From Candidatus Saccharimonadota bacterium (GTDB taxonomy: Bacteria > Patescibacteriota > Saccharimonadia > Saccharimonadales > Saccharimonadaceae), in the NCBI GenBank assembly GCA_017506895.1, contig JAFWBV010000009.1, positions 1-45,957 on the forward strand: a stretch of 45,957 nt of DNA. Reading direction: 5' to 3'. A program made the translations under genes and the position numbers. The notes under the pieces were generated by a model. The model saw nothing but the letters and a program-made list of their open reading frames with translations, did not search any database and was not told the origin of the DNA. Positions 1 through 45,957 of the stretch are shown here, one piece after another (positions within the stretch are counted from its first letter, which is position 1; every line of letters begins with the position of its first letter).

Positions 1-127
1 TGTAAGAATAAATATCTTTATTGATTTTTACGTGCGTAGACAAGACTGCGCAAATTGCTACAAACACCAAAAATACGCCAAAAATGACATAGCAATGGTT
101 CACGATAAAATCTGAAATTTTGCGCAT
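1..127 (-). CDS. MMPL/RND-family transporter, N-terminus only (cut by window start)
   Basis: The minus strand is open from an ATG at 127-125 to the edge, giving 42 codons beginning MRKISDFIVNHCYVIFG. A short basic start, one long hydrophobic helix (about residues 12-29) and a following VKINKDIYSY stretch match the start of MMPL/RND exporters, where the first helix leads into a V-x-x-N-x-D segment. Such proteins are proton-driven inner-membrane exporters of drugs or lipids. The gene diverges from a TetR-type regulator at 240, the classic exporter-repressor arrangement. The family call rests on the first helix only, so substrate and completeness cannot be judged. Confidence 0.6.
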   Translation of the reverse strand, partial: MRKISDFIVNHCYVIFGVFLVFVAICAVLSTHVKINKDIYSY

Positions 128-135
128 ATTCGTAT

Positions 136-141
136 ATTATA
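136..141 (-). promoter_or_regulatory. -10 box of the MMPL gene
   Basis: TATAAT on the minus strand ends 8 bases before the ATG at 127, so transcription should begin at or next to the start codon. No Shine-Dalgarno sequence fits in between. Confidence 0.55.
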
Positions 142-182
142 GCTACTCCTGTTAAAACAAAGAAGAACAGTATTATCGAACT

Positions 183-200
183 GTGTCTAAAATTGAACAC
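183..200. promoter_or_regulatory. possible TetR operator (weak inverted repeat)
   Basis: GTGT and ACAC are separated by ten bases, lying between the two divergent promoters and just upstream of the tetR -35 box. A second short pair, CTGTT and AACAG, lies at about 147-168. Either could be an operator for the divergent repressor; arms of only 4-5 bases make this weak. Confidence 0.25.
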
Positions 201-204
201 TATA

Positions 205-233
205 TTGACATTTTGTATGAAGAGTGGTATAAT
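205..233 (+). promoter_or_regulatory. consensus sigma-70 promoter of tetR-like gene
   Basis: TTGACA (205-210) and TATAAT (228-233) are separated by exactly 17 bases, a perfect consensus, with a TGG extension before the -10. The ATG at 240 is six bases downstream, so the predicted transcript starts on the start codon. Confidence 0.85.
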
Positions 234-239
234 TGTATT

Positions 240-806
240 ATGGTCAAAACTTCTTATCTTAGAGCAACCGAGAAAACTCGTCGCAAAATTCGTAAAGCCT
301 TTGCGAATCTATTGGCGACGCGCGGTTCTGTCAAAAATATCACAGTGACCGATTTGGCTGAACGCGCCGAAATTACCCGTGGTACTTTTTATAATTATTA
401 CAATAACCTGCATGAGGTTGGCGCCGAGCTTCAGGCTGAGATTGAGAAAGAGCTTTTTACTGAGCGCTATGAGTTTAATACTATTGGCGATGTTGAGCAA
501 TATGTGAATCAGATTTTTACTTTTCTTAGGCAGCAAGAGAGTGTCTATCGCCAGCTTCTATCTAGCGATGCGCCAACGGCCTTCCTGAGCCAGCTTGAAA
601 GCGGTATGACGCAACGCGTTTTTTCAATTATGCGCGAAAAAGGCATCGAGGACAAAAACGTCGAGTTCGAGCTTTTAATTCTTATGAGCGGCACTTTCGC
701 CATTTTGCGTAAATATTACCGCAACGAAGTCTCTGTAACACTCGAAGATATCCATGACTACCTTAGCCATAAGCTTCGAATAATGTTTGAACGATATGTC
801 AAATAA
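240..806 (+). CDS. TetR/AcrR-family transcriptional regulator
   Basis: 188 residues, the usual TetR length. The N-terminal helix-turn-helix reads as RATEKTRRKI, then VTDLAERAEITRGTFYNYY with the family's TxxxFYxYFxN-type recognition helix. The C-terminal half is an all-helical ligand-binding region of TetR_C type. The frame stays open upstream to 183, but the ATG at 240 is chosen because a perfect promoter ends six bases before it and would cut off any earlier start. It probably represses itself and the divergent MMPL exporter until a ligand binds. The ligand is unknown. Confidence 0.85.
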   Translation: MVKTSYLRATEKTRRKIRKAFANLLATRGSVKNITVTDLAERAEITRGTFYNYYNNLHEVGAELQAEIEKELFTERYEFNTIGDVEQYVNQIFTFLRQQESVYRQLLSSDAPTAFLSQLESGMTQRVFSIMREKGIEDKNVEFELLILMSGTFAILRKYYRNEVSVTLEDIHDYLSHKLRIMFERYVK

Positions 807-1188
807 TCTAATCGCTGGCGTCCACGTCTAATGCAATGCTAACTTTGTAATCCAGGTATTTTTAGTTACTATTATACCATTGACATTGTATTTCTTTTTT
901 CTTCATTGTCATTGTTTTGGATTTTATGGCTCCAGTTAAACTATATAATCTTAAAAGCTCGAATCTTTTTGTCAATCATGTAAAGTCAAATGAGATGGCC
1001 TTCTCGTCTCTCACTAAATAAAGAACTTTTAAACTCAAAAAGATAAATCCAGGTGTCAGGTCCGACTTCGTAATGATTGATTTCAGTAAAGTATTGCTGG
1101 CCATGGTATTTGGTTGTTAATAATTAGACTTTGTGGGTATTTGCATCGAGCTCAGTTTTAGTAGAATCTATGGTATAATCTAATCGTT
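807..1188. other. intergenic region, no supported gene
   Basis: 382 bases without a convincing gene. The minus strand is open without an ATG for about 44 codons (about 1120 down to a stop at 988-986) and reads like protein (…VGPDTWIYLFEFKSS…), so it could be a decayed gene end; this is not enough to call. Only the promoter of the next gene is recognised at the right edge. Confidence 0.4.
1174..1179 (+). promoter_or_regulatory. extended -10 box for the 1189 gene
   Basis: TGG-TATAAT with nine bases to the ATG at 1189 and no Shine-Dalgarno sequence. Leaderless or near-leaderless expression is predicted; no good -35 is seen. Confidence 0.6.
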
Positions 1189-1785
1189 ATGCTATTTGTT
1201 CCGTATTCCTATGGTGATAAGTTTGAAAGTTTGGATGAATATGGCTCCATTGGATATATTAAATGTGGAAAATGCGGGAAAATGGCAAATTTTGTCTTAC
1301 AGACAGGTACTTTGCAAAATCATATTGATGGTGTCTTTCCAGCGGGTCGAAAACGTAAAACATATATAATCAAGTGTAATAAATGTGGAGCTATTTTTAT
1401 ACCACACGATGATAAGATTGATGAACTTATCGAATCAACGAAGAAGTATCCGGCCAGTTTTGATTTTGATGCATTGGAAGAAGAAGTAGAGAAAGCTTAT
1501 AAGGATAAAACCGAAGTTTACTTAACTTCTGAGCAAGAGCTTGAACGTTTTCCGTTGGATTGTGTCGAAAAATTGGCAAAGGATAAGCCAAAGGAATATC
1601 AAGATGCGGTGCGCGAAGTTGCGACTGCTTTTATTTTTAATAAAGAATGGCCAAAAACGAAAGCTGGTAAAAAAGAAAGACGTCGGTCGGAAACTAAGGA
1701 ATCAATTAAAATGTTTTGGATATTATTTATATTTGGCCTGTCGATTCTTTCTATTATCGCATTTTTGATGCGATACAGTAAATAA
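1189..1785 (+). CDS. zinc-ribbon protein with C-terminal membrane anchor, function unknown
   Basis: 198 residues. Two CxxC pairs (CGKCGK near residue 26 and CNKCGA near residue 64) form a likely zinc ribbon. An acidic helical middle follows, then a strongly basic stretch (GKKERRRSE) and one hydrophobic helix at about residues 174-193, ending MRYSK. The layout is that of a tail-anchored protein whose ribbon faces the cytoplasm. The stop directly abuts the stop of the convergent lipase-like gene at 1786. Specific function is not recognised. Confidence 0.6.
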   Translation: MLFVPYSYGDKFESLDEYGSIGYIKCGKCGKMANFVLQTGTLQNHIDGVFPAGRKRKTYIIKCNKCGAIFIPHDDKIDELIESTKKYPASFDFDALEEEVEKAYKDKTEVYLTSEQELERFPLDCVEKLAKDKPKEYQDAVREVATAFIFNKEWPKTKAGKKERRRSETKESIKMFWILFIFGLSILSIIAFLMRYSK

Positions 1786-3585
1786 TTATTTAGATTTACA
1801 ACTGATAAAAACAATTGAAAGAATAGCACCGAAAAGCGATGCAATGATGATTTCACCAATGATTCCGGTGGTAGGAGTCATGGCGCCGATTGTTCCAAGC
1901 TGTGTTTCTGCGCCGGTGTTTGGGACATTAATGGGGTCTTCTTCGGTATTCGGAATGAGACTTTTTAGAATTGGCATGATGCTTTCTGGAATGTGACCGA
2001 TAACAAGGTTTTCGGCATTAGCTACTAGACTATAGGTATAATATAGTGAATAATCTTCACCAAAGGTTTCCTGGGTGTATTTAGCATCCGCGATGAGAAG
2101 TGGCGACAAGGCTTTGACAAGCTGGGGGAGATTGGTTTTGATAACGTTGAATTCGTCTTCGGTGATGGATGGAGTTTCGCCAAACGTAGCTTCGTAATCG
2201 CTGTAATCACCCATATAACTGGTTAGTTTTGTCAGCAATTCATCAATTTCGGTATCAGTAGCGGTGCCTTTTAGGACTTTGACGAGATTTTGATAAACTG
2301 GGAAATTGGCGAGAGATTCTACTAAATCTGAACCGTAGCCACCCATCATGAGATCCATTAAAGCATTGCCAGCTACCATACCAGCAAGACCCTTGTCGGT
2401 ATCTTTAATGAAATCGGTGAGTTCGGATTGATGGTCGATGGTTCGCATTTGATAAATTTTCATGATGGCGGAAAGTGGTGCTTTGACTGTCGAATCGAAG
2501 TATTCGCGAGTAAGGCCATTTTCATTGACGAATTCAAGCCAAGCATCCATAAAGTCACGGCCGTTCATGGTGCCGACGTCTTCGGTGAGACTAACATTGC
2601 CTGAAAGAACGTTGATGGCTCTGGCCGGATCGGCAAGATCAGCAATACTAACCATGGAAGTGGTAATATCGAGATCGGCAGGATGAATTTCTTCATAAGT
2701 GCCAGTATTATAGAATCCCCAAAGTTCAGGGAAAACATAACCAAGAAGTAAATCATTGCCGTCTTTAACATCGTGAATATTAGTATAGTTTGTAGCTGTG
2801 ATGCTGGCCTTAGGTGCACCAAAAGTGTAGACATAAAAATTGTCTGGCGACATTTCGTAATTTGAAATATTGGCGTTGATGGCTTTACCGAATAGGTCGA
2901 TGACGGCACCGCCACGAGAATACCCTACGGCCCAAGTTTTGTAATTGGTGAAATTATGTTCTGTGACGTATTGATTAAAGCGTTCGAAAATGAGATTGGC
3001 AGATTCGGAAAACCCAGCATGGTCGCCAGTCGTGCCGACATTGAAGTTGGAGAGCCATTCGGTCATGTAATTATAATTACGTGGAGCAACTACAATTAAT
3101 TCTTGACCATTTGGAAGAGTTTTGTGAGCGATGGTAGTGCCCATGGAGTGGCCGTTTTCTTCCGAAGAAATATCCCAGCTTTGATAATCAGAAAAACCGA
3201 GTTGGTTTAAAAGATTATAGAGTTTTGGGTTTGGTTTGGATGGGTCGGAAGGGTAACCGTCGGCTTGATTTTCATAACCGGCAAGCGCGAGAGCGTATGA
3301 TACGGCACGGAGCTCGGGGTGATCGCCAGGGGAGGACTCTTCAAAATAAGCATCACTATAATTAATAGTGCCAGTCTCATCGAGAGCGTCAAAAACGGTT
3401 TCCCATGGATGGTTTGGATCTTCAACAAAACCATAATATGGATAAGTAACCGTAATTTTGTCTGTTGTAGTAGCTAAAGCATTGTAGTGCACCGTTGGGC
3501 TGAATAGAATTGAAATAATGAATGCGGCAAGCAAAAAATAAATAACATATTTAAATTTAGCTTTAAAAAAATTAATAATTCTCAC
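1786..3585 (-). CDS. secreted lipase-like alpha/beta hydrolase with C-terminal VPNTG tail
   Basis: 599 residues from a GTG at 3585 with AAAGGAG (3597-3591) five bases upstream; the longer in-frame ATG at 3846 would read through the promoter. A signal peptide or anchor helix lies at about residues 12-29. A class 3 lipase-like core follows with the nucleophile elbow GYSRGG (Ser about 223) and, further on, FGAPKAS, a segment typical of that fold. The catalytic Asp and His were not placed with certainty. The end has VPNTG (about 554-558), a linker of about 17 residues, a hydrophobic helix and the tail CKSK, resembling a sortase-type sorting signal with an unusually long spacer. It is probably an envelope-attached ester hydrolase acting outside the cell; the substrate is unknown. 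Confidence 0.7.
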   Translation of the reverse strand: MRIINFFKAKFKYVIYFLLAAFIISILFSPTVHYNALATTTDKITVTYPYYGFVEDPNHPWETVFDALDETGTINYSDAYFEESSPGDHPELRAVSYALALAGYENQADGYPSDPSKPNPKLYNLLNQLGFSDYQSWDISSEENGHSMGTTIAHKTLPNGQELIVVAPRNYNYMTEWLSNFNVGTTGDHAGFSESANLIFERFNQYVTEHNFTNYKTWAVGYSRGGAVIDLFGKAINANISNYEMSPDNFYVYTFGAPKASITATNYTNIHDVKDGNDLLLGYVFPELWGFYNTGTYEEIHPADLDITTSMVSIADLADPARAINVLSGNVSLTEDVGTMNGRDFMDAWLEFVNENGLTREYFDSTVKAPLSAIMKIYQMRTIDHQSELTDFIKDTDKGLAGMVAGNALMDLMMGGYGSDLVESLANFPVYQNLVKVLKGTATDTEIDELLTKLTSYMGDYSDYEATFGETPSITEDEFNVIKTNLPQLVKALSPLLIADAKYTQETFGEDYSLYYTYSLVANAENLVIGHIPESIMPILKSLIPNTEEDPINVPNTGAETQLGTIGAMTPTTGIIGEIIIASLFGAILSIVFISCKSK

Positions 3586-3606
3586 CTCTACTCCTTTACT
3601 ATATTT

Positions 3607-3612
3607 ATTATA
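3607..3612 (-). promoter_or_regulatory. extended -10 box of the lipase-like gene
   Basis: TGC-TATAAT on the minus strand, about 21 bases before the GTG start, leaving room for the observed Shine-Dalgarno sequence. It is divergent from the promoter at 3680. Confidence 0.6.
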
Positions 3613-3679
3613 GCATAAGTGGGTTGAACATGTGAGAACTTTTAAAGCTTTTTGGAATGGGGTTTTGGTAGGATTTTGG

Positions 3680-3685
3680 TATAAT
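3680..3685 (+). promoter_or_regulatory. extended -10 box of the deaminase gene
   Basis: TGG-TATAAT, 18 bases before the ATG at 3704. GAGGAGG (3694-3700) lies in the short leader and fixes the start. Confidence 0.65.
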
Positions 3686-3703
3686 TGTAGCGAGAGGAGG
3701 CGA

Positions 3704-4171
3704 ATGTACAAAAAAGAGTTTATGGAAATGGCAGTAAATGAAGCGAGAAAGGGAATTGCCAATCGTGATGGTGGGCCTTTCGGTGCGGTGGTAGTGAAAG
3801 ATGGTGAGATGATTGCGTCTGGGCATAACCGAGTACTTGCTGACAATGATTCAACCTGTCATGGGGAAGTTGATGCTATAAGAAAAGCAGAAAATAAACT
3901 TGGGACTTATGATCTTACGGGTTGTGAAATTTACACGACGAGCGAGCCTTGTCCGATGTGCCTCGCGGCAATTATGTGGGCGAATATTGGAAAAGTGTAT
4001 TATGGGTGTTCGTTGACTGATAATGAAGAGATTGGATTTCGGGATGCAAGGTTTGATGAAATGATGGGTGGAAGACCTGGGCTACCAGAAGGGTTTGCGG
4101 AAGAGAGAGACCGAGAGATGTGCCTTGAAGTATTTAGGGAGTACAAGAAAATGGGGGGAGAGAAATACTAA
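3704..4171 (+). CDS. guanine/cytidine-type nucleoside or base deaminase
   Basis: 155 residues, matching bacterial guanine deaminases of the cytidine deaminase fold. The zinc site is visible: CHGEVDAI supplies His and the catalytic Glu, and SEPCPMCLAAI supplies the two Cys. GGPFGAVVVKDG near the N-terminus and a C-terminal K/E-Y end also resemble B. subtilis GuaD. The product would hydrolyse an exocyclic amine of guanine or a related base in the cytoplasm, serving purine salvage. An upstream in-frame ATG at 3632 is rejected because GAGGAGG lies just before 3704. The exact substrate (guanine or other) is not decided by sequence. Confidence 0.8.
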   Translation: MYKKEFMEMAVNEARKGIANRDGGPFGAVVVKDGEMIASGHNRVLADNDSTCHGEVDAIRKAENKLGTYDLTGCEIYTTSEPCPMCLAAIMWANIGKVYYGCSLTDNEEIGFRDARFDEMMGGRPGLPEGFAEERDREMCLEVFREYKKMGGEKY

Positions 4172-4199
4172 AAATAGTAGTAGATTATATACTTAGCTT

Positions 4200-4457
4200 T
4201 TATTCTTTTTCTGTTCTTTTTGCTAGAATCCACGCTATTATGGTAAGTCCGATAATTACGGCTGTAGGTAGAATGACACCTGTTGTTTTTGCACTACCGC
4301 CTTCGCTGGTAAATGCACCAGTATCAGGAACTGGAACATTTTCGTCGTCATCATCGTCTTCGGTTTTTGGTTCTACGATTTTGAAGGTGGCTTTGGCGCT
4401 TCCCGAATAAAATGGTTGTGGCCTGCAAGTTTTTTGGATGTTTTGGGGCTTTGGTAA
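4200..4457 (-). pseudogene. C-terminal relic of a PDTG-tailed surface protein
   Basis: The minus frame is open from a stop at 4460-4458 to a TAA at 4202-4200, with no ATG. It reads QPFYSGSAKATFKIVEPK, then an Asp run, then VPVPDTG, a 12-residue linker, a hydrophobic helix (about 16 residues) and the tail AKRTEKE. This is the end of a wall- or membrane-sorted protein like those at 1786 and 40662, but the body is missing; the LiaF-like gene ends 13 bases upstream. It looks like a decayed or recombined surface gene. A non-ATG start giving a mini-protein cannot be excluded. Confidence 0.6.
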
Positions 4458-4470
4458 TTAATAGTGTTAA

Positions 4471-5181
4471 TTATTTATTAGTTTTGTCGGTGATGGTGAC
4501 GCCGCCGAAGGCACCGGCTGCGTCGATATAAATAGTGTGTTTGCCTTTTTCGGATGGATTTTTGCGATCGTCGGAAAAACCACCAAAAACGAAACCGGAT
4601 TTTAGTTTGACGATAATATCGTCTGGAACTCTGATGTCAATTCCACCAAATAGGGTGAAGGCTTTGATAACAGTGTCGCTAGTAAATTTGGCGTCTTTTA
4701 AATCTAAATTGATACCGCCGAAAATAGCGGAGAGATTGGCGCCACTAAAAACTTCGTCTTTGTAAACACGGTCGGTTCCGGAGAAGACAGCCATTTGGGA
4801 ATCCATGGATTTACCGTCTTTTTTGGCTTCTTCAATTTTTTTGGCGACTTCTTGATCGTTTTTGTTATGGAAAAGACTTCTGACGATAATCGAAAGACCG
4901 ACGACAACAAGGAAGACTGCAAGAATGACTTTCCAGGCAACATCGTAGGAGAAGACATTTTGGGCCGCGAGCAAAAGGATGACGCCTACGGCGATAAATC
5001 CTAGGCTCATGATTTTGTCTTGGTCGGTAATGAGACTGACGACGCTGGGAATAATAATAAATAGAGTCCACCAGCCGTCAAAGAAAATGTCGAGATTAAA
5101 TAGTCCGAGGGCGTTGCCGCCGAAAATTAGCCCTAGGGCGATAATGGCGATGCCCCAGATAATTGGTTTGATTTGTTTCAT
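4471..5181 (-). CDS. LiaF-like membrane protein (cell-envelope stress family)
   Basis: 236 residues. The N-terminal half has about four hydrophobic segments (residues 7-24, 34-51, 57-74, 81-102), as in the DUF5668/LiaI-like membrane module. The C-terminal half is the LiaF beta-helical domain, with repeated FGG turns (IFGGINLDL, LFGGIDIRVP, FVFGGFSDD, AFGGVTI). In Firmicutes LiaF is a negative regulator of an envelope-stress two-component system; no partner kinase or regulator is seen here, so only the family, not that role, is supported. The start at 5181 has AAAGGAG upstream. Confidence 0.75.
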   Translation of the reverse strand: MKQIKPIIWGIAIIALGLIFGGNALGLFNLDIFFDGWWTLFIIIPSVVSLITDQDKIMSLGFIAVGVILLLAAQNVFSYDVAWKVILAVFLVVVGLSIIVRSLFHNKNDQEVAKKIEEAKKDGKSMDSQMAVFSGTDRVYKDEVFSGANLSAIFGGINLDLKDAKFTSDTVIKAFTLFGGIDIRVPDDIIVKLKSGFVFGGFSDDRKNPSEKGKHTIYIDAAGAFGGVTITDKTNK

Positions 5182-5190
5182 TGTTATTGA

Positions 5191-5211
5191 TACTCCTTTG
5201 GAGTAATTATA
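5191..5211 (-). promoter_or_regulatory. promoter and Shine-Dalgarno hairpin of the LiaF-like gene
   Basis: On the minus strand TATAAT (5211-5206) is followed at once by a perfect 6-base inverted repeat TACTCC-AAA-GGAGTA (5205-5191 region) whose right arm is the Shine-Dalgarno sequence. The 3-base loop is tight. If it folds, it would hide the ribosome site. Confidence 0.4.
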
Positions 5212-5276
5212 ACATAGATTAATTCTGGTTTGATGCGAGGTGGGAATGGGTGATGAATATGATATTTCTGTGATGG

Positions 5277-5282
5277 TATAAT
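5277..5282 (+). promoter_or_regulatory. extended -10 box for the 5307 gene
   Basis: TGG-TATAAT, 24 bases before the ATG at 5307, with AAAGAAAGGA as the ribosome site. Confidence 0.6.
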
Positions 5283-5306
5283 GGTGGTAAGTAAAGAAAG
5301 GATTTT

Positions 5307-5564
5307 ATGGAACAAGCTATTTGTCAAAGTTGTGCGATGCCACTGACATCGGATGATATGTTTGGTACGAATGCGGATGGAAGCGTGAATAAGGATTATT
5401 GTAAGTGGTGTTATGATAAGGGTGAGTTTTTGGATAAGTGTACGATGGAGGAATATATTGAGAAATGCTCGCAGTTTGGTGAGCAGGCGGGGATGACAAA
5501 TGAGCAGATGAAGGAGTATTGTACGAAGGTGTTCCCGACGCTGAAGAGGTGGAAGAAGGATTAG
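5307..5564 (+). CDS. small putative zinc-ribbon protein
   Basis: 85 residues. CQSCAMPL near the N-terminus, then FGTNADGS and YCKWCYDKGEF form the signature of the putative zinc-ribbon family PF12674: two CxxC pairs, the phrase FGTN-DGS, and YC-x-x-C. The rest is a helical acidic tail ending LKRWKKD. These proteins are widespread and of unknown function. It is monocistronic with its own promoter. Confidence 0.75.
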   Translation: MEQAICQSCAMPLTSDDMFGTNADGSVNKDYCKWCYDKGEFLDKCTMEEYIEKCSQFGEQAGMTNEQMKEYCTKVFPTLKRWKKD

Positions 5565-5628
5565 AATGACGGTGAGAGGAGTGGTGGGGAAGTCGTTGTA
5601 AGATTCGCTGAAGAATAATTAGTATTGC

Positions 5629-5660
5629 TTTACAAAAATGGTGTTTTATGGTATTATAAT
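5629..5660 (+). promoter_or_regulatory. promoter of the coiled-coil gene
   Basis: TTTACA (5629-5634) and TATTAT (5652-5657) lie 17 bases apart, with an overlapping TATAAT at 5655-5660. This leaves a leader of about 55 bases before the ATG at 5719. Confidence 0.5.
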
Positions 5661-5718
5661 AATGTTTTTGATTGGTGGAAGTTCAAATGTACATTACAAG
5701 AAAGGTTGGTGATGATGA

Positions 5719-6888
5719 ATGCCAAGAAGTTACGAACTAGACTCATTGAAGTCTGTAGAACAGGACGCTTTTGAAAGAAAGCAGAGAGCTTGGGAAACCT
5801 ATGCGGATTTAAGGGAACGTTGTAAAGACGCGCATGATGCAATGGAGACTGCCTGGCAGGAACGAGTTTCTGCCCGGGAAGAAATGAACTTTGAGTATGA
5901 GAATATGCAGCGGATAAGAGATCAGTCTAGGCAGGTTTGGGACGAATATGGACGAATCCGTGATAGTAATAATTACGAGATTGAACGTCTGCGAGCTGAG
6001 GCCGACTCTGAACATCAGCAGATGATTGATTGTTTTGAGAGGGCGAGCGAATGTTACCAGTTTGGTGATAAGGCCGAGGCGCCGTATTGGTCTCAGCAGG
6101 GACATGAACATAAGGAACGTCGCGATGAACTGAACGAGGAGGTTCGAAGACTTTGCGAGGAGGTGAAATCTGCGAAACAAGATGCTGAATGGCGGGGACC
6201 TAAGACGGATGTTTCGGCGTTCCATCGTTCAAAAGCGGATTTTGAAAGTGCTAAAGCTCGTCATGAAGCTGCCCAGTCGGAGTTCAAACGGCTTAAGGCG
6301 GAACGTGACCAGGCGAAGGCAGAATTCGACTCTGCTCAGGCGGCATATATCAGAGCTAAAGAAGCGTTTCGGCGAAAGCTTGAAGAAGTGAAGACTAGTA
6401 ATCAGCGTGAGCGCGAAAAAGTACTTGATAAGGCTGGGGTGCGCTATTCTGAACGCAAGGATGCGAAAATCGTCAAGAAGTCAGATGGTACTACGCAGGT
6501 TTATCATGGCGGAGTTGGCTCCGGCGATGGCTATGGACATGGACATACGGCACTTGATCGGTTTGGTCGGAAGACGTATGACCGCGGAGCGTTTGAGGAG
6601 CATGGTGGGCAGAATTTTACCGATGATGGTAAAGGCGTGACTATTTATGATCGCAATGCGAGACCTGGGCACGAGGTCATGGGAATCGAGGGTAGGTCTA
6701 ATCTTCGCGGGCAAAGTTATAAACAGAATAAACACCCTGAAGAGGTCGGGCACATTACTCAGTTTTACGATGATGGCGTGCGGGTTTCCAGAAGTACTAC
6801 GGATAATATCCATGAAACAAGGGTTCACTGGACTGATGAACGTTTGCCGGCTGGACATCCGGACTACCACAAGAAACCTGAAGACTAA
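5719..6888 (+). CDS. coiled-coil protein with Gly/His-rich C-terminal domain, unknown
   Basis: 389 residues. Residues 1-235 are almost wholly charged and helical, suited to long coiled coils (repeats such as RLKAERDQAKAEFDSAQ). Around 100-140 the phrase FERASECYQFGDKAEAPYW followed by QQGHEHKERRDEL resembles the short DUF1771-type helical motif, which is only a suggestion. Residues about 255-389 change character: GGVGSGDGYGHGH, then many Gly, Asp, His and Tyr, ending HPDYHKKPED. No signal peptide or membrane helix is seen. It is followed by a terminator and three small unknown genes. An effector-like protein with a separate C-terminal domain is possible, but function is not recognised. Confidence 0.7.
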   Translation: MPRSYELDSLKSVEQDAFERKQRAWETYADLRERCKDAHDAMETAWQERVSAREEMNFEYENMQRIRDQSRQVWDEYGRIRDSNNYEIERLRAEADSEHQQMIDCFERASECYQFGDKAEAPYWSQQGHEHKERRDELNEEVRRLCEEVKSAKQDAEWRGPKTDVSAFHRSKADFESAKARHEAAQSEFKRLKAERDQAKAEFDSAQAAYIRAKEAFRRKLEEVKTSNQREREKVLDKAGVRYSERKDAKIVKKSDGTTQVYHGGVGSGDGYGHGHTALDRFGRKTYDRGAFEEHGGQNFTDDGKGVTIYDRNARPGHEVMGIEGRSNLRGQSYKQNKHPEEVGHITQFYDDGVRVSRSTTDNIHETRVHWTDERLPAGHPDYHKKPED

Positions 6889-6908
6889 CCTTAAAACCAA
6901 ATACGAAG

Positions 6909-6933
6909 GGCTACGGATAACGTAGCCTTTTTT
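6909..6933 (+). terminator. intrinsic terminator after the coiled-coil gene
   Basis: GGCTACG and CGTAGCC form a perfect 7-base stem around GATAA, followed by six T. It ends the 5719 transcript 20-45 bases after its stop. Confidence 0.85.
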
Positions 6934-6950
6934 ACGTAGGTATTATATGA

Positions 6951-6956
6951 TAAAAT
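6951..6956 (+). promoter_or_regulatory. -10 box for the 6964 gene
   Basis: TGA-TAAAAT with seven bases to the ATG at 6964. A leaderless start is predicted. Confidence 0.5.
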
Positions 6957-6963
6957 ATAAGAT

Positions 6964-7278
6964 ATGGAGAAACGGGAAATTATTAAGGAGATAATAAACG
7001 GGTTAGAGTGTTTAACGAAAGAGAACCCTCGCGAACTCATTTTTATGCTTGATTATTATGAAGATACTTATTATGAGGATAGTATCAGTGCGTTAATACT
7101 TAAATGGGAACAACTAGGCTATGGCGATTTTAGTAGTTCGTTCCCCATTACCACAAAGCTTGTAGCTAAACTTGAGTTCGTAAATGATGGGGTCGAGAGA
7201 CCTCGGGAGGTTTATGCTGATATTATCGCTTTGGCGAAGGATGCTTTGAAAGAGATGAAAGAATATGAGATTTCATGA
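6964..7278 (+). CDS. small acidic protein, unknown
   Basis: 104 residues, acidic and mainly helical, without signal peptide, membrane helix or cysteine pairs. It contains a Tyr/Asp/Glu patch (YYEDTYYEDS). Its stop overlaps the next start as ATGA, so the two proteins are probably translated together. Size, acidity and place behind a large two-part protein would suit an immunity-type or partner protein, but that is inference. No family is recognised. Confidence 0.6.
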   Translation: MEKREIIKEIINGLECLTKENPRELIFMLDYYEDTYYEDSISALILKWEQLGYGDFSSSFPITTKLVAKLEFVNDGVERPREVYADIIALAKDALKEMKEYEIS

Positions 7279-7610
7279 TTGGTGAAGAATACAACGAAAA
7301 AGCCCAGAAGATAAAGGTGAAAATGCAGGAGATGATTGATGCGGAGTATAAGTATGTCGATTCGCGGTCGGAATACATTGATTCTTTGATTGAGCGATTT
7401 GGGGATTCGAATGATTATATGGTGGAGTTATTGAATTTGAAGAAAGATAATGAAGATGCAAGGGCGTTTCTGGCTAGTCTTGATAATATGTTGAAGAATC
7501 GTTTGACGGCCGATGGAATTTCGAGATTTAATGAGCTATTGCAAGGGTATTTGAATTATTCTGATGTGATTGGGGAAGATTTGGGGAAGTTTGGAGGTCC
7601 TGCAGACTAA
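7275..7610 (+). CDS. small helical protein, unknown
   Basis: 111 residues starting in the ATGA overlap with the 104-residue protein. Charged, predicted all-helical, with heptad-like stretches (DSLIERFGDSNDYMVELL and later helices), ending FGGPAD. No cysteine pairs or membrane helix. Translational coupling implies a shared job or complex with the upstream protein. Not recognised. Confidence 0.6.
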   Translation: MIGEEYNEKAQKIKVKMQEMIDAEYKYVDSRSEYIDSLIERFGDSNDYMVELLNLKKDNEDARAFLASLDNMLKNRLTADGISRFNELLQGYLNYSDVIGEDLGKFGGPAD

Positions 7611-7646
7611 GGTTCTATATGGTAAACATTTTAATAAAAAAGATTT

Positions 7647-8078
7647 ATGAAGATTGCGCAGGTTAATAAATACTTTATTGATAAAGAAAGTGTGCCGTGC
7701 CCGCTAACGGAAAGATTAGTTAGAGCTGGTTATAGGCAGATGAGTGGTGGATATATTAATAAGGCAAAAATATTGGGGATTGAAAATCCGTCACAGTACT
7801 GGCATCTAACGAGCTATTGTAATTCAGTAGACAAAGACAAGACGTTCGGGAAGAATGTTGAGTGTGGCGAATTGATTTTCTGGATGGCGGAAGTGTCAGG
7901 GGCAGTGCCAGAAAGTGAATTGCGGGAACTTCTGGAGCGAATTATAGCAAGTAAGGATGATATAGTTCCTGGATATGATAGAAGGAAGTGGAACAGGGAA
8001 ATACAAAGGATCTGTTTTGATAGGATTGTCGTGGAGGTTGAGGGAGTAGTCAAAAAATGTCTGCGCACGGATTATTGA
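7647..8078 (+). CDS. unknown 143-residue protein
   Basis: 143 residues with four scattered cysteines and several Trp/Tyr, mixed helix and strand character, no signal peptide. It begins MKIAQVNKYFIDKE and ends KKCLRTDY. It follows the previous gene by 36 bases without a clear ribosome site, perhaps as third gene of the operon. Its stop region lies in a hairpin shared with the convergent restriction operon. No family is recognised. Confidence 0.55.
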   Translation: MKIAQVNKYFIDKESVPCPLTERLVRAGYRQMSGGYINKAKILGIENPSQYWHLTSYCNSVDKDKTFGKNVECGELIFWMAEVSGAVPESELRELLERIIASKDDIVPGYDRRKWNREIQRICFDRIVVEVEGVVKKCLRTDY

Positions 8079-8093
8079 TAACATAATGTTATC
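8077..8093. terminator. possible bidirectional terminator between convergent genes
   Basis: GATAACA and TGTTATC form a 7-base stem around TAA, overlapping the stops of both convergent genes. The stem is AT-rich and T runs are short, so strength is doubtful. Confidence 0.35.
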
Positions 8094-9531
8094 TATCTTT
8101 TGGCAAATAATCTGATATTATTTTGTAAATGGTTGAGAGTCTTTGAAGGCGGTAGTTTTCTGGCTGTTCTTTTAATTGTTTTTTTATCTCTTTTTGCATA
8201 TTATTAATATGATTTCTGTTTGTAATAATATCTGGAAATATGAAGTTTATGATTTTTAGAGTGTTATCGTATTGTCTCCTTTCAGACTCTCTGGTACTCT
8301 CTTTTCCATTTTTGTCCATAATTATTGTATAAATACTTGAATTTGCGAAATATCGTGGCTCCAACCTTTGGTAGTCCTCTATGAGTTTTTGTTCTGGAGT
8401 TTGATTATCCTTGGCGAGTATTATTCTATATGAATTATCATATATTTCACAAATGTCTGCCAATAACCTTTCGTTTAAGTTGTCATCCACTATGTTGCCA
8501 ACGACTGAAGTGTTGATGTGCTCAAGAAACCAGATGTTTTTACCGTCTTGTTTACCTAAGAGATATATTACTAATGATGGATAAAAAGTGGCTATTATTT
8601 TTGATATATTATTCGGTCGTTGTAACAGTGAGTTTAATTTCCAGGAAACAGGTATTGCATTTACAAATGCTTTTTCTTTAGTTGGTTCATTAAAGAAATG
8701 TCTAATACCATTAAAGAGAAAATCTTTTATTATTATTTCAGTTTCTTGATTATTGTTATCTTTTTGCAGTCTTTTATTGAGGTAGTCCATTAATATATCA
8801 AAATCTCCATCAAGCCCACAACCGTTGCGTATTTTATTTAGTAGAAATATACTGGAGGAATTTATCGCTATATTGTCGATTACTGTTTTTAAAACGCTCG
8901 GATTATAGATTTGGACATTATTAAAATTGTTATAAATTATCCTATATCTCACGTATTCTTCCGATGGCTTTTTGGTTATACTTCTTTCGAAAAAAATAGA
9001 AAGATATGCTGGTTGTAATGCTTCTGGCAATTTTTTGTTGCCAAAAATTCTATTCCATGTATCATAAAAATCTTGATCATCAATTTTTTCTAAATATTCT
9101 TTCCATTTTTTAAAACAAAAACTTTCTGTATTGTCTGCTTTTGTAGACGACAACATCCACAATACTATATCTTTAATAATCCACATAATTATCATTGTCG
9201 TTATAATTATGATCACGCTATATATGAAGTTTAGAATTATATTAGTCAATTCGCATGGCATATTATCGATAAATAATAGGCTGGCAATTCCGCCAACAAA
9301 GATTGTTATTATTAGAATTCGAACGTGCATTACGCGTTCTAAAATAACTGCGCGTTCCACTTTTGCAAAATCTTTTTCTTCTTCTGTTTTGTTGCTATTA
9401 TCTATTAAAAAAATCGCAAAAGGAATAAGAAGGGCTATGATTAGACCAAAAAACGTGAGTAAATTGCCTGAACTAATTGATTTAAAAATTACGACAATAG
9501 AATCTGGAATATTTGAACATGGGGTATTCAT
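8089..9531 (-). CDS. membrane protein at the end of the restriction operon, unknown
   Basis: 480 residues from the ATG at 9531, which has AAGGAAAG upstream and lies one base after the stop of the preceding gene; the longer frame would need a TTG at 9549. Three hydrophobic helices lie in the first quarter (about residues 24-44, 71-92, 98-123), followed by about 350 residues of charged, helical cytoplasmic domain with no recognised motif. Tight coupling to the methylase-associated gene suggests it belongs to the system, possibly as a membrane-bound accessory or separate defence module. That role is inference. Confidence 0.65.
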   Translation of the reverse strand: MNTPCSNIPDSIVVIFKSISSGNLLTFFGLIIALLIPFAIFLIDNSNKTEEEKDFAKVERAVILERVMHVRILIITIFVGGIASLLFIDNMPCELTNIILNFIYSVIIIITTMIIMWIIKDIVLWMLSSTKADNTESFCFKKWKEYLEKIDDQDFYDTWNRIFGNKKLPEALQPAYLSIFFERSITKKPSEEYVRYRIIYNNFNNVQIYNPSVLKTVIDNIAINSSSIFLLNKIRNGCGLDGDFDILMDYLNKRLQKDNNNQETEIIIKDFLFNGIRHFFNEPTKEKAFVNAIPVSWKLNSLLQRPNNISKIIATFYPSLVIYLLGKQDGKNIWFLEHINTSVVGNIVDDNLNERLLADICEIYDNSYRIILAKDNQTPEQKLIEDYQRLEPRYFANSSIYTIIMDKNGKESTRESERRQYDNTLKIINFIFPDIITNRNHINNMQKEIKKQLKEQPENYRLQRLSTIYKIISDYLPKDR

Positions 9532-9532
9532 T

Positions 9533-10507
9533 TTAGCTTTCCTTGCCAATTAAGTCAACAAATTTGAGTGTTCTATGTTTTTGCCAGTCCATGATTTTAA
9601 CGTATTTGCCGTTGTGGAGGCGGGGGTCATTTTTGGCGCAGCCGGGGCATTGTTGTTTCTTCGCTTTTTTGTCTGGCTTTTCACCGAGAAGAGCGAGCAT
9701 TGGGGGGATGTCGGGAGTTGCTATTTCGGATTTGCAACTCATTGGGACGACATATTTGAGGCCGTCCATTTGGAAAATGTTCCACGAAATGATAGTAGCG
9801 ATTTCTTCTAGAATTTTGAGTTTTTCGGCTGAAACTTGGCGGTCTAGGTTGATTTTGTCGGAAGGGAACTGGTTGTTCCAGTAATCTATAAAAGTATAAA
9901 GCAGGTTTTCGCGGGCGAGGAGAAGGTTGTCGCCTTGCCATTCGTAACCGTAGGAACATTGAAAGGCGATGGTCGCCCATTCTAGCCAAGAGTTTTTGTC
10001 TTTGCAGAATTTGGAAACGGTTTGGAGTTTGCGGTCTAGGAAGCCGACGCGGTCATCGAGCTTGAGGACTTTTGTGCCATTGGCGGCGTTATAACGATTG
10101 ACAATAAAGGGTGCTTCGCCGCAGGTGATTTCGAGGCGGGTTTCTTTAATATAATCTTGCCAGTTGTTTTCCGTGGTGGGCCAATGGCCAGTGGACCAGT
10201 CAATTTGCTTATTCATTTCATCTACGATGCTGGTGGGGGTAAAGACTTCGGCCTTGTCGCGAGTGCGGGATTTTTGTTCTTCTTTGGATTTGGCGATGCG
10301 AGGCTGGATGAGGTAAGTATTTTTGTCTGATACATCTTCGATTTTGATTTCGTCGGTTGGATTATGATTTTCATATGAGTTAGTAGCCCAGATGATGTTG
10401 TGGATTTTGCTAGCAGTGGTCTTTGTGCGGTCGGTCAGAAGTATGAAAAGTAGACCGTCGTGACGACGAATGGTGTTCTCAAGAATATCAACTTGGAGCT
10501 CGGTCAC
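9533..10507 (-). CDS. restriction-modification partner protein ("restriction endonuclease subunit M"-like)
   Basis: 324 residues from a GTG start six bases after the upstream stop. It carries phrases I associate with the small subunit found beside helicase-Eco57I methylases: SRTRDKAEVFTP, RLEITCGEAPFIVNRY, SYGYEWQGDNLLLARENLL and ISWNIFQMDGLKYVVP. A CPGC pair lies near the C-terminus. No complete methylase motif set (no NPPY) is visible, so it is more likely a specificity or accessory subunit than an independent enzyme. It is transcribed between the large nuclease-helicase-methylase and the membrane protein. Confidence 0.7.
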   Translation of the reverse strand: MTELQVDILENTIRRHDGLLFILLTDRTKTTASKIHNIIWATNSYENHNPTDEIKIEDVSDKNTYLIQPRIAKSKEEQKSRTRDKAEVFTPTSIVDEMNKQIDWSTGHWPTTENNWQDYIKETRLEITCGEAPFIVNRYNAANGTKVLKLDDRVGFLDRKLQTVSKFCKDKNSWLEWATIAFQCSYGYEWQGDNLLLARENLLYTFIDYWNNQFPSDKINLDRQVSAEKLKILEEIATIISWNIFQMDGLKYVVPMSCKSEIATPDIPPMLALLGEKPDKKAKKQQCPGCAKNDPRLHNGKYVKIMDWQKHRTLKFVDLIGKES

Positions 10508-10513
10508 TTATGA

Positions 10514-13500
10514 TTACTCCATTGGTGCAACTTTTTCTTCGATGAAATTAATTTCATCTTCTGAAAGTTTGTATTTTTCGTAAAGTAGTTGATCAATCTC
10601 TGGAATTGACCTTGACCATTTTATTTTAGATTTTTGAGTAAAGTCCTGCAAAGGAATAAATTCCCATACACTAGCTTTTTTATTGCCCGGCGTGACTTTG
10701 TTAATGCTTAAAAGCGTTCTAGCAAATTTTGTTTTAAGGTATTTTAGACAATTATTCGCTTCAAGCTTATTTTTAAAAGAACCTATACTAATAAATGTTT
10801 CTGTATGCCCATCTGAAGGTTGTCCAATAAATGGGGAGGATAGAACTTCTCCGAATGTTCCTGATCCATTTGAGGCTGAAACTAAGACCTTATAGCCATT
10901 ATAATTATTTGGTGGATTAAGATATTTTTCTGGAAAATAATAGAAGGCCCTTTTTTTATTATATAAACCTACGATGTGCGCAAATTTTTGTTGTGTGGCT
11001 GGCTTATTTTTATAGAATACTTCTGGGAATGTCGAGAAAACTGGGGAAGACAAATACCGTTTTGATCCACCAGAGACTCGTTTCGCAAAATCTGGATGTT
11101 CTTTGAAAAAAAGCTTGGAGTATTTATAACTTGTATTTGAATAAATAATTCTAGATAGACTATTATTGCTAATAGAAGAAACTTTGTTTTTTATATCGTT
11201 TAGTTTTCTTATTGGGACAAATGTTCCAATTTTCCCAAACTGTTGAGTTGTGTCATGTAGGGTTATTGCTATTCCGCCTTTAATGTCAACACTTGGAAAA
11301 ACTTCTTTACCATTTTTAACGTATTTTAGAACTTTAAGATGGGTATCGTTAAGCATTTTGTTATTCCATTTTTGGGGAGTTTTCCCGGCGTTGAACAAAA
11401 ATCTTGCCGGATGAATAATGCATGTCTTCTGAGCAATAGTAAAAGCATTATCTAAAAAGAAATGATAAATGGGTGGCTGTTCGCTTCTTCCTTCTATTTC
11501 TTCTTGATATGGTGGATTGCCGACTACTGAAATGAATTTCACCTGTTTGCCTCCTTTTTTGATTTTTTTAATATCAAATGCTATTTCGGAAAATTTCTGA
11601 TTTTGGCATAATACTCTCTTTGTATTTTCGGGCTTCTCTTTAATGATATCATACGCTGTGAATTTTTTGGCGATATTATCGGTATTGAGTCCAATGGCTT
11701 CATACATTTTTCTAGTAAATTCGTAAGCTATGGGTGATGTTGGGATAGAATAAATACGATTTTTTATTAAATGTTCATTTACCCCTAGTTTTTTAAGTGC
11801 TCTGTATGTTGCGAGAGTAAATTCACCAGCTTTACTAGCTATATCTAGGACTGGGCCTTTCTTTAAGGCTTCTCCTAGATTATCAACCATTTCTTCACAG
11901 ATGTTATATGGAGTAATTATTTCTGAGTTGGATAATCTATTAAACTTATTTAATGCGTTTTGCATTCTTTCTATTGGGGTTTTTGTTTTGTCGTTGGATA
12001 GTTCATTAATGTTTTGGATTCTGTAATCTAATTGACTAAGGAGCGGGGGGCTCATTTTTTTCTGAAGAAGAACAAGTGTTGGCTTATCTATTCCAATGTT
12101 TTTTGAAAGAAGTTTGTTCGCTGACTTATTAATTGTTTCAATTATGTCATTAATGTTGGACACGCCATCTTTTGTGAGAAAAGCATAAAAGAGAATTTTA
12201 AAATAATACGCTTCAATTTTCAATTTGATAAGGCTCTCTTTTTCTTCTGGGGTTAATGATTCATACTTATCAGGCTTAGCACTTTCTTTTCCAGTTTCTT
12301 TTTGTTCTGATTCTTCAATGTCCAAATCAGTTTCTTTGCCTTCGTGTGCCTTCTTTTCTAGCAACAATCCTTGTTTACTTCCGATGGGAGATTGAGTATC
12401 AATTATCTCTTTAATTTCGGGAACATTATAAATTTCCATATCTATATTAAGTGTTTTTAATTCATCGATGACGCTAGTATCACTCGAATAGTCGCTAATA
12501 TATTTCATTAAATCAGTCGCGGTAACGCGCTGAATTTTATCAATATTAAAATAAATAATGGGAGATATAGAAAGGTCGTTCTTTAGACGCTCTTTTAGTT
12601 TTGCATTGCCATTTTTCTCGTCATACCAATTGTAAATTTGCGATTTGTTTTCTTGGATTCGGAACATTCGTGACGGTTCAAAATCGACTAGTAGCGTCTG
12701 GGGTTTCATGTCTCTTTTTATGAAGTCATTATTGTTATCCTTTGCTGGATATTTTCTGACATATTGGTTTTGAATCCTAAAAATTGCTTGATCATATTCT
12801 TGTGGAGAACTGAGACTTTTTAAAAAAACCATGCTATCCCATTCCTCAACGGTTACTCCGGTAAGCATTCTATTGACGGTTAAGGTAATGGTTTTCTGGT
12901 CATTATCCTCACATTTTTGGATTTCATTTTTTACGCTTTCAATAGTCTTGTATTGTTTATCATTGTCGACTCCAGATATATTTATTATTTTGTAACCATT
13001 GAGGTTTAGAAAATCTTTTTTGTGTGTTTTGATAAGAGTCTCTAGAGCATCACAGGACGCACGGTAGGGAAGAACAAAAACCATATGTCTGCACATTTTG
13101 CCTTCTTTAATTCGCTCGTCGTTTAAGAAACTTAATATGTTTTTGTCTTCTTTTGAACCATCAATAGCCTTCATCAAATCAAGTACTTCTTTTTCGTTTT
13201 GGAATTTTGTATGATTTTTGTTGACACTATCTTTTTTTATTGATTCTGGCATAAAGAGGTCGGAAAGATTTGCAGATGAATTACTTTTTTGCAACTCGGC
13301 AAGTTTTTTTCTAGCCGATTCGTTAGGGTTGAAGGCGAATCTGACCATTTGTGGAAAACCAAAATATGGATTATCCCATTCTTGATAAGGCTTACCGGTG
13401 TTGTCGTTAACAACTGAGTTTTCGATGTCCGTGAAGTGTTCTTCGTCCCATTTCTTTTTAGCTTTTTCGATGTCGGATAGTTGATAATAGCCAATAATAT

Positions 13501-14587
13501 CTTCGTCCGAAAACTGCTTTTCAAGAAGGATACGATATGGAGTGCCAGAAAGATGAAGTTTTATTTTTGCTTTGAGACTTTTGACAATTTCTTGTGCTTC
13601 GTTGAATTCTTTTTCGTTTGATACGCCTTCGCGTTTATCTTTTGGTTCTTTAATCTGCTTGGTATTTCTTAATACTTCACCGTAGCTTTTTGCCCATGCG
13701 CCAAAATGTGTTTCGTCTATAATAATCAGATCGATTTTACTATTAAAGAGCTCCTTGTGTTTTTCCTTGATTTGTTTGCCGTTGAGATCTTGAAGGGTGA
13801 GAAAAATGGTTGCGGTTTTGCCCTTTTTGATTGTGCTTTTAATTATGTTTTTGTCACTTAATAAATCTTTTGCGTTTAAGAAAACAAATTTTTCAAAGCC
13901 GATAATACTTTGTACTGTTCGTTGCCATTCTTCTCCAACATCAGCTTTTGCTGATACGATTAGAACGGTTTTTGCCTTCATTTCTTGGGCGCAGCGTAAA
14001 GCTACGACGCTTTTACCAAACCTCATTACTGCATAAAGAAGCAGATTTGTCCGATTATTTTTGAGTGCGGTTTTGAATCTTTCGATGACTTGATTTTGCT
14101 CATCTCGTAGAACTAGTTTTGTGGTTCTTTTATATTCATATGTTTTTGGAAGTCTTTTTTCGGCATCATAGTATTGATATTTATTTGCATTTTCGTAATA
14201 TTTGTCTTTAATGTCTTCGATTGCGGATTCGATGTCTTCTGGGGAGGTGTTTTCGAAAAATTCTTTAGAGTAATATGGGATACTAAGCTCGCCTTTTTGT
14301 AATTGATGTTTTTTGAGGTCATTTTTCAAGTAAGAATGGACGGCAAAATCCCTAAAATATGTGTTGTTTGAAACTAATGCGCTTTCGCTAAATTCTTTTT
14401 TGAGATTTTTGTAGTATTTTTTCCACTCATCCAATCTCAAAGATAATAACCGATATGTGTCACCTATTTTTAAGTAATTTGGAACCGTTTGCGTAGAAAA
14501 AGCATAGATTGTGGGTTCTTGGCGACCACTTATGATTAAATTTGCCGAATTCTCTTTTTCCCACTGGTTTTTTAGGGTTTCTTTCAT
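10514..14587 (-). CDS. fused GIY-YIG-like / superfamily 2 helicase / Eco57I-type DNA methyltransferase
   Basis: 1357 residues. Residues about 25-60 (TIYAFSTQTV, then YLKIGDT and RLDEW) resemble the T5orf172/GIY-YIG nuclease fold; its catalytic Glu is not obvious. A superfamily 2 helicase follows: AVMRFGKSVVA (Walker A variant, about 189), IIDETHFGAW (Walker B, about 291), LSGTPYR (motif III). The methylase part has LDIASKAGEF (motif I, about 912) and VVGNPPYQEE (motif IV, about 1024), the N6-adenine type. A target-recognition region ends the chain. The product would recognise, methylate and, when unmodified, translocate on and cleave DNA. It has its own promoter at 14614 with a GAGG ribosome site. 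Confidence 0.8.
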   Translation of the reverse strand: MKETLKNQWEKENSANLIISGRQEPTIYAFSTQTVPNYLKIGDTYRLLSLRLDEWKKYYKNLKKEFSESALVSNNTYFRDFAVHSYLKNDLKKHQLQKGELSIPYYSKEFFENTSPEDIESAIEDIKDKYYENANKYQYYDAEKRLPKTYEYKRTTKLVLRDEQNQVIERFKTALKNNRTNLLLYAVMRFGKSVVALRCAQEMKAKTVLIVSAKADVGEEWQRTVQSIIGFEKFVFLNAKDLLSDKNIIKSTIKKGKTATIFLTLQDLNGKQIKEKHKELFNSKIDLIIIDETHFGAWAKSYGEVLRNTKQIKEPKDKREGVSNEKEFNEAQEIVKSLKAKIKLHLSGTPYRILLEKQFSDEDIIGYYQLSDIEKAKKKWDEEHFTDIENSVVNDNTGKPYQEWDNPYFGFPQMVRFAFNPNESARKKLAELQKSNSSANLSDLFMPESIKKDSVNKNHTKFQNEKEVLDLMKAIDGSKEDKNILSFLNDERIKEGKMCRHMVFVLPYRASCDALETLIKTHKKDFLNLNGYKIINISGVDNDKQYKTIESVKNEIQKCEDNDQKTITLTVNRMLTGVTVEEWDSMVFLKSLSSPQEYDQAIFRIQNQYVRKYPAKDNNNDFIKRDMKPQTLLVDFEPSRMFRIQENKSQIYNWYDEKNGNAKLKERLKNDLSISPIIYFNIDKIQRVTATDLMKYISDYSSDTSVIDELKTLNIDMEIYNVPEIKEIIDTQSPIGSKQGLLLEKKAHEGKETDLDIEESEQKETGKESAKPDKYESLTPEEKESLIKLKIEAYYFKILFYAFLTKDGVSNINDIIETINKSANKLLSKNIGIDKPTLVLLQKKMSPPLLSQLDYRIQNINELSNDKTKTPIERMQNALNKFNRLSNSEIITPYNICEEMVDNLGEALKKGPVLDIASKAGEFTLATYRALKKLGVNEHLIKNRIYSIPTSPIAYEFTRKMYEAIGLNTDNIAKKFTAYDIIKEKPENTKRVLCQNQKFSEIAFDIKKIKKGGKQVKFISVVGNPPYQEEIEGRSEQPPIYHFFLDNAFTIAQKTCIIHPARFLFNAGKTPQKWNNKMLNDTHLKVLKYVKNGKEVFPSVDIKGGIAITLHDTTQQFGKIGTFVPIRKLNDIKNKVSSISNNSLSRIIYSNTSYKYSKLFFKEHPDFAKRVSGGSKRYLSSPVFSTFPEVFYKNKPATQQKFAHIVGLYNKKRAFYYFPEKYLNPPNNYNGYKVLVSASNGSGTFGEVLSSPFIGQPSDGHTETFISIGSFKNKLEANNCLKYLKTKFARTLLSINKVTPGNKKASVWEFIPLQDFTQKSKIKWSRSIPEIDQLLYEKYKLSEDEINFIEEKVAPME

Positions 14588-14613
14588 TTTTGACCTCGCT
14601 AATAACTATTTTA

Positions 14614-14619
14614 ATTATA
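14614..14619 (-). promoter_or_regulatory. internal promoter of the helicase-methylase gene
   Basis: TGT-TATAAT on the minus strand, 26 bases before the ATG at 14587. This gives the large gene expression independent of the upstream interrupted nuclease gene. Confidence 0.5.
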
Positions 14620-14657
14620 ACATCTTTAATTATGTTTGTTATTAAGAGTGTGTGGAT

Positions 14658-15155
14658 TTATTGAAATAACTCGTCTAGATAATTTTTGCCGAATTGGCTT
14701 GGAGTGAAATATTTGACTTCGCCTTTGTCGTTGACGGCGAAAATATGCAAACTTAATACTTCAGCGACTTCTTTGGGAATTCTTCTTAAAGCAACTTGAG
14801 CGGATTACCAATATAAACCGAGACCGTATTTGTAGGCGCGATTTATACCGGTTATTGTTTTACCGTCTTTTCTTGAAACCGAAAATCTTTTGACATTCAT
14901 CCTTGTGATTATTTGACCAAGAGCGGTGAGCCAGCCTTCTTTATTGATGGATTTGGCAGATTTGGCATATGATTTGCCCTTACATTCAATCGTAAAATAT
15001 TCACTATTTCTCTTGCCTCCTATAAGAACGATGTCTGGGCCGTGTTCGTGGAGATTAGTTTTTTTAGTTTTTTCATGGTGCCAATTACCGTCTTTTTTGT
15101 TTTCCATGAAGTTGATGATTTGTTTAGCGACGTATGTTTCGTCTATTCTGTTCAT
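14658..15155 (-). pseudogene. PD-(D/E)XK-like nuclease gene interrupted by an in-frame TAA
   Basis: The first 116 residues (to 14808) contain HGPDIVLIGG followed after a strand by YFTIECKGK, the D...E-x-K pattern of restriction-like nucleases. A TAA at 14807-14805 stops translation after LGLYW. The same frame then continues without another stop for 48 codons (SAQVALRRIPKEVAEVLS... to FGKNYLDELFQ) up to a TAA at 14660-14658, clearly protein-like. One substitution therefore seems to have split a 165-residue protein. The truncated 116-residue form keeps the putative active site and might still act; readthrough or a sequencing error are alternatives. It lies 17 bases after the upstream gene, with an AAAGGA ribosome site. 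Confidence 0.7.
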
Positions 15156-15172
15156 TGCTATATTATCCTTTC

Positions 15173-15784
15173 TTATTTTAATGCAAAGCGGTCGGTCCAG
15201 TCGCGCTTATGTTTGTTTTTCTTGGCTTTTCGGCAATTGCTCAAAGTAGCGTTGTTTTTTGCTTTTATTTCGGCATACTGGCGTTTAAGATCAGTGGATT
15301 TTGGCACATAACATTCAGCCAAAAGATAGTGTTCTTTCAGATAGGATAAGTTTGTATTTGATTTCTTTCTGGGTGTTTTGGCACGCAAATAGTTGGTCTT
15401 AACGCTTTTTCTTGGGCTTGGAGAATAGGAGAATGTTGTTGGTTGTCCAATATTTTTCGGAAGTCGATGCTCTGCAATGTCGCCCATCAAAGGTTTTGTT
15501 GTAGTTTTTTTTCTCGATGTATTATCAGATTTCTGTAAATCGATATGATGACGTTGTCTAATTTTACTAAGTTTTCTCTTAAGTAGCTTAAGGGAACGGC
15601 GAAGTTCTTTTTCGGGTTCCACCTTCCGGTCGCGTTGTTTTGTGACTTGTAATTTTGAATCCTTTTTCTGAATAGTGCGTTTTGGCTCTGGACGATTGGG
15701 GTCAAAATGGTTTAGCACTTCAGAATAATCATCTGATGTAGACATTTTTTCCATAGTTTCTGGAGAAACATAGATTTTGGACAT
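15173..15784 (-). CDS. highly basic protein leading the restriction operon, unknown
   Basis: 203 residues, extremely rich in Lys and Arg (for example LKLLKRKLSKIRQRHH and RKAKKNKHKRDW), low in hydrophobic residues and probably largely disordered. It would bind nucleic acid by charge alone; no domain is recognised. It is the first gene of the minus-strand restriction operon, starting leaderless from the promoter at 15791. The start at 15784 is fixed by that promoter. Confidence 0.6.
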   Translation of the reverse strand: MSKIYVSPETMEKMSTSDDYSEVLNHFDPNRPEPKRTIQKKDSKLQVTKQRDRKVEPEKELRRSLKLLKRKLSKIRQRHHIDLQKSDNTSRKKTTTKPLMGDIAEHRLPKNIGQPTTFSYSPSPRKSVKTNYLRAKTPRKKSNTNLSYLKEHYLLAECYVPKSTDLKRQYAEIKAKNNATLSNCRKAKKNKHKRDWTDRFALK

Positions 15785-15790
15785 ATCTGT

Positions 15791-15796
15791 ATTCTA
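15791..15796 (-). promoter_or_regulatory. extended -10 box of the restriction operon
   Basis: TGA-TAGAAT on the minus strand with six bases to the ATG at 15784; leaderless start predicted. Confidence 0.55.
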
Positions 15797-15846
15797 TCAT
15801 TAATCTTTTCAAGAGTATATTGTATGTGGTTATTATACTAGAATGT

Positions 15847-15852
15847 TATAAT
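15847..15852 (+). promoter_or_regulatory. extended -10 box for the 15859 gene
   Basis: TGT-TATAAT with six bases to the ATG at 15859. It diverges from the restriction operon promoter 50 bases away. Confidence 0.65.
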
Positions 15853-15858
15853 TATTCT

Positions 15859-16293
15859 ATGGATAAGTTGATTAAACAAAGCATCGACTCGCGGAGGGAT
15901 GCGATAAAAAATAGTTTTGAAATTGATGCGGGGGCGCAGAAAAAAATTGATGCATTATTTGCCGAAATAGACAAACTAGGGGAGAAGTGTAAAGATGTTG
16001 GTGAATTCGAAGCAGAATTCAGTAAAAGTCCACTCAACCAAAAATATATGGATCTCTTTACGGAAATCGCGACAAAGTCGGCTGCGAAGAATGTCGCAAA
16101 GGGTGCGGTCGTGGGTGTTGTACAGAGTGCGGCAGAACAAGCTTTAAGAAAAGTCGTTCCGACACGTGCTGCAGTTCATCAAAAAGCCTATGATGTGGCA
16201 CGAGACGTGCCGGTATTAGGTGGTGCAATCGACATCGCCGAAAAAACTAGTTATTTGGGTCACTTCGGTAAGTTATTTAAAAAGAAGAAATGA
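15859..16293 (+). CDS. small alanine/lysine-rich protein, unknown
   Basis: 144 residues from the ATG six bases after the -10 box; an earlier in-frame ATG (15820) lies upstream of that promoter. The first half is helical and charged. Residues about 75-120 are Ala/Val/Gly-rich (NVAKGAVVGVVQSAAEQAL), amphipathic or weakly membrane-seeking. The end is basic (GKLFKKKK). No family recognised. It is divergent from the restriction operon and followed by another small membrane protein, so it may be part of the same accessory block. Confidence 0.6.
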   Translation: MDKLIKQSIDSRRDAIKNSFEIDAGAQKKIDALFAEIDKLGEKCKDVGEFEAEFSKSPLNQKYMDLFTEIATKSAAKNVAKGAVVGVVQSAAEQALRKVVPTRAAVHQKAYDVARDVPVLGGAIDIAEKTSYLGHFGKLFKKKK

Positions 16294-16333
16294 ATGAAAG
16301 TGGCTGCTAGGAAAGTATTCGACAGGCTCGTGA

Positions 16334-16339
16334 TATAAT
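16334..16339 (+). promoter_or_regulatory. extended -10 box for the 16366 gene
   Basis: TGA-TATAAT, 26 bases before the ATG at 16366, with AAGGAG as ribosome site. Confidence 0.55.
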
Positions 16340-16365
16340 ATTATTATGTTTAATAAGGAGTAGCT

Positions 16366-16599
16366 ATGCAAGGATTTAATAATTTTTTGCAACAGGGTCA
16401 AGAAATAGTATACGTAACACTATTCATAGAAATTTTGCTATCTGTGCTTTTGATTTATGTTGGTATTTGCATCATTCAGATTAAAAATGATGTGAAGGAA
16501 CTGACAGATTTAGAATTTAAAAAATACAAAGAAACAAGGCCAAACGACAAAAAACAAGAAAACGAACTTTCTAACGGAGATGGGGCATCGACTTTGTAG
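16366..16599 (+). CDS. small single-pass membrane protein, unknown
   Basis: 77 residues. One hydrophobic helix at about residues 15-38 (VYVTLFIEILLSVLLIYVGI) is followed by a charged cytoplasmic tail. AAGGAG lies seven bases before the ATG. The 171 bases to the next gene's end hold nothing recognised. Function unknown. Confidence 0.55.
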   Translation: MQGFNNFLQQGQEIVYVTLFIEILLSVLLIYVGICIIQIKNDVKELTDLEFKKYKETRPNDKKQENELSNGDGASTL

Positions 16600-16770
16600 G
16601 ATGTTTTGATTCTTATATAGTGTGATTAGAATAGTGCGTTATAAGAATTGATAATTTTTTGCAACGGAGAGAAAAATATGTTGTTATACATAATAGTATG
16701 TAACTAATTTGATGAGCTATTTGCGTTTTTTCAAAAAAACAAATGAAGGCTAAAAAGCGGCGGATATATG

Positions 16771-17967
16771 TTATTTATTAATAAGATTTTTGGCGATATT
16801 CTCGCGTTCGCGCGCTAAATTCGCGACGTAGGTCTTGGCGTGCTTGATGGCGCGACCAATCATTCTGATGGCATCTTCGGAGTCATCTTCGGATTGTAGG
16901 GCTAATGGAATAAGCCAATCATCGGCGAGCTCTTGGAGCTGCGACGTAGTCTTGTCATCATAAACAAAATCGGTAAGCACGAAAAACGTCTTCATCGCTT
17001 CGTCCAGAGAAATCTTGCCAGCTTCAAATTTATTTAGAAGTTCTCTTCTATGGAAGGCGAAACCAGCTTCGTTGACGTCATGTTCATAGGTTTTATAGTC
17101 ATCGCCAAGCTCCGGAAGGCGCTCATTTAGATCATTTAAAACTTGGAGCCAGCCGATGGAGTCTCGTAAAATCCTAGAATCTTCGTCGTGCTCAAAATCA
17201 ATTTTGTCTTCATTCAGGAGTGGCCAGACACTACCAACACGAGACCAGAAGATGTCAAAGATTTCGTCACGGAACCATTTTTGAGATTTTTTATCTGATG
17301 GCACGGCTTTCCAGACAATAGAAAGGATATCGCCGGCGGTCCAGAAAACGTGAGAATCGTGAGTGGTTTTCAAAATATGTTTTGCGACTTTGAACCACTG
17401 GTCGTAGTGCGCTATGTCATCACTGGCGCCGAGGAAATAATCGATTTGTTCGTCGGAAAGTTCATTTTGCAAAATTTTGTCAAAAATGAGCTGGTTGGCC
17501 TCGTCGGTAAAATCGAGCCAGCAGGGGTATGTAAAGAGCTGATCGAGATTATTTGCCATCTCCTTAGTGACGGTGAGCTTTTCCTGCGTAAAAAGTAGGG
17601 AATCTAGGGAAGCATGGAATTTTTGCTCAAATAGGCTAAAAATGCTTTCGTGCTTTTTAGGAGTTTGAGCGAAAAACTGATTGAGTATTTTCAAAATTTC
17701 GGGCTTCTTGAGATGCTCAATAGTATAGATATCTTTGTAGATTAGAATTGCGTACTTGGCGTTATTGATTTGTTCTTCGCTTAGAGACCAAACATCGCGC
17801 TGTTTAAATCTAATGTAGATGACAGCATCTTGCCAGAGAGCTGGCGTGGCGATAGGTTTCTCATCGAAAAGGATATATCTTACTAGATATTCCGCGAAAA
17901 GTTTTTCGGCCACTGTATCGTAAAGATAATCGTATGAGGCCGGAATAATTGGATTAATTGTTTGCAT
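16771..17967 (-). CDS. 398-residue helical protein, unknown
   Basis: 398 residues, acidic, rich in Trp, Phe and Asp, apparently all-helical and repetitive in the manner of helical-repeat proteins, without signal peptide or membrane helix. Cytoplasmic location is likely. AAGGAGG lies six bases before the ATG at 17967. The mRNA should have an unusually long leader for this window, about 50 bases, containing an inverted repeat (17994-18012). No family is recognised. Confidence 0.65.
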   Translation of the reverse strand: MQTINPIIPASYDYLYDTVAEKLFAEYLVRYILFDEKPIATPALWQDAVIYIRFKQRDVWSLSEEQINNAKYAILIYKDIYTIEHLKKPEILKILNQFFAQTPKKHESIFSLFEQKFHASLDSLLFTQEKLTVTKEMANNLDQLFTYPCWLDFTDEANQLIFDKILQNELSDEQIDYFLGASDDIAHYDQWFKVAKHILKTTHDSHVFWTAGDILSIVWKAVPSDKKSQKWFRDEIFDIFWSRVGSVWPLLNEDKIDFEHDEDSRILRDSIGWLQVLNDLNERLPELGDDYKTYEHDVNEAGFAFHRRELLNKFEAGKISLDEAMKTFFVLTDFVYDDKTTSQLQELADDWLIPLALQSEDDSEDAIRMIGRAIKHAKTYVANLARERENIAKNLINK

Positions 17968-17993
17968 ATGCCTCCTTTATTTAAGATTAGTTG

Positions 17994-18012
17994 CTATGTG
18001 TTTAAAACATAG
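17994..18012. promoter_or_regulatory. inverted repeat in the leader of the 16771-17967 gene
   Basis: CTATGT and ACATAG flank a 7-base loop, between the -10 box TGC-TATAAT (18031-18026, minus) and the ribosome site. It could be an RNA hairpin or an operator. Confidence 0.35.
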
Positions 18013-18077
18013 TGTGGTCATATATATTATAGCATTATTTTGTGTTTTTGGCAAATATTAGCCCTTTAACGCTGTGC

Positions 18078-18083
18078 TATAAT
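18078..18083 (+). promoter_or_regulatory. extended -10 box for the 18090 gene
   Basis: TGC-TATAAT with six bases to the ATG at 18090; leaderless start predicted. Confidence 0.65.
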
Positions 18084-18089
18084 TAGCTC

Positions 18090-18995
18090 ATGAATATTTT
18101 AGAATACGCGAAGGGAGTGGAAAGATTGGTGGACCCGATGGAAGTCGGGAAAGTAACTTATATGCAGACAAAATTACGACGATTGCCAGTGTGGGTGCAG
18201 CGGAAAATCGTATCTTCGGCGACTAAGAAAGCGGACAAAATGCCATTTGTAGTGGAGCCGTATTGTTCATTTATGTTTTATGAAATCACCGAGCCGGAGA
18301 AAATGCAGAGATTCTTGCCGGAAAATTTCAGGCCAGCGAAATCAGCAATATTTGAAGGTGATGCGCCAAAGTATTACGGTATCGTGACGATGTTTCGGGT
18401 GCATTCGAGTGTTTTTTGGGGCGCAAGGGCGGAGTTTTATCTTGTGGCGGAGAATGCGGAGACGGGACTCCTTTCATGGATTATTTGCGATTACATCAGT
18501 GACACTATATCGTACGATGCGAAGCATGGGTTGAAGTCGCCTGATGTCTCAAGGGCAGTAATGACGACGACGTGTGAAGGTGACTTTGTGTGCGATATGA
18601 TGGATGAGACGCGGAAGAAATATGCGCGCTGTGAAATGAATCTTGAAGGCGCGAAGATGCGAAAACTGGATAGTCGGTTGTGGATTGAGGGGAATACTTC
18701 GATCGCCTATGGTCGGCTAGCGGGAGAAAAAGATGCGGATTTGTTTTCATTAACATTTTTCCCGGAAGAGATGAAACAGGCTTTAGAAATACCAATTAGT
18801 AAAGTGCGAAAAGCGGAAATACTTTGTGGAACTGGTAAACTAGGTGGGGCACTAGAACGGGCTGTGAGTTTTCCGTATGCGCAGCATATGCTGTCGGATG
18901 CGCCGGAAAGACGAACGCACTATGGGTCGGAACAGGCCTTACGCGCAGCGGTCGAAAAAGTAGATTTCAAGAAAATCAAGACGTTGGGAAATTAA
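18090..18995 (+). CDS. 301-residue protein, possibly acetoacetate decarboxylase-like fold
   Basis: 301 residues without signal peptide or membrane helix. The middle (FMFYEITEPEKMQRFLPENF, then YYGIVTMFRVHSS, then ARAEFYLVAEN) recalls the acetoacetate decarboxylase-like fold, where a protein binds a small ligand in a beta barrel entered after an L-P-x-x-F phrase. The catalytic Lys of true decarboxylases was not located, so enzymatic function is not claimed. It ends in a perfect AT palindrome. Confidence 0.5.
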   Translation: MNILEYAKGVERLVDPMEVGKVTYMQTKLRRLPVWVQRKIVSSATKKADKMPFVVEPYCSFMFYEITEPEKMQRFLPENFRPAKSAIFEGDAPKYYGIVTMFRVHSSVFWGARAEFYLVAENAETGLLSWIICDYISDTISYDAKHGLKSPDVSRAVMTTTCEGDFVCDMMDETRKKYARCEMNLEGAKMRKLDSRLWIEGNTSIAYGRLAGEKDADLFSLTFFPEEMKQALEIPISKVRKAEILCGTGKLGGALERAVSFPYAQHMLSDAPERRTHYGSEQALRAAVEKVDFKKIKTLGN

Positions 18996-19015
18996 TATAT
19001 ATATATATATATTAA
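18992..19015. repeat. 24-base perfect AT palindrome
   Basis: TTAA, eight TA/AT steps and TTAA form a 24-base palindrome overlapping the stop of the 18090 gene, 25 bases from the convergent Asp-rich gene. It could extrude a cruciform or act as a weak bidirectional terminator. A second AT-rich run lies at about 19408-19425 on the other side of that gene. Confidence 0.7.
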
Positions 19016-19039
19016 ACGATGTAATATGTCTGGTGAAAA

Positions 19040-19384
19040 TTAATTGTCGTCTCTTAGGTCGTAGTCTTCGGCACCGATGCCGTAGCCGAGTTCGTAGGCT
19101 TCGCGTTGATCATCGTCAAGTTCATCTAAATTGACCGAGGAGCCAAAACCGGAGTGGGGAAGCATATGATGCTCTCTGTCGAAACGGCCATCGTCTATGC
19201 CAAGAGCTTCATAATAAGAAGCGTCGTGATAATCGTCACTATCATCGTGCTCTTCGTCGTCTAAATCGTCATCAAAGTCGTCACTATAATCATCGTCGTT
19301 GTCCGAATCGTAATCATCATACAATTCGTCATCTTCTCTATCGAGACCATAATCTTCATCGTCATATTCGTCGTAATCATCCAT
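19040..19384 (-). CDS. extremely aspartate-rich protein
   Basis: 114 residues. The first 60 are nearly all Asp, Glu, Tyr and Ser, with runs such as DDYDSDNDDDYSDDFDDD. The last 50 are ordinary acidic helix (NLDELDDDQREAYELGYGIG). Total charge is very negative and the protein must be largely disordered or cation-binding. It is a real gene by its leaderless promoter (six-base spacing) and full-length frame. Possible roles such as metal buffering or DNA mimicry are only inference. Confidence 0.6.
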   Translation of the reverse strand: MDDYDEYDDEDYGLDREDDELYDDYDSDNDDDYSDDFDDDLDDEEHDDSDDYHDASYYEALGIDDGRFDREHHMLPHSGFGSSVNLDELDDDQREAYELGYGIGAEDYDLRDDN

Positions 19385-19390
19385 GGGTTC

Positions 19391-19396
19391 ATTATA
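19391..19396 (-). promoter_or_regulatory. extended -10 box of the Asp-rich gene
   Basis: TGC-TATAAT on the minus strand with six bases to the ATG at 19384; leaderless start predicted. Confidence 0.65.
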
Positions 19397-19498
19397 GCAC
19401 GCAGTTCATATATATAATATATACATGTTATTATCAGTATGGCGGATGAAATAGAAAAGCTGTTATAGTTAGGCTATTTGGTCTTGGTTAGTAGATGT

Positions 19499-19504
19499 TA
19501 TAAT
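19499..19504 (+). promoter_or_regulatory. extended -10 box of the flavodoxin gene
   Basis: TGT-TATAAT, 25 bases before the ATG at 19530, with AGGAGG as ribosome site. Confidence 0.6.
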
Positions 19505-19529
19505 TATTCTAATAGAATAGGAGGAAAAA

Positions 19530-20015
19530 ATGAGTAAAGTTTTAGTTATTTATTATTCGGCCCAGGGACATACTAAATTGATTGCTGAGAAAATTGCAAA
19601 TAATTTAGGTGCGGATATTTTTGAAATCATGCCGAAAGAAAAATATAGCGATGCAGATTTGGATTGGACTGACAACGATTCACGGGCGTCGCGTGAAAAT
19701 GAAGACGAATCACTTAGGGATATTGAGTTAGAAACAACGGAAGTAAAGAATTGGGCTGATTATGATACTGTGATTGTGGGATACCCAATTTGGTGGGGAA
19801 TTGCTGCTTGGCCGACAAATTCATTCATAAAGAAAGTTGATTTGAGTGGGAAAAAAGTGATACCGTTTTGTGTTTCACATTCGTCTGGAGTAGGCGAGAG
19901 TGATGAGCTCTTGAAAGCTGATGCGAATGGTGGTGATTGGGCTGAGTGCCATCGCTTTTTCCAAGATGCAGGGGATGCTAGCATAAAAGAGTGGACAGAT
20001 AGCTTGGGGCTATAA
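19530..20015 (+). CDS. flavodoxin
   Basis: 161 residues. The FMN phosphate loop is YYSAQGHTK at residues 8-16. The phrase VIVGYPIWWGIAAWP is the flavin-stacking loop of the flavodoxin_4 type, and FCVSHSSGVGES follows. It is a cytoplasmic FMN electron carrier; in this clade such proteins often serve as quinone- or disulfide-independent redox partners, but its partner here is unknown. AGGAGG lies before the ATG. Confidence 0.8.
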   Translation: MSKVLVIYYSAQGHTKLIAEKIANNLGADIFEIMPKEKYSDADLDWTDNDSRASRENEDESLRDIELETTEVKNWADYDTVIVGYPIWWGIAAWPTNSFIKKVDLSGKKVIPFCVSHSSGVGESDELLKADANGGDWAECHRFFQDAGDASIKEWTDSLGL

Positions 20016-20025
20016 TTAGATATGA

Positions 20026-20031
20026 TATAAT
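20026..20031 (+). promoter_or_regulatory. promoter region of glmS
   Basis: TGA-TATAAT, with another TATAAT at 20037-20042 and one overlapping the flavodoxin stop. The leader holds GGAGGAAAAG before the ATG at 20060. Confidence 0.5.
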
Positions 20032-20059
20032 GACGATATAATAACTGGAGGAAAAGAAG

Positions 20060-21883
20060 ATGTGTGGAATCGTAGGATATATCGGCGGTAAAAACGCGCA
20101 GGATTTTTTGATTTCAGGACTTAAACGTTTGGAATATCGGGGCTATGATTCAGCCGGAATTGTAACTTTATCAGAAGATGGGTCAGCGACTTTGCTTAGA
20201 GCAAAAGGGAAGATTTCTAATCTTGAAGAAAAGCTTGCAAAGAACAAACGTGATGACAAGGTTGGGATTGGGCATACACGTTGGGCTACACATGGTGAAC
20301 CGTCAGAAAAAAATGCACATCCACATCAGGCGGGAGAAATTTATTTAGTACATAATGGTATTATTGAGAATTACAAAGAATTAAAACAGCAACTTAAAGA
20401 ACATGAATTTAAGTCTGAGACGGATTCGGAAGTATTGGCGGCACTCATTAATTCATTTTATAAAGATGGGAAACATCCGTTAATTAATGCAGTTGTGCAG
20501 GCGCTTAAACTGGCTAAGGGAACTTATGGAATTGCTGTTGTGTCAAAGTTAAGTCCAGATGAAATTGTGGTGGCAAGGAGTGGCTCGCCGCTAGTAATTG
20601 GCGTAGGACACGGCGAGACGATGATTGCGTCGGATGCCTCGGCACTACTTGGGCACACGAAGCAGGCTATTTATTTGAATGACGGCGAAGTTGCAATGAT
20701 TAAAAAAGACAGTGTTGAAATTAAAACACTGAATGCGGAACCGGTGTCGGCAAAAGTTGAAGAAATTGAAACGAATTTGTCAGCTATTCAAAAAGGCGGG
20801 TATGATCATTTTCTTTTGAAGGAAATTATGGAACAGCCGGATTCATTGACGGAAACCTTGAGAGGCCGAGTAAATATCGAAGATGGTACGGTTAGGTTAG
20901 GTGGGCCTGGTTTGTCGGAAGGGCAACTTAGAAAGATTAAACATCTAATAATAGTTGGTTGTGGTACTGCGTATCATGCTGGATTACTAGCTTCATATTA
21001 CATTGAAAAATTTACACCAGAAATAACGGTTGAGCCAGTAATTGCTTCAGAATATAGGTATCGCCAATCATACATACCAGAGGATTCAGTGGCATTAATT
21101 GTATCGCAATCTGGTGAAACTGCAGATACTTTGGCGTGTCTTAGAGAAATAAAAAAGCAAGGTGTGACGACGATAGGTATTGTGAATGCGATCGGTTCAA
21201 CGATAGCAAGAGAAGTAGATGGTGGAACATATGTACATGTGGGGCCAGAAATTTCAGTTGCTTCTACAAAAGCATTTACGTCGCAGGTCATTGCAATGGT
21301 GATGTTTGGGTTAACAATAGCACAGGCAAAAGGCGTAAGAAGTTCAATTTTGAAACCTTACGTTAATGAGATTTATAATTTACCAAAAATGATTCATGAA
21401 ACACTCGAATCAGTGCAAGATGCAATCAAAAATATTGCAAATAAATATGCGAATTATGAGCACGGTATTTATTTAGGTAGGGATACGGCATATCCGACGG
21501 CTATGGAAGGTGCGTTGAAGTTAAAAGAGATATCTTATGTGGATGCAAATGCATATGCTTTTGGAGAATTAAAACATGGACCGCTTGCATTGATAGATGA
21601 TAGATTTTTTGAATTAGCATTACTCCCGAAGGGAGAATTATATGACAAAGCTGTTTCAAATGTCCAGGAAGTACTTGCTAGAGGTGGGCATGTGATTGCT
21701 GTGACGAACGAAGAGAAGTTTGATTTACCAGTGGATGATATCATCAGACTGAATACTGGAGATATATTTGCGCCAATTCTGATGAATCTGGTATCACAAT
21801 TATTTGCTTATTATGTAACGGTTGCAAAGGGATATGATGTAGACCAGCCGAGAAACCTGGCCAAGTCTGTTACAGTAGAATAA
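20060..21883 (+). CDS. glmS: glutamine--fructose-6-phosphate aminotransferase (isomerizing)
   Basis: 607 residues, the normal length. The catalytic Cys follows the initiator Met (MCGIVGYIGG), as required after Met removal. Glutaminase motifs RLEYRGYDSAG, GHTRWATHG and HNGIIENY are present. Two SIS sugar-isomerase domains follow, with CGTAYHAG and SQSGETADT, and the end is PRNLAKSVTVE. It makes glucosamine-6-phosphate from fructose-6-phosphate and glutamine, the first step to UDP-GlcNAc for peptidoglycan and surface glycans. It is followed 18 bases later by the glycan locus. glmM lies 4.5 kb away on the other strand. No glmS ribozyme is seen in the short leader. Confidence 0.95.
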   Translation: MCGIVGYIGGKNAQDFLISGLKRLEYRGYDSAGIVTLSEDGSATLLRAKGKISNLEEKLAKNKRDDKVGIGHTRWATHGEPSEKNAHPHQAGEIYLVHNGIIENYKELKQQLKEHEFKSETDSEVLAALINSFYKDGKHPLINAVVQALKLAKGTYGIAVVSKLSPDEIVVARSGSPLVIGVGHGETMIASDASALLGHTKQAIYLNDGEVAMIKKDSVEIKTLNAEPVSAKVEEIETNLSAIQKGGYDHFLLKEIMEQPDSLTETLRGRVNIEDGTVRLGGPGLSEGQLRKIKHLIIVGCGTAYHAGLLASYYIEKFTPEITVEPVIASEYRYRQSYIPEDSVALIVSQSGETADTLACLREIKKQGVTTIGIVNAIGSTIAREVDGGTYVHVGPEISVASTKAFTSQVIAMVMFGLTIAQAKGVRSSILKPYVNEIYNLPKMIHETLESVQDAIKNIANKYANYEHGIYLGRDTAYPTAMEGALKLKEISYVDANAYAFGELKHGPLALIDDRFFELALLPKGELYDKAVSNVQEVLARGGHVIAVTNEEKFDLPVDDIIRLNTGDIFAPILMNLVSQLFAYYVTVAKGYDVDQPRNLAKSVTVE

Positions 21884-21889
21884 TTATGC

Positions 21890-21895
21890 TATAAT
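21890..21895 (+). promoter_or_regulatory. extended -10 box of the glycan locus
   Basis: TGC-TATAAT between glmS and the next gene with six bases to the ATG at 21902. The glycan genes can be transcribed leaderless, apart from glmS. Confidence 0.65.
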
Positions 21896-21901
21896 TAATG
21901 C

Positions 21902-23326
21902 ATGAAGAAAAAGTCTGATGTTTTTCTGAGGGTTTCGTTAATTGTCGGTGATGCAGTGGCAATAATTCTTTCTTTTGCGGTGGCATATTTTATACGAGTG
22001 CACGTAGATCCAAGACCTTATGTATTTGAAGCCCAATTACAAGATTTTACTCTAACTGTAGTATTTGTAGTGCCAATCATGTTAATTATTTTGGCAGCTT
22101 TGGGATTGTATAAAAAATCAGTATTTTTGGGCGTATCAAAGCTTGTAGAATGGGGAAGATTAATTCTGGCAGCAGTGCTTTCGGTGTCTGCGTTAATTGT
22201 TTACGATTTTTTTAAGGGTGAAAGTGTTTTCCCTGTGAGAGTGATGGCGATTACGTCAATGTTACTTTGTTTCGTTTTTTTGGTTTTGGAAAGATTTTTA
22301 GTAAAATTCATTATTCGACGAGTTTTTCGTAAAGACTATGCGACGAAACGAGTAATTATTATAGGTAATTCGAAAAATACAGAATATCTAGCCGATTATA
22401 TTGCTTCGAACCCGGAGTCTGGTTATAGACTATCGGGGATTGTGGCGAATCGAAAATATATACCGAAAGATTTAAAAACACACCAGTATTCGTCGCTTAA
22501 AGATGCACTAAGAAAAGCACGTGCGGATGTGATATTCCAAACTGACGAAAAATCAACAGAATATGTTTATAAACAAGCAATTAATCGTCATTTATTGTAT
22601 TATTTTGTACCGAGCGAAACTGCTTTGTCGTCACATTTTGGCGAGATGGAGCTAGTTGGTAACACGCCGGCAGTGTTAGTGATGGCGACACCGCTTACTG
22701 GTGGCAATGCGGTGATTAAGAGATTATTTGATTTGGTGTTTTCAATTGTAGCAATTGCTGTTGCAATTATCCCGATGATAATCGTATGGGTTATATTAAA
22801 GCTATCTGATATTCGACATTCAGTTTTTTATGTTGATGAACGATTGACCCAATATAATAGGAAATTTAGATGTTACAAGTTTCGTACCATGAAGCCGGAA
22901 TATAGTGGGATGACAGCAGAAGAAGCATTTAAAAAGATGGGGAAATCGGAGCTTATTAAAAAATACAGACGAGATGGTGATTATTTGAAAGATGATCCAC
23001 GTATTACGAAGGTTGGGAAATTCTTGAGAAAAACATCAATTGACGAATTGCCGCAGTTATTTAATATTTTGAAGGGTGACATTTCGCTAATTGGGCCTAG
23101 GGCACTTTTGCCAGGTGAATTGCGAGAATATGGCGATAGGTCTTTGATTCTTTCGGTGAAGTCGGGTTTGACTGGTTTTGCACAGGTGAGTGGAAGGCGA
23201 GACATTCCTTTTAATGAAAGGAGAGCGCTTGATATTTATTATGTGAGAAATTGGTCTTTGTGGTTGGATTTGTCGATATTCTTTAAAACTATTGCTGTTG
23301 TGTTGAAAGGCGAGGGAGCAAAGTAG
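21902..23326 (+). CDS. polyprenyl-phosphate sugar-1-phosphate transferase (initiating glycosyltransferase)
   Basis: 474 residues. Four N-terminal hydrophobic helices (within about residues 8-130), then a nucleotide-binding-like domain (VIIIGNSKNTEYLADYI), a fifth helix (about 280-300) and the catalytic bacterial sugar transferase domain with YKFRTM, DDPRITKVGKFLRKTSIDELPQ, LIGPRALLPGEL and SGLTGFAQVSGR. This is the full architecture of WbaP/CpsE-type enzymes, which load the first sugar phosphate onto undecaprenyl phosphate at the membrane. Donor specificity cannot be read. It heads a three-gene glycan locus. Confidence 0.9.
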   Translation: MKKKSDVFLRVSLIVGDAVAIILSFAVAYFIRVHVDPRPYVFEAQLQDFTLTVVFVVPIMLIILAALGLYKKSVFLGVSKLVEWGRLILAAVLSVSALIVYDFFKGESVFPVRVMAITSMLLCFVFLVLERFLVKFIIRRVFRKDYATKRVIIIGNSKNTEYLADYIASNPESGYRLSGIVANRKYIPKDLKTHQYSSLKDALRKARADVIFQTDEKSTEYVYKQAINRHLLYYFVPSETALSSHFGEMELVGNTPAVLVMATPLTGGNAVIKRLFDLVFSIVAIAVAIIPMIIVWVILKLSDIRHSVFYVDERLTQYNRKFRCYKFRTMKPEYSGMTAEEAFKKMGKSELIKKYRRDGDYLKDDPRITKVGKFLRKTSIDELPQLFNILKGDISLIGPRALLPGELREYGDRSLILSVKSGLTGFAQVSGRRDIPFNERRALDIYYVRNWSLWLDLSIFFKTIAVVLKGEGAK

Positions 23327-23329
23327 TTG

Positions 23330-24535
23330 ATGAAAGTAGCCTTGGTGTGTGATTGGTTAACGAATGTGGGTGGAGCCGAGAAAGTCTTGTTGGAATTTCA
23401 TAAGTTATATCCTAAAGCGCCAATTTATACTTCAAAATATGATCCAAAAGGAATTGATTGGTTTAAATCGGCGGACATTAGAACTGGTTGGCTACAAGTG
23501 TTTCCGACCTGCTTTAGAAGGGTGTTGGGCCCATTTAGACAGTGTTATTTTTCGCATCTTAATCTGTCAGAATATGATTTAATTATCTCCGTAACGGGGG
23601 CGGAAGCTAAGTCTGTGAAGTCGGGAAAGTGGCTTCACGAAAAAGGGAAGAAGAGCGCCAATCCGAACGGAATCCATATTTCGTATTGCCATGTTCCGAC
23701 ACAGTATTATTGGCAAATGTACGATGATTATGTAGAGAATCCTGGATTTGGAGTTTTGAATCCCTTTGTGAGATTCTTCTTTAAGATATTGATAACGCCG
23801 CTAAGAAGTGCCGATTTTAAAGCGGCTCAGAAACCGGATTATTATATAACGATATCAGATTATGCTAAACGATCTTTAAAAAAGTACTATGGCAGGGAAG
23901 CAATAGTGGTGCACCCGCCGGTGGAAACTGATGATTTTGTATTAAAAAATAAAAATGAAAAAAATCAAACTAAGGCAGACGGCAAGGGAAATAGTGATTA
24001 TGCTCGACTTGTGGAAAACTTAGATTTGTCAAAGATGTATATTACAACTTCTCGACAAGTTAACTGGAAAAGAATAGATTTAGCGATTAAGGCATGTTTG
24101 ATGACGCAACGACGCTTGTTAATTGTGGGTGAAGGTTCTGAGCACAAATCTTTGGTGAAATTGGCTAATGGTTCTGAAGCAATTCGTTTTTTGCCTTTAC
24201 AAAAGAAGGAGACTTTGGCAAAATTGCTGGCAAATGCAAAGGGTTACTTGTTCCCTAGCTTTGAGCCATTTGGAATTGCACCAGTTGAAGCTTTGGCGGC
24301 GGGATGTCCTGTGATTGCATTTAGCCAAGGGGGCGCAATTGATTATGTTAAGGATGGCGTTAATGGAATTTTATTTGATAAACAATCAGCTAAGTCGCTT
24401 GGAGATGCAATTCTTAGATTTGAAAAAATGAAGTTTGATAGGGAAAAAGTTTCACGGAGCGTGGGAGATTATTCTACTGAAAGATTTGATCGAGAAGTAA
24501 GGGCTTTTATTGATGAAAAAACAGGAAAAAACTAA
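23330..24535 (+). CDS. family 4 glycosyltransferase
   Basis: 401 residues from the ATG at 23330 (a TTG immediately precedes it); GAGGGAG lies upstream, inside the previous gene's end. The N-terminal fold starts VALVCDWLTNVGGAEKVL, the acceptor-domain opening of GT4 enzymes. The C-terminal donor domain has TTSRQVNWKRIDLAI, IVGEGSE and FPSFEPFGIAPVEALAAGCPV, the E-x7-E nucleotide-sugar site. It adds a sugar to the lipid-linked glycan in the cytoplasm. Only three bases separate it from the previous gene, and the next gene overlaps it by 23 bases. Confidence 0.9.
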   Translation: MKVALVCDWLTNVGGAEKVLLEFHKLYPKAPIYTSKYDPKGIDWFKSADIRTGWLQVFPTCFRRVLGPFRQCYFSHLNLSEYDLIISVTGAEAKSVKSGKWLHEKGKKSANPNGIHISYCHVPTQYYWQMYDDYVENPGFGVLNPFVRFFFKILITPLRSADFKAAQKPDYYITISDYAKRSLKKYYGREAIVVHPPVETDDFVLKNKNEKNQTKADGKGNSDYARLVENLDLSKMYITTSRQVNWKRIDLAIKACLMTQRRLLIVGEGSEHKSLVKLANGSEAIRFLPLQKKETLAKLLANAKGYLFPSFEPFGIAPVEALAAGCPVIAFSQGGAIDYVKDGVNGILFDKQSAKSLGDAILRFEKMKFDREKVSRSVGDYSTERFDREVRAFIDEKTGKN

Positions 24536-25967
24536 AACAAGTTTCGTGAGTACTATTTATAAGTATTTGATTCTGATTTTGCCGTTAGCTTTGTTTTTTT
24601 CTTATTATCCGATAATAAGTTTGGGTGCCAATAGTTCGATGAATTTTGAGTTATCAATTCCCTTGATTTGGCTGGTGGTGTTTGATGTAGTGGGAATTAT
24701 TTACGCTTTTGAACGGAGAGTATTATTCAATGGTTTTTTGAGAAAATGGGCATGGTTGTTGTTCCCTGTGTGGGGAACTTTAACAGTGATTTGGTCGGTT
24801 AATATGATTAGGGGAGTTTTAACGATTGGGATATTGTGGTTAATATGTCTTGCTGGTTATATTATGTGGCAGCTTCGAGATGTATTTGACGAGACATTTA
24901 GGATAAAATTTTGGAAATGGTTTTTCGGGGCGACACTACTTGCGTGCGGATGGTGCGTTTTGCAATGTATATTGGATTTAGCTGGTGCGCCACAAGACTA
25001 TTCCCTGATGTGTGATGGCTGCACATACCAGATGTTTGGTTTTCCACATCCAAATGGATTTGCAATTGAACCACAGTTTATGGGGAATCTATTGTTGGCT
25101 CCTGTGTTGGTTTTGGTATGGTTGATGCTCCGGAAAAAACAGGAATATTTTGCGTTAAGGACGCTTGGAGTATTATTATTGATTGTGGTAACAGTTCTCT
25201 TTTTGACGTTCTCGAGGGGAGCGATTTATGCTTCGATTGTAGGGCTATGTTTTGTTTCGGCTTTTCAGTTGTTTGGGGAAAGAAAAAGTCAGAGAAGATT
25301 TGTAATTAAACGATTGGGAATGGTTTGGGGATTAGTAGTTATATCGTTTGTGCTATCGTTAAACATTCAAGGTTTGATGGCAATGGTTTCACCTATGAAC
25401 GATACTTATGTTTCTGGTGTGACTAAGGTTTTAAATCATCTGTCGCTGGGGATAATAGATATCAGGGAAAGCAAAAAGGATGATAGTTTGCCTGTGGAAA
25501 AACCTGTGGAAAACTTTTTAGAAGAAGAGAATAGTTCAGTTTTTGATGGGTATGTAGCTGAATCAACTGATACACGAGTCAGACTGACCAATGCGGCTTT
25601 AAAAATATGGTCGAGTAGTCCTACTACACTATTATTTGGGGTTGGTCTTGGTGGTGCGGGCCAAGCTTTGTATGATAATGATTTATCGCCAGCTCCGAAG
25701 GAAATAGTGCAGAATGAGTATGCTTCTCTTTTGCTTGAAATTGGACTAATTGGCTTTTTGTTATTTGTGTTACTAATAGTTTTGATTGTTAGATTGGCAT
25801 GGCTTTATCCAATTAGAGTGATGATACTCGGGTTAATGGTGGCATACGGCGTGAGCTTGTTTTTCTTTTCTGGACTACCAAACGCTCTACAGATTTATTT
25901 GACACCGATGGTATTGATTACAGTTTATTGTAATTCAATAGTTTTTCGGAAAAAGTTGGTATCGTAA
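24513..25967 (+). CDS. O-antigen ligase/polymerase-like membrane protein
   Basis: 484 residues from the ATG at 24513, overlapping the preceding gene. About ten hydrophobic helices and a long outside loop (about residues 290-380, containing ESTDTRVRLTNAALKIW and GVGLGGAG) match the Wzy/WaaL family (PF04932). Such proteins polymerise or transfer lipid-linked oligosaccharides on the outer face of the membrane. With no outer membrane expected in this clade, attachment or polymerisation of a capsule-like glycan is more likely than lipopolysaccharide. The 3' end overlaps the convergent acetyltransferase gene by 43 bases. Confidence 0.8.
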   Translation: MKKQEKTKTSFVSTIYKYLILILPLALFFSYYPIISLGANSSMNFELSIPLIWLVVFDVVGIIYAFERRVLFNGFLRKWAWLLFPVWGTLTVIWSVNMIRGVLTIGILWLICLAGYIMWQLRDVFDETFRIKFWKWFFGATLLACGWCVLQCILDLAGAPQDYSLMCDGCTYQMFGFPHPNGFAIEPQFMGNLLLAPVLVLVWLMLRKKQEYFALRTLGVLLLIVVTVLFLTFSRGAIYASIVGLCFVSAFQLFGERKSQRRFVIKRLGMVWGLVVISFVLSLNIQGLMAMVSPMNDTYVSGVTKVLNHLSLGIIDIRESKKDDSLPVEKPVENFLEEENSSVFDGYVAESTDTRVRLTNAALKIWSSSPTTLLFGVGLGGAGQALYDNDLSPAPKEIVQNEYASLLLEIGLIGFLLFVLLIVLIVRLAWLYPIRVMILGLMVAYGVSLFFFSGLPNALQIYLTPMVLITVYCNSIVFRKKLVS

Positions 25968-26374
25968 ATTTCAGCTCCTTTGTGGAGATAAAATGCCTGA
26001 GCGGCTTCACGGCCATGCCCAGACGTAAAATTGAGCTCAGTACAATTCTTGGTTTTGGCCCAGTCCAACATGGCATTCCAGAGTGCTGTTCCCACGCCTT
26101 GGCCACGGACAGTATTATCGGTGACAAAATCTTCTAGATAAGCAACTTTTCTAACAATGGGCCCCATAATGATTGACAGAGTGGCGATGCCAATAATAGT
26201 GTCGTGATCGTCAATAGCCAGAAGCATATCATGATTATCAGAATTGATTAGCTCTTTGAACCATTCTTCGGGAATTTCGCCACGGTCTTTACCGCTTCTG
26301 GATAACTGAATGAGCAATTCTCTGATTCGGTTGGCGGTTTTTTGATCGTATTCTGTTAAGATTTTAATTTTCAT
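25925..26374 (-). CDS. GNAT-family N-acetyltransferase
   Basis: 149 residues. The acetyl-CoA loop VRGQGVGTALWNAML (motif A, about residues 88-102) and a preceding YLEDFVTD strand are clear, and GREAAQAFYLHKGAE is the usual motif B end. It transfers acetyl groups to an unknown amine, possibly protein or small molecule. AAAGGA precedes the ATG at 26374. A TATAAT lies upstream at the end of glmM, so it can be transcribed separately. Its 3' end overlaps the convergent polymerase-like gene. Confidence 0.85.
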   Translation of the reverse strand: MKIKILTEYDQKTANRIRELLIQLSRSGKDRGEIPEEWFKELINSDNHDMLLAIDDHDTIIGIATLSIIMGPIVRKVAYLEDFVTDNTVRGQGVGTALWNAMLDWAKTKNCTELNFTSGHGREAAQAFYLHKGAEIYDTNFFRKTIELQ

Positions 26375-26433
26375 ATATTCCTTTCTTTAAATGGGGTTAT
26401 CGGTTCTTCTCTTTTGGGGTACTTGTTTGTTTA

Positions 26434-27750
26434 TTATAAACACTTCGATAATTCATCTTTTAATTGGTTTGCCAGAGTAGTGATGGACGTTTCATCATTC
26501 CCCCACATAGTGATACGGATTAAGTTTTCGGTACCAGATGGGCGAACGAGTAAGCGACCGGCAAGCGGTTCGAGCTTTTGGTTGTAGTCTAGTAAAAGTG
26601 TTTTGGCTGATTCGGAAGATTTGAGATTTTCTTTTTGGTTTGGGGTAGCTGGGAGATTTACGATTACTTGAGGATATTTTGTCATGATACTAGCGAGAGT
26701 ACTTAGGGGTTTTTTGGCTTCCGAAATAACTTTTGTGACCATAAGGGCAGTAAGCATACCATCTCCTGTGGCTTCACCTGGAAGAATGATATGACCAGAC
26801 TGTTCCCCGCCAATTTTGATGTTTTTTTCGCGCATAGCTGCAGCGACATTACTGTCGCCTACGGCAGTAATTTCGGCTTCTATGTGGTGATCTTTTGCCC
26901 AGTTAAGAAGACCTTGATTGGCCATTACTGTGATGGCAATTTGATTGAGACCAAAGTAATTTGCGAGAATAGCAATAATTTGGTCGCCGTCGATTTCGTG
27001 ACCGAATTCATCGACCATAAGACAACGGTCGCCGTCGCCATCAAAAGCGACGCCAAAGTTTAATCCTTTTTCAATTACAAGATTCGTTAGATTTTCTAAA
27101 TGAGTACTACCGCAGTTAGCGTTGATGGAAGTGCCGTAGTTGGAATCGGCATTGATGAGTTCGACTTTAGCGCCGAATTCTTCAAAGATGGTTTTGTTAA
27201 TAACGCTAGTGGCCCCGTTGGCACAGTCCATAGCAATATGAAGCCCAGAAAAATCAGCGGTGCCAAGATAATTTGCGAGATGTTCTTTATAGAGACTTAC
27301 GGCTTCGTCATGAAGATCTTCCCTTAAACTTGGTGAAGCAAGCGCGTATGTTTTTTCCGAATCCAGTGAAGATTCAATGGTTTTGCAACCGGCTTCGTTA
27401 AGTTTTTGGCCAGAGAAAGGGCCACGTTCGAAAATTTTGATGCCATTATCGGTATAAGGATTGTGAGATGCTGTGACATCGATTGCGAAATCAAAGCCCA
27501 TTTCATAAAAACAGTAATTAATGGCAGGGGTGGGAAGAACGCCAACATTGCCATAGTCGAGTCCGAAGGTTTCGCAAGCGGATTCGAGATCTGACAAGAT
27601 CCATTCTGATGATTCTCTGGTGTCGCCACCTAGTAGTATTTTGGCATTGTCGTTAGCGTAGTTAGCAAGACCGGCAACAATTTTAGTTAGGAATTCTGAG
27701 TTGAATTCGTCTGCTTCTTTACGAATGCCATCGGTTCCAAAATATTTCAT
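26434..27750 (-). CDS. glmM: phosphoglucosamine mutase
   Basis: 438 residues, normal for the family. MKYFGTDGIR opens the phosphohexomutase fold. VTASHNPYTDNGIK carries the phosphoserine, FDGDGDRC is the metal-binding loop, GGEQSGHI the sugar-binding loop and RPSGTENLIRI the phosphate-binding loop. It converts glucosamine-6-phosphate to glucosamine-1-phosphate, the step after GlmS. The start overlaps the preceding phosphotransacetylase stop as ATGA. Phosphomannomutase is an alternative, but the sequence and the nearby glmS favour GlmM. Confidence 0.85.
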   Translation of the reverse strand: MKYFGTDGIRKEADEFNSEFLTKIVAGLANYANDNAKILLGGDTRESSEWILSDLESACETFGLDYGNVGVLPTPAINYCFYEMGFDFAIDVTASHNPYTDNGIKIFERGPFSGQKLNEAGCKTIESSLDSEKTYALASPSLREDLHDEAVSLYKEHLANYLGTADFSGLHIAMDCANGATSVINKTIFEEFGAKVELINADSNYGTSINANCGSTHLENLTNLVIEKGLNFGVAFDGDGDRCLMVDEFGHEIDGDQIIAILANYFGLNQIAITVMANQGLLNWAKDHHIEAEITAVGDSNVAAAMREKNIKIGGEQSGHIILPGEATGDGMLTALMVTKVISEAKKPLSTLASIMTKYPQVIVNLPATPNQKENLKSSESAKTLLLDYNQKLEPLAGRLLVRPSGTENLIRITMWGNDETSITTLANQLKDELSKCL

Positions 27751-28508
27751 GATAGTTTCCTTTCAAGTTGTTTTTGAATGACGTCAATAGTCAAGATTGT
27801 ATCTTGAACAGTACTACCACGAGAGAGATCAGCGAGGGGTATTTTAAATCCTTGAATAATTGGGCCAGCGATGGTGAAACCACCAAATTGTTCAAGAGAT
27901 TTATAAAGAATGTTCCCTGAATTCAAATCAGGAGTGATGAGAATATTGGCGTCACCCTGAATGGGGGAATCTGGAATCTTTTTGCTAGCAACATTAGGAT
28001 TGACGGCGGCGTCAAGTTGCATTTCCCCATCGATAATATAATCTGAGTGGTTCTGCTTGATTTTTTCAATGCAATAGTAAATTTTTTCTAAATCGGGGTT
28101 TTTGCCGCCAGAACCTTTGGTTGAATAAGAAAGTAAGGCAATTTTGGGGGTTAGATTGGTATATTTCTTGAAAGTGGCTGCAGTATCTTCGATGATAGTG
28201 TATAGTTGCTCTTTTGAAGGAAGTTTGTTTACACCGCCGTCGGCGAGAGCTAATATTTGATTTCCTTTTTTGCATAGAAAACAACTAGAAAAATAATTAG
28301 ACTTAAGGCTTAGGTTGTTTTTGTAGGCAAGAAGGACGTCCCTAGAAGAATAATCGAGACCGGAAATCATTGAATCGGCTTGATTTTCACTTAGAAGTTT
28401 TGCGGCTGTGGCAAGACTTGGTGCCGGAACAAACTCAATTTGGGAGAAATTTTTGATAGCTTCTTTTGCTATTTCGTTTGTGGTGAGTTCAGGAAAAATA
28501 ATCTTCAT
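27747..28508 (-). CDS. pta: phosphate acetyltransferase (phosphotransacetylase)
   Basis: 253 residues from an ATG at 28508 seven bases after TATAAT; a longer frame runs through the promoter. This is a short, single-domain PTA_PTB protein, below the usual length of about 320. Family phrases are present: LLSYSTKGSGGKNP, DGEMQLDAAVNPNVASKK, DANILITPDLNSGNI, FTIAGPIIQGF and ADLSRGSTVQD. It interconverts acetyl-CoA and acetyl phosphate in the cytoplasm. Coupling to glmM by ATGA suggests supply of acetyl-CoA for GlcN-1-phosphate acetylation, or only shared regulation. The truncated N-terminus and phosphate butyryltransferase as alternative leave some doubt. Confidence 0.75.
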   Translation of the reverse strand: MKIIFPELTTNEIAKEAIKNFSQIEFVPAPSLATAAKLLSENQADSMISGLDYSSRDVLLAYKNNLSLKSNYFSSCFLCKKGNQILALADGGVNKLPSKEQLYTIIEDTAATFKKYTNLTPKIALLSYSTKGSGGKNPDLEKIYYCIEKIKQNHSDYIIDGEMQLDAAVNPNVASKKIPDSPIQGDANILITPDLNSGNILYKSLEQFGGFTIAGPIIQGFKIPLADLSRGSTVQDTILTIDVIQKQLERKLS

Positions 28509-28515
28509 GAGGTTT

Positions 28516-28521
28516 ATTATA
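28516..28521 (-). promoter_or_regulatory. extended -10 box of pta-glmM
   Basis: TGC-TATAAT on the minus strand with seven bases to the ATG at 28508; leaderless start predicted. Confidence 0.6.
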
Positions 28522-28603
28522 GCATACAAATAGATTGAATTGACATGGCTAAATAATGAGTCTATGCTAATAAGGCAGTGCTAATAGTGATAGTTTGTAA
28601 ACA

Positions 28604-28637
28604 AAAATACCCACCAGTTTTAATTGGTGGGTATTTT
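28604..28637 (-). terminator. dnaK intrinsic terminator
   Basis: A perfect 13-base stem (AAAATACCCACCA and its complement) with an 8-base loop, followed by T residues on the minus strand, ten bases after the dnaK stop. The symmetrical A/T ends could let it work in both directions. Confidence 0.9.
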
Positions 28638-28646
28638 GTATAAAGA

Positions 28647-30536
28647 CTATTTGTCTACGACTTCGCCTTCGATTGGCTCGTCCTTATCGGAAGACTTGTC
28701 ATTTTTGCTATCGTCTTTTTTGTCTTCGGATGCAGCTTGGTAAAGCTTAGCGCCGATTGGCATAATTTTATCATTTAATTCTTTGGTGGCATCTTCGAAC
28801 TTATCTTTATCAGCAGAAGAGTCATTTAAGACTTTTTTGGCTTCTTTGACGGCTTTTTTGATGGTTTCCTTGTCGTCATCGCTGATTTTGTCCTTGTACT
28901 CTGTTGGCATTTTTTCGGCTTGATAAATGGTGTTTTCTAGGCGGTTTTTAGCATCGATTGAATCACGTTTTTTCTTGTCTTCATCGGCGTGAGCTTCAGC
29001 TTCTTTGCGAGCCTTTTCAATATCGTCTTTGCTCATATTGCCAGAGTTTTGGATGGTAATAGATTGTTCCTTGCCGGTGCCTTTATCCTTTGCAGTGACA
29101 TTTAGAATGCCGTTAGCATCAAGGTTGAAAGTAACTTCAATTTGTGGCACTCCGCGAGGAGCTGGAGCGATGCCGTCCAGGATGAATCTACCGAGGGATT
29201 TATTATCGGCAGCGAATTCACGTTCGCCCTGAAGAACGTGGATTTCTACTTGAGATTGGTTGTCGCTAGCAGTAGAGAAGACTTCGGATTTGGAAGTTGG
29301 GATTGTAGTGTTACGATCAATTAGTGGAGTGCGGACGCCACCCATAGTTTCGATACCAAGAGTGAGTGGAGTAACATCAAGAAGTAAAATGTCTTTGACA
29401 TCGCCTTGGAGAACACCACCTTGGATAGCAGCACCTACGGCTACAACTTCGTCTGGGTTAACACCTTGCATTGGGTCTTTACCGAAGATGTTTTTGACTT
29501 TTTCGACGACGGCTGGCATACGAGTCATACCACCGACCATGACGACTTCGTCGATATCTTTGGTTTCAAGCTTAGCATCTTTTAGAGCTTTTTTGACTGG
29601 CTCTTCGAGACGATCTAGCAAGTCGCTAACTAATTCTTCGAGCTTGGCGCGAGTTAGAGTGTATTCGAAATGTTTTGGTCCGTCTGCGTCAGCAGATAAG
29701 AATGGAAGATTAATATCAGTGCTGGTTGATGAGCTTAGCTCTTTTTTGGCTTTTTCAGCTTCATCTTTGACACGTTGCATAGCAGCGGCATCACCTTTAA
29801 TATCTATACCAGACTCTTTTTTGAACTCATCAACTAGATAATTTACGATGACGTTATCGAAATCTTCGCCGCCTAGATGCGTATCGCCGTTTGTGGACAT
29901 TACTTCAAAAACACCGTCGCCAAGTTCAAGAATTGATACGTCGAAAGTACCGCCACCGAGATCAAAGACAACAATTTTTTCATCTTTTTTGGATTCTAGA
30001 CCATAGGCTAGTGCTGCGGCGGTAGGCTCATTGATGATTCTCTTGACTTCGAGGCCCGCGATTTTGCCGGCGTCTTTGGTAGCTTGACGTTGAGAATCGT
30101 CGAAGTAGGCAGGAACTGTGATGATTGCTTCGGTGACTGGTTCACCAAGAAAAGCTTCGGCATCTGCTTTGATTTTGCTGAGTACCATAGCAGAAATCTC
30201 TTCTGGCGTGTATTCTTTACCGTCCATTTCGACAGCTACACCTTGACCTTTTTTAACAATTTTGTATGGACTAATGTCTAAATCATGTTGAACTTCTTTG
30301 TCAGTGAATTTACGACCGATAAGACGCTTAATACCATAGATGGTGTTTTTAGGATTGGTTACTCTTTGGCGTTGTGCAACTTTACCAACTAATCTTTCAC
30401 CTTTTTTGGTGACAGCTACTACAGATGGAGTAGTACGATCACCTTCTGCATTGGTGATGACTTCGGGTTTGCCTGCGACCATGTAGGCAAAAGCTGAGTT
30501 AGTGGTTCCTAAATCTATACCGATTATTTTACTCAT
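28647..30536 (-). CDS. dnaK: molecular chaperone DnaK (Hsp70)
   Basis: 629 residues from the ATG at 30536, where [13 protein letters not shown] begins and GTGAGG lies upstream; the longer frame to 30617 runs through CIRCE. The ATPase domain shows [30 protein letters not shown] and [11 protein letters not shown]. The substrate-binding domain has [17 protein letters not shown]. The acidic tail ends [10 protein letters not shown]. It is the ATP-driven folding chaperone of the cytoplasm. grpE and dnaJ are not adjacent. Heat-shock control by HrcA is indicated by the CIRCE element. Confidence 0.97.
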
Positions 30537-30563
30537 TTTTTCCTCACTTTCATTTACTTTTCG

Positions 30564-30590
30564 TTGGCACTCTAAGCTAGTGAGTGCTAA
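30564..30590. promoter_or_regulatory. CIRCE operator (HrcA binding site)
   Basis: TTGGCACTC, nine bases, GAGTGCTAA. The consensus is TTAGCACTC-N9-GAGTGCTAA, so only one base differs. It sits just after the dnaK transcription start, as usual for HrcA repression. Another TTGGCACT lies at 30611-30618 inside the promoter spacer. Confidence 0.92.
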
Positions 30591-30599
30591 TATGGTCTT

Positions 30600-30628
30600 A
30601 TTGTATATCATTGGCACTGTATTGTCAA
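30600..30628 (-). promoter_or_regulatory. dnaK promoter
   Basis: On the minus strand TTGACA (30628-30623), 17 bases, then TACAAT (30605-30600): near-perfect sigma-70 promoter. This is one of few here with a full -35 box. Confidence 0.88.
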
Positions 30629-30741
30629 GACTGCTAATTTATAATTATTAGAAATGTTTTTAGGTGTCAAATTGGATTTTTTTAATATTTTTTTATGGAT
30701 GGTTTAAATAGATAAGTTTTTATCGTATAGCTTCCCTATGA

Positions 30742-30747
30742 TATAAT
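30742..30747 (+). promoter_or_regulatory. extended -10 box of ruvB
   Basis: TGA-TATAAT with six bases to the ATG at 30754; leaderless start predicted. Confidence 0.65.
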
Positions 30748-30753
30748 ACGGGT

Positions 30754-31773
30754 ATGGCAATAGAGAGGTTAATGGAGCCGACACTGGCTCAATCTGATTC
30801 GGAAGAAGAAAAAATAGAGATTAGTCTTCGTCCAATGACTTTTGATGAATATATTGGGCAGGAACACTTAAAGAATAATTTAAAACTTGCTATTGAAGCA
30901 GTAAAGAAAAGATCAGATGGTTCGACTTTGGATCATATACTATTATATGGTCCACCTGGGCTAGGTAAAACAACGATGGCTGGTGTGATTGCGCATGAAT
31001 TAGGTGCTTCGCTTAGAGTGACTTCGGGGCCGGCGATTGAACGAGCTGGTGATTTGGCTTCGATTTTAACTAATTTAAAAGATGGTGACGTGCTTTTTAT
31101 TGACGAGATTCATAGACTTAGAAGAGCAGTAGAAGAAGTATTGTACTCGGCGATGGAAGATTATAAGCTTGATATTGTAATTGGGAAAGGACCGGCAGCT
31201 AGAAGTGTAAGACTTGATTTGCCAAGATTTACGGTGATTGGTGCAACAACTAGAACTGGTTCTCTGGCGGGGCCGCTTAGAGACCGTTTTGGAATTATTC
31301 ATAGGTTGGAATATTATAAAGAGCCAGAAATTGAGCAGATAATTAATCGTACGGCGGGTATTTTGAAAACTAAAATTAATGATGATGCGGCAAATCTACT
31401 CGCATCAAGGTCGCGTTTGACTCCTAGAATTGCAAACAGGCTGTTTAAGAGAGTTAGAGACTATGCGGATGTAAATGGGGATGGAATAATTGACACAAAA
31501 ATAGCGAATGATGCATTGAAATTGATGGAAATAGATTATCTTGGGCTTGACCCAGCAGATAGGAACATGCTTCGATTGATGTATGAGAACTATGGAGAGA
31601 AGCCAGTTGGTCTTACAACGATTGCGGCGCTAACTGGGGATGAGACAGCAACGATTGAAGATTTTTATGAACCGTATCTGATGCAGATGGGGTTATTAAT
31701 GCGGACACCAAAGGGAAGGGTAATTACAGAAAAGGGGATAAAACATTTACAAAACAGTGATAAGAGGGTATAA
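30754..31773 (+). CDS. ruvB: Holliday junction branch-migration helicase RuvB
   Basis: 339 residues, normal length. Walker [10 protein letters not shown] (about 66-74), Walker B FIDEIHR, sensor [18 protein letters not shown] with the arginine finger region, and a C-terminal winged helix ending in [13 protein letters not shown]. The hexamer drives branch migration of recombination junctions with RuvA and RuvC, which are not in the window. It is followed 16 bases later by a PH-like membrane protein. Confidence 0.96.
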
Positions 31774-31789
31774 TTAAAAAAAGGATAAT

Positions 31790-32380
31790 ATGGATGAGTC
31801 TTTAGTAAAAATTAGACATGATAGAAGTGTAAAGGATTTTCCTGCACTAAAACTTGAAGATGATGAATATGTCGAGTTTTATTTTAAAAGGGCAAAAGTA
31901 TGTCTATTTATGATTTGGTTTGGCACATTTTTTGGTCTTGCAGTGATTTTGTTGGCATTTTTGTTGGTGTTACTTGGACAATCAATGATTGATGAGATGG
32001 GGAAGAATTTTTTATTTATAATTTTGTTTGCGTTGCTTGCGGCGGCACTTTTGATTGGCTTGTTTGCTTTAAAAATTTACAATGGTAACAAATTATTTAT
32101 AACAAATAAGCGCGCGATGCAATTTATAATGTTGTCGCCAGTTTCTACTTCGATTAATATAATTGATTTATTATCGATTGAAGATGCTAGTTTTAGACAG
32201 GATAGTTTACCGCAGAAACTTTTCCATTACGGTACGCTTAGATTGGCGACTGTTGGTGATGAAACTACTTATACATTCCCATATTCGGACATTTTGCCCG
32301 AGCAATTAAGAGCCGTTACTGAGTTAATCAGCAAAGCAAAAAAGAAATCTCGCGCCAAAGAAGCTGAAAAAGAAAGTTAA
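31790..32380 (+). CDS. membrane protein with bacterial PH-like domain
   Basis: 196 residues. Two hydrophobic helices (about residues 40-63 and 73-96) follow a short N-terminal cytoplasmic part; then YNGNKLFITNKRAMQF and LSIEDASFRQ match the bacterial PH-like domain (DUF304/bPH_2). AAAGGA lies before the ATG, and a TATAAT overlaps the ruvB stop. Role in membrane or envelope upkeep is presumed for the family but not known. Confidence 0.65.
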   Translation: MDESLVKIRHDRSVKDFPALKLEDDEYVEFYFKRAKVCLFMIWFGTFFGLAVILLAFLLVLLGQSMIDEMGKNFLFIILFALLAAALLIGLFALKIYNGNKLFITNKRAMQFIMLSPVSTSINIIDLLSIEDASFRQDSLPQKLFHYGTLRLATVGDETTYTFPYSDILPEQLRAVTELISKAKKKSRAKEAEKES

Positions 32381-32384
32381 AATC

Positions 32385-32771
32385 TTAGTTTCGATTGTAT
32401 TTAATGTAAGCGTCTTCTTTTTCGAGAGTAGCTTTTAATGTGTATTCTTTGCATTTGCCATCCTTACAGTTGGCTGCTTCATAAGAATATGAACTTGAGA
32501 CATCGCCGATATTGATGCCGTTTGGATCGGTCCAAAGCGCAGGGTCGATAACCTTGATGTTTTCTTCTGAGATTGACTCTGGATAATAGCCATTCTCCTT
32601 GTAAAAACCTTCTTCCAACGCATAGTACATAGCATTAATCGCTGTTTTACGGTCTTCGTCGCGCTCCATGGCGTCGATGTTGGATTTTTGGATAAAAAAC
32701 AGTACAAATAGCAGTGATGCAAAAATTGCAACGATAATAATTTCTAAAACTGTGAAGCCTTTTTTGTTCAT
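32385..32771 (-). CDS. type IV pilin-like prepilin
   Basis: 128 residues. The prepilin leader MNKKG is followed by FTVLEIIIVAIFASLLF, with the cleavage site between Gly5 and Phe6 and the conserved Glu at mature position 5. A globular C-terminal domain has CKDGKC, a possible disulfide. It would be processed by a prepilin peptidase and assembled into a pilus or pseudopilus. It stands alone: no assembly ATPase or platform protein in this window. It is convergent with the PH-like gene, four bases away. Confidence 0.85.
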   Translation of the reverse strand: MNKKGFTVLEIIIVAIFASLLFVLFFIQKSNIDAMERDEDRKTAINAMYYALEEGFYKENGYYPESISEENIKVIDPALWTDPNGINIGDVSSSYSYEAANCKDGKCKEYTLKATLEKEDAYIKYNRN

Positions 32772-32777
32772 GTGTTT

Positions 32778-32783
32778 ATTATA
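32778..32783 (-). promoter_or_regulatory. extended -10 box of the pilin-like gene
   Basis: TGC-TATAAT on the minus strand with six bases to the ATG at 32771; leaderless start predicted. Confidence 0.65.
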
Positions 32784-32854
32784 GCATAAAAAATGTTACT
32801 GCGGATTAGGGAGAGATTATTGATTTGTAAAAATTATAGCCAAAATGATTATGT

Positions 32855-32860
32855 TATAAT
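32855..32860 (+). promoter_or_regulatory. extended -10 box for the 32888 gene
   Basis: TGT-TATAAT, 27 bases before the ATG at 32888. AAAGGAG is in the leader and sets the start. Confidence 0.55.
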
Positions 32861-32887
32861 TGTATGGAGTAATTTGAAAGGAGTTCC

Positions 32888-33571
32888 ATGAAACAAAAAT
32901 CGGCTGCGACGGTATCGGTTGCGGGTGACAATAAACAAAGCAATAGGAAAGAACGGAGAATTGCTTCAATAATTGTTTCCGTTATACTGATTTGCGGAAT
33001 TGGATTTGGTATTTATGGCTTAATACAGAGCTCACTAAAAGATAATCAGATTGCTGGTTTGAAAGAGCAGTTTTCAAAATACATTGAAGAAAATGGTAAA
33101 GGAGAAATCGAAATAGCTCCAATTGGCCAAAGAACACCGGGCTATTTACATTTGGATGAATTTGGGATAAAGGTAGTGGTTCCAGACGATATACTAGTCA
33201 CCAGTTTTGAGTATTCAATAGGTGATTATGGCTTGGCGCGTACAGACGTAGAAGATTTGGGTACTTATGAAATCTGGGTTATTCCAAAAGATAAGAATGG
33301 CTTGGTCAATTATTCAGCAAACACATCTCCGGACTATGCAATTCGTATATCACGATATTCTAAAGATAGTTATGCTTGCGAAGTATCGTGTGGTAAAGAC
33401 ATTTTCACAGACGATAATTATGTCTTTACAATTAGCCCGCAGGTTTCGACAATAGAAAATTATGACGGGACTATAGATGAAGAGTTAAATAGCATAGTGG
33501 GTGGTTTTGTTAGCGGTCAATTATCGAGTGGCTCAGGTTTCTTTGATAAAGGAAACTATTCTAAGATTTAG
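32888..33571 (+). CDS. single-pass membrane protein with extracellular domain, unknown
   Basis: 227 residues. A cytoplasmic head of about 25 residues, rich in Lys and Arg, one helix (about 27-47, SIIVSVILICGIGFGIYGLI), and an outside domain of about 180 residues with one pair of Cys (ACEVSCGK). The tail is Gly/Ser-rich. The topology equals that of the protease at 33777, but no catalytic motif is visible. AAAGGAG precedes the ATG. Function not recognised. Confidence 0.6.
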   Translation: MKQKSAATVSVAGDNKQSNRKERRIASIIVSVILICGIGFGIYGLIQSSLKDNQIAGLKEQFSKYIEENGKGEIEIAPIGQRTPGYLHLDEFGIKVVVPDDILVTSFEYSIGDYGLARTDVEDLGTYEIWVIPKDKNGLVNYSANTSPDYAIRISRYSKDSYACEVSCGKDIFTDDNYVFTISPQVSTIENYDGTIDEELNSIVGGFVSGQLSSGSGFFDKGNYSKI

Positions 33572-33608
33572 CTTATCTTTGATTGGTGCTTGTTGTTAAA
33601 CTATTTAC

Positions 33609-33655
33609 TATTAAAAAATCGGCGAAAATGCCGAGTTTCTTATAATTTGGTGGGG
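33609..33655 (-). repeat. terminator-like copy of the tRNA-Met 3' flank
   Basis: TCGGC-GAAAAT-GCCGA hairpin (33619-33634) with a run of six T on the minus strand, followed on the plus strand by TTTGGTGG. It is about 80% identical over 46 bases to the flank of tRNA-Met at 37350-37395, including the complement of the tRNA CCA end. No tRNA body can be folded next to it. It may be a relic of a duplicated or displaced tRNA end, or an attachment-like site. Confidence 0.55.
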
Positions 33656-33764
33656 GCGAATTACCCAGGCATTAACAATCTATAAAGACAATATCAAGGC
33701 TAATCTTGAAAAATTTAGCTTTAATTCTTAATCTGTCATTCAGTCGTTCCTTAAGTACTTATGG

Positions 33765-33770
33765 TAAAAT
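33765..33770 (+). promoter_or_regulatory. extended -10 box of the protease-LRR gene
   Basis: TGG-TAAAAT with six bases to the ATG at 33777; leaderless start predicted. Confidence 0.6.
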
Positions 33771-33776
33771 AGATAT

Positions 33777-36700
33777 ATGGATAGCGAAAAAGATAATCGT
33801 ACGGATACTTCTGGCAATGCGAAACTTGACGTTGCGCCAGAAAATCCTGTACCAGAAAAAAATAGAAACATCAAGCGAAACAGACCCAAACGTAGCGAAG
33901 ATGGAATCTCCTACGGAGCCGGAAAAGAGAACCCCATAACTGCAGATGAGCTTGCTGCGGCTTTCGTAGGCCCTGAACAGGAAAGTACTAAGTCAATAGT
34001 AAGCAACCAAGAAGCCCCGGGGCCGGAAAAAGCAAACCTTCCTAATTTGGGAATACCAGAAGATGAAAAAAGCGAAAATACTATAAAAAATGATTCGGAT
34101 CTTCCGACTGAAAAAGAAGTTATTGCAGCTTTTGTAGGTCTCGAACAAGAGAAAAATGATTCCACGGAAGAATCTAAAAGCGATGAAAATGAAAGTACTA
34201 CGGAATCATCGGCTATCGCTTCTGGATTTACCGGAAAAAAATCTCGCAAAGTCGCTATCGTGTCTGCAATTTGTGCCACCGCCGCTATCATTGGTGGCAT
34301 TGTATTAATAACTTCAAATTCCAATCCAGACAAAGGATCTGAGCCAGTAGTTGCTGTAACAGATTTAACGGACGAGCAAAAAGAAAAACTTGGAATTGAA
34401 CCAGAAAAGGAAGAGGCCGTGGATAATTCCGAGATAGAAGACAAGGATAATTATTCCGAAGAGTATAAAAAATATCTTGAACTTTCTGACGAAGAAAAAG
34501 CCAATCTCGAGGTTATTCCACGTAAAGAAGAAGTGCCTGATGAGAAAATTAATGAGATAAAGGAAGATACAGATGAAGAAGTAATCGCTTCGCTTCCCGA
34601 AAAATTTGATCTTAGAGATGTCATTGATATTACTGTTGGCAATCAGGGAGGCTATGGACTTTGCTGGGATTACGCTTCCAGCACGGCAGTAGAAACTCAC
34701 CTTAAACTTCGCGGAATTGACTACAACCCATCTGAACTACAGATTGATTTTTTGTCTTCTAATCTGATGTATGGAGGTCGTAATCTGCATGATGGCGGTA
34801 CATTCCAGTATTTTGCTGATATGGCTGCTTCCATTGGTACAATTTCAGAAGAGAAGTTTTCAAGTTTGGGTATAAACCCAGATGGTTTTTATGGTGGAAG
34901 TAATACAAATTTGGATTACTTCAAGCTCGCAAAGAACGACACTCCACTCTATGTAACAAAAACCGTCGATTTCCCATCGATTTACAAATACAAAGGTGAA
35001 GTATCCGATAAGACAGAAGAAGAGCTGAAAGAGTTTCGCGATTTAGTTAAAGCGCATATTATGACGAACGGATCACTCTACACCGCAGTCGCTGGTCCAT
35101 GGGGCTTCGATGTTCCGCGATATTGCGAAAATAGTGGAAATGGTTGTTACATGAATCATGCTATGGCGATTATTGGCTGGGATGATAATTACCCTAAAGA
35201 GAACTTCGCAAAAGTTGACGAGAATGGCAATCGTACTAGCGGTACGCCAGAACACGACGGAGCATACCTTATCCTAAATTCTTGGGGTAAAGAATGGAAC
35301 GGATCTGGCGCAAAAGATGGTGTTTATTACATCTCCTATGATGAATACGACGTAGAATCACAACTATCAGGCATAGTCTCAACATCGCTCGATAATACAA
35401 AGAAAATCGACTCCATTGCGTCAAAAACTGCAAAGGATTTAGTTAAAGAAAAACTCAGTTTCTATATTATTGAGGAAGATGGAGAAGAATATATTTCTGA
35501 CTACGCGCTGGATCGGGTTTCGTATTTAGATTTATCGTCTCGCGGCCTAACAGACTATGACCTGAAAGGCATTACGGAAACATTCTCGAACATTTCGTCA
35601 TTAAAGATTACAGACAATAATATTTCCGATTTATCATCACTCGCAAATCTTAATAATCTCTATGGGGTTTATTTCTCGAAAAATAATGTAGAAGATATTT
35701 CCGTCCTTTGTTCTATGGATAAAGTAAATGGCCTTGATTTAAGTTATAATAGAATAACTGACATAAGTTGTTTAGAGGGCAAACTTGGTGATTATGCATA
35801 TCTTGATATTTCCGGTAATACAGGTATAACTGGCTTTGAAAAACTCAATACTCTCTATGGCTTAACCGCAAATGAGATAGGTCTAGAAAGCCTTGAGTCG
35901 ATCAGCGGTCTCAATAAACTTACATCTCTTTCGGTACGTAACAACAATATCAAAAGTTTGGCAGGATTGAATACGAACGAAGAGGCGTTTTATGACCTCG
36001 ATTTATCTGGCAATAAAGAATTAACAGATCTTACTTTTGATAAACCAGTGTATCATCTCTCAATAAAAGATTCTGGGCTGACAGATATTTCTATCCTAAA
36101 TAACATAGAAGCTAATATGGTGCTTGCTAGTGGTAATAGCTTTGGCGATTTGTCGAGTTTTAACAATGACAAAATACTACAGTTAGACCTTTCTGGGAAC
36201 AAAAACCTCTCTAATTTGTCGTCACTCAGCACCGTTAAAAGTCTTAATCTTTCAGATTGCGGAATCGCCTCATTGTCAGAAATAGGCGAGCTAGATGGGA
36301 TTGAGACACTAACATTGAATAATAATGAAATAGGTTCTCTTGACGGAGCAGAAAACCTTTCGAAGATAGCCTCCCTCAATATCGCTAATAATAAGCTAAC
36401 CTCACTTGATGGCATAGAAAAGCTCGAAAACCTGACAAGCCTCAATGTTGCTGAAAATCAGATTTCATCATTGGATGGTTTGTCAAAGCTATCAAAACTT
36501 ACTACTCTTTCAGCAGACAACAACATAATTTCTGATGCGGACGAGCTGGTTGACATGGAGAACCTATATTTCTTATCATTGAGCAATAATAGGTTGAGTT
36601 CTGTGCCAAACTTCACAACTCAAGCCGATTTGTATCTAACATTTGAGAATAACCCGATTGAGAACGTCGTAATCCCTAAAGCAGTTGCTACAATAAACTT

Positions 36701-37202
36701 AAAGGACTGTGGTGTTAAATCTATCGATTATTCACAAGTAGAAAAACTAACGAATGTAACTTTAGAGGGTAATCCAGATTGGAACGAATACCGTGATTTG
36801 ATTTCTAAATCGATGCTCGGGCAACAAAAACTTGGCAGGTCGTATCCTTATATTAATATCTCAACTGATTACAATTTCTCGAAAGAAGAGCTGAATGATT
36901 TGGATGGTATCCCGGGATTGTTTGGCAGTGCTAGTTGGTATCTAAGTCTAAAAGAATACGCGAATGAACTTGAAAAGTCTTCGGATGGAATAGTTAACTT
37001 AGAAAATTATCCTAGCGAAAGGGCCATGTTTATGTCTCTGCTAAAAAATGGCACGAGCTTAGATGGTTTTACGGTGGATCGGGCTGCCACAAAGCTTACT
37101 CTGTCAGATAGCTCCGCCGACTCACTTTCTCTAGAACAATGGACAAGGATTAATAATAATACTCATTTATCTACCAATAAGATAGTGTTTTATTTCCAAT
37201 AA
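33777..37202 (+). CDS. membrane-anchored papain-family cysteine protease with leucine-rich repeats
   Basis: 1141 residues. A disordered acidic N-terminal part (1-157) is probably cytoplasmic and contains a duplicated motif E-[LV]-x-A-A-F-V-G-x-E-Q-E (58-69 and 114-125). One membrane helix follows (about 159-180), then a linker. The C1 peptidase domain begins LPEKFDLRD (about 273). Its catalytic set is visible: Gln290, Cys296 (YGLCWDYAS), His461 (MNHAMAIIGW) and Asn501 (LNSWGKEW). From about 575 to 1000 come many internalin-type leucine-rich repeats of about 22 residues (for example LTSLNVAENQISSLDGLSKL), then a C-terminal part without membrane helix. It is probably exposed at the surface, the repeats choosing a protein target and the protease cutting. 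No C1-LRR fusion of this kind is known to me. Confidence 0.85.
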   Translation: MDSEKDNRTDTSGNAKLDVAPENPVPEKNRNIKRNRPKRSEDGISYGAGKENPITADELAAAFVGPEQESTKSIVSNQEAPGPEKANLPNLGIPEDEKSENTIKNDSDLPTEKEVIAAFVGLEQEKNDSTEESKSDENESTTESSAIASGFTGKKSRKVAIVSAICATAAIIGGIVLITSNSNPDKGSEPVVAVTDLTDEQKEKLGIEPEKEEAVDNSEIEDKDNYSEEYKKYLELSDEEKANLEVIPRKEEVPDEKINEIKEDTDEEVIASLPEKFDLRDVIDITVGNQGGYGLCWDYASSTAVETHLKLRGIDYNPSELQIDFLSSNLMYGGRNLHDGGTFQYFADMAASIGTISEEKFSSLGINPDGFYGGSNTNLDYFKLAKNDTPLYVTKTVDFPSIYKYKGEVSDKTEEELKEFRDLVKAHIMTNGSLYTAVAGPWGFDVPRYCENSGNGCYMNHAMAIIGWDDNYPKENFAKVDENGNRTSGTPEHDGAYLILNSWGKEWNGSGAKDGVYYISYDEYDVESQLSGIVSTSLDNTKKIDSIASKTAKDLVKEKLSFYIIEEDGEEYISDYALDRVSYLDLSSRGLTDYDLKGITETFSNISSLKITDNNISDLSSLANLNNLYGVYFSKNNVEDISVLCSMDKVNGLDLSYNRITDISCLEGKLGDYAYLDISGNTGITGFEKLNTLYGLTANEIGLESLESISGLNKLTSLSVRNNNIKSLAGLNTNEEAFYDLDLSGNKELTDLTFDKPVYHLSIKDSGLTDISILNNIEANMVLASGNSFGDLSSFNNDKILQLDLSGNKNLSNLSSLSTVKSLNLSDCGIASLSEIGELDGIETLTLNNNEIGSLDGAENLSKIASLNIANNKLTSLDGIEKLENLTSLNVAENQISSLDGLSKLSKLTTLSADNNIISDADELVDMENLYFLSLSNNRLSSVPNFTTQADLYLTFENNPIENVVIPKAVATINLKDCGVKSIDYSQVEKLTNVTLEGNPDWNEYRDLISKSMLGQQKLGRSYPYINISTDYNFSKEELNDLDGIPGLFGSASWYLSLKEYANELEKSSDGIVNLENYPSERAMFMSLLKNGTSLDGFTVDRAATKLTLSDSSADSLSLEQWTRINNNTHLSTNKIVFYFQ

Positions 37203-37353
37203 ATATATCTTACGTTTTAAGGCCTAGTTGTTTAGGGTATTAACAGACATTTTTATAGGGTTAAAATATGTATTTTTTGGCAGTTTTTTGCCATAATAAT
37301 GCGCAATTTTTGTGCTCTGTTGTTGCAAGGTACTTAACAGAGATTTATCACTA

Positions 37354-37375
37354 AAAAATCGGCCAAAATGCCGAG
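37354..37375 (-). terminator. tRNA-Met intrinsic terminator
   Basis: TCGGC-ATTTTG-GCCGA on the minus strand followed by six T, about 13 bases after the tRNA CCA end. Confidence 0.8.
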
Positions 37376-37387
37376 TTAGATAAAACT

Positions 37388-37464
37388 TGGTGGTACCGGG
37401 TGGTCTTGAACCACCGACCTTGGGCTTATGAGTCCCACGCTCTAACCAGCTGAGCTACGGTACC
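37388..37464 (-). tRNA. tRNA-Met (anticodon CAT)
   Basis: 77 bases with the CCA end encoded. All arms fold: acceptor GGTACCG with CGGTACC, D arm GCTC/GAGC, T arm GGTGG/CCACC with loop TTCAAGA. The anticodon loop is CTCATAA, so the anticodon is CAT; one mismatch (A-G) closes the anticodon stem. The paired first base pair G-C argues for elongator Met rather than initiator. A tRNA-Ile2 with modified C34 cannot be excluded. Confidence 0.88.
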
Positions 37465-37495
37465 ATGTGATGTATTATAACATAAAAAATTGATT

Positions 37496-37572
37496 TGGTA
37501 CACCCAGGAGGATTTGAACCTCTAACCTTCAGCTCCGGAAGCTGACGCTCTATCCAGTTGAGCTATGGGTGC
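37496..37572 (-). tRNA. tRNA-Arg (anticodon CCG)
   Basis: 77 bases with the CCA end encoded. Acceptor GCACCCA with TGGGTGT, D arm GCTC/GAGC, anticodon stem TCAGC/GCTGA around TTCCGGA, giving anticodon CCG (CGG codons). The T arm AGAGG/CCTCC has one outer A-C mismatch. A TATAAT lies upstream, about 37575-37590, and another between the two tRNAs. Confidence 0.9.
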
Positions 37573-37683
37573 ATTATATGAATTATATCGCACCTGTGGA
37601 TAAATCCAAATTTTTTAAGCTAAATTATTGTGTAAAAGTCTGAAATATAGATATGATGACCAGTTTTTTTATGATGCTTGTGT

Positions 37684-37689
37684 TATAAT
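37684..37689 (+). promoter_or_regulatory. extended -10 box of the FISUMP protein gene
   Basis: TGT-TATAAT with six bases to the ATG at 37696; leaderless start predicted. It rules out the earlier start at 37678. Confidence 0.65.
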
Positions 37690-37695
37690 AGAGAC

Positions 37696-40584
37696 ATGAA
37701 TGTGTGGAGAAATAGGTTTTTGATCTTGTTGTCTATTTTCTTTGCTTCATTAATTGGTTTTTGGGGTAATTGTGCTTTTGCTGAAGATGAAATTATCTTA
37801 TCTATTTCTGATGATTCGGCAGAGATGAATCTCTTTCAAGGGCAGTTCGGAGAAGAGTCACAGACCATCACGGTCTCAACTACAAATATTGCTGGATACA
37901 CAATTGGAATGAGAACGACTGGGTCGAGTAGTGCTTTGACTAATGTCGCTGACAGCAATTATGAGATTCCAACTTTTGTTTTGCCAAGTGGCAGTGAAAG
38001 TATTCCGGTTGATGAACTTGGTGATGGGTATGGATATAGCATTGACGGTGGCCAGAATTATTTACCAATTCCGGAGCCAGCTATAAATGCGAAGACTCTA
38101 TTTAAGACTACGACCGATGGTGCGAATACACATGAATTGACTTTTGGAATAAAGGTTCCGTATGATGCTGTGGCGGGGACATACACGAATACTTTTGTGA
38201 TTGAAGCGGTGGCGAATTTGGAGCCTTGCGCGATGGAGAGCATTTGTTATTTCGGAAATGGAGATGATGGTGATGGCGTGATGGAGGATCAAGAAGATGT
38301 GGTGTCTGGTAGCAGTGCAATGCTGACGCCGAGTAATTTTTCGAAGCCTGGATATGGGTTTGTAGGATGGAATACAGCGATGGATGGCACAGGAACGGAT
38401 TACGGACCGAGCCAGACGATTACGGTGGGAGATTTGTCAGAGGAAGGATTACAACTATATGCTAAATGGGTGCAATCGGCGGGGGATTTACAGGGATGGA
38501 GAGGCTGTGATACGATGAATGTGGGTGACGTGACGGCGCTTACGGATACAAGAGACGGTAATACTTATGCTGTGGCGAAGTATTTGGATGGGAAGTGTTG
38601 GATGATGGAGAACTTGCGACTTGACTTGTCGGACACGGATGTGACGATTAGTACACAAAATACTAATAAACCGACAAGCGATTTTATGACGGCTGCGAAT
38701 GCACATCCGGCTTCGTCAGATAGTTTTTGCGCTGGTAATAATGCAGGATGCGTGGATAGAGTGCTTCATAATACTAATAATATAAATCGGAATAAGCCTG
38801 CGTCCTCTACCGCGAATAATTCTAATAGTTCTTGGTACTCTTATGGAGTGTATTATAATTATTTCACGGCGACGGCGGGAAACGGTGGATTCAGTTTGAC
38901 CACGAAGGGAGCACAAGTAAATGGTGATATTTGTCCGATGGGGTGGAGATTGCCTACAGGGTATGCCAAGTCCAATGATTTGGGTACGCTTGACGTAGCA
39001 TATGGAGGTACGGGTGTAAAGCAGGAAACAGACGAAGAAGGAGCTCTTGCTTCGGAGCGATGGCGAGCCTATCCGCTTAATCAGATATATAGTGGTGAGC
39101 AAAAAGAGTCGAGTGGTTATAACAGGGGAAATTCTGCAGGGATGAACTCTGCTAGCAACTATACGTCAATTTCGGTCTATAACTTGTGGGTCAGAGCGGC
39201 GGGTGTGAGTATGACTGGAAATAATACATCAAAACTACGTGGTCAGACGGTGCGTTGCTTGGCTAAAGACGTTATAGATATAGTTGGAAATGTTCATTAT
39301 GAAAGCAATGGTGGTACTGGCACGATGACTGATCAAACAAATGTGAATTTTGCAACTGCCGTTGCTTCCAGTAATCAATATACGAGGGCGAATTATAGGT
39401 TTACGGGCTGGAATACGAGTGCAAATGGGTCGGGTGTGGCGGTATCGGAAGGAGGTGCTCTTGACACAGCGGCAACTACATTGCATCTTTCGGATGGTGA
39501 CACGATGACGCTTTATGCGATGTGGCAGCCGATTTATCGTGTAGTGTATGCTGATAATGGTGCGGACGCTGGCTCGATGGCGAGCGTGACGCAAGAGAAT
39601 GTACCAAATAGCTTTAACTTGATAGCTTCAAATTATTCGAAAGATGGATATGGATTTGCAGGGTGGAGCGCAGATGCGAATGCGGGAACTAAACTGCTGA
39701 ACCATGAATCTGTGACGGTGTATGGGCCAAATCAAGTAGTGAAGTTAGATAATACATTTACTAGTAATGCGGATGCTAATAATCAGATTACGCTTTATGC
39801 GGTGTGGTTGCCGGCGGATACAACTGATACAATGCAGAGCTTTAGCAGTACCCGTTGTGCCACGATGAATACTGGTGAGTATTTGGCGCTTCGGGATGAG
39901 CGTGATAGTGATGTGTATGCGGTAACGAAACTGGCGGATGGTCATTGTTGGATGACAGAGAATTTGAGGCTGATGCCTTCGGCAGTGGCGTTTAGTACTA
40001 CTAATACAAATGGCCCGACTGCTGATTTTATCGACGAGGCTCCTTTGTCGCAAGATTCTACTACACTTTGTAATACTGACAATGCGGCTTGTATCGATCA
40101 GGTATTGTTTAATGCGAATGATATTAATAGAGGTAGTAGCATGACGCCTTCACCTAGTGATGACGGTACCATTTATTCCTGGTATAGTTATGGTGTGATG
40201 TATGGCTGGTATACGGCTACGGCGGGTAACGGTGATTACGCGATGTCGAGTGGCAATGTAGCCGGAGATATCTGCCCAGCGGGATGGAGATTACCGACTG
40301 GTGGCGGAAGTGGGGAATATGTGAGTTTAACGAATGCAGTAGGTGGGGCAAACAATATGGAAAAGAATAACAAGTTGCTGGCATTTCCGAATAACTTCAT
40401 CTATTCCGGTGATTATAATTATAATACTAGTGGCGGGCGAGGTACCTATGGTAGGTATTGGAGTGCGACGCCGAATGGTAGGATAAAAGCATATCGGTTG
40501 GGTGTGGCGCTATCTAACTGGGTGACACCGGATGGCTCATGGAATAAGTGGGATGCGTTTGCGGTGAGATGTATTTTGAAATAA
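37696..40584 (+). CDS. secreted surface protein with FISUMP domains and InlB-type repeats
   Basis: 962 residues. Signal peptide with AFA-ED cleavage near residue 29. An N-terminal beta domain (about 30-185) has FVIEAVANLEPC at its end. InlB B-type repeats follow (FVGWNTAMDGTGTDY ... LYAKW, about 195-262). FISUMP domain one runs from about 268 (GCDTMNVGD, then GKCWMMENLRLDL and ICPMGWRLPTG) to about 525. Two more InlB-type repeats follow (FTGWNTSANGSG; FAGWSADANAG), then FISUMP domain two from about 718 (RCATMNTGE, GHCWMTENLRL, ICPAGWRLPTG) to the end. FISUMP (Fibrobacter succinogenes major paralogous domain) proteins are surface adhesin-like proteins. No anchor is seen at the C-terminus. The duplication shows internal repeat expansion. 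Confidence 0.85.
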   Translation: MNVWRNRFLILLSIFFASLIGFWGNCAFAEDEIILSISDDSAEMNLFQGQFGEESQTITVSTTNIAGYTIGMRTTGSSSALTNVADSNYEIPTFVLPSGSESIPVDELGDGYGYSIDGGQNYLPIPEPAINAKTLFKTTTDGANTHELTFGIKVPYDAVAGTYTNTFVIEAVANLEPCAMESICYFGNGDDGDGVMEDQEDVVSGSSAMLTPSNFSKPGYGFVGWNTAMDGTGTDYGPSQTITVGDLSEEGLQLYAKWVQSAGDLQGWRGCDTMNVGDVTALTDTRDGNTYAVAKYLDGKCWMMENLRLDLSDTDVTISTQNTNKPTSDFMTAANAHPASSDSFCAGNNAGCVDRVLHNTNNINRNKPASSTANNSNSSWYSYGVYYNYFTATAGNGGFSLTTKGAQVNGDICPMGWRLPTGYAKSNDLGTLDVAYGGTGVKQETDEEGALASERWRAYPLNQIYSGEQKESSGYNRGNSAGMNSASNYTSISVYNLWVRAAGVSMTGNNTSKLRGQTVRCLAKDVIDIVGNVHYESNGGTGTMTDQTNVNFATAVASSNQYTRANYRFTGWNTSANGSGVAVSEGGALDTAATTLHLSDGDTMTLYAMWQPIYRVVYADNGADAGSMASVTQENVPNSFNLIASNYSKDGYGFAGWSADANAGTKLLNHESVTVYGPNQVVKLDNTFTSNADANNQITLYAVWLPADTTDTMQSFSSTRCATMNTGEYLALRDERDSDVYAVTKLADGHCWMTENLRLMPSAVAFSTTNTNGPTADFIDEAPLSQDSTTLCNTDNAACIDQVLFNANDINRGSSMTPSPSDDGTIYSWYSYGVMYGWYTATAGNGDYAMSSGNVAGDICPAGWRLPTGGGSGEYVSLTNAVGGANNMEKNNKLLAFPNNFIYSGDYNYNTSGGRGTYGRYWSATPNGRIKAYRLGVALSNWVTPDGSWNKWDAFAVRCILK

Positions 40585-40661
40585 TGAACGCGATTTTTGT
40601 ACAATTTTATTAAACTTATGTTATTATAATATTAGTAAATAAGTATAAGCGAGGATACTAA

Positions 40662-41633
40662 ATGAAAAAAATTTCTTATTATTTGGCTGGCGTTGCACTG
40701 GCTGCTGCATTTTTAATGCCGACTAGTGTTTTTGCAGATGACTTAGAACCTGAATTAGATGAACAGCCTGAACCAACTTTTACTATGACATTTGATTTTA
40801 ATGGTGGCGCTACTTTTGATGGACAGGATACGCTCACGCGAGAAGGTGTTAGCTATGCGCCAATGCTTAATGAAGATTTTCTTATTTCTTGTATTGATCA
40901 CGATGCTGAAAACGATGATTGTCATTCGCTAGATGTAAAAAAAGGTAAAGAATTTGATTATGTTACAGTAAATGATGTTCGCTATGAATTTGGTGCTGAT
41001 GAAGGCTTTATGTTTAATCAAGATACTGTTATTAAATATTTCTGGGCCGACAAGGAACTTGTAGATTACACTGTAGAGGATGAAGGTGGTAATTCTATTG
41101 CTTTTAGTGGCGAAGAAGACCACCATTACAATTTAAATATTAATAAATTCTCTTTTTCGATGACGGACGAGGAGTTAGCGGCGTTAGAGATTGACAAAGC
41201 GGAATATGAAGCGGGTAAAGCTGCTATTACTGATGCCGTCAAAGAATATGGTCCGGTTGTTTTATACCTTGAGATTGAAGTTTATGATGAAGATGATCGA
41301 CTAATTACTGAAGGTCCATTTGATATTAAAATTAAATATACTGAAGACATGGCTGGTTTTGATTCTTATAAACTAGTTTATGTTAATTTAAATGATGACG
41401 GTACTGTTACGGTTGAGGAAGGGGTTTCCCTTACTCTTAACGAGGAAGGCACTTATTTGACAGGTACTTTAAATCATCTTAGTGGATATGCACTTGTCGG
41501 TGTTACCAATGCTCCAGGCGCTCCGGATACCGGTAAGTCTATAAATGTTTCTAATGCTTCGTTTTCTCTGTTTGCTCTTATTGGCACATTTGCTATCGCT
41601 GGAATTGCGATTGTTCTAAAGATATTCAATTAA
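40662..41633 (+). CDS. secreted surface protein with C-terminal APDTG tail
   Basis: 323 residues. Signal peptide ending SVFA-DD near residue 25. An acidic extracellular body of about 250 residues has one Cys pair (SCIDHDAENDDC) and no recognised family. The end has APDTG (287-291), a linker of about 10 residues, a hydrophobic helix and KIFN, a sorting-signal-like layout shared with 1786 and 4200. GAGGA precedes the ATG. It lies after the FISUMP gene with a TATAAT at 40625-40630 between them. Confidence 0.7.
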   Translation: MKKISYYLAGVALAAAFLMPTSVFADDLEPELDEQPEPTFTMTFDFNGGATFDGQDTLTREGVSYAPMLNEDFLISCIDHDAENDDCHSLDVKKGKEFDYVTVNDVRYEFGADEGFMFNQDTVIKYFWADKELVDYTVEDEGGNSIAFSGEEDHHYNLNINKFSFSMTDEELAALEIDKAEYEAGKAAITDAVKEYGPVVLYLEIEVYDEDDRLITEGPFDIKIKYTEDMAGFDSYKLVYVNLNDDGTVTVEEGVSLTLNEEGTYLTGTLNHLSGYALVGVTNAPGAPDTGKSINVSNASFSLFALIGTFAIAGIAIVLKIFN

Positions 41634-41804
41634 AAAGTGTTTGGCGTAGCATCCGCTTTAACTTTTTGGTGCAATTTTGCAAATTTCTTTGATTTGATTA
41701 TATCATACTGCTTGTTTTAACTATTATGTGTGGTTCTGATTGTGATAATAAATAGTTATTTGTTTTGTTTAGATGTAGTTTTTGACATTATTTGATTTTC
41801 GTGG

Positions 41805-41834
41805 TTTACATCGTTTATATGAACATGTTACAAT
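41805..41834 (+). promoter_or_regulatory. promoter of the DUF4282-like gene
   Basis: TTTACA (41805-41810), 18 bases, TACAAT (41829-41834) with TGT extension. AAAGGAG lies before the ATG at 41870. Confidence 0.6.
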
Positions 41835-41869
41835 GGTGATATAGTGCTAATGATTTTTGAAAGGAGAAT

Positions 41870-42547
41870 ATGTTTTTATTAGAAAATAAAAGCGCTACCA
41901 ATAGTGCTGGTGGCGGTTATGGATCAAGTTTTTCTGGTGGTATAGTTGGTTCTAGCGGTGGGATCCAGCCAGCAGTATTACTGACAGTAGGAGCTATTGC
42001 TTTAATTACTGCTATAGTGGTATTTTTTTTCGTAGTTCAAAGGAAAAAAAGTTTTAAAGGAAGATTTGCTAACTGGATAAAGGAATTTTTAAATTTTCGT
42101 TCAATTTTAGTTGCGGGTATTATTAAAGTTTTGTACATATTTTTTGCTGTCTTTTTGACGATAATGAGTTTTATTATAATGTTTCAGGGTAAAGATGATG
42201 AAGTTTTACCGATGATTTTGACTGGGTTAGCTTCGTTGATAATCGGCAATATTTTACTTAGGGTTATGTTGGAGCTAACTATGGCTCTGATTGTGGTATG
42301 GGAAAATACTTCAGATATTAGATTATTGTTAGTGAAAAGAGATGAATTGTTTAAGGGTGATGACAATAGTTCACAGAAAAAGGAAGAGATTATCAACAAA
42401 GAGCAGCCGGAGACTGGAGAACCTATCATAGAAACGCCAGCTGAGAAGGAGCGGTCAATAGCCGTACAGCAGCCTGAAAACACACAGCCGGATTCGAGCC
42501 AGCAGCAACAGACTCCAGAAACTCCTAGTGCGCCTATAGTACAGTAA
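41870..42547 (+). CDS. DUF4282-like membrane protein with disordered Pro/Gln tail
   Basis: 225 residues. A Gly/Ser-rich start, then one helix (about 33-55), a basic link, then the pair FRSILVAGIIKVLYIFFAVFL and MILTGLASLIIGNILLRVMLE followed by VVWENTSDIRLL, resembling the DUF4282 two-helix unit. The last 60 residues are Glu/Gln/Pro/Thr-rich and disordered. It has its own promoter and a strong ribosome site. Function unknown. Confidence 0.6.
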   Translation: MFLLENKSATNSAGGGYGSSFSGGIVGSSGGIQPAVLLTVGAIALITAIVVFFFVVQRKKSFKGRFANWIKEFLNFRSILVAGIIKVLYIFFAVFLTIMSFIIMFQGKDDEVLPMILTGLASLIIGNILLRVMLELTMALIVVWENTSDIRLLLVKRDELFKGDDNSSQKKEEIINKEQPETGEPIIETPAEKERSIAVQQPENTQPDSSQQQQTPETPSAPIVQ

Positions 42548-42633
42548 TTCAATCAGTATGTTTTTAAAAAGAGCGACAACAATCTATACAATAATATTGA
42601 TGCTAATATAAGGGGACATTATAATTATAAGCA

Positions 42634-42753
42634 TTGATTGTGATTGTTTCTATCGTTGCAGTAGCAATAATAACGGGCGTAGCGGTGATAACTGTCTGCT
42701 ATTATAAAAATCGTAAGAAGAAACAAAAAAATGATAAAATAGCTATATACTAA
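42634..42753 (+). CDS. possible tiny membrane protein (TTG start)
   Basis: 39 codons from a TTG at 42634, eight bases after TATAAT (42620-42625). It reads as one hydrophobic helix (IVSIVAVAIITGVAVITVCYY) and a basic tail (KNRKKKQKNDK), a believable single-pass mini-protein. There is no ATG and no ribosome site. It could also be the end of a lost surface protein. Confidence 0.35.
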   Translation: MIVIVSIVAVAIITGVAVITVCYYKNRKKKQKNDKIAIY

Positions 42754-42786
42754 ACATTAAGTATTTAGCAAGGAGGTCTCTACATT

Positions 42787-44412
42787 ATGAAAAGCAGGAA
42801 ATGCAAATATATTTTTGTTACTGGTGGAGTTCTTTCTGGTGTTGGTAAAGGTATTACGGCGGCTTCAATTGGCTCAATTTTAAAAGCTAAGGGCTATAAA
42901 GTTACTATGCAGAAATGTGATCCATATTTAAATGTGGATGCAGGACTTTTAAACCCAGTTGAACATGGTGAATGTTATGTAACCCATGATGGTGTTGAGA
43001 CGGATTTAGATCTTGGCCACTATGAAAGGTTTTTAGATTTTGAAACTAGTAAGTATTCTATAACGCTTTCTGGCTCAATCTATAAAGAATTGATTGAAAG
43101 AGAAAGGTCTGGTGGCTTTAATGGTAAAACCGTGCAGTTGGTCCCACATTTTACTAACCTAGTTTGCGAGAAAATTGAAAAAGCTTCGGCGGAAAGTGAT
43201 ATTCATATTGTAGAAATAGGTGGAACTGTCGGTGATTATGAAGGCTTACCTTTTATTGAAGCGATTAGATTATTTGCAAATAAAGTTGGGCGACGAAATT
43301 GTTTATATGTTTCGGTTGTCTATGTGCCGTTTATTCATACTTCGAACGAACTTAAGACAAAGCCATCACAAAATGCCTTAAGAGACCTTAGGGGTTTTGG
43401 TATTATACCAGATATTGTGTGCGTTAGGACTGAGGAACCATGCGAGCGGGCTATTTGTGAAAAGATTGCAGCATTTTCTGGCATTCCGAGCGAAGCGGTG
43501 TTAAACTTACCGGATATTAATAGTGTTTATGACGTGCCTTTTAACGTGTTAAAATCTGGAGTTCTGGAAATTTTAAATGAGTTTGTTGGAGATAAAAGAG
43601 AGCCAGATATGTCTGGATGGAAGGAATTTTCAAGGCGATGTGAGCGTCATCATGCAAAGACGGTAACAGTTGGGTTGGTTGCAAAATATGTAGGAAATGA
43701 TGATACTTATATCTGTGTGACTGAAGCTTTGAAAGCTGCTGCGGCTTGGAACAATGTCAATCTTAATTTGAGATGGATTAAGGCTGATGATACTAGTAAT
43801 GATATAAATGAAGCATTTAAGGAATGTGACGGTTTAGTGGTGCCGGGTGGTTTCGGCGCAAGGGGAACCGAAGGTAAAATAAAAGCCGCCGAATATGCTT
43901 TGGAAAATAATATTCCATATTTAGGACTTTGCCTCGGTATGCAGGTAGCCTGCATCGCTGCCGCAAGGAGAGCCGGCATTAAAAATGCTAATTCGGAAGA
44001 ATTTGGGGCTAAGGAAAAAGACAATAATAATGTTATTTATATTATGGAGGACCAAAAAGGCAAAGAATCTACTGGTGGGACTATGAGGTTAGGTGACTAT
44101 AAGGCAATCTTAGATGATAAATCAAAAACTAAGAAGATATATGAAAAATATGGTTGGGGAAGAACCGACCATGGAAAGTATGAAGTCATAGAGCGCCATC
44201 GCCATCGTTATGAAGTGAATCAAAAATTTTTACCTGAAATGGAAAAAGGTGGAATTAAGGTGTCGGGAATTTCGCCAGACGGAACACTGGTTGAATTTAT
44301 TGAAGCTCCAAAATGTAAGTTTTTTGTAGCAACCCAAGCTCACCCAGAATTTAAATCGCGGCCACTTAATACGCATCCTTTATTTATGGAGTTTGTTAAA
44401 AGCTTAAAGTAG
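42787..44412 (+). CDS. pyrG: CTP synthase (glutamine hydrolysing)
   Basis: 541 residues, normal length. The synthase domain has FVTGGVLSGVGKGI (ATP site), HGECYVTHDGVETDLDLGHYERF and EIGGTVGDYEGLPF. The glutaminase domain has PGGFGARG, the nucleophile in YLGLCLGMQ, and the His-Glu pair in AHPEF. It makes CTP from UTP, ATP and glutamine. The stretch CDPYLNVDAGLLNPVEHGE departs from the usual IDPYINVDPGTMSPYQHGE, though functional residues stand. AAGGAGG precedes the ATG. A terminator follows. Confidence 0.95.
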   Translation: MKSRKCKYIFVTGGVLSGVGKGITAASIGSILKAKGYKVTMQKCDPYLNVDAGLLNPVEHGECYVTHDGVETDLDLGHYERFLDFETSKYSITLSGSIYKELIERERSGGFNGKTVQLVPHFTNLVCEKIEKASAESDIHIVEIGGTVGDYEGLPFIEAIRLFANKVGRRNCLYVSVVYVPFIHTSNELKTKPSQNALRDLRGFGIIPDIVCVRTEEPCERAICEKIAAFSGIPSEAVLNLPDINSVYDVPFNVLKSGVLEILNEFVGDKREPDMSGWKEFSRRCERHHAKTVTVGLVAKYVGNDDTYICVTEALKAAAAWNNVNLNLRWIKADDTSNDINEAFKECDGLVVPGGFGARGTEGKIKAAEYALENNIPYLGLCLGMQVACIAAARRAGIKNANSEEFGAKEKDNNNVIYIMEDQKGKESTGGTMRLGDYKAILDDKSKTKKIYEKYGWGRTDHGKYEVIERHRHRYEVNQKFLPEMEKGGIKVSGISPDGTLVEFIEAPKCKFFVATQAHPEFKSRPLNTHPLFMEFVKSLK

Positions 44413-44520
44413 GTGATGGTGCGTTTAAAAGGTCAATAGGTTGACTGATGTAATCTATGATAGTATATTCGGCTTTTATAGTGGCGGATCTTGCGGGTTT
44501 TTGTCTCTTCTGACATACAA

Positions 44521-44558
44521 TGAAATAAAAATAAGGCCTTTGGCCTTGTTTTATTTCA
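44521..44558. terminator. pyrG terminator (bidirectional)
   Basis: A long hairpin: outer 10-base perfect stem TGAAATAAAA/TTTTATTTCA, inner AAGGCC-TTT-GGCCTT. A and T runs on both sides let it work in either direction. Confidence 0.88.
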
Positions 44559-44642
44559 TGGTACAACCCAATACAATAAGTTGCAACTATACTGAAATAG
44601 GAACATATGAAAATAGCCTCTTAAATTATTTTTCATTTATTA

Positions 44643-44672
44643 TTGACAAACTAGCCATAACTAGTATATACT
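44643..44672 (+). promoter_or_regulatory. promoter of the last surface protein gene
   Basis: TTGACA (44643-44648), 18 bases, TATACT (44667-44672). The leader has AAAAGG before the ATG at 44694. Confidence 0.7.
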
Positions 44673-44693
44673 TATTTATGTAAAAGGTTATAC

Positions 44694-45957
44694 ATGCAAA
44701 ATAAAGACTTAAAACAGGAAGGTTTTGTGTTGGGGATAAGGATTTGTTTATCCTTTATAGGTATTTTTAGTGCTTTCTTTTTGTCATTCTTGTTTAACAA
44801 TTCAGCTTTTGCTTCTGACCATTCAATTTCTTTAAGTACGAGTGGCGATATCTATATGGATATCCAGGCAGATAATAGCACTGTACAGTCTAGTGAAGTG
44901 AATGTAACCACTACATGCAGGGCTGGATATAACCTATTTCTTTCTACTTCTGGTAATGATAATAATCTTTATCCTAATGGTGATAGTAGCACTACTAGTA
45001 CTTACTTTAGCCCATCAGACGGTAATACTGCCTTAAACAATGCTACTGATACATGGGGCTATTCACTAGATATTTCCGGTGCTACACCTTCTACTAATAA
45101 TGTATTCTTACCGGTACCAACAGTTAATGCTGTACCTGCACCAATAAGAACTACAAGAGAAACTGCTTCTGAAACTAGTATTGATGATGATGTCTCAATC
45201 TACTATGGAGTGAATGCTAGTTATAATATAGCAAGTGGAGCTTACCATATGCAAAACGATGCAGGAACTAATAATCCTGGCAAAATAGTATATTACGTAA
45301 CCATGAATCCACTCTGCGCTATTGAACTAGATCTAGACTTTAATGAGAACTTAGATGGGGTAGGAGCAGAGGGAACTGATGATACAGTTGCTAACTTTCC
45401 GAATGAATATGATAATACTGCAGACATTATTAATAATACTTTGACTCTAACTAGTAAGATACCAGCTCGTAATAATTACATCTTTACTGGTTGGAACACA
45501 GAAGCTGATGGAAGTGGTACAAGCTACCAACCAGGAGCAGTGATAAGAGTTGGTGATGGAGCAGATGAACTAACTGGTAATGTAACGCTATATGCTATTT
45601 GGGAGGTAGGGGAAGCTTATACTGTGACTGTGAACTTTAGCGAACATGATGTTAATAATGTAGAATTCCATCATACTAATTACGTTACCCAAGAAGTGAC
45701 TGAGAATGGGGGAATGGCAGTACTTAGAGCTAACGAAAACTATAGCATCATTATTAACTACAAGAATGGTTATATGACGGATACTATCACTACTACAGCT
45801 AATGGTACGATTGGAAACATCACAGTTTCTGGTATTACTTATACTATCACTGGAAACGATACCATAACTATCACTAGCGAAGAAAAGACTGGGACTACGA
45901 CGCTGGATACTGGTCAAAACTTCAATACTAAGATTAAGACCTTGGCAGAAGGTAAAA
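44694..45957 (+). CDS. secreted InlB-repeat surface protein (cut by window end)
   Basis: 421 codons are open from the ATG to the edge. A signal peptide (hydrophobic core near 14-37, end SAFA-SD) is followed by a beta domain homologous to the N-terminus of the FISUMP protein at 37696: AGYNLFLSTSG against AGYTIGMRTTG, then WGYSLDI, FLPVP and an IYYGV segment against their counterparts, and a Cys after the strand (NPLCAIELD against NLEPCAMES). An InlB B-type repeat follows (YIFTGWNTEADGSGTSY ... LYAIW). The rest is Thr/Asn-rich. It is a paralogue; whether a FISUMP domain follows is outside the window. Confidence 0.8.
   Translation, partial: MQNKDLKQEGFVLGIRICLSFIGIFSAFFLSFLFNNSAFASDHSISLSTSGDIYMDIQADNSTVQSSEVNVTTTCRAGYNLFLSTSGNDNNLYPNGDSSTTSTYFSPSDGNTALNNATDTWGYSLDISGATPSTNNVFLPVPTVNAVPAPIRTTRETASETSIDDDVSIYYGVNASYNIASGAYHMQNDAGTNNPGKIVYYVTMNPLCAIELDLDFNENLDGVGAEGTDDTVANFPNEYDNTADIINNTLTLTSKIPARNNYIFTGWNTEADGSGTSYQPGAVIRVGDGADELTGNVTLYAIWEVGEAYTVTVNFSEHDVNNVEFHHTNYVTQEVTENGGMAVLRANENYSIIINYKNGYMTDTITTTANGTIGNITVSGITYTITGNDTITITSEEKTGTTTLDTGQNFNTKIKTLAEGK

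What the first reader, a model, noticed from the sequence alone, without database searches (positions are those of the whole stretch)
14658..15155. In-frame stop splitting a restriction-like nuclease
TAA at 14807-14805 interrupts a frame that continues 48 codons with clearly protein-like sequence. The nuclease motif lies before the stop. Loss of the cutter while the methylase remains could be selected to avoid self-damage; phase variation or readthrough are other options.
Basis: seen in the sequence. Interest (0 to 1): 0.52.

Follow-up and report, generated by a model that had tools for sequence, protein, structure and literature searches.

The report
Recently broken nuclease beside restriction genes
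A small DNA-cutting-type protein gene in a tiny-genome bacterium carries a single early stop codon that removes its last 48 residues, most likely an ordinary recent gene break, and the restriction machinery next to it probably does not depend on it.

Summary
TAA at 14805-14807 (minus strand) splits a 165-codon frame. Homologues in gut Clostridia/Bacilli MAGs and in Patescibacteria read straight through with a sense codon, and the 48 codons after the stop are as conserved as those before it. The gene encodes a small PD-(D/E)XK-type nuclease. Its catalytic residues lie before the stop, but two helices and two strands of the fold, with the conserved RRIP segment, lie after it. AlphaFold is confident for an intact homologue (pLDDT 85) and poor for the 116-residue form (60). 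Best reading: a recent nonsense mutation that inactivates the gene; an assembly error cannot be excluded without reads.

The next gene is a type IIG-like fusion with its own T5orf172 (GIY-YIG) domain, helicase and methylase. Relatives of that gene and its 324-aa partner occur in three other genomes with no such nuclease next to them. Homologues of the small nuclease sit beside type I, II and III R-M genes instead. It looks like optional cargo of defence islands, so "cutter lost, methylase kept" is not supported. Nothing supports phase variation by slippage or programmed readthrough. The more interesting point is the unnamed, R-M-associated nuclease family itself.

The parts
14808..15155 (-). 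Truncated ORF (116 codons) of a small PD-(D/E)XK-type nuclease; AAGGA-like ribosome site upstream
14979..15035 (-). Catalytic core motif: GPD41 ... E57-C-K59
   Evidence: sequence; invariant or nearly invariant columns; invariant
14805..14807 (-). Premature TAA stop; sense codon in all aligned homologues
14661..14804 (-). Orphaned 48-codon tail (conserved SAxxAxRRIP ... IFSV ... G.VK segment), not decayed; only one in-frame start-type codon (TTG, 19th codon)
14658..14660 (-). Original stop codon of the full-length frame
10514..14587 (-). Type IIG-like fusion: T5orf172 (GIY-YIG-type) domain, ResIII helicase, Eco57I methylase (NPPY)
9533..10507 (-). 324-aa partner of the fusion (PADLOC MTase_II match over its C-terminal two thirds); 54-65% identical partner in three other genomes
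15173..15784 (-). 203-aa basic protein just upstream in the same orientation (17-nt gap), no family; weak homologue at the same spot in G280
8046..15833 (.). Variable low-G+C defence-type island carrying all the above

Best explanation
A recent single-codon nonsense mutation has inactivated a horizontally acquired, optional PD-(D/E)XK nuclease gene in a defence island of a small-genome Patescibacterium. Translation would start normally, pass the catalytic residues and stop at codon 117. The product lacks the last two helices and two strands of the domain and most likely fails to fold into an active nuclease. The adjacent IIG-like restriction-methylation unit is a separate system that probably still works. 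Shown: the stop, the intact homologues, the conserved and undecayed tail, the variable genomic spot, and the same R-M pair elsewhere without this gene. Inferred: loss of activity, continued function of the R-M unit, and that the stop is biological rather than an assembly error.
For: None of 17 homologues ends at this position. The tail contains residues invariant across Firmicutes and Patescibacteria (S118, A119, A122, R125, I126, P127, A131, F139), and the window keeps all eight. dN after the stop is no higher than before it, so the stop is young. The AF2 model of an intact homologue has pLDDT 85.4 and pTM 0.82, with its best-predicted blocks after residue 110; the 116-residue window protein gives 59.8 and 0.51. 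The gene is sporadic: 2 of 295 same-family genomes with the single sequence and 4 of 342 same-class genomes with the profile, own genome included. The spot is variable: in G280 it holds BrxA/BrxB/BrxC and GmrSD-like genes between conserved flanks.
Against: No reads, second strain or expression data could be examined, so a consensus error or strain mixture remains possible. The undecayed tail fits those readings equally well. The AF2 comparison uses two different proteins and alignments (17 and 12 rows) and does not measure folding. A retained catalytic half could have residual activity.
Confidence: 0.77

Rival explanations
1. The stop is an assembly or consensus error, or a minority strain variant, and most cells carry an intact gene.
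For: One substitution separates TAA from the sense codon of most relatives, and nothing after it has decayed. The passages read in PMC3488263 report that many premature stops and frameshifts in R-M genes of older genomes were sequencing errors.
Against: The other long window ORFs are intact: 38 ORFs of at least 80 aa were listed and no other stop is followed by a homology-like continuation that is not already a separate gene (by eye). Isolated substitution errors are rare in short-read assemblies (general knowledge). Reads not available.
Confidence: 0.13
2. The cutter of the neighbouring methylase was selectively lost to avoid self-damage, leaving a solitary methylase.
For: A nuclease-like gene sits directly upstream of a methylase gene in the same orientation. 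Solitary methylases are more common than solitary nucleases (PMC4176335, passages).
Against: The neighbour has its own T5orf172 domain and helicase and matches a IIG restriction-methylase model at 1120 bits over nearly its full length. The same pair lacks the small gene in 3 of 3 other genomes where I read it. [quoted passage not shown]
Confidence: 0.05
3. Programmed readthrough or phase variation makes both a short and a long form.
For: The tail is undecayed and in frame.
Against: No simple-sequence tract or repeat at the stop for slippage. TAA is the dominant stop here (28 of 38). Homologues have no stop, so no conserved recoding site exists. No suppressor tRNA in the window (the rest of the genome was not scanned).
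Confidence: 0.03
4. The 116-residue form is functional, for example as a dimer or a DNA-binding regulator.
For: Catalytic residues are complete before the stop.
Against: Low-confidence model of the short form; the lost segment holds invariant residues.
Confidence: 0.02

Closest known systems
PD-(D/E)XK (restriction-endonuclease-like) nuclease superfamily
   Same: D-x15-ExK plus Q motif; model aligns to PaqCI (Z 8.6, 122 residues, rmsd 3.6), R.BspD6I small subunit (Z 7.5, 126 residues, rmsd 3.6) and HamA (Z 7.2, 123 residues, rmsd 4.8)
   Different: No Pfam, NCBIfam, PADLOC or PHROGs family reached a curated or convincing match; Foldseek found nothing at E <= 0.001
NOV_C / DUF3883 REase-like domain (PF13020)
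   Same: 7 of 10 homologues give weak matches, best E 0.0021. Passages of PMC3710099 call DUF3883 a novel REase domain near R-M genes
   Different: The member shown scores 18.6 bits, below the 22.1 cut-off; our protein is stand-alone, not fused to a helicase
Type IIG restriction enzyme-methyltransferases (neighbouring gene)
   Same: Nuclease-like domain, helicase and Eco57I-type methylase in one chain; PADLOC REase_MTase_IIG 1120 bits
   Different: N-terminal T5orf172 instead of a PD-(D/E)XK domain, plus a ResIII helicase
Heterodimeric R.BspD6I small subunit
   Same: Small stand-alone PD-(D/E)XK protein encoded with a larger restriction enzyme (the pairing is recalled); structural alignment over residues 2-164
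   Different: Sequence identity 14%; partnership with any R-M protein untested here

Membership tests
PD-(D/E)XK nuclease superfamily | D ... (D/E)XK catalytic signature | tested here: met
   E57, K59, G60, Q81 invariant and D41 nearly invariant in the 12-row alignment
PD-(D/E)XK nuclease superfamily | Alpha-beta core fold shared with restriction enzymes | tested here: inconclusive
   AF2 model pLDDT 85; best matches are mostly known nucleases (Z up to 8.6) but Z is middling and Foldseek E > 0.001
PD-(D/E)XK nuclease superfamily | Metal-dependent DNA cleavage | not testable with these tools
   needs biochemistry
Cognate type II endonuclease of the adjacent methylase | Consistent genetic linkage to that methylase | tested here: not met
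   The pair lacks the gene in G072, G670 and G680 (3 of 3 read); no other homologue locus carries the fusion
NOV_C / DUF3883 (PF13020) | Pfam gathering score | tested here: not met
   18.6 bits against a 22.1 cut-off for the member shown in full; no match for the window protein at E <= 1
Nonsense pseudogene | Premature stop absent from homologues, removing conserved sequence | tested here: met
Nonsense pseudogene | Further decay after the stop | tested here: not met
   dN not raised after the stop; a very recent break would not show it
Phase-variable gene | Slippage tract or inverted repeats at the switch | tested here: not met
Stop-codon readthrough gene | Conserved stop position or suppressor tRNA | tested here: inconclusive
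   No stop in homologues; only the window was scanned for tRNAs
Type IIG restriction enzyme-methyltransferase (neighbour) | Single chain with nuclease and methylase domains | tested here: met
   PADLOC model over residues 15-1353; Eco57I and ResIII; T5orf172 32.0 bits against a cut-off of 20 when the first 160 residues are scanned alone (not listed in the whole-protein scan)

The most novel reading that the evidence does not exclude
The broken gene belongs to an unnamed family of small stand-alone PD-(D/E)XK proteins that move between gut Firmicutes and Patescibacteria and attach to restriction systems of every type as an accessory nuclease subunit, supplying or sharpening double-strand cleavage or destroying restriction products. 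The window would then catch a host that has just switched off the accessory cutter while keeping the core system.
Probability: 0.22. Interest if true: 0.5.

Novelty: new member of a known kind. Interest (0 to 1): 0.27.

Why it matters
The nonsense mutation itself is ordinary gene decay in a fast-turnover defence island. What could matter is the nuclease family: it has no name in four curated libraries, is shared between gut Clostridia and the host-dependent Patescibacteria, and sits next to type I, II, III and IIG restriction genes far more often than control stretches do. If it is a general accessory of restriction systems, intact copies from gut Clostridia make that directly testable.

Tried and rejected
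Chance open frame: probability 0.067 from composition alone, rejected because homology runs across the stop. Different genetic code: rejected because TAA, TAG and TGA all end window ORFs (28, 6 and 4 of 38). Slippage or inversion: no suitable repeat. Phage or plasmid origin: tblastn of an intact homologue found no match in either collection; two near-identical viral contigs (L024, L025) and one distant one (L026) do carry relatives. Apparent internal stops reported for G109, G257 and G798 proved to be their own terminal stops. Solved structures by sequence: none at E <= 1. Literature: hsdR+PDDEXK+accessory+operon gave 0 papers. The searches showed, in listings and abstracts, no description of this small family. 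Passages, not whole texts, were read of PMC3488263, PMC4176335, PMC3710099 and PMC10609329. Rows dropped before the neighbourhood count: L025 (near-copy of L024), L016 and L017 (same loci as L011 and L010), L020 (short form of L048), L014 (same place as L069).

Weak points of the neighbourhood test: seeds came partly from the tested loci; loci differ in length (3.0-17.0 kb) while controls are all 12 kb; controls come from Patescibacteria only and were hand-placed, not randomised; one counted locus (L024) is a prophage-type methylase rather than an R-M system. The first Fisher value used a wrong control count (0 of 20) and was replaced.

Full report
What is there. The window is contig C9 of a 715-kb, 12-contig draft genome, 92% complete. 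On the minus strand, 15155-14805 is a 116-codon ORF with a plausible ribosome site, ended by TAA at 14807-14805. The same frame continues for 48 codons to a second TAA at 14660-14658.

Is the stop abnormal? Yes. Eleven relatives came from one scan of GTDB genomes: gut or rumen Clostridia and Bacilli MAGs at 60-87% identity in the best segment, and Peribacteria and Zambryskibacteria at 38-47%. All run through the position. Among eight close relatives compared codon by codon, the position holds a sense codon in all eight, the same amino acid in seven. Three same-class genomes flagged with an internal stop only had their normal terminal stop inside the match. One locus, L048 in G388, is a different kind of decayed copy that lacks the N-terminal catalytic part.

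How old is it? Synonymous sites between the window and its relatives are saturated, while amino-acid divergence after the stop (dN 0.15-0.28) is not higher than before it (0.17-0.38) for the same eight pairs, apart from L003, where the two are nearly equal (0.18 after, 0.17 before). All eight tail columns that are invariant are kept by the window. The tail was therefore under selection for nearly all of its history, and the stop is very recent, polymorphic or artefactual. These three cannot be separated without reads.

What does the stop remove? In the AF2 model of the intact homologue L004 (pLDDT 85.4, pTM 0.82), helices 116-125 and 128-134 and strands 136-141 and 147-150 lie at or beyond the stop and are among the most confident parts. 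The window's 116-residue product modelled alone reached pLDDT 59.8 and pTM 0.51, and the helix holding Q81 is no longer predicted as one long helix. The two jobs differ in protein and alignment, so this is suggestive only. Fold comparison of the intact model gives mostly nucleases: PaqCI Z 8.6, R.BspD6I small subunit 7.5, HamA 7.2, EndoMS 7.1. These are middling values, and Foldseek had nothing at E <= 0.001. Together with the D-x15-ExK and Q motif, a PD-(D/E)XK nuclease is the best reading. No family in Pfam, NCBIfam, PADLOC or PHROGs claims it; the nearest are sub-threshold NOV_C (7 of 10 members) and MTES_1575 (5 of 10) matches, and one of 17 members weakly matched a PADLOC model, HEC-02B, at E 0.0024.

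Is it the cutter of the next gene? Probably not. The 1357-aa neighbour scores 1120 bits against PADLOC's type IIG enzyme model and has ResIII and Eco57I domains. Its first 160 residues, scanned alone, match T5orf172, a GIY-YIG-type domain (that class is recalled), at 32 bits against a cut-off of 20. Of 199 same-family genomes, 22 have a match to it, against 2 of 295 for the small nuclease, own genome included in both. In the three relatives whose surroundings I read (G072 40% identical over the whole chain; G670 and G680 more distant), the 324-aa partner follows at 54-65% identity and no small PD-(D/E)XK gene is adjacent. T5orf172 was detected in the G072 relative but not in the part of the G670 relative that I scanned. 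So the R-M unit exists without this gene, and its own nuclease domain may suffice; neither was tested by experiment.

Where does the family live? In 20 homologue loci outside the window, 13 carry a restriction or methylase gene in the fetched flank (Pfam names): eight type I (L003, L004, L005, L010, L026, L043, L044, L045), one type III (L011), two with an EcoRI-type methylase plus DUF262 (L012, L068), one with a C5 methylase (L007) and one prophage methylase (L024). In L044 the small gene overlaps the end of hsdR and in L043 it follows hsdR after a few bases. The seven without include four contigs under 8 kb with nothing recognised (L006, L009, L067, L069), the decayed L048, L002 with an RloA-like gene, and L008, which has a ResIII protein by Pfam that I did not count. 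In 20 hand-placed control stretches of 12 kb from seven of the Patescibacteria genomes, the same seeds hit 2. One-sided Fisher p is 0.0004 for 13 against 2, and 0.007 for 10 against 2 when a locus may be hit only by seeds from other loci.

The island. Base composition drops to 31-40% G+C between 8000 and 16000, against 38-48% around it. DNA matches to 60 same-genus genomes (own included) cover the flanks in many, but the listed matches within about 8046-15833 are only the 324-aa gene in G670 and G680 and a 42-bp piece in G280 (the tool did not list all matches). In G280, between flanking genes 74-92% identical to the window's and after a weak homologue of the 203-aa gene, lie BrxA, BrxB, BrxC and a GmrSD-like gene. 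In G798 a distant relative of the small nuclease sits with an EcoRI-type methylase and DUF262 gene a few kb from glmS, the same neighbourhood. This is a defence hotspot with rapid turnover, where recently broken genes are expected.

Verdict. The most likely explanation is a recent nonsense break of an optional accessory nuclease. The proposed selection story is not supported, phase variation and readthrough have no positive evidence, and sequencing error is the main rival. The small nuclease family and its repeated place next to restriction genes is the part worth following.

Noticed in passing
L057 (G280:C41:43000-51900), corresponding to window ~8046-15833: Same chromosomal spot holds BrxA, BrxB, BrxC and a GmrSD-like gene in a same-genus genome: a defence hotspot with interchangeable cargo.
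   Followed up: partly
L068:6409-9160 (G798); L012:1931-6303; L007:1126-6456: EcoRI-type adenine methylase plus DUF262 gene pair (56-65% identical across loci) recurs near members of this nuclease family in Clostridia and Patescibacteria.
   Followed up: partly
L048 (G388:C15, around record 8450-8605): A homologue that lacks the N-terminal catalytic part but keeps the tail: an independently decayed copy.
   Followed up: partly
window 8089-9549 (-): 486-aa protein with hydrophobic N-terminal stretches overlapping the 324-aa gene by 17 nt; no Pfam or PADLOC match, possible unknown cargo of the R-M unit.
   Followed up: partly
window 9533-10507 (-): 324-aa partner of the IIG-like fusion, conserved at 54-65% with it in three genomes; no Pfam domain, only a PADLOC MTase_II model.
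   Followed up: partly
window 19040-19384 (-): Very acidic 114-aa protein (Asp/Glu-rich N-terminal half) conserved at 90-95% over its C-terminal half in same-genus genomes.
   Followed up: no
window 15820-16293 (+): 157-aa protein conserved (65-76%) beside the hotspot in several same-genus genomes, no Pfam or PADLOC match.
   Followed up: no
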